64,000 bases of DNA. Origin: Physcia stellaris. Lineage: Eukaryota > Ascomycota > Lecanoromycetes > Caliciales > Physciaceae. A model generated the notes under the pieces. That model made no database searches. It was not told the origin of the DNA and saw only the letters and a list, made by a program, of their open reading frames with translations. Location of the stretch: assembly GCA_018902385.1 (NCBI GenBank), contig JABSSW010000010.1:310001-374000 (forward strand). Reading direction: 5' to 3'. The position numbers and the translations under genes were made by a program. The first letter of the stretch is position 1, and the number at the start of each line of letters is the position of its first letter. This document shows, piece by piece, positions 1-64,000 of this stretch.

Positions 1-3000
1 ACGAGTTTCTCTGTGTTCATTTCTAGATCATCTAAATACGCTTTGAAAGTGTTATTTTCCGTTTTCAACGAACGATTTTGTCGTTTCAGCTTTTCAATTC
101 GTGTACGAAAAATTCTTGTCGATTTCAATCATAATGCGAATTGTTTTTTATTGACAATTTCGTTAGCGACTTGTTTTCGAATCAATTTCACAACTTTGTT
201 TTCAATCGTTAATCGAGTTTTTTTCATTTTGAACATGAACTTGTCGATTTTGCATGTAATGAATTGATAAATTAAATTGACACGCGTTTTTTTGATTTTT
301 TTTGCTTTTCGATGTTTTTGTTGTTTTTCGAAATTTTCTCGTAAAGAGATTTTTGTTTTGTTTCAATTGTTTCATTCGTTTCTTTTTGATTTCAGTTTTT
401 GTTCGAAACAAATTGAATTCGCGAATTTTGTTTTTGAAAAAGTCGAATTCGATTGCTCAAAGTTTTTTAAACGTTTATTCGATCATATAAATTCGTCGTT
501 GTTTTTTTTAACATCAAATGATAATATTTTTCGAACAAAACATTTTTAAAATTTCAAACGTATGAAATTATGATTCATCGTTTTTTAATCGTAAATGACG
601 TGTCGTTGTTTAATTTCAATAATTTCTTCTCGCTAAATTTATTTTTCATGAAAACGTTTTTCGTGACGTGTTCATATTTTTGTTTTTGTTTTGTTGTCGT
701 TTTTCGTTTTTTCTTTTTTGTTTTGTTCGATTCAACAATTTTTGTTGTCGATTTCTTTTTAACATTCATCGTTTGTTTTTGAAATTTTTGAAGAATTTTC
801 TCTGTGTATGAAAAAATTTTTTTCGTGTTTTTTGCAATTTTTTTCGTGTTCATTGTTTGTTGTTTTGTTGTTTTTTCTTGCTTTTTTTTTTTTTATTTTT
901 ATTCTTTTGCTTTGCAATCTTTTTTTGTTTTTCTGTATTCATTGTCTGCATAGATGCTTTTTGCACATTAATTGAAAATATGAGTGATGATAAAGTGAAT
1001 AAAAAAAAAGTGTGCGAATTTCTCGCCGTAATGTGTTTCTCAGTCGAGTAGTGAGATTGAGCTGAGTGAAAAGATGATTTCGGAAATGAGAAATTTGATA
1101 ATTCGTTCATGATATTTTTGTCGATCGCAAAGTTCTGTAATTTTGTGAAATTGAAATGTCTTTGAAATTAAAACTTGAATTGAATGAAACAGGCGATTTT
1201 ATAAGATGAAATCTAGTTTGAAATATTCTGAATCGAAAAACGTATCGTCGAAAATTTGAATTGCGCTAAATCATAATGAAGATATTACGAAAATGAATAC
1301 GACGAAAATCATCATATCGTCGCGAAAAAATTCGCGAAATTGTTATCGTCTTGCGTGCATCTCGTTTCGCTCAAATATGTCATTTTGTCATAAGTGATTA
1401 CATTTTTCATCGACGTTTTTAGATTTGAACAGTCTGTAATCGATTGTTTATCTTGATATTTCGAATTTTACATTTTTCAGAATGAAAATTTAACGTCATC
1501 GTGTTTTGAACGAGATGAAAAAATTCATTATTTTATTTTTTTCGAATTTTTCTCGAAATCTTTTCTGTCGAAACAAAAATCGAAAAACAATACACGATAA
1601 ATATTAATGAATCATGATTTCTGTGAAGTCTTTCAATAGTGTCGATGATGATCGTCTGTCATAATTGATAATTCGTTTCGCGCAATTGTGAAATCTCATT
1701 ATTTGATTTATTCATTGAAATTCATAATTTGAACACAACTTTTTGAGTCTTGTGATTCACACTCTGCTTGAAAGTAATGCTAGTTGAGATTTTTCAAATG
1801 TTATTTTACGACAGGCGTTTTTGAATTGAAAAATTTCGTTAAGTTTCGATCTTCATAGTGATTTGTGTGATGATATTTTGAAAGTTTCTAAATCTCGAAA
1901 TTAAGTGAATGCTGAGAGAGACACTCGTTCGTTAAAGTATTATCGTCGATTATTTTCGAGCACACTTTCAATGACTGTAAGTTGAATAATGTAGATTATT
2001 GTTGCGTCAACGTTCTTTTGTATCTCTTTAAAGCATTATGCGATTTCAATCTCGCTCGATTTTCGATTATTGATTGATTAATTGTTGAAAATTCACGATT
2101 TTTTTTCATGTCACGTCATCAATTTCATTTCGTCTCGTTCTCATAATTGTCGATTGAAATATTTGATGATACATTTCATCACTTTTTGTCGATTTTTTTC
2201 GTTTTTTTTTTTTCATCGAAGTTTTGATCGCTCGTTTGCAATTTTGCTTTTTTAATTTTGATTTTGTCTCGATGTCACTGTTTCACGTTTTGCCGAATTT
2301 GATTGTTTATTTCTGTTATCGATTTTCAATTCTTGATTTGAATTTTATGTTTTTTTTTTTCAATTTATAATTTAACATCGTTTATCGAATATCGTTTTTT
2401 GACTTTTTCGATATACATTTTTTCAATCAGAAATTTTTTCCGTGTTGCGTCAATTTGCGAACAATATACGAATTTTTTCATTTTGTTTTCAATTTATGCG
2501 AATGTTGTTTTTTTTGCGTCAAACGTTTGAGTTTTATCAAACATTTCGTCGTAATTGAATTTTTGACGTTTTTTTGTTTTTTTTTTTTCAATCAATATTT
2601 TTTTTTGATTAAATCGTTTTTTTTCACGATCTGTATCGCGTAATTCATTCAGTTTAAATAATCGTTGTTCAAACGCAAATTTTTCAATAGTTAATTTTTT
2701 TTCAATATTTGAAAAAAAAGATTTTTTTAAGATAACATTTTTATCATTTTTATTCGCAATGAAGTTTTCGTAAAATGCGTTTTCGATAAAATATTTAAAT
2801 TGATAATCGAACAATATTTTCGTTGAAAAAAATTCGTATATACGAATTAGTTGATATTGATTGCATTCACAACATTAAATAGTAACAAATTTCATTCGAG
2901 AATCATTTTTGAATGATGTTGTAAAATTGCGCGAAAACAATTCAAAATGAAACGATTGTATCGTTCGAAAAGTTTTACAAATTGAAAATGCGAAATCGAA

Positions 3001-6000
3001 ACAAAAATTTGTCATATTTTACGATGCGATAAATATTTTGAAAATAATTTTTTAAAATGCGTTTCATTATCGTGATATACGATTTTTGAACATTCGAATA
3101 CGTTTATCATTTTTTTTTCGAAAAACATGACAAAATTTTCAAAAATTGCGTTTGACATTGCGTCAGCGAACAGAAATCGACACATGTAATCGACGTCAAT
3201 TTGTATAAATTTCGTTTCATTTTTGACGATAAAATTGATCGATTTCAAATAATTTGTTTCGACAAAATCGAATGATTGAATGAAAACAATAAATAAAAAT
3301 TTTTCAATCGATTTTAAAAAATTCAACATTTGACAATTCGAACATGAACGACAAAATTCAAAAATATTTTTAAATTTAATCGATCAATAATATTTTTCGA
3401 TTGTTTTGATTTGCGTGATTTTTTTCGAAAAATGTTCACAAACGTTATGCAATAAAATCAGAATTTGAATCATTTTTTCGACATGAAAACAACGATTATA
3501 ACGTTCGAATTTTTCAAAATACGTCAATTTTCGCGAATTTTTGCTTTCAATTAACAGAAATTTTTTAAATTTTTTTTTTGACATTTTATGAACGATTTCA
3601 AGCAAAAATTATCAATTTTAATAACATTTCGAATTTTGTATTTCACGATATTCGCATATCAGAAATCGTTTAATCATTTTTGTCAAATCATTTTTCAATC
3701 ATTTTTCGAAATCGAAAATGTATCATTTTGAAATTGTTCATCATTTGTCGTAATTGAATTTTTTGTTATTTTCGACAATTTGTTCGCTAAAAAAGTAAAA
3801 AAATTATTTCATAGAAATTGTTCGTCATTTGTCGTAATTGAGTTTTTTGTGACAGAAAAAATCATCATCGTAAATTCGAAACTGAAAAACGATAAAAATG
3901 AATAATTTATGATTTTTGACAAATCGTTTGTTATGATTAAGTTTTTTTTTTGAAACATGAATGATATTCAGATTGAATTTCGATAACGTTAATTGTCAAC
4001 GAGTTATTTTATTTGTTGTATTTTCGTTTTTCAAACATTTCGTTAATGTTGAATGATTCGTGTACAATTTGATCGAATATTGAAAATTTTGTATTAATCA
4101 TTTGATTTTTGTCAAACATTTCACGATTGTTAATGTTTTTTTTTCAATAATTTGATATTTGATTTGTGAAAAATTGTATTGATAATTTAAAAACATCATT
4201 ATTTGTATGTCGTTCAGAAATTTTTTACGATAAACGATTTCAAACGAATGATTATCAAATTGAAATAAAATTTCGTTTGTTTCAATTTTAAAAACGTCGA
4301 TAACAAAATGTCATTAACGTGTATTATTTTCGTTTGAACATATGATTTTTATAATTGTTTTTTTAATTTTTGAAATATTCGTTCATGATTGAAAATTTAC
4401 AAAAATTTTTTTTCTGTTTAACATTTTGTTTTTTGTCATTTTCAAAATGATGATTGTTTTTTTCATTATGATCGTACGAAGAAAAAAAAATCGATCGACG
4501 CGTTCAAAATATATTTTTAAAAAAAAATAACATGTACAGAAAACGTTTCAATTTTCTTTACAAATAAACGAAAAATATTTTCTAAACATTTTTATTTTGT
4601 TTTCATTGAATTTAATGTTTTAAAATTTCGTTTATGTTTTAATAATTGTATTTTGAACGTGAAAAATTCGCATTTTTTGAAATTCAAAATAAATTTTGCT
4701 CATATTAGTTTTGAAAAATAATGAATATGTAAAAAATTAATCAATGTTTGTAAAATGTCGAATTTTTTTACGTCGTCATCAATAAAATGATTGAAAATTG
4801 AATGTTCAAAATTCACATTCGATAAAACAAATTTGAATTCGATTTTGATATATTGTTTGTAACAATATTCTTTAATTGAAAATATGTTTCAAATTTTTCT
4901 GTTGTATTTTGTTTTATTCTAAAATAACAATAAAATTCAATGATTGTATTGATATCAAATTTGTACGTATAAAAAAAATGAACAAAAATCGTTCAAAAAT
5001 CATTCGTCGCGTTCGTTTTAAACAAATATTTGACGAAAAATTGTGTTAAATTTTTGAAAATTGATTCGATTTTACGCATTGATTGATTCGTTTTGATAAT
5101 AATTTCGTTTAAATTACAAAAAACATGCATCATTTTCAATTTTTCATTTGATTTTCGAAAAAATCGTGTTTTTGAAAATCAAAAAAATTGTATTTTATGA
5201 TGATTTCAGTTTTTTCTAACAATGAAATATTTTTTTTTTTTTGTTATTTCATTTTTTTTGTTGTGTAAAAAACAAATTTAATTATTCGCGAAATGATATG
5301 TTGATACGTTGAAATTTTGTATTCAATTAAATTCGTAAAAAATATATTTTTAATATTCGTAACAAAAACGTCTTTTCAAATTTCTAATAAACAATGTATT
5401 TCATGCTTTTTTTGATTCGTAACGATCAAATTTTTTATCAAATTTGAAAAAGTTTTCAATCATAAATTGAATTTTTTCGAAATTTCTGTTAATAATTTTT
5501 TGCGAAATTCAATTGATTTTCTTTTAATAAAAAAATTCATTTTTTTTTTCTCAAAGATTTTTTTTCATCATGTATTTGTATCGAAATTTCTTGATAAATA
5601 TTTACGACAAAAAAATTGAAAATCGAAATTTTCTTTTTCGACGATGATTTTGTTAATCATTTTTAATAATTTTCGATCATTTGTATTTGCGTTTTTTGAA
5701 ATTTAATTTTCGTCGCATTTTTAATCGAATTTTTTATTTTATGTTCGAATTTTTGTTTACAAACAATTTTTTCGTTTTTATCATGTTTCAATTTCATTCA
5801 CATCGTAAACAAATGATTTATAATAAAAAATTTGAAAAACATTTTTTTGTTTCGTCATTCATTTTTTTTTTTTCGAATTTATTTTTGTCAATCAAATGTT
5901 TTTCGAAAAAAATTTACGTCGAATTTTTTTATGACAGAAAATTTTGATGTCATAATGTAATTTGTCGATATTTCAATTTTTTGATGATAGTTTACGTAAT

Positions 6001-9000
6001 TAATTTCATTTTTTTATTTTTAACAACGTTTTTTAATTTTTTTTTTTGATTTTTTATTTTTCGATTATACATCGTCGTTTTTATTTTGACGTCGACATCA
6101 TTTTTTCGATTTTTTTAATTTTGTTGAATGATTATTTTCGTTCGTTTTACGTTTCAATGTCGTCGAAAAACATAATTTTTTTTCTGATTTGCGTTTTTTT
6201 TTTTCAAATTTATTTTTATCATCAAATTAGTTTTTTCGTTTCACATTTTTTTTCAATTTTTTTTACGATTTGTCGAAAAAATTTTTCAATTTTTTTTTTT
6301 TTTCGTATTTCAAATCAATGAACGTTTCGATATTAACATTTTGCATTAACGCGACGTTCATTTCAACTTCGTATATTTTTTTTCGATTTTTTTTTTCGAA
6401 ATCAAATATTTTTATTTTTTTGTAATTTTTTGCAATCGCGTTTTTAATTCAATATTCGTCAAATTTGTACAAATCGATTGCGATTACGTTTTTTAATCAC
6501 GATTTTTTTAAATCATCGAATAAATCGTTTTTTTTGACATAATTCAAATTTGTATCACACGATTAATTTTTGTCGTGACGATTTTCAATTTGATATATTT
6601 CGAAAAACGAATTTTGTTTTCGTTTGTTATGATTATTGTCATAAATTTTTTCGAATATGTAATTTCGTTCATTGCGTGAAAAATTCGTTCAAAAATGAAA
6701 TTTAATGTAAAATTCGAATCGACAAACATTTTTTTGATGTTTTAAATATTAAACAATGATTTGCGAAATCTGATCATCGTTTGAATGTAAAAATTTTTTA
6801 TTAAAAAATTCGTTAATGAAATTTGAAATGAAACAAAATTAATGAAACGACGATAAAATTTTTTGAAATCGTTTGTTGAATTTTTTGCGAAACGTTTCAT
6901 GCGTTTGTAAAAAATTTTTGATTTCATCGTGTGTCGATCTAATGAATTTGATCGAAATATATTGTTTTTTGTCATTTTATGAACATGATTGACTTTTTCT
7001 ATTTGTTTTGCAAATTGTACATTTTTTTTGCTTTTTGTCGTAAAAAGTCTTTTTTTTTTTCGATTGAAATTTGATTGTAATTTTATTACGTTTGTCAATT
7101 GTGTTTTTGTTCGCGAAATCATGATTAATAATTGTTTCAATTCAATGTTAATGTTGATATTTTTTATTCAATCATTGAAATCAAACATTTTTTCGTTTGT
7201 TTTCACAATTTTTATGAATTGTATTTGTGTTTTATTTCTTGTTGTTCGTTTTTGTTGAGTTTTTTGTATAAACGAAATCAATGAAACAAATGACGCATTC
7301 GAATTATTTCGTATCGTTTTCGAATTCGATGATTTATTTTTTATAATTTCATCGATGAAATCAAATTTTTCAAAATTTGTAAAAAATTTCGATGTTTAAT
7401 TTTGTTGAAATCGATTATTGTTAAAATTTTCAATGCGACGAGACATTTTGATTTTGAATTTTTTTTGATTCATTATTTTTTTCAAAATGAAATTTGAATC
7501 AATTTTGTATTCGATCGCATTTTTTTTAACGATCAATATTTTTTTTTTGTTTTCACAAAATTCGCATTGATTGTTTTGATTCAAATATATTTGTTTATCG
7601 TCTAAATTTCATTCGTCGATCATTTTTTGTCATTTTGAAATATCATGAATGTTTGTTGAATAACAATCGTGTTCGATCATAAAAAATTTTGTCGTACGAA
7701 ATCTTTTCGCAAATGATATTTGTTGTGTCGTCGAACGTTTTTTTTTTTCGTTTTTTCGAAACAAACGATTTGTATCTTTTTTAAACGTTTGAAAATGAAA
7801 ACATTGTTTGAAAAAATGTTCGATTTTTTCACAATTATAACAAATAAAAAAATTAACATTGTTGAACGACGTTGCAAATGATACAATTGCAAACGCGTAA
7901 TACAGAAAATATTGTAAATTTTTTTTGAAATTTTTATTTTGTTGTTTTTCATATTTTTGATTCTGATATTTTTGTTGATTATTTCGATTTTGATTGTTTT
8001 GATTTTGATTTTTCTGATTGTATTTTTGTTTTTTTATTGAATGCATCATTACGATAAAAAACAAAAACATTTTCGACATTTTTTTGTTTTTCAAATTGAC
8101 GTTTTTTGAATGATATTGAAACGTTGAAATCGACAAATTGTCGAATAAAAATCGAAATGATTTTGTTATTTTGATTTAGAATGATTGCAAATATACGATT
8201 TTTTGAATTCATTTTTCGTTGTAATTTCGTTATCGAATTTTTTTTATTTTGATTTTCGATAATATTTTTGATTAGTTTAACAATGATTTCAAAATCGTAC
8301 GTCGAATTTTCTTTTTGTGCAATTGTTTTTTAACGATTTTTTTCGTCATGTTATCGTTCAATTTCGATATCATTTTGTATAATATTTGATTTTGTATCTT
8401 TTTGAAAAATATTCGTTGAATTTTTTTCGTTTTTTCAACATATTCACTCAACGATTTTTTTAATTGTTTAAAATTATATAATGCATTTAAAATCGATTCG
8501 TATTCAATTTTTTTTTTTTTTAGAAAATTTTTTTGCGAAAGTTTTTTAAAAACATTTCAATTTTTCATCAAAATATTTTTTTGATTATTAATTCATTTGA
8601 TTGCGTTTTTTTTAATTTTGAATATCACGATGTAACATTGAAAAATTTTTTTGTTTTTCGTGTTTAATTGTGATTGAATCAAATATTGAATTTCGATGAG
8701 TCGTAATCATCGAGAAAAATTTTTCGAAAAATATTCGTGAAAATTCGAAATTTGTATGATTTTCGAAAACATTTTTTTTTGATAATCAATTACGACAAAC
8801 GTTTTTAACGTATTGATGTTTTTGAAAATAATAAATTGTTTCGTGAAATATTGTGAAAATATTTTCACAAAAGTCGTTTTACGATGAAAATGAGAAATTT
8901 TTCGTTGAAATTGCTTAAAAAATGAAATCAATTCGTCGATGAAAATGAAAACTCGACTTTTTGATTTTGAAAATTCAATAAAAATAACGAGATTGTTTAT

Positions 9001-9830
9001 CGCAAAAAATTTTGATAAATCAATAAATTCAATTGATGATTTAAATATCGAAATGATTGCGAATGTTGAAATAAATTCGAAAAATTCGTTTTTCAATGTT
9101 TTGCTATTTATCGACATTGAAATTACTGATTTAAAAACAGATAATTTAATTGAATTTCACAAACGAATTTTTTTCGTCTGTTTTTTTTCTCGAATTTTGT
9201 ACAAATCAAAAATAAAATTTATGTCAAAGTTCGATTTTGACATCAATTTATTTTCAAAAAAAAATTTATGATAAATGTTTTCAATTTATTTCGATGAAAT
9301 AATTGAAAAATGATAAGTTTTGAAAGAAAAATTATGACAAGTGTTTTTTTTTCAAAAATCGTTGAGAAAACTCAACGAAAAATTTCATTTTTCGAAAGAT
9401 GCGAATCTGTTGATTTCGACTAAAATCGATTATGATAAAATTGTCAGAATTGATAACGAAAAATGCGAATATTTCGAATAAACAAATCGATGATAATAGA
9501 ATGAATTGTTGAATGATTTTGCGATGTGATAAAGTCGTAATTTTAATATTTGATGTATGAATGATGTTTTTGAAATTGATGAATAATCGTTATTGTATTG
9601 TAAATTTTGAATTTTGACGTTTGACGATTTTCAAATTCTTTTATCGTAATTTCAATTTCATTCGACGTTTTGTATTTTCGTGACATTCAGTTTCGAATTT
9701 TGATTGCGAATCAATGATAAAAATTTAAATAATTTCTGACTAAATCATCAAATGAAAAGTTCAAATAGTAGAAACAACAAGAAAATCGATATTACGATAG
9801 AGCACAATTGAGTGATAAAAATGATTAATT
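1..9830. other. AT-rich, CpC/CpT-depleted block
   Basis: This block is very AT-rich and ends abruptly near 9830, where the sequence turns to normal composition. A hand count over 5641-6300 gives 66 C residues on the plus strand: 33 followed by A, 32 by G, one by T and none by C. The complementary signal agrees, with three ApG and no GpG there. About 850-2150 is milder: over 1621-1860, 11 of 33 C are CpT and none is CpC. The numerous Phe- or Lys-rich open frames are products of the T and A runs. I see no host gene. The block is best read as a heterochromatic, repeat-derived isochore altered by a directed C-to-T process. Whether it is a centromere flank, a subtelomere or an ordinary AT island cannot be told from this window. 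Confidence 0.85.
2494..9117 (-). mobile_element. Ty3/Gypsy LTR retrotransposon fossil, deeply eroded
   Basis: Scattered minus-strand frames keep recognisable pieces in the order expected for a Ty3/Gypsy element. A Gag-like stretch ends in a CCHC zinc knuckle (spacing C-x2-C-x4-H-x4-C) near 7803-7844. An integrase zinc region lies in 3384-3605 and an integrase core in 3012-3329. A typical post-core segment with an ELR-like motif lies in 2494-2814. The reverse transcriptase and RNase H should fall at about 3.7-6.5 kb, but I could not recognise them with confidence. Limits are those of the recognisable parts; no LTRs or target duplication were found, and the element may extend on both sides. It is broken many times over and looks old. 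More than one insertion may be layered here. Confidence 0.7.
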
Positions 9831-10950
9831 TGCTAGCTACGGCCAGAGGTCAGATATGCACTTTGATGACTAACTAGCGGCCATATCGGCCATAGCACCT
9901 GCAGGCCCTACAGCGTTAGGCGATTCGGAGGCTAGCAGCGTGGTAAAAGCATAACATTTTCAGGATTTTCATCGATGATGCTCCATTTCCCAATGTGGAC
10001 GGGAGGCGCAAACTTCCCCACGCGTCCTAAGATCGTCCATTCGCTACCTCTGCATTAATCCATCACTCACTCAGGTATAACGTACCACGCTTCATGACCT
10101 GCAGAATGCAGGATGCAGGATGCAGCCCCACGTGCCCCTGCACCGCCGGCTACTCGCACCCGATCGTACCTAGGTAAGTATGTGACAATTCTCCACTCGT
10201 CACCGCGCGCCCGCATCGGAATAATTTTGAAGCCAAGGAGTGGCCAAGGCAAACTCATTCTCTAGTGCCGAGGTTCATCGTACTAGAGCAACATGTCGTG
10301 CCACCTCGAGGCTGCCTGAGACATACGACAAGAAGTCTCTCCTTGCTGATGGTTGGCCCACGAACGCCCGAGCTCGGAGCCTGCCATGGGGGCTATTTTG
10401 TATGGCGAACAGCTGCGAAGAGCCGCCGCAAACCGCCAGGGTATGAGAGGGCCAGCTTGTACAGCGATGGACTGGTAGGCTTACCCTCGTACGGATATCC
10501 AATTCCAACGTGCATTCAAGAAGCGAGAGCGAGGCCTGCATCTATCCGCGATTCACCAATCGCGTCGCGGTCGAAAAACCGGTCATCGCCTTCCGTGATC
10601 ACGGACCAGCTGGACTCAAGGACTACTCGTACTATGGCGGTCCAGTACAGTCGATTTCATGACCCTGAGGCTACCACACAGTAATTGGCAACATTTCTAT
10701 TACACATAAATTGAAATCCTTGTCCATTCAATGGATTTGTGCGTACAGCCTAGTACTTCGGAAACGAAAAGTCATTCAGCCCTTGTTCCTTCGATACTAC
10801 CTCGCTTCTCCTGGCTAAGCAAGTGCCGGACAAGTTACACTTTCTACGTAGAACATATATTGCTGTAGTGAACTGTCCGCTCTTCTACAGTTCGCAATCT
10901 TGTAGCCCACATAGCCTATCAGTATATCATATCTTTTGGCAAAGTCTATA
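9831..10950. other. Intergenic, tyrosinase upstream region
   Basis: Normal-composition sequence lies between the AT-rich block and the tyrosinase start. It includes a run of small open frames, the longest being 139 codons at 10265-10684 on the plus strand. That frame overlaps equally open frames on both strands and shows no recognisable domain. No gene is called here; the promoter of the tyrosinase presumably lies at the right end. Confidence 0.6.
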
Positions 10951-13355
10951 ATGCTTCTCCTTTCTCTTTTTGGGACCGTTGTCCTCTTTGCGGCTGCTGC
11001 CAACTCCTATGCCATTACCGGGCCCACGGGTGGTGTTGATGTCAACTCTGGTCAACGCCCGTTCCGTCAAGAAATATCAAGTCTTCAGAATTCTGGCCCA
11101 GCATGGGATCTCTACATTCTCGCATTCCAGAAATTCACTCAGACCGACCAGGCGCAGCAGCTTTCCTACTACCAGGTAGCAGGTGTGTTGGAGCCCCGCA
11201 AGAACCTAGCACTGATCACTAATAATGCGTTAGGCGTTCATGGACGTCCATATATTTCATGGGATGGGGTCAATGGCAATTATCAAGCGGTAAGTAACGA
11301 TGAACGTATCACAACCTCCTGATAGAGACGCTAAGTGTATGGAAAATATTTCATGCACTGATATGGCACTTCGGCACTGGCGCCGGGCGAAGAAGCAGTG
11401 GGACTGATACCCGGAACCGACCCTACATTGTTCTACCACCGGGAACACACCTGGGCGTTAAGTCTGATGTGCCGCCCTGCACCAATGCAAGGGATACCGC
11501 TCCAGTCCTTTATGGCGAATTTCTCTGGTATCAGTTGTCATACAACGGAAGCAATGCTGACTCTACACACTATTCAGGGTTACTGTACTCATGGATCCAT
11601 TCTTTTCCCTACCTGGCACCGTCCTTACCTATCACTCTTTGAGGTAGGTTAGCAGCCTACTGGAACGATGATTTCACAACTGATTTGTTCCAGCAAATTA
11701 TCTACAGCAACGCCCAGCAGATCGCTGCAACTTATCCTAGTGCCACCGTTGCACAGTATCAAGCGGCAGCTACAACCCTTCGTATCCCTTACTGGGATTG
11801 GGCTCGCAACGCTACGATGCCTGATGTTACCAACCAGCCAAAGATTACCATCAATACACCTACCGGAGCCCAGCTTATCGACAATCCTTTGTACACTTAC
11901 ACATTCCATCCACGCCCTTCCACGTCGGATTTTCCCACCAGTGAATCTGTAAGTGATTTGGAACGTCAAATCTCTCCCAAGACCCGTCTCGCCCCTAAAG
12001 GCGCCCAGGTCTAGCGTGTTCTTACCAAGAGATTGTGGCGCTGACATGTACGCAGGCCATTACTAAATATCCTAATACAGTACGATACCCTAATTCTGCT
12101 GGTCAGAGTCAACCAAATCTTGTCAATCAGCAATTGCAAGCAAACGCCGCAGGGTAAGTGCCCAACAATCTTCGCCTAGGAAGTACACTGATAGTATAAA
12201 GGCTTCGGAATCTCGTCTACAGTCTAATTACTACTGTATCAAACTATGCGCAATTCTCGAATACTGGGTATGGAGCTGGCCGTACTGGTACTTACAACAG
12301 CCTTGAAAACGTACACAACTATATCCATTCATTTGTTGGTAATGGGGGTCATATGGTGCGTCTCCTTAGCCAACCCCATATGTTTAAGTAACATGCACTG
12401 ACAGTATGCGCCGCAGCAATATGTCCCTTATTCAGCCTTCGACCCTATCTTCTGGTTACATCATGCGTAAGGCACTACTCTGTATTGAAAATGCGTTTCA
12501 CTACTAATCGTAAACGTATAGCAATATCGACCGATTCTTCGCCATCTGGCAAGCTGTGTACTATCAATCAGGTTTCACTACCCAGCAGGCAGACTCCGCT
12601 GGTACTTTCACAAATAGACCCGGAGGGTCGGAGAATGTCAATACTCGTAAGTGACAAAATTGTGATGTCTCAAACGATGGTTATTAACTCAAGTAGCACT
12701 TACCCCATTTCACTCCAACCAAGCCAATGCTCTTTACACCTCGCAGAATGCGCTATCGACTCGGAACTTTGGATACACATACCCTGACGTTGTCGACTGG
12801 GGCACGACCCCCGCAGCTCTGTCCGCAAACGTGAAGACCACAGTCAACAACATGTACGGCCCCAACGCACCCAAGCGCCGCCGTGCGCTCGACACAAACA
12901 CGCACTACCAGTACTTCGTAAATATCAAGTACGACAGCACGCCACTCTCGGAACCTCTCCAGATCCACTTCTTCGTCGGGCCCGTCCCTCCAAACCCCAG
13001 CAGCTGGGCCACAGCAGCGACCTTGGCCGGGACCTTCCCCGCTGGCTCCCACACCGACAATACCCAGGTCGGACAGGTCGCGCTTACGGATGCCTTGGAC
13101 GGGGTGCAGATCCCGAACCTGAGCCCGAAGCACGTGATCCCGTATCTGAAAGCCAATCTCAATTACCGCGTTCAGAAGCCCGATGATACGCCGCTCGATA
13201 ACAAGGATGTGCCGGGTCTCAAGGTGGCTGTTGTCGGCCAACTGGTCAAACAGGCTGCGTCAGCCGGCCAGTTCCCCAAGTATGGCCCCTTTGAGGAGTT
13301 CCCGGATGCTACGCCGAATATTGTTGGAGGATTGAAGCCTGGTCAGACGATGTAA
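10951..13355 (+). CDS. Secreted tyrosinase (polyphenol oxidase), nine exons
   Basis: Type-3 copper oxidase that would oxidise phenols to quinones (melanin or phenolic chemistry). Suggested exons: 10951-11182, 11234-11289, 11578-11643, 11694-11948, 12056-12153, 12223-12355, 12405-12466, 12522-12646, 12697-13355. All phases match and give 561 residues. The start ATG at 10951 opens a hydrophobic signal peptide ([21 protein letters not shown]), so the product is probably secreted. Copper A ligands: the His in VHGRPY, CTH (the Cys-x-His that forms a thioether in the family) and WHRPY. Copper B ligands: HNYIH and FWLHH followed by [12 protein letters not shown] then NAPKRRR marks the family boundary between the catalytic domain and a C-terminal lid that Kex2-type cleavage releases. 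The second intron, 288 bp, is much longer than the others and could hide a small exon. The gene lies 1.1 kb from the AT-rich block. Confidence 0.93.
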
Positions 13356-15458
13356 AATGTGGTGGGAATGCGGTTGAGGGCTTGTGGCCAACGTTTGTAT
13401 GAGCTTACTTAAGGATGCGTGGAGGTTCTTTCATGTGTAAAATATCTGTTGCATTGATATTATAGTACCGTTTCATTTGGCACATTAACACGAAGTTCTG
13501 ATTCTACTTGTCGGCGACTGGCTCGGCTCAGAAGCATGTAATAATCACGTGATATGGTTTATGTACATAGCCCTCCCGCACATTATTAATTAGTCCCTCA
13601 TGCCAATAAGAATTGACTGGCCCCAACACTACTCCACAAATCCATAGAGATCCTTGCCCGAATCGGTGAAGCCACATCGGCCTCTAGATCTATCCACGCA
13701 CTTTCTTATGTCTTGTAATCCGCTTGTGCTCGGCCATAGCGATGGCGCAAAGATAAGCAGGGCGTCTCGCAGATCACTCTGTAGATGATGTCGCAGAAGA
13801 AATGATCAACTTTTGTCTTGCTGTTTCACCGTTGTTTCTCAATTCCAACGATTAACGCTGTTTGCTATTAGCATCATTAGGAATTGACATGTTAACTTTT
13901 TTCTAACAGCTGACTCTAGTGCAGCACGATCAGCAGGTTTTTGTTTGGTCAATCGACCTTCGAGGCTTTCTCCCAGCTAATTTGCCGCCTTAATTCTGTC
14001 AAGATCTTTGTCCTTCTTGCGAGGACGGCGACGGTCTTTCTTCTTGGTGACCTTATCATCGTCTTTCTTGACCCGAGAGCGAGGGCTTGTCGCCCTGCTT
14101 CTCCTTGCCCCCCGATGAACCTTCGCGCTTTTGCCAAGGCTTGATCTTATTGGCAGCTGGAGCAGTGCTCAGAGTGACTCCATGACAATGGATATTATGT
14201 GAAGTGCCGCATATGGATACGGCAGCCCCAGGATTACCCTCGGCCCTGTATTCAGCCTATATCTCTGACATCTAATCGACTCTTTCCTCATGTCATCAGC
14301 GGCCTTTCCATAAGCATAAGCAGTCGCGTCGTCGACAAGAGGCTCGATAGTGTTGGCATGCAGGCTGTTGTATCGAAACTGCCAGGCTTTCAACTGTTTA
14401 TTGTGCTTGATTACCGGATCTGCTTGTGGGACTTCTGCTTGGAACCCATTGGCAGTTGCGGGACCATGAACTGGGGTTTCGATTTTGCTGTGGGGCAGGA
14501 TTCCATCATGCTGATACCCTGCTGCTTCTCCAGCTAACCAACTTTTGTCTTTGCCCTTGTCAACCAGAGAGCTTGCATATAATGCAGTGCTTAACTTGGC
14601 AATGGGGAAGTAGGGGCTTTACTTTTCCTAGGGTCTGTCATGTCGCGTGGACTTCCGTACACAAAACAAAGTCCCCCTTCCCCCCTATCATCCACCCTGC
14701 TCGCCCTCGTCCTTGTTCCCATCTTCATGCTCCTCATCTTTCATGCCACCCACTCACCCCAGGCCAACAGCCACACCCCACCAGTCACCATCTCTACCAT
14801 CGCCCTCGAAACGGATGTCTTGTTTTGAAGAACAGAGACGACGTTTTAAGATATAAGAGAATTATCTGAAGACGAAATTCAGTATTCAAAAATAACGCTC
14901 ATAGACAGATTTCCCTTGAAGGCAATGGTGAATACATCGACGAGAAGATTTGCAGCCGAGATGCAACGGTTTGGACTTATTAATATTATGTAGAGTGTAG
15001 AATTGTAGAACAATAGCCGACTATTCTCTTTGCTTTTCAGGGATCAATTCTCATCACACAATGCTCAATGATCGCCCTTGAGCAAACAGTCAGGGGCAGA
15101 TACTCGCCTCCCTCTTTGATACACTTGAGCATTGAGAGCTCTAGATCTGTCTAGTATCACTGGCCCGAACTGTCTGTGTTTTTCCCTGCGAGCATGTACT
15201 GCGCATCGACATTGTAGAATAAATTATCTAGCGCTTGAAGATACCAATAAGTGCTGATTTCAAGGGTTGCACATGAGGTTAGATAAGCCGAGTCCAGCAT
15301 GACATACTTCCGGATACCAATCGACCGCTCCGTTCAAATTCTTAAGCATGGGACCAAGCTTGAATAAACTGTGATGAGCTTGATAGTCCGCTCTTCTGAG
15401 GAAGACTACGAGACTTCAGCGTCTCATCATCATGCGGTCATGGGTAGTGGGCCGGTTT
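13356..15458. other. Intergenic, possible decayed coding at 13.95-14.55 kb
   Basis: No intact gene is supported. Minus-strand translations at about 13950-14160 are rich in Lys and Arg, with short coding-like runs in different frames. Another minus frame at 14169-14393 looks partly coding. They do not join into a sensible product and I do not recognise them. A 62-codon plus ORF at 14640-14828 has one hydrophobic segment but no other support. Confidence 0.4.
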
Positions 15459-16567
15459 TTAAACTCCAGATGGTGATTGATCTGTATAGCTTTTTGGCGT
15501 ATTATTTTCCGAGGTTGGCAGCGACCGCGACATCCTGGAAGGAGATGGTGCACGTCTGATTATATCGCTGGCCATTCCTGTGATGACAACTAGCTGATTG
15601 CGTCCATTGTGTGTCGGATCCCAGCCAACAAAGGTGGCAGCCTCTTTCCATGTGCTATCGCCAGGTCCCATCTGCATGCAGGCCGTAGTGTTATAGGCGT
15701 TGGCCACACTGTAGAACAATTAGCTCATTACGGTTTGATATCGTGTTCAAAGCATACCTCTCATGCACATCGGTGGCATCGTATTTAGGGCCTTTCATGA
15801 TGGCAGCAGCGCCGTCATCGTCATTCAACAAAGTCTCTTTCGTTTGCTCGTTATCAGAGCCAGAGCTTGAGGATATTGATATCAATGATTTGGGGGATCG
15901 CGGCAATGGGGTATCATTCGCAGGAGTTTTGACGAGTTCTGTTTCGGCATCGTGATTCTCATTATCTGATTGAGTTGTAGGACGCAGTGGTAGGGTCTTT
16001 TTGGCGATTTTGAGAGGTGTTGCGATCACGTCCATATTATCGATCTCCTCCGCCGCTTTGGTTATTTCCTTCGACGTCAGCATTACTTTGTGCCTCTTGG
16101 ACCGATGACCGTAGCCAAAACCCGGATAGCGATCTGCGAGTGATGTCAACCAGGAATCAAACATAACGTGCAACGATCATTGACTTACGACTATGCGCGG
16201 CCACTTCGTACGTCGCATCAGACTGTTTTGGCTGTCGCTGCGTGAATTGAGGAAGAACTGATACATTTGTTAGCAATAGATGTTCCATGATTGGGAGAAG
16301 ATGCATACGTTCGACCGCTTCGTCATTGCCCCCTAAGACGAGCAATTCGACTTGTTGAGGGAGATCAGTCTTAAGCATCCAGCAGAAGTTGGCGAACTGC
16401 GTGACGACCCCAACTTGTACGGAGTTGCCCTCGGGACTGAACCATTTTACTTGATCTTCGCTCTCGCGAAGGTATCCTGAATTACGCAGGCACGTCTTCA
16501 TTCCAGAACAGGTGGGGTTCGCTGTGGCGGTTGTCTCGTCTTCCGCGGTCTCAATAAAGTTGTGCAT
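15459..16567 (-). CDS. Hypothetical protein, three exons
   Basis: I do not recognise this protein. Exons on the minus strand: 16567-16189, 16133-15758 and 15708-15459. The two introns are 55 and 49 bp, with GTAAGT and GTATGC donors and CAG acceptors, and the phases match, giving 334 residues from the ATG at 16567. The first exon is the most ordered-looking part, with VQVGVVTQFANFCWML near residue 50. The middle is basic (RSKRHK) and then low-complexity and acidic, rich in Ser, Thr and Asp (SLISISSSSGSDNEQ). The C-terminal exon contains WKEAATFVGWDP. No signal peptide or membrane segment is evident. Coding-like sequence also lies just upstream in another frame, so the true start may be further out. 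It could be a nuclear or regulatory protein; that is a guess. Confidence 0.5.
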
Positions 16568-17062
16568 GTAAAAAGCCCGCTTCGAACGACGCCTCTGGCA
16601 TTGACGCGTTTGACATATATCTTGATGTACTCAAGCTTAGAGGTTTTGCTTGTAGATATCGTCACAGAGGAGTCAACGGGAGAACTAGATGGTTTGCCAA
16701 TAAGCTTGATGTGGGTATCCTGCATGGTGGCAATGGAAGGTGATAACTGGATAGAGTGGCCAATGGGGAACCGGAATTTGCTAGTAGGACTCCATGGCGT
16801 CTCGTCTTCTCGAACAATGGCTACTATGACAAGGCGTCGCCTATTTCCTTGATCGCTGCAATGGCTTGAAGGATTAGACGTTAAGAAAACAACGTTGACT
16901 GGAAATGAAACAAAACAAGGGCGATGATAACATGGAAACGCTGTCGCTTACCCCCGTAATGACTGACGGAATCGAGATATAGCTAGAGAATATCAAAAGC
17001 TTAAGGCATTTATCGAACACCTCCTTTAGTATTTGGTCCAAATATGCAAACTTGGGTGCGCC
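16568..17062. other. Gap with coding-like minus-strand sequence
   Basis: On the minus strand, about 16575-16840 reads as an uninterrupted coding-like stretch (VAIVREDETPW, then TSKFRFPIGHSIQLSPSIAT) ending in the frame that contains MQDTHIKLIGKP. It could be an upstream exon of the neighbouring hypothetical gene, but no convincing splice pair joins them. The rest, 16850-17062, shows nothing. Confidence 0.35.
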
Positions 17063-17587
17063 CTATCGATTGTTCAAGACCTTTAACAACAGACTGATCG
17101 ACAATAATCGGCCAGAGGGGACTAAGTGTTTAGCAACAAAATCTTCATCCATGAATAGGTCTAGGCTGATAGGATGATTCAGCCAGTATGTAAGGATCGA
17201 TGGTATCGATGCTGCAATCAAGAGTTGTCTGTAGAGTAAGCTTAAAAAACCGGCATCAGGCAGCTCGGTGGATCTGATTGACTTCTTTTTCTCTTTCACC
17301 GACTTTCTATCCCACTCGGCTTGAAGGTTACTTAGATTATCGAGGAAATTTTGTTTGAAGATGGCCTTCATATCGACATAGATTGGCCGATACTTATCGC
17401 TGTAGGCGATAGACATCGTCTTATTGATCGCGAGAGGGATTGCTATCATGAACACTTGAAAGCAAAGATGGTGTTTGAGTTCTCTGATCAAGAAGTCACT
17501 GATTTTTGGGTCGAATTCTGTGGCTCGATGATATTCGCAATGTCCGTCTTTCATTTCTTTTCTGAACACCCAAATTGGGATCGTCAT
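17063..17587 (-). CDS. Hypothetical protein, single open frame
   Basis: A 174-codon minus-strand frame from the ATG at 17587. The composition is protein-like: an amphipathic start (MTIPIWVFRKEMKDG), a hydrophobic stretch near residue 45 (CFQVFMIAIPLAI), a Lys-rich charged patch near residues 95-105 (KSVKEKKKSIRS) and a hydrophobic C-terminal third. I do not recognise the family. It may be an exon of a longer gene whose other exons I cannot place, or a remnant. It lies on the same strand as its neighbours in the accessory stretch. Confidence 0.35.
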   Translation of the reverse strand: MTIPIWVFRKEMKDGHCEYHRATEFDPKISDFLIRELKHHLCFQVFMIAIPLAINKTMSIAYSDKYRPIYVDMKAIFKQNFLDNLSNLQAEWDRKSVKEKKKSIRSTELPDAGFLSLLYRQLLIAASIPSILTYWLNHPISLDLFMDEDFVAKHLVPSGRLLSISLLLKVLNNR

Positions 17588-20500
17588 CAATGAGGTCGAT
17601 GGGAGCGTTCAGAATGTCATCGTTTGAAGGAGCGACGGGAACTTTTTAGGTGCTTGCTTGACTCGAAGACAGCATGCAATCAGTACTCAGGCATACTCAA
17701 TGTGTCTCCGTCATCATTCGAATCCATCGTCAACCTATTTCTCGAGTTTCCTCTCTGAAGCTGCACTCCTAGCAACGTCCTTGTCCATCGGAAGAAGGGC
17801 ACATTTCTTCTCTATCTTATTGTCCTTATCCACCTTGATCTTGTGCATGGGTCGCGAAAGCACTGCTAGTGTGTTGTATAGTAAAGCTAGATAGAATACT
17901 GTTTCAATTCTCTTTGAAAAGTAAGGATTAGTCGTCATCTCCTTGGTAGGTTCTCTTGAGTCCTCTTTTGGGTGGGGGTTCGCTGGCCTTCGCAGCTTGT
18001 GTATTTTGCCAGTCTTCGACTAAAACCGCCCAGCTACTTGTTGCCATCAAAAACAACAATTTGCTCTTTGATTGTGCCAATGGTAGACTCTATGTATTGC
18101 TCGGTAGCCTTTGATCCACCCAACCACCTTTTTGCACGAATCGTATACGATTTATGCATTCGTTCCATTGGAACAATTATTCCCAGACCATAGGTTGGAC
18201 ACCTTGATCAAATTCATGGCGGGAAATCCTAATTGCCGTATCGATCCTTAGGAGCCAAGCGGATCCCCTCTGAAAACTACTTTCTAGCAAGGGCGAGATG
18301 TTGTAGCTCGGCCAGAGAGACAGGCACGACTTTGTACATGCCCTGTATAAGGGCATTGGCGCAATAGCTAAACCGAGACGCGACGCAATGGAATTTATTT
18401 TCGATTGTGAGACTTTGTTATTATCGGTGGAAGATTGAGCATCATACTATTCATCATTCTTTTAAAATTCTCATTCAGCTATCCTATAATCAGAAGTTTA
18501 GTATTGATTGTAATGGAAGACATTTTAGTATCGAGCACTGTGGTGCTCAATAAAAGGGATAGGTAAAATTGTAGACAGAAAAAGCTGCATCTAAAACAGT
18601 GTGCGCCATAAAATAGAAAGATTCCATGTTTTTCAGTCGTGTCGCCAATGCCCTGAGCATTGCGCTTTACCGCGGTGGGGACGGTTGCCGTGTATGCGTC
18701 CTTTGGAGGCGAAATTAGCTGGAAAGCGTAGTCCCTTAGCTTTGTTTGAGAAGTCCGACTTGTTCTCTACAATCCAGAGCAGGTCGTCGGAAAGTACAAT
18801 TCTGTCTGGAAAAGCATCTAACCAGTCCGGATTTTCGCTGAAGGGGCGGGCGTTGTAAAGCCCGTAAGCGGAGAACGCCGCGTGTACTGGTCGCCCGATA
18901 TCATGTTCCTTCACTGAATCCGTCTGTCATTTCCTTTCTAAAGGCCTCGGATATCGCAATCAAAGACTCTTGAATCGCGTAACAATGAGGATGGTCTCAG
19001 GGATCGATAAGGCCGCTGTCATAGGGATATCGAGATTATCACCAGGACTGTGCCCAACCTGCCCATTACCTGATGCTAAATCGGACAGCGAGTCTGATAT
19101 TACGTGCTCCTCGCCGGGTCGATACTTCACTTCCATTTTGAACTGGGATAGATAGTGCCAACATCACAGCATTCTCTCAGCAAATGTCTATAGGCTGGCC
19201 AGTCGATTCAAGACTTCACTTCCTGCTTCGTCATCTTCAGCCCCAGATCCGTCACGAGGATCTTCGTGATAAGCTCCGAATCCGCCTTCAAGCGTCTTTT
19301 TTCGGAGTCATGGATATTGCTCTTTTCTTAGAAGAGAATACATCTGAGTCTGTTGCGTTGAACTTTGATTACTTGGCTAGAGAAGAATTCTTAATCAGCA
19401 GCGGGAGGGGGTTCTTCCTGAGCTCATCTGCGTTTCATTAGCGCAATCACCCATGGGAGACCGCATGTTGAGATCTGAAAGTTTATTCGAGCTACGGAGT
19501 TCATGAATCCTTCTTGGTACCTTTCTATCTGTCAGTAAACATTGATGTTTTCCATCGCAGTACATGGAATCTTACCGTTCTACGTCGGGACTCATTAAGC
19601 TCCCAATCAGAGATGCTTCTTCCCAATCTGCTTCTTATTCTCCCAATTCGGGGTTTTTCTCTTTCAGTTCTTCTGGATGCGGTGCCGCTTCTCCCTCTAG
19701 CAGTGTGGAGTCCTGTTCTTCTGCTGTTTGCTCAACTAGCTTAGTGCTGGACCTTGTCTTACGTCGATGTTCGACATCCGAATCTCTGTAGGTTTCCTTG
19801 AAATAGTGACATTAAGAGGTATTGCTGAAGACTATATGTAATGATTTCATTGCGCTGTAAGGTAATGACTTCTCAGTGACGAAGTTTTTGAGAAAACACC
19901 GTGTGGAGGTGGCAAAACTTGGAGAAGCACCGACTTGTTCCAAGTCCCCAAATACACATCTTTCGGGATTGCGCGGCGTCTGCGTGCAGAGGAGGGGTTC
20001 AACGAGCTGGGCGTACTGCCCGCAGTGGGCCGGCGGCGCCGAGGGGTCTGGGGGCCAGAGAGGCCGTGGGCATTATTCAATCGAAAAAAAAAATGATCGC
20101 GATTCAAAATTTAATGAAATTTTATAAATCGAACGACAATCGCATCTTTTTCATGATCGAACGTATTGCGAATAGAATCAAGAAGGTGCGTCCTATACCG
20201 ACCTAGACGCAGGCCACGGAGGCGCTGAGGTCTACTCCTTTCAAATAAATGAGGACCATGTGGTTGTTTTGAACGCTTGGTCGGAAATCGCCGGGCTGGT
20301 GATCGCTGCACCATCTCCAGGAGGCGAGGGATGATGGTTTGAGCCCTTGACGGCTGGATCCTGACCATGATCATGGGCTCAATTTGTAGCCTAATCATCG
20401 TCAATCGAGGAGACCTGAATTGCATGCCCCAGTTCAGCTAGCTGAGTCTCGAGGTCTGACGGATTCATTTTCTGACATTGAGCCATCTCGGCCCGTATTT

Positions 20501-21065
20501 ACTGAAAAGTCACTCATTTAATATGTTAAACAGCTGGAAAAGATCGTCAGTCACCGTCTTGCCTCATTATCAGAATTAAAGAGGGAGAAATAAAGTTACT
20601 TAAAGGCTAGCAAATGCTAAATGTATCCCGTATATCGGACTTGGGAAAAAGCAGATTCTGATGAGATTTCTCATGGTTTTCGCCTTCTTGCCGCTGGGAG
20701 TTGCGATAGCTTGCGCGGAACATTTGTTCATCATGTTCAAACAATTCAATGAAGCTGATGATGGAGTCAGCGAGATAAAGATGAGACTGATGATGAGATC
20801 AGCGAAATAAAATGAGCAAAAAGAGTCCGAGATGGACGAGAAAAGATGTCACTGCAAATGAAGTAAAGAAAAAGTCAGGTGATCGGGGTTAGATCATCAG
20901 TCTCAACCCTAAGACAGAAGATGGCAGATAGAAGTCAATAAATAGCAAGAAGGAAACATGAGAAAGTCCTCGTATACTTACGGTAACGAGCTCGTAGCAA
21001 GATAATTTGTATTGAACTAGATGATTGAGCACAAATTCGACCTCCAATCGCTTTACCTTAAAGCT
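17588..21065. other. Gene-poor accessory stretch
   Basis: No gene is supported with confidence. Minus-strand frames at 17735-17938 and 18633-18914 are short and unrecognised. About 19900-20070 and 20190-20420 form a locally GC-richer patch. There, minus-strand translations are coding-like (for example RRRRPTAGSTPSSLNPSSAR and PKDVYLGTWNKS), and an AT-rich chip at 20071-20184 interrupts the patch. The remainder, 18200-18600 and 20430-21065, shows nothing. Confidence 0.4.
20071..20184. other. Small chip of CpC/CpT-poor AT-rich DNA
   Basis: A 114-bp AT-rich stretch sits between GC-rich sequence on its left and normal-composition sequence on its right. Like the block at 1-9830, nearly all its C residues are followed by A or G: I count a single CpT and no CpC. 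It looks like a fragment of the same class of mutated repeat DNA, inserted here or left behind by a deletion. No terminal repeats or duplication were recognised. Confidence 0.5.
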
Positions 21066-21416
21066 TTAAGCCAGAATAGATACCGTAATAGCAAGAAGAG
21101 CAACAAAACTCCATCGCTTTCGGGGTATTGTGCAGTGATATAGCAGAAAGCACACGAACGTCGCAGTGTTCTTCATCATGTCTCTCCATTTGAGGTAACC
21201 CGCGGGCTTCAAAAGCTTCCTAATTTCTCTCACCAACTCCTGCAGCCCCGACGATGACTTCGTTGCTCTTCGCGCAACGAGAGCCAGCATGAGTTTTGTC
21301 AGGATCGAGTCCTGATATACCCAAAGATAAAAAAACTTTTGTGACTGTTTGCCCGTTTTTTGGGGGAGGAGATGTTCTTTTTGGAATTGCAGCGACATCG
21401 TTGGCCCGCTTCTCAT
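21066..21416 (-). CDS. Hypothetical small protein with C-terminal membrane segment
   Basis: A 116-codon frame starting at the ATG at 21416. It has a charged helical middle (LQELVREIRKLLKPAGYLKW) and ends in two hydrophobic stretches (FVCFLLYHC and SFVALLAITVSILA), the last reaching the C-terminus as in tail-anchored proteins. I do not recognise the family. No supporting introns or regulatory sites are visible, so it may be a chance frame or an exon. Confidence 0.3.
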   Translation of the reverse strand: MRSGPTMSLQFQKEHLLPQKTGKQSQKFFYLWVYQDSILTKLMLALVARRATKSSSGLQELVREIRKLLKPAGYLKWRDMMKNTATFVCFLLYHCTIPRKRWSFVALLAITVSILA

Positions 21417-21708
21417 AGAGCTATATTCGAAACTTGCTCAAGCGGTTGTATGCTATGTCGATCTTAAGATTGGCTTCTCTCTAATTTCTGAAGTCGGTCG
21501 AGAGGACTATATCCGGAAACATTTGCCTAAGTGATCATCGATCTCGCCGACCGAAAAACCGTTAGAAGTCTGAGAGGCTCAAGGTACTGTGTACTTATGC
21601 TTGCAGAAGAGATTGACTCCCTGCACGAGAATTCTCTAGATGCTTCTATCAGCATCTACATATTCGTATGTTGAAATGTAGAATCTTGAAACGATGTCTC
21701 AATTATAT

Positions 21709-22017
21709 TTACGGACGGTTGGCGTTGAGAGACATGGTATCCACATATTTGCACCCTTGCTGGCCAGTGCTTTCAGTCGATTGAATGCTCATGTTGTTCT
21801 CTTTGTGTGACTGGCATATGAAAGTTCGCACAGGAGAAGAATTCCCAGTATCATCAAGCCACCCAATATTCCTGAAGCCTCTCACAGTGTCCTGTTCCTT
21901 TTTCTTGAAGGCTGTACTTGCCATCTGATGCTGTGGATCGAATATCAGTACAGTATTTGCGTCCACTGAAGTCAACCCTTCAGTCAACACTCTGGTCGGA
22001 CCCACTAGAAGCGACAT
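21709..22017 (-). CDS. Unrecognised ORF or exon
   Basis: A 102-codon minus-strand frame from the ATG at 22017 with protein-like composition (TEGLTSVDANTVLIFDPQHQ, then a GFRNIGWLDDTGN segment). It has no recognised domain. The ORF at 22431-22661 on the same strand may be an upstream exon of the same gene; I could not fix the splice sites. Confidence 0.28.
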   Translation of the reverse strand: MSLLVGPTRVLTEGLTSVDANTVLIFDPQHQMASTAFKKKEQDTVRGFRNIGWLDDTGNSSPVRTFICQSHKENNMSIQSTESTGQQGCKYVDTMSLNANRP

Positions 22018-22430
22018 CGAGATTGCGATGGTTGATCAAACGGGGCGTCTTCGGAGTTTCCGCCTATGTATTCCTTCGTATTCTTCTGCAGCGTGAAGCC
22101 CTCGATACTCTATTTCCTGTCGTCCATTGACAAGCCGGACTGGAAACTTTGGACCTCACCAGGATAATGCTGGTTCCATCCCTGGTATTCAGTCATTTGT
22201 TGAGAAAATATGTCGATTTTCAGATCTGATTATACTCATCGTCGAAAGGAGCTCTGAAAGCTGGTCAAAAGTGTATCGACATATCTGGAGGAGACGGAAC
22301 ACTACACTGCAAGCAATAGCGAGCTCAACTTCGGTAGTGCCCTTATCTGTGTGGTTTAGGATTATACATTGAAAGACCGTTCCCCGAACAGATTTTTCTC
22401 GGTATGTTTGCGTCGATCTCGGCCCAAGAT

Positions 22431-22661
22431 CTATTCTCGCTGTTCAGCGGTTGGATTTGCGATCTCATTCACGCTTGGTAAATACCGTTCACTATTCCAT
22501 TCATCCGTGTCTAGGTGCAGGACTGGTTCGTTGTCGCAGTTTGGATCATCGACTAATGTGCGCTTTAGGGGGATGGATTTGACGTCGATGGCGAAGATTC
22601 TGTTGTCCAGCTCCGCCCTTGTGGCATCCAGTAATCCTTGAACCAATTCCACTTTTAGCAT
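22431..22661 (-). CDS. Unrecognised ORF or exon
   Basis: A 76-codon frame from the ATG at 22661. The translation is strongly protein-like: an amphipathic helix (MLKVELVQGLLDATRAELDN), a strand-like FAIDVKSIPL, then an acidic segment (VLHLDTDEWN). I do not recognise it. It may be the first exon of a gene continuing leftward through 21709-22017. Confidence 0.28.
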   Translation of the reverse strand: MLKVELVQGLLDATRAELDNRIFAIDVKSIPLKRTLVDDPNCDNEPVLHLDTDEWNSERYLPSVNEIANPTAEQRE

Positions 22662-25600
22662 TCTTGAATACGGATCATGATACCCTCAGCGCGGGCACAT
22701 GTCAATTTCTTTCGTCAAGGAAACCTGGCTGATCGGTAACGGTGATATTGAGAAGGACCATCATTACTTCTCTGGATTGAGCCGAGTCAACGGTGTCGAG
22801 GATGGGGAATGCTTTACGAGGGAACTTGTACTTGACTGCCAGCGTTGTAAACATTGACGCGATGAGGATCTGCTGGTGTTCCTATGGTGCAAACGCGAGA
22901 TTATAGATGTGTTCTGATAGGAAAGAATGCCGACACCCAATAGCTCGAGCCAGTCGGGTTGATTTGCAATGGGAAATTGTGCTTGTAAATCAGCTGGAAG
23001 AGCGTTGTGAAATGCTAATACGCGATGCTCTTAAAGAACAGTTCTCATTGCTACTCCATGTCGCTGGTACTTGCCAAGAGTCAAGCCAACCATCTGGAAG
23101 AAGATAGTGTAGTTAGACTGCTTTAGTTGAAGGACCTCGTTGCCATGGTAGGACATTTATGTCTGAACCTAATCTTTTAGCATAGCTGTCGCCATCTTCG
23201 GTTGACTCCTGTTAGGTCGTTACATCTTGAAAGCTTTTGAGAAGTGTCTTAGTCACAGCTAGATCAGGGAAACTGCCAAAAACCTCCATAAATGACATTC
23301 TTCACATCGCTTATTAGCATGTAGAGATGGAGATAAATGTTCATGACCGGTCATTGAAAAGTCCATACGTCAGCTTTATAAGATGCGTCACATCCCATAG
23401 CACAATTAGTAGTGCGTTCACCATCAATTTGTCGAAATAGAATGTGTCAAGACTTCGCGTGAGTAAGGTAAGCTCAACTATCGTAATGATAATTAGTGCC
23501 ATGATCAAAATTCATTCGCACTGGAGAATCCATCGAACGAATTTCTCCAAGTGCGTTTTGTCTTCGTGCAAGGCATGCAAGAAGTCTGATAGAACCAGAG
23601 GTCGCATCCATTGGAATCGTGATGAAAGCATCCAGATATCACTTTCACAAAGGGATCGTGGACACTCATCATAGCAAAGCCACTTCGTAACATGAGCGAT
23701 TGCGTGCGCCGATCTTGATGGAATTGTTCCACTTTACGCAGATGTTTCGATCAAATCGAAAAAGCCAAGTTCACACTCGAATCCGACTTAAACTTCCTGT
23801 AGGCCCTTGACACTTAGGAAAGCTCGGATTTGATTCTCTGCTGTAATTAGGCCCTTTAGAATGACTCCATAAACAACGGCTATTGTAACGGTCACTGACG
23901 AGAGAGTGTTTATGCCACCATCGTCGTTGTCGAAGAAGTGGTCCATCCTGAGCACGTCAAACGTTTGTCCAACTGTTGGGTAGATTTTCCGTGCTTTCAA
24001 GTATGGAGGGAATACGTGGTTTGATATCCTCTTTCCAGATTGCGACCAAGGGACGAATACTATTCTGGGTGTATGATATTCTGAGTGACTGCGCCATGAG
24101 CAAAATTGGTGATATTGTCTGCCGCAATGTCAATCTCTAGAAGTTCCTCGGGATTAAATTTCATCTATGCAAAGAGTTAGTTGATTGCAAAGCTGAAAAG
24201 TCAAAGATGACGCTACTCATTCGACAGAAAAGCCACGTGTCAAGCAATTTTCCGAAAGCCAGCTCTTTTCAGTACATCTCCAAGTGGATGAAAGACTGGT
24301 GGAGGAATTCCGCCGACACCTGACTCGCTTCAAACCTGACTTGCCAAAAGAAACATTCATACAGATAATCGAGTCTGGTTGACCGCGACTAGAAGCGAAA
24401 AAAGGATAATCCATATAGATAACCGAATCTGATGAGACTTCGAACAAAGACTAACGCCTCTGAGTAGCAGCCTCGTTGTCGACCGATCCTTCCCGGATCT
24501 AGCTCTCCGACATTGAGCCAATCTGGCTCCCCTGCCTCTGAAGCTAGTTTGAAGACATAGATGAAAGTATTTTCAGAGTACTTGTGCTTGTGCGAGTGTA
24601 AGTGTTTAAGCTTAGGTTGATCATATCTTGGCTGTGCTTTATGACTATCAACTGGAATTAGTAGACAATTGTCAGAAGCATGACTCAGACTGAATGTTGG
24701 GAGTTGGACTTCTGTCTCGATTGCATAATCTTCGTGTTGAAGGCTTCACAGGCTGCTGTCCATTGATGGTCCCCAGAATTGTCTTGAGATACATCCGTTA
24801 TCACTGATTTCTCGCATCATGATACTGTAAATGAATAAATTCCCTCCAATCATGGTCAAATGGACGTATGTCGCTTAAAAACCTTGTCAATCATTAAAGT
24901 TCATTATATTTTCAAATTCCATCACAGCCATCTCCAATTCCACTAGGTTGGGTAGCATACTCTCTCCTTTGTCTTGTAAAATTCACTCCATCATCAGCCT
25001 TAAGATATTCGATGGACAGGGAAGAGATATTTGTGAATATTTGTTAATACATGTAGATAAATAGTGAGCATATATATACTGTGGAGCGACTCAACAACCG
25101 AAAGGTTTAGTTGAGCAGTGTACGATAATATTGAGAAGAATCATTCGAAGAGTAGTGTGTTCCAGAGTAATGTCGCACCGAAAGGGATTCTGTCATGTAG
25201 CCATTTCGAGGAGTCGAAAGGCGACTGAGCTTTGACTTGCTTTTGAGATTGATTAAGATAAAGGCAGAGATCATATTTGCGTATAGATGCAACATGCGCA
25301 AAATCTCACGGAGTGTGCTGTTGCATCTGGATACTTCTGCTTTCGTAATCTGGAGAATCACCATCAACGCAAAACCATTGATGTGGAGATAGAAGATCTT
25401 GAAGAAGTGGATTTGGACTTGAGAAAAATAAGCAGTGATAAGATGATATCCTAACAACGTACTCTTTCCAGCGAGAGGAAAGTTCGTTTGTGCTCCACTT
25501 CAGAATCGGCTTCTGCTCGGGACGAACACTACTCAGATCGTTGTTCCACCAGGATAGTGGCAGCATTTTGCCCATGGGGCCACTTGAAAGGTTATTAAGC

Positions 25601-26539
25601 ATTCAGAAGTAGTCGGAGTCGAGTTCATCACGGGGGCATGGTCGTTAAGTCTGCGATAGTCTGATCTGACAAGACGATGTTTGCAATCTCTTTGTAATTG
25701 ACCAAGTTTTCAGAAAATACGTAAACACAGATATCAGAGTGGAAAATTTCGTAGAAGATCGTGGTAACACTCCAGTAGCTTGTATTACCAAAAACTTGAA
25801 CGCTCAAAAGACTTGAGTGAGAGATTAAGTAAAATTAACAGTGTATTCAGTGTCGAGTCCTACGAGGTTTCCTCCTAGGTTAAGTATCATCGTTGAATTA
25901 TTGTCATGTAGTGCTTATCTCAAACGGTGAGGATTGACGCTGTCGCATTTTGAGGCCAGCGAAGCCAAGCTGGCGCGGCCGTGGCATAGAACCTGAGCAC
26001 CAACTCATAGAATCTCCTTGCCATCATCTTAGGATTGAGAACTATGAAAAGAAGATGGGTTGATGTCTTCAATCGCATGCGCAATATGATCAGGTTGACC
26101 ATGAACTCTTCGCAAATGTCGGGCCACATTGAGGGCAGACACTTCCTCTAAGCATTGAGGACATGCCTTAGATTTTCCAATCTGTGTCATTGTTAAAAAT
26201 GATCTTTACTCATCGCCCTGCTATATTTCAAACGATAGCTTTCGCGATTCGAATGAATCTTTTTCAGCTTTCGATTAATCACCAAAGCAGTTGAATGTAG
26301 AGCTATATTTCTGTGGAGTGAGATCCTTGCTGGAGCGAGACTTCGGTTAAAGATCGCCTTTTCAGATCTCTGAACTCGAGACCTACAGAGCTTGTGTGCT
26401 TTTTAGAGAGCGAGTCGAATGTTCTGGAAGTAATTACATTGGCAATGTCACCGCATATGCTCGGTATATGCTAAGTTGAGAACAGCAAGGCGAACAATGA
26501 GAAGAAACACTTTTAGTGCGGATCGTGGATTTCAAGTTC
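22662..26539. other. Gene-poor stretch with short minus-strand frames
   Basis: Only short, unrecognised minus-strand frames are present (23505-23732, 23788-24000, 24217-24447, 25107-25602, 25920-26129). Some are protein-like in composition, notably 23788-24000, but none has a clear start, splice partners or a known domain. They could be exons of unmodelled genes or relics. The stretch 24480-25100 shows nothing. Confidence 0.35.
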
Positions 26540-26789
26540 GTTGTGTGGGTTGTTGTCCCCATATACGAGCCACAAACAGTGTCACTTTCATCAAGCTAGA
26601 TGAACGCAGAAGCGATTAGTGCTGCATTAAGGAAATCGCTTCCAGAAATCCATTTCAGCGGTTGGTGAAGGGTCAGTCAAGAGAGACCTACGTCTCGGAT
26701 TCTCCGACAAACTTCCGGTTTATCGTCTTTCCGCACCCTGGCTCTCCGAACAATAGTACGCCATTGGTCATCGACCCGTTAGCTGCCAT
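26540..26789 (-). pseudogene. AAA+ ATPase relic (Walker A and Walker B scraps)
   Basis: On the minus strand, the frame at 26789-26688 contains NGVLLFGEPGCGKT, a clear Walker A loop (GxxGxGKT) with the hydrophobic strand that precedes it. It is followed by FVGESE, which resembles the YVGESE motif of Cdc48/NSF-type AAA modules. About 95 bp further on, near 26595, another frame gives LDESDTVCG, resembling the AAA Walker B (hhhhDE). Only a few residues separate GKT from VGESE, where the family usually has about 30, and no splice pair puts the two parts in one frame. I read it as a truncated host-type gene relic, not a working ATPase. Confidence 0.55.
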
Positions 26790-27958
26790 TGGGAATCATT
26801 CTGTCGACTTTCCTATATCCTATGGTTTTGGCTGAAGGGATAGTGACAGCTTACAGTCCTGAATGGCAACGAGACAGTGACAATAAAATCCTTCCACACC
26901 ACGCTTGGTTAAGACGTACATCTATGACTATCAATGATCGTTTCAAATATCCATAAATGAAATTCAACAATATCTTTTTTCAGACAACACTAGACCTATA
27001 TTGTAGATATTATCGTGGTACTAATTTAATGATAATTGTTTTAGCAACTCAGAAAGAATGTCTAGAGGAGAAGGTTAATTGTTCGGAAGAAACACTCTCA
27101 AAGAGAATTTCCACAACAAACGATTTGAATCATCAATGTCATTTCGCACAAAAGTCGCGAGGTTCTTGACCTTCGCATGTTCTACGTCGCTTCCTGTCGT
27201 GAGGATTATATATGTCTCTTTCTGTGCGTGTCTCTTTTTTCAGCCAGGTTGGACATGGAAGATGATCAACCATTGGTCATAGCGCGGTTCTGGTTGTCAA
27301 TGACTGCCATGAGATGGAAGTGTGTAACCGGATTGAAGTGTATGAACGACATGCATCGTAGGTCGTTGGTCAGATTTAGCTCGTAGACTGTAGACAATCT
27401 CTTCCGCCGTTATAGTTCTCGGAGAACGATTGCATTCTTGTCTTCGCTAGTGCGCTCCATGACTTCATATGATACATATGATTGATGTCATTGAGGCCAC
27501 AATATGAGCTTACTTCCTTCTATTTCGCCTATTCTTGACTCTCTCAGGGAGCACGATCCCGGTCATTGAATTCTGCGAGCTGAATGTAGTTCTAGTCACG
27601 TTGCAATCGATGATATTTTCAAGGTTGCTCCGGATGACGAACAGAGATGCAATTCTTTCATGACTTTGAATATATAATTGAACTGCGTGAACAGATGTGA
27701 AACCAAATTGCGAAACGATCTTTGAATTTGACGACGAAAAAGTCTCTTGTCTGTTTCGTTTGCCTGTTTGAGATTCTGCAAAATCACGACGTGAGCTTGA
27801 GATGATGCTTGAAAAGAATGTAAGTACGTATCGCCTGCAATAGCGCTGTTTATGAACTTGAGTCGCGATGCCAATTTTTTCGTCTGATGACCTCTAGAGA
27901 TATCGCGAAATGAACTCTCGCCAGGCGAAGCTTCTGCGCATTCATTAGTCTCTTGTTT
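26790..27958. other. No gene supported
   Basis: About 1.2 kb between the AAA relic and the next minus-strand ORF. A 92-codon minus frame at 27596-27874 (with LFRRQIQRSFRNLVSHLFTQ) is protein-like but unrecognised. It could be a downstream exon of the ORF at 27959-28483. Otherwise nothing. Confidence 0.35.
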
Positions 27959-28483
27959 TCATCGATGGGAAAGATGGGTACCGAAATCGTCATTACTCAC
28001 GACTCGAATCCGCATCGATGATGATCCATTGTCCACACGAGTTCCTACTGCAACACGAAGCGATTCATCATTCATGATGCTAATATCGCGAATGTCATCC
28101 AGGTCGTAAACCAAACCTTGATCCTCCTCCGACATGATGTTTGAATCTCTCAATATCCGAAGCAATTGACGATATTTCAAATGCTCCACAGGTAGTTCAG
28201 CGCTAAAAGCAGACATAGTCGATGGATGCACGAGCTGCAAACCTCTCACGGTTGCGCTAGGTACCTGGACAACTTGCCGCATCGGCTGACAATAGATAAC
28301 GAAATCGCTCACATTCTCTCGTGTGACGGGCTTGCTCGAGAATTGACTCGCGGCTGTTGATTGAGCAAGAGGAAGCGTCGAAGGCGGGACGGTTTGTGGA
28401 AGAGCAGGCGGATTGGCAAGAGAAGGAGGCGGATTGGCGAGGGAAAAAGACGAAGCAATGTTGAGAATGTATATTTGACACAT
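27959..28483 (-). CDS. Hypothetical protein with Pro-rich linker and PB1-like segment
   Basis: A 174-codon frame from the ATG at 28483. It begins with a short hydrophobic leader, then a tandemly repeated SLANPP motif and a Pro/Ser-rich linker. The second half looks folded: FVIYCQPMRQVVQVPSATVR, then near residues 130-150 YDLDDIRDISIMNDESL, which resembles the acidic OPCA loop of PB1 domains, and SMRIRV at the end. The PB1 reading is an inference from that one motif. A GTGAGT donor follows SMRIRV, so further exons may exist to the left. There is no other indication of function. Confidence 0.35.
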   Translation of the reverse strand: MCQIYILNIASSFSLANPPPSLANPPALPQTVPPSTLPLAQSTAASQFSSKPVTRENVSDFVIYCQPMRQVVQVPSATVRGLQLVHPSTMSAFSAELPVEHLKYRQLLRILRDSNIMSEEDQGLVYDLDDIRDISIMNDESLRVAVGTRVDNGSSSMRIRVVSNDDFGTHLSHR

Positions 28484-28632
28484 GAGCAGAAGAAATCAAG
28501 CATTCAGACCATTGAGTGTGTTGGCAGAATTCTCGGTGGAAGCCCAGCTGTTGGCAGCCTGGATGAGCACAGCCCAGACGCATCATTGACCCGTAAACCA
28601 CATCGTGTGTATGGTTTACCAAGGACGAACTT

Positions 28633-29218
28633 TCACCAGACATATGGCTTCCAGACCTCTTGAAACACTGTTTGAGTGACATTCCTGCTGCTGATGTGGT
28701 ATTGAGAGTTGAAATCCAATATTGGAGTATGGTAGATAGCGACTGGTCTCCACACAGCCAAGAGCCTAGTGATGTGCATTCGCGAGGGATTAGGATTGCG
28801 TGGACCCGGAGAACTTGAGACCAGGCTGAGGTTAGGCTTGCTCAAGTCAGTATAGTCGCCTTCATACTCAATCGATGGTCGCTTACCTTGACTCGCAGAG
28901 GGGCAAACCGGACGCTCTGCGTTGAACATGAGAAAGATGAGGAGGGTGAGAACTTGTGGCGATTGACTCCATCGCAAACATGACGAAAGGCGTTGCCCAT
29001 GTTTCGGAAGAATGTTCCACCGTTTGCTCACCTTCAACCTCATCAGGAATCTGGTCTAGAGTCATGTCATCAGCTAGAAAGTCATCTTTGATCAGTCTCA
29101 TTGTCTTTAATTCCCAATGTATCGCAAAGAGCTGATAATCATCGATGTTCAGTTTAAATTCGCGAAAGCGCACTTTCCCAGAATTTTCGATCGTTATAGG
29201 CTTCGTGTAGAGAATCAT
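28633..29218 (-). CDS. Hypothetical protein, two exons
   Basis: Exons on the minus strand: 29218-29032 and 28916-28633. The 115-bp intron has a GTGAGC donor and a CAG acceptor, and the phases match, giving 156 residues. The N-terminal part looks folded (KVRFREFKLNIDDYQLFAIH, WELKTMRLIKDDFLADD). The second exon is more polar, with SLVSSSPGPRNPNPSRMH, and ends in VFQEVWKPYVW. I do not recognise the family. It lies 149 bp from the neighbouring ORF on the same strand, and the two could be parts of one larger gene. Confidence 0.42.
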
Positions 29219-30510
29219 GAACAGTTGAGAACGATTTTTTCACTCTTTCTCCCTGATTTGGTCTAGAATCGTGTCGTGTCATTTGCAACAACATCTCCAG
29301 TTCTGGTGTGCGCGATGTTGATCGCTGCTCCAGTACCGACTCCAATGATCGCAACAGCCATAGGATGCTGCATCTTTTCATGGATTCGCATGTTTAGTTG
29401 AATCGATGATTCTTGTGGTAAATATAGGAGCATTTTTCTGGTTCTCTCTTGCGCAGCACCTTGGCTTCATTAGTAACGAAGAGATCAATCAACAGCTTCC
29501 ATGAGCTCGGTCCTGGTTGTTTCGAGCTCCGCCGTGATTTTTGCAAGCTCAGACTTGCTCCTTTCGAGCTCTATTTTCGTCGTGCTCGTGTCTATAACGG
29601 CATCATCAGATTCATCGCTGCATTAAGTCTCCAATTCCGCACCAAATCCTTGATCAGCTCTATGGAATGCCGTTGTTCTCTGTGAGACAATCGGCCGCGG
29701 ATCTACGCAAAGAAATAAAGAGTGCTTTAGGTCATGAAACTCAGTCTAAGGCACTGTGAGTCAATACCAGATCTTAAAGTAGGGAATGATTGACTTACAT
29801 CATCTGCACCCAGAACACCCAGCGCCAATAGAAGTACTTCTGTATGAAAGCGCTAAATATTGGCCTAAATCCGGACCCACCATATGAGCTGATACCATGA
29901 AGTTCAGCGCATATTGTTGGGAATCAGCGCCCCACATGCGTATCGTGGGGTGGTCATATATATTGTGGGGTTAGAGTTCGGCATTAGTCCCAGCGGTGGG
30001 TTTCTCGGTTTGAGGAGGAAAAAGAGATGTACTTAAATTTTCTCATCTAAGCGAGATGTGACGCTGAACATTGGCCGGCGCTGTTAATCAAAACCCTCAG
30101 TATATTGTCGTAGTCCATGTATGAAAAGCTGCTCGTTGGGGAGCGCACGAAACTTCCGGACGTATTCAAGTTGCTCGGAGTTGAAAATGGAAAACAAATC
30201 ATCTTCGATGGCAGGAGTGAGTTCTTCGAACAGATTTAAAATCTTTACGAATTTGACTCGTCGATCGACAATCCAGTTCTGCAATCAAGGCTTGCTTGAA
30301 TTTTTCTTGAAAACTTTAAAAGCTTTCATGGCCCTTTTAAGATGAGCGGGATTATAGTGAGATCTCACGTAAATCTCGTTTGGCTTGGTGATCTCGCCCA
30401 GCCACTGTTCCTCAAAGACGATTTTCTGGGGATTGTCGCTTCGGGGTCTTGTAAATGGACGGCGCTGTGTCAGACAACGACCACAACCGTCTTTTTCCTT
30501 CTGTAGGAAC
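29219..30510. other. Coding scraps, no gene model
   Basis: Minus-strand coding-like pieces occur here but do not join. A coiled-coil-like run (KIELERSKSELAKITAELE) lies near 29490-29620. A basic stretch just beyond the endonuclease-type gene, near 30290-30510, contains EEQWLGEITKPNEIYVRSHY. A 66-codon frame (FEELTPAIEDDLFSIFNSEQ) lies at 30084-30284. The last two may be former C-terminal parts of that gene. The MFS scrap at 29795-29892 is listed separately. Confidence 0.35.
29795..29892 (-). pseudogene. MFS transporter exon scrap
   Basis: The minus strand reads FRPIFSAFIQKYFYWRWVFW followed by VQM. The WRWVFWVQM part is a hallmark of fungal DHA1-type major facilitator transporters just after the GPxxGP loop. 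In the adjacent frame the preceding residues read MVGPDLG, as if a one-base shift separates GPDLG from PIFSAFIQ. A GTAAGT donor follows directly at the expected place. No other transporter segments were found on either side, so this is an isolated exon remnant of a host-type gene. Confidence 0.45.
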
Positions 30511-31130
30511 TTACAGTGCGTCCAAAACTTTGGCGGCTGGATACTTCAGTAGCAAATGGCTACTACCTTGGCGGCAAACTTCTCCTCCCTTGACATCCCC
30601 TCCGTTCTCCCAGACCCCATGGTCTGGATTGACACAGCATGGCTGGTGGCAACGATGGCTGTATTCAGCCGGCCCATTGCTAACAGACGGCGGTAATCCC
30701 AGTTGAGCTATCCAAGTAATGTGGTAGCTGAGACACTCGGCGGCTTTACGCTCTGAACCATTGGCGGCCACTTTCATTGACAACTTCTCAGAGGGGCGGC
30801 TGATGGTGTCTCCTTCGCTTGGTCCTAGGGATGTTGGGTGCCTATACGGTCTTCGAATTAATACAACACTACATTTCGGCCTTCACTAAAGCTGTACGAG
30901 AGTCACTTACCATTTGAAATCCGCCGCGTTACGATGCTTATGCACTGAAAAGGTAATCTCATACTTCAACGACGGAGTATAGAGAGAACAGCGAATGCCG
31001 TGTCCAAACTGGCCTTACCTTCCACAGCGAGTCTTAGGCCATTCCAAAAGGTCCTTTGCAAGGCTGTCAAGACTTTCCAGACGTCTTTCTTTCCAAAGTC
31101 GAAATCTGTTCTTGAGCGATTGGTGTACAT
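30511..31130 (-). CDS. Small protein with homing-endonuclease-type zinc-binding loop
   Basis: Exons on the minus strand: 31130-31019, 30944-30911 and 30868-30511. The introns are 74 and 42 bp, with GTAAGG and GTAAGT donors and CAG and TAG acceptors. The phases agree, giving 167 residues from the ATG at 31130. Near residue 118 the protein reads YSHRCHQPCCVNPDHGVWE, with a further Cys some 15 residues on. This is the pattern of the zinc-binding loop of His-Me finger homing endonucleases (SH-x-CH-x2-C-x-NP-x-H), a module widespread in fungal genomes. By family knowledge it would bind or cut DNA, but outside the loop I see no other clear active-site motif, so activity is unproven. A related-looking basic stretch follows downstream in another frame, hinting that the C-terminus has been shortened or remodelled. 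Confidence 0.62.
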
Positions 31131-31445
31131 AGTTCCACGCTGCTATGCTTGCTAGCGGCCAATGGAGGACGCTGCGTTGGGGGTGTCTGAAAGATCGACA
31201 CCACGAACCCGTTGCTGGTCAATTCTGAGAGGGTCTGATGGAGATGAACGAAAGAAAATTGAAGCATAACGATGAAAAGCTATCGGGTTGAATGAGACAG
31301 AACGGGAGAGGATGAGAGAGTTTCTTTATCATAACAGCGTGTGACGGATTAGAAACTATTACAAATGAATGTAGGTTGGAGAACGAAAGTTCAAAGATGA
31401 ACAAAGCTGGAAGAAGTCCAGAAAACTGATATAAGTAGTCGATGA

Positions 31446-31794
31446 CTAACGAAAGATCCGGCAAACAGGAAGGTGTGTCGGAAAGTGCTTGAGAGGCCGA
31501 TCCAGGCGGGAGAATGTCCCGTTTCGCTGGTCAGTCATCCTGTTCTGAAATTGGGTGTGCTGGGTCAGTAAGACTTTGTAGAGGTGATAAAATGTGAAAT
31601 AGGGAAGAAGATCTTATCATGATACCATAAATGATAATTCCAAATAATGATTAACTTACAGGTGGTAATTTGACCCAGGTGTAAATTTCCTGGTGACCTC
31701 CGTAACGTTTATCTGATTCAACAAAAATCTCATGGCTATCGAACACGCGGGGAATCTGATCGTCCGCAATGTGAAGAGTTTTGTACTTTGCCAT
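31446..31794 (-). CDS. Small hypothetical protein, two exons
   Basis: Exon one, 31794-31660, encodes 45 residues from the ATG (MAKYKTLHIADDQIPRVF, then a segment ending TWVKLPP) and ends at a GTAAGT donor. The best acceptor, with a TTACTGAC branch-like motif before it, starts exon two at 31559. That exon runs in frame to a stop at 31446, giving 82 residues. I do not recognise the product. Exon two is basic and low in structure, so the second half of this model is less certain than the first. Confidence 0.42.
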
Positions 31795-34237
31795 ATTGTC
31801 ATGTTTATTCGATATATGATTGTGGTATTAGAAGCGACAGAGACTATATCTTTAATTGAAGTATTGATGAAAATGGTATTGCAAGATGTACATCAAATGA
31901 TGATATAAGAACGCTTCTTGCAATTGAGTCCAAAACGTTCACTTTCGGCGTTAAATAACACAACACACTATATAATACAAACAAAGCTCGTCGGAATCGA
32001 GAGTCTTCTGATAGAAGACACCAATGGGGTTGAAGGCTGCATGCAAGGAAAGATCGATTCTCGTCCTAGAGCTCCCAACTTGGACTCTCATAACAATGAT
32101 CTTCTGGTATCGTTCAGGTAGATCTAGTGCGCGAGGGCTCTCCTGATGTACGACAGGATGTGTACTGGCTGTACGATCAACTTGGCGAGGGGCTTCCTGA
32201 TGAGGACTCTCTTGGGCAGCTCTCTGACTCCCGCGGCGACGTAGGCCCCTGGTCGCGGTGTGAAGTGGGTTGAACTTCTTGTCATGTGGACGACAGAAGA
32301 GCTTGCGGCAGCGTCGGCTTCGCTCTTTGTGATATGCAAATAGTTCGTGAATAATGAGGCTAGTCCACTCATAACAAAAGCGTATGATTAATTAGACAGT
32401 CCGGAGTGTTTAGAGAAGCGAACAATAGACCATATACGCGAGAAGCAGAAGAAGTAGTCATAACATTATTTCCAGTCGAGTCAAATTCATGATAGTCTTG
32501 ACGAGTGAGCTCTCATAATATTCAGCGGACACATGTCAACGCCTGGTTTGGAGCCAGTCCTCACCATTAGATGTTAAAGAGATTTTGATCAGAAGAAGGA
32601 AGGGTTCCCCATCCTTAATCCAAGTGGTGATAACAACCATGGTATCCGTGTCCTGAGAAGCTTTAAGGGAATTCTCGGACATGTTGATAGTTGTGCGAAG
32701 GAAAATCCTTAAATGAGACTCGAGAGATTGAAGAATTTTAGACAGCAGTGACGTGAAGGACTTAAACCCAAACAAGAATGGTTTGCTGATAGTTCTACCC
32801 GATTTACTAGTCTCTCATCTCATTGTTATGAGGAAATAAGTATTCACGAAAGCATCTTTAAGGCTTCCTAAAAGATGCGCTGGGAGAAAGTCGATCAAGC
32901 CGGTGTGACGTAAAGAAAGGGGATTTGAAGTCTTTCCGAATGTGTATGGTTATAGGTGATAAGCTCAACAATGCAATCATGCATTTCGAGCAATGTAGAG
33001 ACTGAGTTGTGAGAATCTCGTCTGATAAATCATCTTATTTCTCGGAATTGCAATTTTTCCCGACCTAGGGGGCAACTGTGGAAGATCGAGTGTAATTAGG
33101 ACGTATGAGTCGGAATTTTTCGTATCACTTAGCTGATAATAATAAATCGATATATGACATGCTAAATGATGTACGACAAACGGATGAGGCTAGAAGGAGA
33201 AGATGTGCGGTTCCAAGTAGTATAAGATAGTCCCAACGATTTCTCTCCGGACGATGATAAGAGAAAATCGACCCGCTATAAAGATGGCAATCAATTAGTG
33301 ACGCAAGCTAAGTTTTACTACACTTGCTTTTACCATAATTCTGGTGTGAGATTGAAGGAAAAGCAGTATGACTTTATTGAATACTAATCCTTAATGATAA
33401 TTTGGCCGGAGTTGAAAATCGATCTATCCCTGTTATTCTGAGACAAGCCCAGGCTTTTTCGACGACAGCAGTGAGATCTACTATTGTTATCAGCGATGAA
33501 GAAAGCATCCATCCCATGCGATCGAAGCCATACCTGGTGACCAGAGGCACCAAGACTTTCTGATGGTGAATGTGGGTAACATTGGAATACTCTCTAAGTA
33601 GGATGATTGGGGTTGCTGAGCTAAGAAATATGTTAGAGTGGAACTGGTGGACCTTTGGTGTAAACGACATCGATGTTGGAGAGAGAGATAAGGCGGATGA
33701 ATAATTAGATCGATGTTGATTTCTCTGATTGGCACAATGACTCTTAGGTAAGTAAAAGCTAGGATTATATAAGATCAGAAGCATTTCTAGAGATTCTGCC
33801 GAAAGCTCGTGAGGAGGAATAGCAGACCGATGCAGACCAGTATAAACCTGTTAGAAGCTTAGTGTATGTTGGAAGACGGAACGTAATGAGTGTTTTTTAT
33901 TGAATGGGTCGATGGAGATCTAAAACGTTAGTAACACGAAATTTCCCTGACAATAGGGGATCAAAGTCAGAGCCCAAAAATGAGATCGATTTTTTGTATA
34001 GTGGATATTACTGATCCATGTGGAGCAGCTGTCAATTCGCCGAAATTACTTCTGGAAAATGGACCAGTATCTCCTAAAGAGAGCACTAAGAATCTAATTT
34101 TAGCGCGTAGTGAGCTCTACACCTATCTCCCATGCGTGGCTAGATAATCATTACTTCGAGCCTTGCTTGGAACGGTCAGCCCCGTGTGGAGTAGCGTATG
34201 GGTTGATTGTACAAGCCAAGTCTTACCAATACCTCAC
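31795..34237. other. No confident gene
   Basis: Minus-strand frames at 32124-32372 (82 codons, SGLASLFTNYLHITKSEAD), 32536-32775 and 33374-33784 are protein-like but unrecognised and lack a convincing joint model. The last may contain an intron ending in AATAG near 33480. Sequence at 32800-33370 and 33800-34237 shows nothing. Confidence 0.35.
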
Positions 34238-35849
34238 CTAATTCACCGGACCGGTGAAGCTTGCGCAATTTCTGCATACGGCCAAGTTGCATCGACGGCA
34301 CCGCATGATGAAGGTAGTGCCGTGATATCGGCAAATTCCACAGATGCCGGGGATTTCCTCTGAGCACTTCTCCCAAAGCCACGCACCGTGTTGACAATCA
34401 ACGCGTTGAGCAGCCTGGATCTCGGCGAGCTGAACGTGCTGAGGCCGGTGATGATCAACTTGGCCCATGCGCTCGCGGTGTTGCAATGCTCGACGTGCCC
34501 TTCCTAAAAGTAGGTCCTCGTCCCACTGAGGGCATTGGCAAGTTTTCCATTTCTCACCACAGGCATAGCAAAACTGCGCCCCACATGGACATCTGGTAAC
34601 GTCAGTCCCTATAAATGGAGTCTATGGTTTGAAATACTCACCTCATATGGTTACATCCTGAGCTAATGCTTATAAGTTCCCCACAAGCATGGCATATTTG
34701 CCAGCCTTCCGATTCTGCGAGCTTCGCCAATTTTCCTCGGTCTTTGCCTTCCTCACAGGTTTCCCCTTCATGCCACGTCAACTTGCAATTGCGACATGTA
34801 TCTTGTATGCAGTTTGAACAGTGAGCCTTGCTCCCCTGTAAGTGGTCTGAAGAAATAGCAGCCTTGCACCACTGTGTCGCACAAGTCAAAGAAAACAGTG
34901 TCGAGGAATCCTCCTGTTTTGTGTTGTAGCGGTGCAGGAGATGAGGTGAGATATGTCCTTGAAGTATAGTTGCAGTGAGTGGAGACTCGCAGCAAGATGG
35001 TGGAAATATGGAACCTGGAAGAAGGGCTACTTCGACATATTGAGCAACACAGCTATGGCAATAACAATGCTCGCATGAAGCTTGGAGCATCTCTGCTTGA
35101 GGGAATGGGTCTTCACATCCTGCACATCTTGGTTGCGCATCGATGACCTGACTTTTGGTGAATGGTTCTTCTGGGTGGCTGTGAGCATGGATTTTGTTCG
35201 AAGATTTTGAACTATCGCTGCCGCGGGGCAAAGTGCGTTGATCAGTTTCGGTCTCGTTCAAGTGCCGCGTGAGTACTAACGGTGCATGGTCGCGAATTGG
35301 ATCCATGCCCGCAGTGATGTGTGAGAGAATGTTTTCGCGGTGGGTGTCACGCAGAGCATTCAGGCGACTGTTCTCCTCGGCCGTAGAGTGAGAGCTTCCA
35401 GAAGTATTGGCATTGGGTTTCTCGCCTGACCCGTGGGGAATTGGGAACACCGCTTCGGGGTGGATACGCCGAACATGATTGTAAGAAGCCAGATCCTCGC
35501 TTATCGCCTCATTGTTTGGTACCGGTGGGGTAGCGATGGCTTGTGGGGTAGACTGTGCCTGCCCATTCATTCGCAGAGCGAGAGAATGATCCCTTTCGCA
35601 AGTCAGCTCATTGCGACGGTTGACAGCGATCATACGATAATCTGTCCGGACTGCACGTCCCATGCTACGGGCCATGCGGCGGTCATTGAAAAGGTTTTCA
35701 CGGTCTCTGAGGTCGCCCTGGTACAGCTCCAAGGCTGTTCGGGCATCAGTAGTGATTGGCGGCTGTTTTCCGAGGCTGCTATCTCGTAGAAGATCATTGA
35801 TGTCTTCCAACTGCAATTGGAGAACCGTCGCTGCGGTCTCGTCGTCCAT
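34238..35849 (-). CDS. RBR-type (RING-IBR-RING) E3 ubiquitin ligase
   Basis: Transfers ubiquitin through a RING2 cysteine. Exons on the minus strand: 35849-34642 and 34592-34238, with a 49-bp intron (GTGAGT donor, CAG acceptor), giving 520 residues. Residues 1-240 are a polar, low-complexity N-terminal region. RING1 is near residue 242 (CAGCEDPFPQAEML, CEHCYCHSC). The IBR follows near 327 (CATQWCKAAIS, CSNCIQDTCRNCKLTW). RING2 starts near 389 (CHACGELISISSGCNHM). The intron falls in the codon after the Met of GCNHM; the next cysteine, in RCPCGAQFCYACGE, is the position of the catalytic Cys in ARIADNE-type ligases. A further Cys cluster (CGICRYHGTTFIMRCRRC, then CRNC) follows near residue 490, as in many fungal RBR proteins. 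Substrates are unknown. Next to a conserved peroxin gene on the same strand. Confidence 0.9.
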
Positions 35850-36417
35850 CTTGCACTGATGCTATTTTTGACTTTATCCGTGAGGAGTACGGTGAGGTCG
35901 CAGTACTTTAACTCACGCGGAGAATACAGCACTTAGGGGGTAACTGGAAATATTGGAATTGATGAGTGCTTGATCTGACCAAAAACGGAGTTGAGGAGAG
36001 AGGTCTGTAAGCTTTCAGGTGGAGAGTGTTGATCGGCGGGCTGCTTGGTAAATGACTTTAGTATTTGTGTGAACTTGCAGAACAGGAAACTGACTCACAA
36101 TCGAGCCAGGTCTAGTATTTTACGGACCCAAGTCGCTTGGAAGCACGATCAGGCTCAATAAGAAGGAACTATGGCGGCCTCTTAAGTCGACGGGACTTTT
36201 GCAAAACTCTCGATGAAGAGTCGTAGTGAGAGGTAGGCAAAGTCGAAAAATGAAAGTGAAAAGGTGCATACTCGCCTTCGGACCGAAAATGACTTCACTT
36301 TCACTGAAGACCGACCGGTGGATACATTCAAAGATCCGGTGCCCACATGGCGGCAGAATACTACTTTAACGCAAAGGAGATTCTTATCTTGTTCTTGTCA
36401 TTAATCGACGATGTAAT
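35850..36417. other. Intergenic
   Basis: The space between the RBR ligase start and the 3' end of the peroxin gene on the same strand. It should hold the ligase promoter and the peroxin terminator. No gene or distinct motif was seen. Confidence 0.6.
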
Positions 36418-38061
36418 TTATCCCAACCCCATTTTCACATCATCACCAATACCCCAATCGCCATTGCGTTCTTGTGGGGTCGAAAATCGATGATCAGGCT
36501 CATCATCGCTACTCCGCGTTGAAATAGCATAGCCACTGCTCTGCGCACTAGTCTTACTATTCCTCCTAAACCACCCTCTTTTCCTTGCTTGACTGCTGCT
36601 CGAGTCGTCAGAGTCCTTGTTTGATATCGGCGTCGCTGAAGCAATTCCTACTTCTGAGCTAGGTACTAGAGTAGCTTGAGAGGATTCGAGCTCTGATTCG
36701 GGGCTAGCCTCAACCAGCTCGGCGTCTCGATACCATTTCCGTCGTCTGGTGTATCGACCCCATCCGTCTTGACCCCGTCGACCATCGTTCCACTACAATT
36801 TGTTATCGCTAGGCCATGTCAAAACCGACGGTGTGCTTACTTTGTTGTCGTAGTAGATCCAGCCATCATTCTCCACATTCGCCTTGCCTTTATGGGAGCC
36901 TTCAACCTGCCATTCACTGCCCGGTACCCATCTCCATTCAGCGCTTCTATTGTCTACTTCAGGCAACGCGAATCTGTCTTTGGGGTCTGACGGGTTTAAA
37001 TGTTCGTCCGTCCATGCTGCTCGTTCATAGGAGAACAATGAGGCTGTCCACCCGAGTCCAAGCCATCGTCGCTGATTCTCGTACACCACAAACGTAAAGC
37101 GGACGCCCGATGACTGTACTCCACCTTTGACAGCGAAGGAATTGGCAACGTCATGCTGGCTTTTGATTCTGGGTGGAAGAGGTGGCGGTTCGTCCCCCTT
37201 TCGTTGGGGCAAAGGTTGTGCTTTCCCTAAGTCAAGACCTGTAATAAAGGACGCTATGCGGCGTATAATATTTGAGCGCCACAAAATGAGTCTTGATACA
37301 CGAGCTGGCCGTGAATGCCATGTTAGGGATAATGTTCCCACCACAAGCACGACTCGTCGGGTGGTGACAATGTGTAAGGGCCAGAAAGACAGAGCAATCC
37401 AGATTGGAGTTACCAGGAGGATTCGGATGAAGAGTGTCGTCAAAGCTGGTCTTGTAGTTGCAGACGTGGCTGTTCGCTGGGTCGAGAGGTAGTCCGTTAG
37501 TTGCATGAACGGCTCTAATAGGATATTGCACCTCGAAGTCATTGTTGCCAACGTCTCCACAATCTCATCCAGGCTCTTCTGATGCCTTATGCTACTAGTC
37601 TCCGAAGGCTTCTTCTCGTGCCCCTTTTGCTTTTCTCCGGTCCATCCGGTTGATGACAGCGGAGAGTAACGCCTAGAGTACATGCCCAGTATTAATGCCA
37701 CGACGGCGAGTATTGGACCCGTCCATGTTATCACAATGTCTCCATACAGCACAATAGCCCATAAGCCTGCGACAAGCAAGAAGCTTTCCCAAGGATCTCC
37801 ACTCGACCACGACAACAGACCTGCAAGTTTGTTCGCAGGTAGTATGAATGGGTGAGAGAAAGCCAAAGCTCGTGTTACTGATGGCGGAGTTGCAACGAGC
37901 AAAGGGGACTTCCGGTGGACAAGGATGGTAGACCTTTGTCTGGTAGTCGACGAGGCATATGACGATGTTGGAGAAAATGTAGCAATGGTCGGAGGATTCA
38001 GATCCTGGTTCGTCTTGTCCGAAGACGCTTTACTGGCAGCCTTGGGCGTGGAGGGGGCCAT
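36418..38061 (-). CDS. Dysferlin-domain peroxin (PEX23/PEX30-32 family)
   Basis: Integral membrane protein of the family that controls peroxisome number and size from the ER. Exons on the minus strand: 38061-36841 and 36792-36418, with a 48-bp intron, giving 531 residues. The N-terminal membrane region shows the family pattern: PSVTRALAFSHPFILPANKL, then LLSWSSGDPWESFLLVAGLW, a TM hairpin, GMYSRRYSPLSS and a second hydrophobic pair near residues 215-255. The C-terminal dysferlin domain runs from RFTFVVYENQRRWLGLGW through WRWVPGSEW and DGWIYYDNKWND to RYTRRRKWYRDAEL, the last part in exon two. I chose the ATG at 38061. A longer frame upstream has no peroxin-like sequence and contains a GTACGT/TAG pair that looks like a 5' UTR intron. 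Which of PEX30, 31 or 32 it equals cannot be told. Confidence 0.88.
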
Positions 38062-38549
38062 GTCCGTTATCCAAGGCGTGTCTATGAGTACATCATGAGC
38101 ATGTGCTGTGCGGTCGACTTTGTAACAACGGTCACATTGGAATAGACGTACCAAATGCAGCCATTCAAGGAGAGCAGCATTCTGATCCTTCGTTCGGGGC
38201 CATGGTCGAGAGGCAAAGGAGCTCACAGCAATGAAGACTGCAAGTGGGCGTGGTTTGCCAGCAAGACTGACGAGATGACCATCAACTTTCTCGCATGTGA
38301 AGACATCAATCCAGCCTCGGCATCTCGGGCCGGCAAGCTCTGGCTCTGTCTGGGTCATTATTCGGCACTTCTTGTGATTGGCCAAATAATAGAGTGTTTA
38401 ACTCCCAATCGGCTCTAGCTTGGTCTCGTCTCAACCGGCCATTTGCTTCGAAGAAAAACAGATGCGATACTCATGTAGCCCGGTTTCTTTGAAGATCCCA
38501 TCACATAACAGTGCTCGAGTGGTCTCCAGCTTGCCTATCAGAGCATTAG
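38062..38549. promoter_or_regulatory. Divergent intergenic region, peroxin / PAM16
   Basis: The 488 bp between the start codons of the leftward peroxin gene and the rightward PAM16 gene must hold both promoters and 5' leaders. A probable 5' UTR intron of the peroxin lies at its left side. I saw no clear TATA or other factor site. Confidence 0.45.
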
Positions 38550-39020
38550 ATGGTAAAATCTTTCAAGTCCATCGCATCCACGAGTACTGATAGTGGCGTA
38601 CAGGCACACCGGATTATCACCCAAATCGTCTTCACTGGCTCCCGAGTAGTAGGTCGTGCTTTCCTTGAAGCATATCGACAAGCGTCAGCAAGATCACAAT
38701 ATGCTCAACAAGCTACAAAGGCTGGCGGTAGTAGCGCAAACAACTTCGCGTCCTCCGGCCTCACCCTCGATGAGGCTTGTAAGATTCTGAATGTCAAACC
38801 GCCAACAAGTGGCAAAGCCAATATGGAGGATGTGATGGAGAGATTCAAGAGGCTGTTCGACAATAATGAACCAAGCAAAGGTGGAAGCTTCTACCTCCAG
38901 AGCAAGGTGCTGCGGGCGAGAGAAAGAATAGAGCTCGAGGTCAGGCAGGCTGCGGAGAAGGCGGAGCGGGAGGCGGAGCTGAAAGATGGTTGGAAACCGA
39001 AACTCTTCCGGGATCGATGA
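38550..39020 (+). CDS. PAM16: PAM16/TIM16, J-like subunit of the mitochondrial import motor
   Basis: Exons 38550-38552 and 38604-39020 give 139 residues, the usual length. The start codon alone forms the first exon: ATG is followed by a 51-bp intron (GTAAAA donor, TACTGAT branch-like motif, CAG acceptor), then GCA CAC. The spliced start MAHRIITQIVFTGSRVVGRA matches the conserved N-terminus of the family. Unspliced reading would put 17 unrelated residues in front. The J-like domain holds LTLDEACKILNVKP. A charged helix (RARERIELEVRQAAEKAERE) closes it. By family knowledge the protein pairs with PAM18/TIM14 at the inner membrane TIM23 complex and restrains its stimulation of mtHsp70. It has no HPD tripeptide, as expected for PAM16. 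Confidence 0.93.
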   Translation: MVKSFKSIASTSTDSGVQAHRIITQIVFTGSRVVGRAFLEAYRQASARSQYAQQATKAGGSSANNFASSGLTLDEACKILNVKPPTSGKANMEDVMERFKRLFDNNEPSKGGSFYLQSKVLRARERIELEVRQAAEKAEREAELKDGWKPKLFRDR

Positions 39021-39873
39021 ATGAGAGACTTATAGCGGAGTAGGTCCGCGATGACAGCAGCGCTTTCTGAAGTCGACTCCACAATCTCGCCCGCCTGACG
39101 ATCTCCTACACTCTCCTCATACACCATATTTCCTCTCATTCTCTGGTCCGACTTCGCTGAAGACTCTCGATTACACTCAGATTCAATTTGTTCATGCATA
39201 GCCAGGCGTTCAGGATATTACGGCATACTACCCAGTCCAGAGCGACGCATTTGGACCCGGTACTATTCTTTCGTCGATCGACTATACCCGCCAGAACTGC
39301 TCCACAGCTTCACGCATCCTCACCAATATGTATATCAACAATCTCCTCAGGCGCCACTGTGGATATGAGATTACCCCGGGGGAGGGTAGCCTGACGCAAC
39401 TGTTCGGAAAATCCGGTCGCTGAGGGCAAGATAGTTATCTTAGTACAATCTCGTTGCTTAGGTAGAATCATCAATAGGCAAATCACCATCCCGGACGTGG
39501 ACTCTCCACGGGCAACGTTCGACCTATTATGAGCAGCACGTGCAGTACAACAGGACTTAAGTCGTAGCGTCGAGGCTTTCACAGTAAATCACAGTCGAGT
39601 CAAGTCCCCTAAAATGTTGTGGAGCAGCGATTATCTCACAAGACTGGATAGTGTCCGCATGAAGTGTGCATGTTTCATCTTCTCGTGGAGGGTGAGTCAG
39701 CATGCTTGTTCTGAACCCCACGAAGGCGTGATTTGAGATAAAGATAGTCGCAAGTGGAGAGAGAATAATGAATATCCAGATTGGATAGGTTCATCTCGGA
39801 CGGGAGGCGGTAAGAAGGGTTTGGCCGATTATGCAGGGTCCTTTGCGTGATGGCGCTAGCGATTGACGTTTGC
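39021..39873. other. Intergenic up to the retrotransposon insertion
   Basis: The region downstream of PAM16, ending at the target-site copy of the LTR element. Small frames on both strands overlap each other and have no recognisable content. No gene is called. Confidence 0.55.
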
Positions 39874-39878
39874 GTGGG

Positions 39879-40005
39879 AGAATAGGAGCAAAGCAAGGAG
39901 GTGATTCTGTAGGTAGAAGATGCATGAGGAGGTCTACGAGGCCAGACGGCCGGTTAAGTACATGTTGGATGACTAATCCACACTAGCCTAGTGCCTCCTT
40001 CTTCT
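39879..40005 (-). repeat. 3' LTR of the Ty3/Gypsy fossil
   Basis: Direct repeat of 47024-47150, 127 bp without gaps and 121 matches. The plus-strand copy begins AGAATAG and ends CTTCT, so the termini are an inverted AGAA/TTCT pair, not the usual TG/CA. The outer flank is GTGGG, matching the flank of the other LTR. The composition is normal, unlike the mutated core of the element. Confidence 0.9.
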
Positions 40006-43000
40006 ACTCCCATATAACAAGCAAGAGCCCCAGCGACCAACTCAGCACCTAGCCATATAGACCTGCCCGAGTAGTATACCAAACCAAACAACCTGCCTAG
40101 CATGCCAGCTATCTCATGCTAGCTAACTAGTATCCCCCATTTATCTTTTTCTTTCTAAGTCTTGCGCCGCTGCTTACGTGACCGACGTATAGTCTGATCC
40201 GACTCATACTGATCAAAAATGCTGTCTGATAAATAGCCAATTCGCGATATAAACGTCTTTAAATGATTTTCATGAAATGTGCCACGTATGTCACGCCCTG
40301 TAACTGATTGACGTAATGTGAACGAGAGCTCATGGATATTTTCATAATTTGTAATCTGAAATGGTTCGCGTCAGCGAGATTGTAATTTGTCAAACGTCTT
40401 CTGATATAGCATGACCAGACTGTTTATCTGATGTACTATTTGTTTGACTTTTTTGTTGTAACGACGTGCTTCAGTCTCACGTCGACGACGTGTAATTTTT
40501 CGAACGATATCGTGTAACTCAACTTTATATTGAAGATAATTTCTAACGTGACTAACATGCGTGATTGATTTAGCTAATTCGTCGTGTCAGATCTTGATCT
40601 CACGTCCTGAAAAACCTAATAAAATTGAAGTGATAGATGAGGCTTCCGACATTACTTCAAAATTGATGTCAGTGAGATTGATTTCAAGATAACCGATGAT
40701 GCGATTGTTCACAAATTTAACAACAATTGAAATGCGATAATCTCAGTTCACGCCGAAATGATTTTTGCGTAACATCTTTTCAAAAGCTTGTTGAATAACT
40801 CTATCATGTTTGTAGATTTGAATGAGCCAGACGAATTGTATTCGATAACTGTGTTCTCGTTTCGAAAAAGTCTCGTAATATCGAATTGTTGAAATGCTGA
40901 TTTGAATTCACATAAAAAACGTAAGATCGTCGATACATTGCGAAAAATAGACGTAAACATCACAATACGTTCTCAACGTTGTCCGTCTTGCAGACGAAGA
41001 ATACAATGAATCGATTGAAATAACACACAATCATTAATATATATCGACAGTCATTGATAGTCTCATCGAGCGACTCAATGAAATTCATGTCACAAAACTG
41101 AAACGAACAAGTCACAAAAACTGAATTAAGTGATTGTGACCGAATAACTGAACCATGTCTAGCACAGTCAATACATCCGACTATGTATCTCTTTACATCT
41201 TGAGCTTGATCTGACCAATAGCACTTGTCACGTAATCTAACCATGATATCAGTTTTAGCTCAGTGATCATTATTATCGTGAACGTCAACGAGTACATCGC
41301 GTATCTTAATTTCAAATATGCATGACAAATAATACTCGCGACGATGTATTCATAAAATGTCAACTACTATCCGATAATCGAAAGATCGCTTTATTGTGTT
41401 CGCTGTAAATGTTTCGTTTTGCTCAACAAAAAACCGATATATCGCATCACATTAAACAGACTTGCTATAAACAGCTTGTCAACTAGCATCCGTATGCGCT
41501 ACTGCTGTAAGAGAAAAGATTGACAAATCATCAATGATATCATGCTCTAATGTTTCCGATTTGTGTGCTGAATTCAAAATAGTTAAAAACTCATCGAAAT
41601 CTCTCTTGCCATCCTTTCATACTCAACTAGAATCTCGATTCGTGACCTCTTCACGTAACTGACTGATAATATTGTTGTTGTTACAATCGACATCAAACAA
41701 AGTTTTTGATAAAGCGTCAACTATCTTATTTTTATGATCAGATATGTACTGAATGATGATGTTAAGTCGCCGTAACTGGTCTGCTCAATGACCATAGATA
41801 TTCTCGTGAAAATCGTTTTTCAAAAAATGCACAAACGATTTATGATCAGTGTGTATGACAACTGACAAGAAAGAATGCTTGCACAAATAATCGTATTTAA
41901 TGACGAATGTGACAATATCGTACAGCTCACGCTTGTAAGTAAAATACTTTCGTCGAATAAATGATAATGCGAATGAGTCATAAAGAATAGACACTTCAAT
42001 CGTTTTGTTGTTGATAGCAGTAGTGTCCACCGTATCAACTGACTGAAATTGAGTTATAACTAGCTCAACCGCAAAGTCAAATACATCAATATAAAAGTGA
42101 ACAATCAGGCATAAATTGATGTCATGCATGTTTGACTTAATAACACACTTGATTCGTAGCACTTCGAAAAACAACTGTTCAAATTTTTGTCAACGCCACT
42201 CGACTTTATCAGTGAGTCGTGTGAGTGATTTAATCAATTCTGCAAAATTCTTGACTCAACGTCTAATGATATTCACGATACCTAAAAAGTCACGTACGTC
42301 GAACTGATCTTTAAACATTGATCAACGAGCTATTTTGGCTATTCGCTCTTTCAATATTCGGACAAAATCATCAACAAAATGAATGACATTTAGCGTTCTG
42401 ATTTTTTCAGCAAACAATTGTAACTTCTTGAATGATAACAATAAACGCGCTCATTCGACTCGAAATAAGAAGTGCTCTCTCAAAAAAACATATTGCTTTT
42501 CGAAACTAGCAAAATCATCGAAAAAATCATTCATATAAAACGTGAACATCGATAAACTAACTGAATCATTTGAGTGCAACAATGAAAACTTCTTAATGAA
42601 AAAAAATAACGAACCAAAGTCGCGATACGCCAGCTCAATCATAATAAAATCAGCTGATTGTGAGTCTTGTTGCATACGAGTAGATTGTACTTGATCAATA
42701 CCGAATATTGTGAAGACGAAATAGTGTCTATCATTCGAATGAAATGATATAATGAAATAAACGTGCTTCAGGTCTGCTGCGAACAAACAGCGATGACGTG
42801 AATTCGACAAATTATCATGAACTTTGCTAGACAGCTCGAAATGACTATCTGATAGCTTTTCGTTCACTCGTGAATAATCGAATGTCACTCTAAATTCATC
42901 ATTTGATGTAAAATTTTCGACCTTGTTTACAACAACAATTTTGACGTTTCAACGTGACAAGCGATCATTTGCTGGCTCGAAAAGTTCGTAAATCTCATTT

Positions 43001-46000
43001 TTCATGTCATCAATAATGATTTTGCGTAATCATTACTCGATATGAATTGATCAACGCTTCTGAATAATAATGCTAACTGATTTAATGTCAAACTTGATTC
43101 GGACTTTGTGAATAAGTAGATCGATACATGATAGATTCGTCAAGTCAATGCCATTAAAATGACGATAATGATAGAACAAACACAGCATTTTGTGCCTATT
43201 CGTTTCAATAAATATAAACGAACCTAAAATTAGCCCGACAAAAACAACCCAATCTTCTAATACATCCTTTGATATGCTAGAATCTATGAATGATCGACTA
43301 ATAAGCCGAACTGAAAACGAATTGATTTGTCTACTTGGATCCACTCGAAATCTATCGAACGTGACAGAATAACTAAAAATGCTCGACACACTGAAGGCTG
43401 AAATTGAATAATCAAATCGATCAATGAAACGAATAGCATCACGCTTCTTGATTAATGCCAATGATGTAATACTGAATTCCGATTTAGTAATTTATTGAAA
43501 CGCAGTAGTTACACGAATCTCGAAACGGACATTTTGACTAAACTGAAAAGATGAATGTTCAAGCAATTTAACGTCATATTGAGAATCTAGTGAAAAAGCT
43601 GCATCGAGAAGAATGATTGTACTGAATTTTCGATATCAGATAAATCATTTTTTTCATCACTATCATTTGAGTCGAAAGAGTCGAAAAAACTGACTTCTTC
43701 GACTTTAAACTGTAAATGACGCTTTTGCTTATTGCTAAACGCTGTCATAACTGACTTTGAATACATTAATAAATTATGATCATTACAAAACACTAACTTC
43801 GATTCAACGACAGCTTTGACTGTCTCGTCTTGATTCACGTCATCAATCATAATTTTTGACTGACGAATGAATATTAGAACGTTCACGAAATAAAATCAAG
43901 ATAGCCTCAATATTAAATTAAAATGTTTTGTTTCATCGAAAATCATGATCTGAGATAATTCTGAAACTACAAAGCAGCGTATGTTCCGAACTATTTTCTC
44001 AATATTTACGCGTAATCAGACATAATGATGTAGTATGATCTTTTTATGATCGACTGTACGCATAAATAAATTCTTGAAGTCAATCTTTTCAAGCGAATGT
44101 AATTGAAGACTGAAATGACGTATCATGTCAACAAATATGACATTCATGTCAAAATTTTGATTTGCTTGAATGCAGCGATTGTTCAGCAAAACAATTGTAT
44201 CATTTGATTTGATTATAGTGCACGATATTCTGAAGATTTTATCGAATTTTATCATAGCACTCAAGAAACGCGTGTGTCTCTCGACATTTTGTTGTGATGT
44301 TATAGCATTGAAAATTGTATCGAAAAATTGCTGACTAACAGGTTGTGAAAACATCTGTGAAAGCTGATTCTGACCAAACTGAATCGACGACATAAATACA
44401 TACGTCTGCTGTACTGACTGAGAAATTTGCTGAAAGATTTGAGAAACAAACATCTGATATGCTGAAATAAATTGAAAAATATATTGAAATATCATCGAAT
44501 TAAATTGCTGTGCTGATTGATCAACTATCTTTTTAAATTCACGCTTCTTAGTTACGCGTGTACAAAAACGCTTGAGCTTTCGACACACTGTAAAAAATCA
44601 CGCTATAAAATTCATTCAAATTAAATCAACCTTGTTGTTCTGAAATATTTGTCGTATAAATATAGCTGAATCGTATTTGCTCGATGCGTCATCTAACATG
44701 TCAATTATTGACTGTGACTCGAACTTCTTTCTTTCTTGACTTTTCTTGTTTTTTTTAGATTTGAAATCAGCAGCGGCTTGGAACTGATACTGCTGATCGG
44801 CTACCGGCTGTGTAAAGAACTGCTGACTAGACAAAAAAGAATTCGATGCCAATCGTTCAGATTGACTAGATGCTAACTTCCTTGATTCGATATTCTTCTC
44901 AACATGTGAACGTTTGTTAATTTCAAATTTTTCGTCATACAATGCATCGACAGCATTGACATCATTAACATGTAAACGCATAAACAAACCAATTATCCCG
45001 ACGTGAATAAAGTGATTAATCGAATTGCTCAAAGCATCACTCATCAAAGCTGTTGATGTAAATGAAATAATCTTATCAAAGAATGTAACTGAAAAATCAA
45101 AAATAAAATAGCTATCATAAAATCGAACGTTGTCATCGAAATCTTCGAAATCAACCTGTGCGAAATTCACTTGTGCTGACTGACCGAACACTATTTCACG
45201 TAAATAAAATTGTTTTCACGTCGATAGCACATCGTCACTACACTCCTTAAATATGTGATCCAAGTGATCACACTTAATGCATAGCCGACCGTCCTTATTC
45301 ATAGTCCATAGCTTAGTATCATTGATGTAAAGATTTTTAAAAATAATACGATCAAATAGATTTTTGACAATAAATTGATACCTATCAGCTTGCTTACGTG
45401 CTGGTTGTGACGATCTCGATGCTTCATTGACTCGATTGAAATTAACAGCTAATGACTGACGAAAGACAATTGAAACTGATAATGTTGTATTCATCATAAA
45501 TACCTGAGACTGAATCGAAGCTGTAGCAATATTGAAATCTTCATAAATTGATCACTGAAATTCTTGTTTCTGTGCCTGTAACTTAACGACGTGATATTTC
45601 GTAAACAAAATCTCTATCTGATGACGAAATAAATTGCGCTGTGCTAAATTTTTGTAAAATGATAGTTCATCGTACTTAAGCTTTTCATCAAAAAATTTTT
45701 TGATTTTTATATTGATACGACGAGTCTTTTCAGCTAGCTGATATATCGTACGTAACGATCGATTTGACGAAATCATGTCTTTAATAGTTTTTTTTCGGAT
45801 TTCCGAATCCAGCAAACCCCTGATGAACGCACGCAATATGATATTCAGCATAACAAACTCAAGCAGGATAAAAATAGTTGTAGCAGCAAAAACAAATCTA
45901 TTCTTAACATTTATTCGCTGCATCAAGTTAATAACTCGCTTGTAATAATCAATTAAAAATTCATCGTCACGCTGACGTAACTCGACTAGCTTCACGTCGA

Positions 46001-47023
46001 ACGATACAGGTGTGATTTCGACGATCTTGCTAAGAAAACGCTCACACAATAGTGACTTGAATGAAACTACTGTGAGCTGAATAAATATGAATCGTTGAAC
46101 AAACGTATTGCATCAAAATGATTTTCAAACCAGTCTGCAACGTCGTCGATAAACAACATGCTCACTGATTCAAAATACCTGTCAACAAAAATTGCATCAA
46201 TAACAACTGTCTTGTAATCAAACATTTCGTGCTCGAACTTCTTGAGCCATCGTGACGCTGATATGTTGTCCTGACCAAAAAAGATGTCACAGAAAGCGAA
46301 CGTAGAATCAACTAGCTGATACGCCATGATGACTGACGTGCTAGATGTATCAATAGCTGATGATTTTACTGAAACTGATATGGAGTTATCGAGAGATGAG
46401 TATGCAGCAAACGAAAATGATGATGAAAAAAAGATTCGATGAATCAGAAAAACGTCTTTGTAAGATGACAAATGACGCGTAGTCTCCTCCTCAGATAAGG
46501 CAGGAGCACTTTGACTATTTGCCATTGTACTGAGCGTTGAACCGTACCTTCCGGAACTGGATGACAAAGTGAGACTGCCCTCGAATGCCGACGGATCCGA
46601 TTTCAAAAAACTGTCTGCTGGGTTTGTTGTGAAGCTCGCTGACAGCTCGTATTTGAGTGGTTTCGGCGAAGCTAGGTGGATAAGAGAAAAAACGTGATAT
46701 TCCAGCGTGATGATTGCTGGATCCAGATGTAAAGACAGAGGGTAGGCGACGAGCTGTAGTGACGGCAGCAAGCTAGGTCGAGTGTAATTGTAACAAAGTC
46801 AGTAACCAGCTAGACAGCTATCGATCGGGAGTAAGCGAAAAGCAAAACAGACTGCTATACGTCGCAGCTGGCAGACTTCAGATAGGTGAAGCGGAATGCG
46901 ATGATTGATGGCGATGAGATGAGATGCTCGTAACCACAAGATATGACCGGTAAAACGATGCAATGACAAGCTAAAAGACAACGTGATGCACTTCAGAATT
47001 ACATGAATCGCATCGTGATCGCC

Positions 47024-47150
47024 AGAATAGAAGCAAAGCAAGAAGGTGATTCTGTAGGTAGAAGATGCATGAGGAGGTCTACGAGACCAGACGGCCGGTT
47101 AAGTACACGTTGGATGACTAATCCACACTAGCCTAGTGCCTGCCTCTTCT
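47024..47150 (-). repeat. 5' LTR of the Ty3/Gypsy fossil
   Basis: Partner of the repeat at 39879-40005, with the same length and termini, and GTGGG following at 47151-47155. Five of the six differences between the two LTRs are transitions. Confidence 0.9.
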
Positions 47151-47155
47151 GTGGG

Positions 47156-47618
47156 CATCATCTTCCATTTTCTTCTCAAGTTTTCGCTATCTCGACAATT
47201 CACGCCACGCTTCCTGCTCCATCATGTTGGCATGTGTCACGATGATGCCGCGAACCCCTATGATGATTGCAATCCACGAATGGCTGTCTCTGTCATCGAG
47301 TGTTGAGGTCATAGACCGCTTGCAACCCTGCGCTCCACACCTCCAACCTCCAAGGCGACAAAGACCCTTGACCCGCTTATAAATTCTTCTCTTTCTATGA
47401 CTTCATCCCCCACCTGTAGATAAACATTCCGCCATAGTACATAGACTCAAACACCTCGGCTGTTGTCGAAACAGTCAGACGCAGGTACCAAAGTATCCTA
47501 TTACCTTTAAATCACCCCCGTCAAGCTCCACTAAGTCCGCTCTTCATATATCATATTGCTCTGTGATTTGCATTGCGACTACTGTTCCTTTCCTATCAAA
47601 TCTATATCTTCCCCCGCA
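47156..47618. other. Intergenic, upstream of the ARA2-like gene
   Basis: Sequence of normal composition between the retrotransposon and the reductase start. The last 150 bp are pyrimidine-rich, as in many fungal promoters and leaders. No gene was seen. Confidence 0.55.
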
Positions 47619-48881
47619 ATGTCACCCACGACGCCTTCACTATCAACCCTGTTGCCACCGCTCATCTGCGGAACTGCCACCTTCAACGACCAATACAACC
47701 CGGATCCTTACAAACTACCAACAACCGAGATAGTTCACCGTGCATTGTCCCTGGGAGTTCGCGCATTTGATACCTCGCCTTACTATGGGCCAGCAGAACT
47801 GCTTCTTGGCAACGCACTGGACACTAACTTTGTGCGCGAAAAGGTGGCCCGGCGTGACTACTTTCTTCTTACCAAAGTTGGTCGAATCAGTGGCTCCGAA
47901 TTCGACTACTCCGCATCCTGGGTGAGGAAAAGCGTAAGCCGAAGCTTAGAGCGCTTGCGGACAGACTACCTCGACGTCGTTTACTGCCACGATGTTGAGT
48001 TCGTGTCCCACGAAGAAGTCTTAACAGCGGTGGTCGAACTGCGGAAGATCAGAGATGAATCGAGCTCAGTCAAGTATGTCGGCATATCTGGATATCCAGT
48101 GACGACACTTTGTGAAGTCGCAGAGATGATACTCGAGAAGACTGGCGAACCACTCGATATCGTTATGTCTTACGCCAATTTTACCCTACAGAATACCACA
48201 CTCAGCTCTTTAGCCCTCCCACGGCTAAAGAAGGCGGGTGTTGATGTCGTGCCGAATGCGTCGGTTCTTGGTATGGGCCTTCTCCGACATGCAGGTGTAC
48301 CCCAAGGTGCGCAAGGGGATTGGCATCCTTCACCTAACGAACTTCGCTCTACTGCCAAAGCGGCAAGTGACTGGTGTGCTGCGCGAAATGACAAGATCGA
48401 AAAGGTAGCCATACGGTTTGCTATTGAGACCTGGATGCGAGAAGGTGCAGTTGTAGGATCGAAGGGTGATCCTGCGTCCGGCATTCCTTGGAAACGCGAG
48501 ACGATCGAGAAATTTGGCGGTACAAAACTAGGCGTCAGCGTCATTGGGGTTAGTAAAGTGGAAGAGCTAGACGAGACGATGCGCGTGTGGCGAAGTATCC
48601 TCGATGGCCTTGAGAACGGCGAGGAGATTGCGCTAGAATCAAATCGAGGTATGGGCGAGCGACTATGGAGTCTTAAACGACAAGAAGAAGTGCGGAAGCT
48701 AGCCCGCGGTATACGCAAGGTGATGGGACCGTGGATCGACTATACGTGGCAAAGCCCTCCGCCAGGTTTTGTCAACAAGAGGTCGGCACTCGAAGAACCG
48801 AAGCAGCTTCCTACACCTGCAGCTTCGCCGAGTCCTGTGCCTTTCACTAGCTTAGGTGAAGCCTCATCCGATACGGAATAG
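47619..48881 (+). CDS. Aldo/keto reductase, ARA2-type D-arabinose 1-dehydrogenase
   Basis: Probably the NAD-dependent enzyme that oxidises D-arabinose to D-arabinono-1,4-lactone for D-erythroascorbate synthesis in the cytosol. A single exon of 420 residues from the ATG at 47619; the frame is open further upstream but has no other ATG. The AKR catalytic set is visible: Asp and Tyr in RAFDTSPYYGPAE (near residue 50), Lys in YFLLTKVGR (near 84) and His in VVYCHDVEF (near 122). The region DIVMSYANFTLQN and the C-terminal IGVSKVEELDETM fit ARA2-like family members. A low-complexity tail rich in Pro, Ser and Ala follows residue 395. Related L-fucose or galactose dehydrogenases of the same family are the main alternative. 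Confidence 0.85.
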   Translation: MSPTTPSLSTLLPPLICGTATFNDQYNPDPYKLPTTEIVHRALSLGVRAFDTSPYYGPAELLLGNALDTNFVREKVARRDYFLLTKVGRISGSEFDYSASWVRKSVSRSLERLRTDYLDVVYCHDVEFVSHEEVLTAVVELRKIRDESSSVKYVGISGYPVTTLCEVAEMILEKTGEPLDIVMSYANFTLQNTTLSSLALPRLKKAGVDVVPNASVLGMGLLRHAGVPQGAQGDWHPSPNELRSTAKAASDWCAARNDKIEKVAIRFAIETWMREGAVVGSKGDPASGIPWKRETIEKFGGTKLGVSVIGVSKVEELDETMRVWRSILDGLENGEEIALESNRGMGERLWSLKRQEEVRKLARGIRKVMGPWIDYTWQSPPPGFVNKRSALEEPKQLPTPAASPSPVPFTSLGEASSDTE

Positions 48882-49650
48882 TCCATTGAACGGTGGTATG
48901 ATATCCTTACAACAGTCAACGAATGAGCGATAGGTGATGCTCGATGTTTGCCATGCTGGCTCTGTGGTGGGTCCTTTAGCCATAACATTCTTAAACAACT
49001 TCTATATTATTGCAGGGCTAGAACACACCGATTGAAGAAATCATTGCTTGACTGACAAGCTAGATATCTAGATGAGAGCATGGAATACCAATACATGCGA
49101 AATATGCGAAATATCCGATATCCGATATGGATGAATGAATCCTTGAATTCTGAATGATCTGATCATATTAACTGTGAATATCATTTGGAGACTTTTGGAG
49201 TTGGGGTTGTGGATGTGATGAGCACAACTAACCCGCGTGTACCGCGCCGAGTCCCAGATCTATATGAAGGGCAGTTATCTCGAGCGAGCACGACATCAAG
49301 CCGTTTACAGCTGAGCCCACACATTTATTCAAGTGATACATGAAACCCGGAATGGTAAGAAATTCACAAGCATCAGAAATGGGAGGACCTCTTCGAATAT
49401 CTCTGTGTTCCAGTTCTCAGAAAGTCCAAGAGCACTGCTGGATACCCTTTCGCACATTGACGCCCCTCCAACAAGAGGCTCCTGATTGGTGCTCCGGCAG
49501 TGTGGCTGCATTCTGTAATGGAACCTGTAAGCGTGACTGCATTAGCGTGAGCAGCAGGTCCATCCAACTACTACCTTCTCAGTCATACAACTGTACCGAT
49601 ATGCTGTTCATACCGGATCCAAATCGATCATCGTACTATTGCACAGCAAA
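48882..49650. other. Intergenic
   Basis: The region between the reductase stop and the next gene. Short GATATCC/GCGAAATAT-type repeats occur near 49095-49130. A plus frame at 49340-49732 overlaps the next gene and has no recognisable content. No gene is called. Confidence 0.5.
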
Positions 49651-50973
49651 ATGGCTAGAGATATATACAACAACCCAGTCTGCACGTGCAAAGAGCTATG
49701 CACAAAATCGAATCAACCGCGGACAGCCTTAACCACAGAGACCAATCAGCCTACAAGCTACTTGATCGAGCAGGACACCACCCACCCCACAGGCTTCTTC
49801 CGTTTCCCTCCCGAGATCAGAGACAAGATCTATTTCCTCTCCTTCCGGCCAGACTGCACCCACAGCTTTGGCAAGTCCCAGCCGTGCTCGAAACGCCACG
49901 TCCATCAGTCCTCAATTGGACGCCGCAACGCCTGGAAATGGCTTGCGTTGTGTCATCAGTCATGTGCTGAAGCCTCTTTGTACCACCCTTTATGTCGAAA
50001 TGAGGTGAAGCTTATAGTAACCTCGGACGACTGTGCGCGATGTGAGTACGACGGTGCTCCGGTGCTTGAAGGCGCGCTCCATGCCCAAATAGCACCAAGA
50101 CTTGGAGATGGCTACCGGTGGGAGGAACATTGGCTGGCTAGGGTCAGGGATATCCTACTTGAGCTTGACACGGAAGAAATGGACCATGACCATGAACCGA
50201 GAGATAGCCCCAGGCACGATATCCAGCGCTTCTCGCACAACCTCGAGTCCGTCGTCTCATTTGTGGCGGGGTTGAGGTTTCTGGAGAAGTTTACGATGAG
50301 GGTCATGTGTACGTTCCACAAAACCATGTTGGCGAACCCAGTTATTGCAGAGTCTGTGACGCGACTTCTCAGCATCTTGAAGCAGAAGAAAGAGACTTAC
50401 TCGCTTAATGTCGGTATCATAGAAGTCGTTGTCGTCAAGGCGGCATCGGTGCTTCAGCAAGGTGCACCTGATCAAGTTACAGAGGGGAATACAACCGAGC
50501 CATTGCTGCAGATTGCAGCTTCAGTCGGTTTCAATTCGTCGGATATCACTACGAGTGTACTCAATGACCGGAGAAAAAATTATTCGACAGCCGCGGATAT
50601 CAGAGCACACCTTCAAATCGATCCTCCACTACCCACATTCGAAGTGTGGCGCGCAGCTACACTGCTGGAGAGGAGAAATGTCAATGTTCAGCTGGAGCTT
50701 CGCTTTCGCATAGCTGTCTTCGATGAAGATTTCGATGAGCTTTCTGAAGATGAGAAGAGAATCATCAGGCAAGATGAAGAGGCAACGGCGAACGGAGTGA
50801 TTATTGTAAGGCATCCTTGCGGTCCAACATATATTGAGGATACTGGTGGCTGTGTCCAGAATATTACCCCCAAGTATCCTAGGTACGGTACCTATGGTGC
50901 TGGGTCGGATATTGCGCCTCTTTACCTCATCGAAGACTTCTATCATGGATTAACAGCCGCAGCTGGATTTTGA
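49651..50973 (+). CDS. F-box-like fungal protein of unknown function
   Basis: A single-exon frame of 440 residues from the ATG at 49651 (MARDIYNNPVCTCKEL). Near residue 50 it reads FFRFPPEIRDKIYFLSF, the short LP-EIR-x-I motif typical of the large family of fungal F-box-like proteins, followed by a Cys/His-containing segment (WKWLALCHQSCAEASL) where these proteins often have LLLTCKQIHQEA. The middle includes SVVSFVAGLRFLEKFTMRVM. The last 120 residues are acidic (FDEDFDELSEDEKRIIRQDE). The family members may link substrates to SCF ligases, but that is not shown for this type. The gene shows no introns. A short exon upstream cannot be excluded. Confidence 0.65.
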   Translation: MARDIYNNPVCTCKELCTKSNQPRTALTTETNQPTSYLIEQDTTHPTGFFRFPPEIRDKIYFLSFRPDCTHSFGKSQPCSKRHVHQSSIGRRNAWKWLALCHQSCAEASLYHPLCRNEVKLIVTSDDCARCEYDGAPVLEGALHAQIAPRLGDGYRWEEHWLARVRDILLELDTEEMDHDHEPRDSPRHDIQRFSHNLESVVSFVAGLRFLEKFTMRVMCTFHKTMLANPVIAESVTRLLSILKQKKETYSLNVGIIEVVVVKAASVLQQGAPDQVTEGNTTEPLLQIAASVGFNSSDITTSVLNDRRKNYSTAADIRAHLQIDPPLPTFEVWRAATLLERRNVNVQLELRFRIAVFDEDFDELSEDEKRIIRQDEEATANGVIIVRHPCGPTYIEDTGGCVQNITPKYPRYGTYGAGSDIAPLYLIEDFYHGLTAAAGF

Positions 50974-51103
50974 TTAGGCCATTCGCTAGCTCTTACATCT
51001 CCCTGACAGCGGGCTATTCACCGCTCGACGGTCTCCGGGGATAGACTTACAGTACAGATTGCACGGGCCCAGTCACGGCAGCTAGTGTGCCTTCACCCAT
51101 ACA

Positions 51104-51388
51104 ATGGGAACCTTGATCATCATAGCCTACGACGGACCGTTCATCCTGTTCACCCACCTGACAGCCCAATCCGCACCGGCTTTGAGTTCCATGTTCCCAG
51201 AACATGGCGAACTGAGGCTGGAAGTGTCGGCTCTTCCCTACAGGAACCTGCAAATGAGTCTCGTTGGCTCGGTACCGATCATGGCTGCTGACTTCTATCA
51301 GAAGAGTCCCAGCGCACTGTCCGGGAAGGTTCTCCAATTGTCGAATCTGGACTTGGTTGTTGAGCTGGATTCACCTATCTCTCTTTAG
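51104..51388 (+). CDS. Small ORF, doubtful
   Basis: A 94-codon frame from the ATG at 51104. It alternates hydrophobic and polar stretches (MGTLIIIAYDGPFILFTHL, VLQLSNLDLVVELDSPI) in a way compatible with a small beta-rich protein. No homology is recognised, and it stands alone in the 730 bp between two genes. Competing minus-strand frames overlap it. Confidence 0.22.
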   Translation: MGTLIIIAYDGPFILFTHLTAQSAPALSSMFPEHGELRLEVSALPYRNLQMSLVGSVPIMAADFYQKSPSALSGKVLQLSNLDLVVELDSPISL

Positions 51389-51705
51389 CGAGAAACGATC
51401 AAGTCATGTTTTTCACGTTGTGTAACTTACAACAATGATGCGCATTTTGGGCTTTTTTACTGATCGTCTGGACCCTAGATATCGCACGCTCCAACAAGCC
51501 GAGAATCCTGATGTTGGGAAACCGTGAAGCTGTCAAATCATGTGACAAAATTGATTAGGGTTACCGGCTAAAGAGTACTATTATTCGAGTAGTTGAGCGT
51601 GTCGACGTACCTAATCGATAACATCGGCATATTAAAGTAAAATCTCGATGTTTCCGTCATGCCTGAATCCATTCCACATATTACCACACTACCACTGCTC
51701 CAGCC

Positions 51706-52868
51706 ATGTCGAACACCAACTCAAAAGACCACAGCGATATCAAAGATCTCAGAGCTACCGTTGCGTCCACATCTGCCCTAATTGCGACATTCCAGGCCTC
51801 ACTCAGCTCTGCCACTACGAGTACCTCATCGCCGTCAGAGATTGCCAGTCCGCCAAATCCTCTCCGCTTGCTCTCTGATGCCTGCGCTCTCCTGAAAGCA
51901 CAGACGACGAAGCTGTCTCTGCTGATACTCAATAAGCCTTTCACGCCTACAGCCATCACCTTCATCCTCAAGAACCTCTCGACAGAATGTCTCCCTGCAC
52001 TGATGAGCGCGGTGGAGCTGTGCTCACCCAAACAATATACCACTTTCCTAAGAGATCATATATCCGCGAATGTATCGAGAATCATGAGAGAGATGACCTC
52101 TTTTCTGGCTTGCATACCGGTTGAAGAGCAAAATATGGCGGCATCAGCTAGCGTTGACCAAGAAAGTGAAGGCAGGAATACGCTACCTTCCACTGGTGTC
52201 GTCTGGGAGATTTGCGATGCCCTGATCGCCCTTTCTTTACAAGGCTTGGTGGATGTCGCGATGAAAAAGGCAGACGCATATCACGCCCTGATCAAAGACG
52301 CTATCACGGAGCTGGAGGAATGGAATCCGGATGAGGACGAGGGCGATATCTTCGACTCTGGTGCTTCCACCGACTCCAACGACAACCGAAGTTCTGAACC
52401 GCCGCGCAACGCGGAGTCGCCGCCAACCGTTGCGCTGAATGCAATGACGCTCACGCCACCAGCCACACCAACACCCATACGGCAAATGTACGATCATTCG
52501 CTCGCAACATTACGTTTGATCCGACTGTTGTACCCAGCTCTACGCAGACGCCGCATACAGACCTTCCCACCTGTGAATTCATCTACCTCCCCGCTCAGCT
52601 ACCTACATCTTGGCAGGTTTACGCATTCGACAACCTGATGCAGCATCTTCGCGTGTTTTCAGAAATGGCAGATGACCTTGCTGGAGCACTCTACGGTGGT
52701 GATGAAGAGCAGGCTTCGGGGGGCCTGGAGATGCTGAAGATGCAAGCTTTCGAGTGTTTGGAGGAGCTCGACCGAAACTGGGATCAGAATCGGAAAGCAG
52801 ATGTGTTCACGGAGTGGAGCCAGAAGTGGATGAGAAGGCTTGAGGAGCTTGGTCCTAGCCATGGGTGA
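51706..52868 (+). CDS. GCIP/cyclin-D1-binding-protein-like protein, two exons
   Basis: Exons 51706-52572 and 52617-52868, with a 44-bp intron (GTGAAT donor, CAG acceptor) in phase 0, give 372 residues. The protein looks all-helical. The N-terminal part contains LLSDACALLKAQTTKLSLLI and the segment FILKNLSTECLPALMSAVEL. A polar, acidic insert follows near residues 205-250. The region around the splice reads LYPALRRRRIQTFPPVYAFD, continuing to EMADDLAGALYGGD and FECLEELDRNW. This layout resembles cyclin-D1-binding protein 1 (GCIP/CCNDBP1)-like proteins, which are conserved in filamentous ascomycetes without a settled role. The assignment rests on remembered motifs and is moderate. Splicing is well supported because it restores a continuous conserved-looking helix. 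Confidence 0.68.
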
Positions 52869-53845
52869 TGCGAAGTTCCCTGAGTGTCCTACCTGAACGA
52901 ACTCCTAGCCCTGACAAAGTGTTCGTCGCGAGTAAAGGCTGAACGCGCTTGGCGTGGTGCACTTACGTCACTGCTCTAACCGAGTTCATGCGATGGCTTC
53001 GTCCCGTCTTTGGCAACTTCCTTGACCACAACTCTGCCATCACCGTACAGACAAACTACTGTCTACACATCTTCAAGGTTAACCTCAATGAAGAACTCTC
53101 ATGGGTCTTCCCAGCAACGGCAAAGCTCGCTTCCGGCGCCGCATTGAAGGTGTATCTAACCTGAGACATTAGCCAGCGGCTACCTCCAGGCCACGTCTTC
53201 TTGTCGCGATGCATGATTAATTAGGACAAGACTCCCCTGTTTGGACTGGGGAGTCTATTTCACCTTCCACTAGCTCTTTGACTAAATTGCGGCTCCGAGC
53301 GATCCGTGGTACAAAGATCGTAGTGAATATATTATCTGGCTTACAGCTAGTTTTTTCACCTCTTCGTGGCGTCTTGCTCAAGTGCAAGTATCTATGATTG
53401 ACTGGCCATCGTGGTCCCTGGTCGACTTCCTCGCCCGCTAACTTAGTCTTGGTATTCTCTCTACGATAAATGCCTTGATTCTGTGGCTGTCGATTCACCG
53501 TTATGGGTCCCTAGCGCGCGCATCTAATGGTCTCCAGATCTTCAAACCACGTTGAAGCTCACGATCGGAAATGAAGGATCGCCACACTAAGACGGCATGA
53601 GATATATGATCTGGTCGATCAAAATCGATCGTAAAGCTAGATTCATGCTCTCGAATATGGAAAGTACATATATCTAGCGTTGGTCTGGTCCAGAAGAAAT
53701 ACTCTCTTTTTACCATCCGATTGTGCTTGTAATCAAAACACTCTTTTATTCCGGTTCTGTGAACCCTTTCATTCATTCTTGTACATTACCTACCAGGCAG
53801 GACCTGTATTGTAGATACTCCCTTGCAAAAAATTACTTATACATC
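52869..53845. other. Intergenic
   Basis: About 1 kb between two rightward genes. Small frames at 52949-53164 (plus), 53217-53498 and 53501-53776 (minus) show no recognisable content. The promoter of the secreted repeat protein lies at the right end. Confidence 0.5.
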
Positions 53846-55752
53846 ATGAGACACGAAATTCTACCCCTCGTCCTAAGCTTCAGCGGCATCAACTTCGCTG
53901 CGCCCCTTCGAAATTTGCACGGCCGCGAGGTGCCTCAAGAGCACTCCCACAACACCTTTCTTGACAGCGTCCGCACTAGTCTAGCCGCCAATAACCCCGA
54001 CAATATTCAGGACCCTGTCTTCGGTCTTCTCGGCAATGCTGCCGCTGCTGCCGGACAAGGTTCGATTGCGGACACTGACTGCCTACATCGGGCAACGGCC
54101 GATCAAGCTTTCACAAATGCTAAAGCCGCTGGAGATGTCGATGGAATGACCGGTGCCCTGATCTATGCCGCTCTAGAGCGGAATACAGGCAAAGTAGGGT
54201 TGGCAAGCGTCGATTGTAAGGCGATTGAAGCTAAAAACCCGGAGATTGCGGCCATCTCGCAACATCAGGTATGCAATTCTGATTTTGTGTTCTCGAAGAC
54301 TTAATTGATTCTGGGTAGGATCCTGCTTCTCCAGGGGCTGCTGCGAAGAACAAGGCAGTGACTCTTGAGTTGGCGAAGCAGATCGCATCTATCGGAGGCG
54401 ATCCCCAGGAAGCTCTCAAGTCTGGAACATTCGCTCCTGGACATGTTAATGATCCAACGGCGAAAGGCAATAGCTGTGATACCGCTGATGACGAGCCTGG
54501 GTGTATATTCACCCAGAACTTGCTCGTCGAAGACGCAACGGCAGCAGAAATCGATGCCGCAGTCGCCGGGGTCGCAGCTCCCGCAAGCCCTGCACCCGCC
54601 GCAGCTGAGGGAGCAGTTGCGAATTCTACCGCCACTGGAGCTGGAAACGGAACTTCCGCAGCAGTCTCAGCCAGCACAGGCCTGAGTACATCTACTGCCT
54701 CCATGAGTGCAGCAGAAGCGAATGCACCCTTCGCCAACGGCTCCACCTCATCGGCCTCTCCAGCGTCGGGCTCCGGCTCAGCATCTCCCTCAAAAGCAGC
54801 CTCCTCATCTGGTGCCGTCAACAACATCCAAACCTTCACCGGCTCCCTCGGCGGTCCACCCCCACCCGTAGCCTCCTCAGCTTCGGCTCGCCCATTCTCC
54901 GTCAACGGCGCCACATTCCTAAACCCCGGCGCAGCCCTCCAACGATCCTGCGCAATCCAGCACAACGCCTGCGCCGACGCCGCAAACTCAGGCTCGCTGG
55001 CCGGCGGGGTGGGCCAGTGTGACGAGCAGGAGCAAGCATGCACCGCCGCCTCTACCGCTCCCTCTCCATCCCCAACAAACAATAAAACCAAGCGCGCCCT
55101 CGACTTCGGCACCTGCACCAACCCAACCATCAAATTCGCCGCCGGGCTCGACGGCCGCAAGGAAGCCGCTTTCGCACCCGTCAATGCAGCGGACTTCGAC
55201 CACGGCAGCGCGCTCAATATAGGCGTCATCAGCGCCTTCATCTGCCAGCAGCTGGCCGACAAATGTAAAGCCAGCGCCGATGCCACAAGTGCGTGCGCGC
55301 GGGGCCAGAGCGCTGCTGCGGCGCTGAAGGGACAGGGGGCTGCGGATGCGTTTAATGCTGCGCTTGGTGGGGGAGGTGCTGCGAAACCGAATGCTGTTGC
55401 TGCTGCTGCTTCTGCTGTCGTTGCTGCTTCTACGCCCACCGCCCTCTTTACTCCCTCTACCCCAGGAGCCTCAACCTCAAACTCAACCTCAGCAACAAAC
55501 CCAACTCCAAACAAAAACATCCAACCCTTCACCAGCGCCCTAGGCGGCCTCCCCCCTCCCGTGATCCAATCCACAGGCTCACGCCCCTTCAGCGTCAACG
55601 GCGACACCTTTGTCAATGCCGCCGCGGCGCTGCAGAGGAGCTGTGCGGTGCAGCATAATGCTTGTGCTGATGCTGTGAACGCTGGAGGGATTGAAGGGGA
55701 TGTGGGGATGTGTGATGTGCAGGAGGGGGAGTGTGTTGCTGCTGGGCAGTAG
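53846..55752 (+). CDS. Large secreted Ala/Ser-rich protein with duplicated domain
   Basis: Exons 53846-54268 and 54319-55752, with a 50-bp intron (GTATGC donor, TAG acceptor), give 618 residues. The ATG at 53846 opens a signal peptide (MRHEILPLVLSFSGINFAAP), so the product is probably extracellular or cell-wall associated. Residues 20-235 form an N-terminal helical domain with paired Cys. A low-complexity Ala/Ser/Gly linker follows. Then comes a repeat at about 314-388 (RPFSVNGATFLNPGAALQRS, then CAIQHNACADAAN and a closing Cys pair). A distinct domain follows at about 405-492 (FGTCTNPTIKFAAGLDGR, HGSALNIGVISAFICQQL). A second copy of the repeat at about 545-618 (RPFSVNGDTFVNAAAALQRS) ends the protein. 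Similar Cys-containing modules recur in uncharacterised secreted proteins of filamentous fungi. Function unknown. Confidence 0.82.
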
Positions 55753-58700
55753 ATAGCTGAGGAGGTGAGATAGACGAGGGGGGGCGTGTTGCTGCTGCTG
55801 CTGTTGGGCAGTAATTGGTGGAGCCGGGGGAAGGGGAGAGGCGGGAGGGGAATGTTTTGGTACTGCTAATTGGCTGGGCGGTAAGGGCCGGGGAAGATGC
55901 AGGAGGGGGAGTGTATTGTTGCTGCTGTTGGGGTGATTGGTGGTGAAAGGCGATTGCGAGAGGTAAATAGAACTGATGTGGCCGGAAGGGGGGATAGACT
56001 GCAATACCATACTACCTCTCCGTGCGAGTCCCAGTAGCAAACGCTCCCTTTCCCATGAGTGCCCTCCAAACTAGGAAATATTATCTGGAGTTTTGATTCC
56101 TGCCTTTTTGGAATGAATTGAAATGGAAATGGGGTGGGGAATTTGGTGAGGAGGTATGTAGGGATATCAGATGGGGAATTTGACGTTGATGTTGAGCTTG
56201 CTTGTCTTGCGATGTTGAGGTTGTGCTCGAAGTTGGAAGTTTGAGTTAAGTCGTGCATCCTGCGGAATACCAAATCCCGCGAAACTTACTATATCACACT
56301 TTTCTCTCCTCTCCTTTACTCTTCCCTTCTCTACCCTCTCCTTCATTCACAACCCTCGGCTCCCCGCCCTCCACCAACCCTCCACACGCATCCCGAATTC
56401 CACCACACCCCCTCTGAAAAGCGCGGCCTAACACACTAATCACCAATCTCTTGTACTAGCCACCTCGCAAACCATCTATCTAACGGTTGGATTAAAGGGA
56501 GGAATGTTTACGGGAGGAGGGGCGAGAAATCGAGGATAATGACGATATCGATACGGGATCTTATTACTTTCGTCACGGAGGTGCCGATTTGGGCTTTATT
56601 TTGAGGGGCTAGGTTTTGGGTGAGGGTTGGATGTTTTGAGATTGGTGGGGGGGAAGAGCGGATGTTCCCAAAAAGAAAAGTACAGAAGGAAGGAGAGGGA
56701 TGAGGGGTTGATCAGGGTGCGGCTCGAGAGAAGTGACTTTCGAGAAACCAAGCTCTGCGTTATGGGTGCGATGAGGATGGCGCTTGAGGGAATGAGGTGC
56801 AGATGATGAGAAGCTGTTTGAAGCTGGATTTGAGATGGGAACTGAACACTGTGACTCTCAAAATGAGACGGGAAGGACGTGGTGAAGATTGATATGGTAT
56901 TTTCTCGCCGAATTCAGCTTCCTGATAGACACCGAGGACTGGAACACTGGTTAGAAAAACTGAAACACATCGTAGACGTGAGATTGGGATTCCCTGAAAC
57001 AGGCGATCCGGTTGTGCTAGGATCGATCGGGGGGGTTCTTTGGCCTGGGGTAGAGACGCTGTATGAGATGAGGTGGATTTAGATTATTCTTGATTTTGGA
57101 GGGAGATTGAGTATCGATATGGATCTAATGCCATTTTATTAAGAGATGATGGGTAGTCTAGAAGTAAGGTGATTCAATCCACAATACAGCATGACGCATG
57201 AGGGATGGACTGTGGATCGGTGAAATGATGAATTAATATATCTCAACCTTCCCACCTCCCCTCTCAAGTCGCTATCAGAGGTCCGAATGATTGAACCTTC
57301 TGCTGTTGCCGTCTTGTACCGTGTCAAGCAATTAGGTATGCATCAATCGGCCGCAAATTCGAGATTCCGTTCGAGCCTGTGCAGATATGAGGTGCGCACA
57401 TCCTATTGCTCCCTCGGTTTCGATATTTTGAATTGATGAGAACTGGGACAGGAACTCAAGGGATTGTAATGTGTGTGATAGGTTTGGAAACAGACAATAG
57501 GCGAGAAAAGGCTTCAAGCGTCCATTTCCTGCGCTGAGCGTCTTAAGACTCGAATATGGCCAGGACCGCGTCTGGGAAACCCATGAATGCAGTTGCGAAA
57601 CCGAGGACCGAAGAATTCCGTTGGCGAGTTGGGAGAGGAAAATGTGATTTGTTAGACAGAAGCGATGGACTTCGACGCACTTAAAATTTGGCGATTGAGT
57701 TGATGTGATGTTGTGCGGGTATAACAGCTGAAGGTTACTGACGCTAGGGTCTGGAGCCATAGCTGTGACAATTAGGCAGGACTCGAAATAGGCCACTGTT
57801 CAATTGAAATGCGGAGTCAGTATCATTCATTGTGTGCGAGGCAAAGAATACACGAGACAGAGAGAGTATTCTTAGAGATTAGGAGAATGATCATCTGTTA
57901 AGGGTAGGAAAATTGAGATTCGTCTTCCTCGGCCGTTAGGCTCGCTCAGCCGACTACTGCGCATCAATCTGATTTCCCTCAGGTCAGAAGAGCTTGTCCA
58001 ACAGAGAGCAGATTGCTCTTTTCCAGTTGATAGAAAAACTTTGGCTTAGTCATCGATGCAGTTACCCTATCTCTCTCGTTTCAATATGTTTCAGAGTCGG
58101 TAGAGCCCATTACATATCATTTGGCATAACACCAGAGCGTTCTTTGTTCTCCGGCACTTTGTCCTCCCGTGCAGTGCGCTAAACTAACAGACATATTTCT
58201 GGAAATTGTTCGAGATTGCGGTGGTCACCATCTCGGACAATAGCGGAAACTGCAAAAGCAACACGTTTGGATGAGTGGCGTTGTGTATATCTCGGTAGAC
58301 AACTAGCAATGTCATATAGAACTTTCACGTAATATCGACGGGGCGTTAGCGGTGGCTTTCTGGCATGTCTTGGTCTTTGAACAGAGGTAACACCCACTAG
58401 ACTCACTCTTGTTCACATCGAAATAGACCACTAGACTCACTCTTGTTCACACTGAAATAGAGGGACTTCCCGCAAGTCTTCGTGGACGATTTTAGGAGCT
58501 CCAGCTGTCAACCGTGCGTTGGAAGCTCCCGGAGATAAAGTGGACATTCCTTAGACCCGTGAATCCTCTCCTAGTCGGTAAGCTAGAGGTAGAGGTGCAT
58601 ATGCGCAATAGGGAAAATTGTTTTACGAGAGCCTGATCAAGTTAGTCTCCGTGACGCGGTGCGTGATAAAGATGGACCGTCGCGTGTCTGCACATCATAT

Positions 58701-58838
58701 ATGCATAATTATATCATCGAGATGACGATATGTCGACGTGCATAATTCTTTTACTGTTCCCATTTCTCTTAAATCTCTATTGTTTCCCACTCTGCTTGAT
58801 ATAAACTTTGTGTAACATAGCGAAATTATCAGAGCGAA
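55753..58838. other. Long intergenic region
   Basis: About 3 kb with no supported gene. The part just after the repeat-protein gene is G-rich, and 56290-56460 is strongly pyrimidine-rich. Minus-strand frames at 55579-56040, 55866-56273 and 57332-57796 (154 codons) have biased composition and no domain. A 34-bp tandem duplication lies at 58394-58461. Otherwise nothing. Confidence 0.5.
58394..58461. repeat. 34-bp tandem direct duplication
   Basis: Two adjacent 34-bp copies, 58394-58427 and 58428-58461, each starting CCACTAGACTCACTCTTG and differing at two positions. It lies about 380 bp upstream of the methyltransferase start, in non-coding sequence. Confidence 0.8.
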
Positions 58839-59825
58839 ATGTCGAATAATGATCAAGAGACGCGCGGCTTCGGTGATACCAGCTTCTCCTGGAAAGCGTA
58901 CGATCAATATCGCCCTCCATACCCACCTAGTGTATGGTCTCTCATATTCTCCTACCATCAATCACATGGTGCGCAGCTCACAGCCGCGCTCGATGTAGGC
59001 TGTGGATCCGGTGCAGCTTCGACGACGCTCGCGAAGCACTTTTCAGCAGTGAAGTTGGTGGATCCGTCAGAGCACAATCTGGAAGCTGCAAAAGCGAGAC
59101 TCGGCTCCGAAGCCTTCAAGTCCAGCTTGCCCCGTCCTTGCGAAATAACATATAGCGTGCTTCCAGCGGAGGAGAGTGCAGTACCTCCGGCAAGCCAAGA
59201 CATGGTTACGATATTTGAAACCATCCACTGGACAGACGCGCCAAAAGCCATGGACCAGGCTGCCCGGGCACTGAAGCCTGGAGGAACGCTAGCTTTGGTA
59301 CACTATGGCCCAAGGTGTCGCATCTTGGATAACCCCCACGCAGAGCACATCTGGAATGACTTCTGGCTAGCATGGACGAAAGCCACCTGTCAACCTGACA
59401 CCGATGAGACGCATATACGCGGTATCGGGGCAAGCAATACCGGTCTTAAGCATGTGCTCTTAGACGCGGGAGTATGGGAGCATGGGGCTAGGCGTATTCG
59501 AATCAACTGTGGATTCAAGGAAGAGGCTGCCATGCCGATGGCCGACGCTGACGATGTGCCGATGGCAGAGAACCACGTGCAAGCGGAGAGGGAATCGCTG
59601 AAGGAGATTGAGCGAGAAACAGATTGGGATATGCTTGTCGAGCCCGAATGGTTCAAGAACCTCTCGCAAACTTGCCAATCTTCTACACCGCTTCCGCACG
59701 ACTTCGATGAGAAAACCGCTGGGCTGTGGCGTGACCTCAATAAAGCTTTGGATAACGGACCGAAAGAAAATGGGAAAGTAAGGATCACGTGGCCCGTCGA
59801 TGTTGTGTTGGCGACACGAATCTGA
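58839..59825 (+). CDS. Class I SAM-dependent methyltransferase
   Basis: A single exon of 328 residues from the ATG at 58839. The N-terminus has the typical pre-domain FSWKAYDQYRPPYPPSVW. Motif I is AALDVGCGSGAAS (near residue 49), with the acidic residue ending strand 2 in VKLVDPSEHNLEAAK. The post-I region DMVTIFETIHWTDAPKAM and the LKPGGTLALVHYG motif follow, as in Methyltransf_11 proteins such as yeast Tmt1 and Crg1, which methylate small carboxylates. The substrate here cannot be inferred. Residues 230-265 form an acidic insert. No signal peptide, so probably cytosolic. Confidence 0.85.
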   Translation: MSNNDQETRGFGDTSFSWKAYDQYRPPYPPSVWSLIFSYHQSHGAQLTAALDVGCGSGAASTTLAKHFSAVKLVDPSEHNLEAAKARLGSEAFKSSLPRPCEITYSVLPAEESAVPPASQDMVTIFETIHWTDAPKAMDQAARALKPGGTLALVHYGPRCRILDNPHAEHIWNDFWLAWTKATCQPDTDETHIRGIGASNTGLKHVLLDAGVWEHGARRIRINCGFKEEAAMPMADADDVPMAENHVQAERESLKEIERETDWDMLVEPEWFKNLSQTCQSSTPLPHDFDEKTAGLWRDLNKALDNGPKENGKVRITWPVDVVLATRI

Positions 59826-60014
59826 TGGAATTGGTTTGTTTCTCAGCAATGGAGGCTTTGACTGTGCGGTACAATCACCCTGAACATAGCTGTCGGAAAT
59901 AACAGTATATATTACGTCACTCGAGGATGACCGAGATCATTCTGTATGTAGCGACGATCGAACTCCGTCCTTGATCTTCTGCTGGTTCAGGAAAAAGTGA
60001 TCGTGGAGGCATGT

Positions 60015-60036
60015 CTTATCTTATCTTATCTTATCT
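60015..60036. repeat. CTTAT pentanucleotide microsatellite
   Basis: About four tandem copies of CTTAT in non-coding sequence between the methyltransferase and the SAT4-like gene. Confidence 0.8.
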
Positions 60037-60933
60037 CAAACGATCTTTCCCTGCTTAGTCATTGTTTGAGCATTACCATTCATTTCCGCAGCATCTTTGT
60101 TGTCGATGGCGCATCTAAAGGTGGAACAGTCCATCAGTATCGATCAAACGGTCAGGGTCCATGCAACTTGACGCGCCTCATGTATTCACTCCCTCAGTGT
60201 TTCTCTCTTGATGATTGAGCGTTTCATTCGTGGAACGTAGCAGAAGACAACCAATCTCTTGCAATGCGCATAATTATAACGATGGTCTAACGAACATCCA
60301 CACAGATACAAGGCTTATCATACCTAGCAGCACAGTCGTACCGTATGGACTGGTACTTACTTATTGCTGCTACTTTGTATACTTTGGCCTTGACGGACCT
60401 GCGATTATCCGACTTGGAACGAAACCAGATGATGGTGTGTCTTTTGATGTCGAATAATATAATTCGCAACAAGAACCTGTACGCGTTTTGTTACAATGAG
60501 TATTTCAGTGACAATGCATGAGAGATAAGATAGCATCGCACCAGACTCGTGGGACACGCCTCTAAATTGCACGACCATGAGTTCCACCGGATCAGCGGTG
60601 ATCGTCCTGTGGCATGCGTACGAGATGGCACCCCGCATCCTTTGGAGCTTATCTCCAGAGGTATATAGCTCATGTGATAAGAAATGATGCAGGAAGTTTG
60701 CGGCGAGGTATGTACGATGATGGATCATGTCGTTGATGCAACTGCCGGAGATAGCACACTATACAAACTCTCGTCAACAGGCAGGCACTTGCCGATACTT
60801 GAAAGACGTTGTAGAAAGCCAATAACCCGATACTGGAGAGTTCCAGATAGCACTGACACCAACAATCCTCATGGATGTGGAGGGAGGCCTGGCCAAGCAG
60901 TTCCGTCCAAGTGGCACAGTTGCCCTGCATGCA

Positions 60934-60965
60934 CAAGGCGTCGAGGCGTCAAGGCGTCAAGGCGT
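60934..60965. repeat. Short tandem array of AAGGCGTC-type units
   Basis: About three and a half tandem units of roughly 10 bp (AAGGCGTCAAGGCGTC core) in the same intergenic region, with one variant unit at the left end. Confidence 0.75.
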
Positions 60966-61077
60966 TCTGTAACAGAAGAACCCTCCCACCGCGAGCCTAT
61001 AAGTCAGTAAAGCGCCACGTCGCATGTTCTTCACATTCTATACCTTCGTGTGATAGAAAATCGGTTTCAGCAGGAAA

Positions 61078-62449
61078 ATGTTTCATACCGCGAATGTAGC
61101 AGAGGAATCGCTAGTCACGACGGGTTATTCAATCCTTCATGCCGTACTGATCATACTATTCACCTTCCTCGCGTGCACTGCCCTCTTAGTAAGGATCTGG
61201 TCCCGAAGGATACAGTGTGTTCCTTTGAATCTTAGTGACTACATCACATTTCTAGGTTTGGTCTGTCGAAAACCGCAGAACACGCATGTGGCAGATACTG
61301 AACCCGAGTACTTTAGGTCTTCGCTTTGGCCGATGCTGGTATCACTCTTTACGGTATGTCGTCTCTGATATTGTGTCGCTTCTGAACTTGGCTGATGGAA
61401 ACACCCGCAGCTTGCTGCCTTCCCACAACATGGAAGTTCCACGACTCCGGATCGTCTGTCCCCCGGACGCTTATCTTTAAGGTATGGACACTTGAGTTTC
61501 TGTACTTACGAAGGATTATTTAACGGAGATAATGACAGCTCCAATTTATTGGCCCTATTGTCTGGGTGCTTGCCGTTACAACGATTCGCGTGGCCGTTAT
61601 TCTCCTCTACATGCACATCTTCCCTTCACGCCGCTTCCGCTTTGTCTGTTTCGGCGTTATTGTCCTCAACTTTCTCTTCATCACGTCAGCCATCCTGGCA
61701 GAGTGTTTCATCTGTCGACCACTATCCTACCGCTGGGACCTGACCATCAAGGGCGCCTCGTGCGGCAATGAGCAAGCACTGAAGATGTACACGGCAAGCT
61801 TGAACCTGCTGCAGGACGTCATCGTCGTCTTCTTACCCATGCCGGTACTATGGGCCCTGAAGATGGCACCCCACAAGAAGCTCGGCGTGAGCTGTATTTT
61901 TGGACTCGGCATCGCGTAAGATCCTCGCCCCTTTCCTACCCCCTTCCCCTTTTCCCTGTGTTACTTCCCTCATCGCGTCGGAGAAATCCTGCTTCTAACA
62001 ATCTCACACCCAAACACAGTATCTGCGCCGTCACCAGCTACCGCGTCTACGTAACCTCCATCATCACCGACCCCACCCGCGCAGAGCGCGCAGTCTGCGA
62101 TCTCGGCGTGCTCACCACCATGGAAGCGCTGCTGGGGATCATCACCGCCTGTCTACCGATGGCGCGGCCTGTCGCTAGTAGATGTTGGAAGGCTCTGCCT
62201 AGCTCCGGGAGGAGCAGGGTCTTGGCCGTGTCGGCTACGATGGGATCCGTTATGGCTTGGCTGAGCCTGCCGTCTTTGGGGTTGGGATCGAGGAGTTGGG
62301 ATTGGTTTTCGACTGGGAGGGAAGAGCGGGAGGGACAGTGGAAGGGTTTGGGAGGGAGTTCTGTAGGGTCGGAGAAGGGGAAGGGGAGGGAGGAAAGTTG
62401 TTGTGCGAGGGATGGGGATGTGGAGAGCTTGTATGGTCCACACCCATGA
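61078..62449 (+). CDS. SAT4/rhodopsin-like seven-helix membrane protein, five exons
   Basis: Exons 61078-61260, 61317-61353, 61411-61481, 61539-61915 and 62020-62449 agree in phase and give 365 residues. The product is a multi-helix plasma or endomembrane protein of the fungal SAT4/'rhodopsin domain' type. Helix 1 is SILHAVLIILFTFLACTALL, then SDYITFLGLVFALADAGITL across the first splice, a loop with TTWKFHDSGSSVPRTLIFK, a helix with QFIGPIVWVLAVTTIRVAVI and the family motif LLYMHIFPSRRFR. SYRWDL and MYTASLNLLQDVIVVFLPMP, WALKMAPHKKLGV and a last helix MEALLGIITACLPMARPV follow. A Gly/Ser-rich cytosolic tail completes it. The first intron has a weak GTCTGT donor; the others are canonical. Such proteins are common beside accessory genes; their ligand or role is unknown, and no retinal-binding Lys is claimed. 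Confidence 0.85.
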
Positions 62450-63186
62450 ATCGCACACCCGTCAATATTCTCACGAGATATTTGGGATTGCTGCACTGCC
62501 ACCAGCCCAGTCCATGGGAATGTTTCGAATGCCCGAGTCAGCAACTTCATTCTCTGGTGGGGAGATTTACTGTACGGTCTTAATAGATTCTTCGACATTC
62601 CCAGGCTATTATTGTTCGTGGTTGAGAGACTAGGGTCTTCAATGTACGTCCATATCATGGGTAAATATAGAAAACCATCATCCAAGCTGATCTCGAACAT
62701 GTATCATCTGTGCAGATCCTCTTCAAGCTTCTTTCCCCTCCCTCGAAGTCCCACTCTTGTGCTATCAAGCATCGCATTTTCGCCAGAAAGCGTTTGCGAC
62801 GGTTCAGCTGACTCCATCCAGTTGCTCCCATGCGATCTCTCAGGGTGACGAGGCTTCGATATGAAATACACACGAGCAACACGACTAGTCTTTAAATCCG
62901 TATCTCTAAACAGCTCGAAAGCGTATACCCTACCCATCTAGAAATATCTGCCTGCATTGGGCCTTGGATCTGTTGCATAGAAACGTCAGCTCTTCAAATC
63001 GCGTTCAAGCTAATGTTGTTGGGAAAACATGCTTTGCTTACCTGTACTGCAGATGTTAGTAGGACGTCGATTAACCGCTGGCATTATCGCCGAATGATTC
63101 GAAAGATAATGCAACTCCCGAGCTACCGTTTTTCTGAGAGCGCTCTCTCTTTCTCATTTCTCCACCGCGTCCGCTGTCTATTCAGC
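62450..63186. other. Intergenic between convergent genes
   Basis: About 740 bp separating the 3' ends of the SAT4-like gene and the leftward pentapeptide-like gene. Small frames on both strands only; nothing recognised. Confidence 0.55.
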
Positions 63187-64000
63187 TCACTGGATATGAG
63201 AATTTGAAGGATCACAGTCGATGACCTTCCCGCCCACAACATTACTCCCAGAGAAGGTACAATCAATGAGAATAGATTCCTCGATCGTGGAGTTCGAGAA
63301 TCTGCAATTGGCGATGTTGCTGTGGGAGAATCTGCAGTTGTTGAAGTGACAGCCGCGCAGGACCAGGGATTGTCCCCAACAGCCAGAGAAGCGGCCGTTT
63401 ATGAAGAAGGCTTTATCCGGTAGCATGCCGTTTGATATCTTCTGGTGTCTGTATGCTTGTTCTAGTTTCGCTCTTGGAGGTAAATCGGAACTCCCGTTGG
63501 CGGGTTTCTCAGTACGTGCGGGACTCTCCCTTGCTTTATCGTTGAGAGTTTCTGCTCCGCATTTTGTGGCAGCGTTACTAGCGTCTCGGGCCTTTGATTC
63601 AGAAGATGTTGAATCTGAGAAGATGACGGAGTATGGTGTCGACCTCCGCAAAGGTACGGAGTCCTCGAAGGTGTGCTCCAGATAGCGGGGGACGAAAGTC
63701 GCAACGCCGTTCTCGGTGAGCGTGATACCGCTCCCGGCTATGCTGATTTGCTCATACACACCCGACGGGATCCTACTCAGAAGCTCTGCATTCTCCGGGC
63801 TGAAAAGGGATGAGCCGCTAAAATTCATGGCGCCCGTGGCGGTAATTTTGCCGTCCAATGTTCGCGAGATTCTTGTCGTGGGCTTGACAACTGGGCTAGG
63901 ATGACCATTGGATGGGGTCCGAGCCTCTGTCTTCTGGGACGTATTTGGACATGGCGGGGAGTTCCACCTTGTATTCTTTGTCTCCTTCGCACTGTCGGCT
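63187..64000 (-). CDS. Pentapeptide-repeat-like protein, 5' part outside the window
   Basis: An open frame of 270 codons runs from the right edge of the window, without a start, to the stop at 63187. The first part is Pro/Thr/Lys-rich and probably disordered. Near the middle lies a folded-looking stretch (PSGVYEQISIAGSGITLTEN, then ATFVPRYLEHTF). A second Ser/Ala-rich linker follows. The last 75 residues repeat a five-residue rhythm with regularly spaced Cys and Phe (GCHFNNCRFSHSNIANCRFS, then SILIDCTF), as in right-handed quadrilateral beta-helices of pentapeptide proteins, often serving as interaction scaffolds. The rhythm is short and could also be a different beta-solenoid. Function unknown. 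Confidence 0.6.
   Translation of the reverse strand, partial: ADSAKETKNTRWNSPPCPNTSQKTEARTPSNGHPSPVVKPTTRISRTLDGKITATGAMNFSGSSLFSPENAELLSRIPSGVYEQISIAGSGITLTENGVATFVPRYLEHTFEDSVPLRRSTPYSVIFSDSTSSESKARDASNAATKCGAETLNDKARESPARTEKPANGSSDLPPRAKLEQAYRHQKISNGMLPDKAFFINGRFSGCWGQSLVLRGCHFNNCRFSHSNIANCRFSNSTIEESILIDCTFSGSNVVGGKVIDCDPSNSHIQ

Follow-up and report, generated by a model that had tools for sequence, protein, structure and literature searches.

RIP in fungi has mostly been defined, and searched for, through the loss of CpA and the gain of TpA. In Neurospora the contexts are mutated in the order CpA > CpT > CpG > CpC (excerpt of PMC5496416), and RID-like genes are carried in one or two copies by Botrytis, Sclerotinia and Magnaporthe (excerpt of PMC4352252). 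The CpT-biased repeat families of Colletotrichum truncatum gave a TpA/ApT of 1.6-1.7 and a (CpA+TpG)/(ApC+GpT) of 0.08-0.12 (excerpt of PMC6180176). For R. solani a CpG bias is stated in the text, while CpC SNPs are the commonest class by spacing (214 bp; excerpt of PMC4014442). MIP of Ascobolus (Masc1) methylates only (abstract of PMC4352252).

The window analysed here is a stretch of 64,000 nucleotides from Physcia stellaris with two transposable elements. This fungus appears to disable such elements by changing C to T before C or T (CpY), with CpA nearly spared.

Composition of the first element

The following features were recognized in the left part of the window:

1-9752: body of element 1, CpY-depleted (composition and copies); its start lies outside the window, some 100 bases further left (C10:~309,900)
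2150-8900: most saturated part, with CpC and GpG missing or almost missing (composition counts and family alignment)
7630-8175, minus strand: open stretch within element 1 that carries a zinc-knuckle-like motif, C-X2-C-X4-H-X4-C, seen directly, no Pfam match
9753-9904: terminal direct repeat closing element 1 on the right (152 bp; 82.9% identity with C10:309154-309305)
10001-39800: host DNA of normal composition (control), separating both elements

Direct counting in 5641-6300 gave 66 C, with 33 CpA, 32 CpG, one CpT and no CpC, and the other strand was represented by 3 ApG and no GpG, exactly the counts of the first-pass annotation. Its description of CpA and CpG as kept, CpG above chance and CpY nearly gone also agrees with the observed/expected ratios (O/E) in six 1-kb bins of 3,001-9,000, which were 0.00 for CpC and GpG, 0.06-0.19 for CpT, 0.03-0.28 for ApG, 1.29-1.67 for CpA and 3.39-4.67 for CpG. 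The high CpG ratio is mainly due to retention of CpG amid dropping C and G frequencies, with no evidence of CpG gain. In 2151-8900 the sum of CpC, CpT, GpG and ApG was 94, against a mean of 738 and a minimum of 684 in 300 base shuffles.

The depletion had been placed at 2150-8900, where it is indeed present, but the tract is broader: it also spans 1-2150, less completely, and extends to about 9,750, adjoining the terminal repeat at 9753-9904, which is without CpY depletion (CpY 28, CpR 31; CpR is CpA plus CpG). Element 1 also has an undepleted left margin of ~700 bases (C10:309154-309900). No Pfam domain was named in the two pieces of element 1 that were searched.

Standard RIP indices shifted the opposite way in this DNA. 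The cut-offs are 1.1 for the product, 0.75 for the substrate and 0 for the composite index (excerpt of PMC6714961), and the tract gave 0.47, 1.41 and -0.95. TpA/ApT fell to 0.43-0.47 in saturated DNA, compared with 0.66-0.69 in normal DNA, and neither the classical signature of CpA preference and TpA gain nor a lack of CpY preference was seen. Strongly damaged DNA thus scores further from RIP than normal DNA of the same genome, so index-based surveys could overlook the whole class.

Comparison of transposon copies

The second element was delimited as follows:

39879-47150, minus strand: element 2, gypsy-type (terminal direct repeats and domain matches)
39879-40005 and 47024-47150: its 127-bp terminal direct repeats, 95.3% identical, not CpY-depleted
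40138-46300: body of element 2, partly mutated (composition)
40673-47150: part aligned, inverted, with the copy on contig 42 (C42:414133-420602), 86.7% identity, the decisive comparison
40960-41259, minus strand: Integrase_H2C2 piece, 24.5 bits, just under the cut-off of 25.5
41785-42189, minus strand: RT_RNaseH piece, 27.4 bits, cut-off 24.8
46500-47150: terminal part of element 2, near normal in the window and heavily mutated on contig 42 as far as the terminal repeat

A second depleted tract, at about 40,140-46,400, was milder than the first. In the body of element 2, CpC and GpG were mostly lost, with a far smaller loss of CpT and ApG. One close relative was found elsewhere, on contig 42. 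Between the two copies, C/T differences occurred at 87/91 CpC and 560/652 CpT sites, and at 53/920 CpA and 44/576 CpG sites. Pooled, 695 of 796 CpY and 101 of 1,544 CpR sites differed, all these counts omitting sites beside gaps and 28 sites of ambiguous 3' neighbour (13 C/C, 15 C/T). The 3' neighbour decided the C-to-T change and the 5' neighbour had little effect. A CpG-type mutation is rejected by the low share of changed CpG sites.

A C-to-T process aimed at C before a pyrimidine, which the first-pass annotation had proposed, is borne out by these rates, and the tabulation by context that it had set as a test in advance came out overwhelmingly for CpC and CpT. CpA and CpG, expected there to be unchanged, were largely so in the pair, and a weak CpA change was seen in the older family of element 1. 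One refinement is that CpC is mutated ahead of CpT; it was also lost ahead of CpT in contig samples and in the composition of the window.

The changes were very unequally shared. On contig 42 lay 647 of the 695 CpY changes (647:48), 388 on the plus and 259 on the minus strand, whereas the CpR changes split 47:54, and the pair had 815 transitions and 46 transversions. This contrast between CpY and CpR shows a directed burst, mainly in one copy, instead of slow decay. Where edges were located, depletion stopped at an element end or just inside it: in the window near the terminal repeat of element 1, and on contig 42 sharply, the counts going from CpY 23 and CpR 23 in C42:414133-414250 to CpY 5 and CpR 56 in the next 200 bases.

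Gradual loss would be expected if the DIM-2-like enzyme encoded in the genome (L010) methylated CpY in heterochromatic repeats and the 5-methylcytosine deaminated over many generations. In favour of this, the damaged DNA is rich in AT and concentrated at contig starts, and DIM-2 of Neurospora methylates mostly non-CG sites with CpT preferred (review, excerpt of PMC13297926). The excess of transitions and the one-sided CpY changes speak for a burst and not for gradual decay, and CpC, not CpT, was lost first, which makes this route unlikely.

Element 1 belongs to a larger family, with 12 matched copies of 5641-6300 at 85-100% identity, 11 of which were aligned. In the twelve-copy family C was kept in all copies at 0/805 CpY columns and 900/1,444 CpR columns (mixed-neighbour columns omitted, 117 in 2151-8900 and 48 in 1-2150). 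The two-copy comparison is the stronger of the two, since a CpY column with T in every copy of the family is invisible. CpA changed at 8-26% in this family and is a weak third target there. Two of its comparisons, with 9/34 CpC changed for L026 and 4/11 for L024, looked contrary, but almost every CpC site shared in them falls at the undepleted ends (for L026, 23/26 precede the first base of the window; for L024, 7/7 are at 9842-9905).

Stop codons and distribution in the genome

Three transposon domain families contained 838 in-frame stops (TGA 695, TAA 137, TAG 6), drawn from related copies with inherited shared stops and so not independent events. Mostly TGA is expected from Trp TGG under CpY change. 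When host frames were mutated in simulation, CpY mutation gave only TGA stops and CpA mutation no TGA, while under CpG mutation TGA made up 61% of stops at 30% and down to 7% at 90%. CpG change at 30% therefore also gives mostly TGA, and it is the paired sites, not the stop test, that exclude it. Pure CpY change makes neither TAA nor TAG, which account for 143/838 stops, and weak CpA change could explain them. TGA-dominated stops in transposon remnants offer a simple diagnostic for other genomes.

APOBEC/AID-like enzymes produce C-to-T bursts on retroelements and read mainly the 5' neighbour. An alternative source of the changes would be an enzyme of this kind, or some other cytosine deaminase, working on transposon intermediates or on transposon DNA in single-stranded form. 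It is the 3' neighbour that decides here, both strands are fully mutated and remnants of DDE_1 DNA transposons likewise carry TGA stops, so a deaminase is very improbable.

Across the genome, transposon remnants and the ends of contigs show the same CpY pattern. Depletion was found at 9/10 sampled contig starts and 0/10 mid-contig samples, and all 10 mid-contig samples were normal, as was the host DNA between the two elements. The C-to-T changes are dependent on the 3' neighbour and concentrated in transposable elements. That the mutation is repeat-directed, as claimed in the first-pass annotation, is well supported, though circumstantially. Three observations sit less well with this explanation: parts of both elements in the window copies (C10:309154-309900 and 46,500-47,023) are undepleted; the depletion on contig 42 extends beyond C42:420602, outside the aligned element, through the end of the DNA examined, so that a stop is shown at one element end only; and one gypsy pair (95.8% identity over 5.9 kb) was unmutated, with C/T differences of 3.7-7.2% per context in all contexts and a slight CpT lean. 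This near-identical pair suggests that the process is now inactive, slow or selective.

AT-rich repeats are the usual products of ordinary CpA-type RIP, and DNA of this kind is hard to assemble, with most sampled contig starts lying within it; such RIP, a drift in composition or faulty assembly might imitate CpY loss. CpA is kept (O/E 1.29-1.67) with TpA/ApT lowered, the paired-site rates are independent of any composition model, and the undamaged pair of the same assembly leans only slightly to CpT. These readings are hardly credible, being ruled out by the paired sites unless the contig-42 sequence is wrong.

Candidate enzyme and relation to known systems

Two RID/Masc1-like methyltransferase genes were present in the genome beside the single DIM-2-like gene. 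L011/L012 has the motifs PPCQ and EQT, and L009 has PPCQ and EET, the latter in motif VI; by these motifs we take both to be of the RID/Masc1 class. RIP with CpY specificity, acting on both strands of transposon DNA in the order CpC > CpT >> CpA > CpG, is the likely explanation, and judging from the gene content the mutator is probably a RID-class enzyme. Repeats would be recognized through homology, a RID/Masc1-class cytosine methyltransferase with altered target choice would begin the reaction, and deamination and replication would end it as T. The activity may fall in the sexual phase, like Neurospora RIP, which acts before meiosis in crosses. Of genes bearing on mating, only a single MAT alpha-box gene, free of stops, was found.

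It is an even question whether a RID-class enzyme, perhaps the second paralogue L009 with its EET rather than L011, came to attack CpY in place of CpA. If so, this would be a lineage with full-strength RIP that scores as RIP-free on every CpA-based screen, and published distributions would understate how widely RIP occurs in fungi. In its contrast with CpA-type fungi, the case is a natural experiment in how the base following the target is selected by a methyltransferase, and in which enzyme causes the mutation.

No description of CpC and CpT mutation with CpA spared was found in the excerpted RIP literature, which has Clutterbuck 2011 and Horns 2012 outside its coverage, and the novelty of CpY-type RIP in print is not established. 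The excerpts of PMC4352252 and PMC6180176 do not name CpC as a preferred target for fungi with CpA-plus-CpT RIP. In Botrytis, Sclerotinia, Magnaporthe, Anisogramma and Colletotrichum truncatum, CpT is a major target as here, but CpA is also a target in the accounts excerpted, and the two indices quoted for C. truncatum were 0.47 and 1.41 in this tract. The CpG-type RIP-like mutation of Microbotryum, Rhizoctonia and Tuber likewise changes C to T in transposons, whereas in this fungus CpG is the context changed least (44/576). MIP would share the enzyme class and the direction to repeats, but here the bases themselves are changed.

Of the general features of RIP, dense C:G to T:A transitions in repeats on both strands were found, as was a methyltransferase of the RID/Masc1 class, assigned by its motifs. 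The closest likeness is to RIP of Neurospora crassa (RID), with dense two-strand C-to-T change in repeats, RID-like and DIM-2-like genes present and perhaps little damage to neighbouring unique DNA, while the order of contexts is nearly the reverse of the one excerpted for Neurospora.

CpY depletion in the window and the element 1 family

The base counts that the first-pass annotation had given for 5641-6300 were exact on recount, with 66 C (33 CpA, 32 CpG, 1 CpT and 0 CpC), 3 ApG and 0 GpG. Both strands of 2,151-8,900 together held 94 CpY (CpC plus CpT), whereas 300 permutations of the same bases averaged 738 and never fell below 684. The depleted tract ran from the left edge of the window to about 9,750, beyond which GC rose to about 50% and dinucleotides became normal again, and a second, milder tract lay at about 40,140-46,400. 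The repeats concerned were as follows.

Window -847 to 9904 (C10:309154-319904): element 1, extent set from its 152-bp direct repeats, which share 82.9% identity
39,879-47,150, minus strand: element 2, gypsy-type, terminal repeats of 127 bp, 95.3% identical
C5:1163501-1169500 (L050) and C12:57291-63290 (L051): control gypsy pair, 95.8% identical over 5.9 kb, normal composition

A zinc-knuckle-like motif was seen directly among the minus-strand pieces of element 1, and the two pieces submitted to Pfam gave no match. In the 44-Mb genome 5641-6300 (660 bases) had at least 12 full-length matches at 85-100% identity, its own locus counted. Several copies matched no further left than about window -130 to -97, where CpY depletion also set in, C10:309154-309900 being normal. 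Over 2151-8900, family columns with C in some copy and a pyrimidine next in all copies (n=805) had C in all copies in 0 cases, in most in 26 and in half or fewer in 779; for columns with a purine next (n=1,444) these numbers were 900, 440 and 104. In 11 pairwise comparisons of family copies with the window, C/T differences reached 3.5-6.7% at CpG, 8-26% at CpA and 65-90% at CpT, so that in this older family CpA ranks as a third target, and a weak one. Change at CpC was low in two copies (L026 and L024), because the shared CpC sits at the undepleted element ends.

Element 2, its contig-42 copy and an undamaged pair

Element 2 matched RT_RNaseH in Pfam, with an integrase zinc-binding domain just below threshold. 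A genome search with 42001-44000 revealed one further copy, inverted, on contig 42 (C42:414133-420602), which aligned with 40,673-47,150 at 86.7% identity (815 transitions, 46 transversions). Where both copies read C or T, and not T in both, C/T differences were found at 87/91 CpC, 560/652 CpT, 53/920 CpA and 44/576 CpG; where the 3' neighbour was itself variable, 48/53 were changed with a C/T neighbour and 4/48 with an A/G neighbour. In total 695/796 CpY and 101/1,544 CpR (CpA plus CpG) were changed (odds ratio 98), which bears out the proposal that C-to-T change targets C before a pyrimidine. Within the context from -3 to +4, positions besides +1 mattered little.

T stood on contig 42 in 647 of the 695 CpY changes and in the window in 48, while CpR changes were split 47 versus 54 between the copies. 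Despite the burst on contig 42, CpR sites there thus show no excess of change over the window copy. Slow decay as the origin of the pattern is disfavoured by this one-sidedness.

The undamaged L050/L051 pair is evidence against a process that no repeat escapes. Its reverse-transcriptase and integrase matches held 0 stops, and the two copies differed by 173 transitions and 56 transversions. C/T differences fell at CpA 28/752, CpC 45/827, CpG 35/754 and CpT 52/720, a slight CpT lean far short of the 10- to 20-fold contrast in the element 2 pair. Mismatches at L050 positions 600-5500 (n=220) numbered 131, 58 and 31 across the three codon phases, a skew which suggests selection on protein.

CpC appears to be attacked before CpT. 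For element 2 as it stands in the window (40138-46300), CpC made up 7.2% of C and GpG 2.2% of G, versus about 21% in normal DNA, and CpT made up 31.7% of C and ApG 20.5% of G, versus 27-28%. In pooled 1-kb bins, weighted to retrieved repeat copies and thus showing the damage pattern rather than a genome share, CpC/CpT observed/expected values were 0.30/0.67 at GC 0.30-0.35 (n=16), 0.04/0.41 at 0.25-0.30 (n=59) and 0.01/0.17 at 0.20-0.25 (n=66). Over the about 6 kb of 40138-46300, more CpY was lost from the minus than from the plus strand, as if one strand were preferred.

Contig-42 DNA ahead of the element edge at C42:414133 was normal; C42:414133-414250 held 23 CpY and 23 CpR, and the following 200 bases 5 CpY and 56 CpR. 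Unlike the bodies, the terminal direct repeats of both elements (9753-9904, 39879-40005, 47024-47150 and C42:414133-414250; 127-152 bp) were undepleted in CpY, and with the edge counts this indicates that mutation begins just inside the repeat on that side. On the opposite side depletion extended beyond C42:420602 through all DNA retrieved there, within which a 547-base piece (C42:428102-428648) matched window 40138-40681.

Stop codons and genome-wide samples

CpY mutation turns TGG into TGA stops. When mutation of six host open frames was simulated, TGA made up 100% of stops for CpY, 0% for CpA and, for CpG, 61% with the rate set to 30% and 7% with it set to 90%. In-frame TGA, TAA and TAG stops numbered 250, 33 and 3 in RVT_1 (527 candidates, of which 150 rows were scored, 10 of them stop-free), 401, 101 and 3 in RVT_2 (165 candidates, of which 150 were scored to give 137 rows, 4 of them stop-free) and 44, 3 and 0 in DDE_1 (10 rows), with 2 TGA in rve (6 rows); these counts are not independent, since related copies have inherited stops in common. 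TGA accounted for 695/838 of the RVT_1, RVT_2 and DDE_1 stops; that the CpY changes also number 695 is a coincidence. TAG was nearly absent, in keeping with ApG as a target, and the TAA stops fit weak CpA change.

All mid-contig 2-kb samples (position 200,001 of C1-C9 and C11, n=10) were normal, with GC 0.48-0.54. Contig starts were CpY-depleted with CpA and CpG kept in 9/10 samples (C2-C9 and C11; L041-L049), mostly at CpC for C4 and C8, and C1 gave no clear effect. The assembly seems to break in CpY-depleted repeats, as 9/10 sampled contigs start there.

Candidate methyltransferases and comparison with known RIP

A PF00145 profile search gave four matches in three genes. L010, whose motif VI reads ENV and whose BAH match fell below threshold, matched 9bap and 9baq (E 2e-181 and 3e-181), which we take to be Neurospora DIM-2. 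PPCQ was present in both L011/L012 (C5:498855-499792) and L009 (C6:791557-792528), with EQT and EET in motif VI, respectively, presumably as in RID/Masc1 enzymes. With 40% identity over 174 residues, these would by their motifs be two diverged RID/Masc1-like genes in one genome. One MAT alpha-box gene was identified, its match region stop-free. These genes are compatible with a filamentous ascomycete.

The data support a homology-directed, RIP-like process preferring CpY. Since the 3' neighbour governs the change, a methyltransferase that reads CpN is a likelier agent than an APOBEC-type deaminase. The acting enzyme and its timing we only infer, and the DIM-2 relative (L010) remains a rival as agent, since a CpT preference is reported for DIM-2 of Neurospora (PMC13297926).

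RIP indices were 0.47 (product), 1.41 (substrate) and -0.95 (composite) in 2151-8900, and 0.66, 1.29 and -0.64 in normal window DNA; by the standard cut-offs (PMC6714961), 2151-8900 would score RIP-free. In the literature checked, of partial coverage, no description of CpC plus CpT mutation with CpA spared was found. The reported order is CpA > CpT > CpG > CpC in Neurospora, with CpC last in T. reesei too (PMC5496416); change is of CpA type in Monilinia (PMC8959702), and in Pyricularia MAGGY is methylated at CpA in preference to CpC and CpT (PMC7979813). Strong CpT change was noted too by RIPCAL (PMC2621366) and van Wyk (PMC7882544), and a CpT signature stands alongside CpA in Botrytis, Sclerotinia and Magnaporthe (PMC4352252), in Anisogramma (PMC10998396) and in C. 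truncatum, whose CpT-biased families show loss of CpA, with indices of 0.08-0.12 (PMC6180176).
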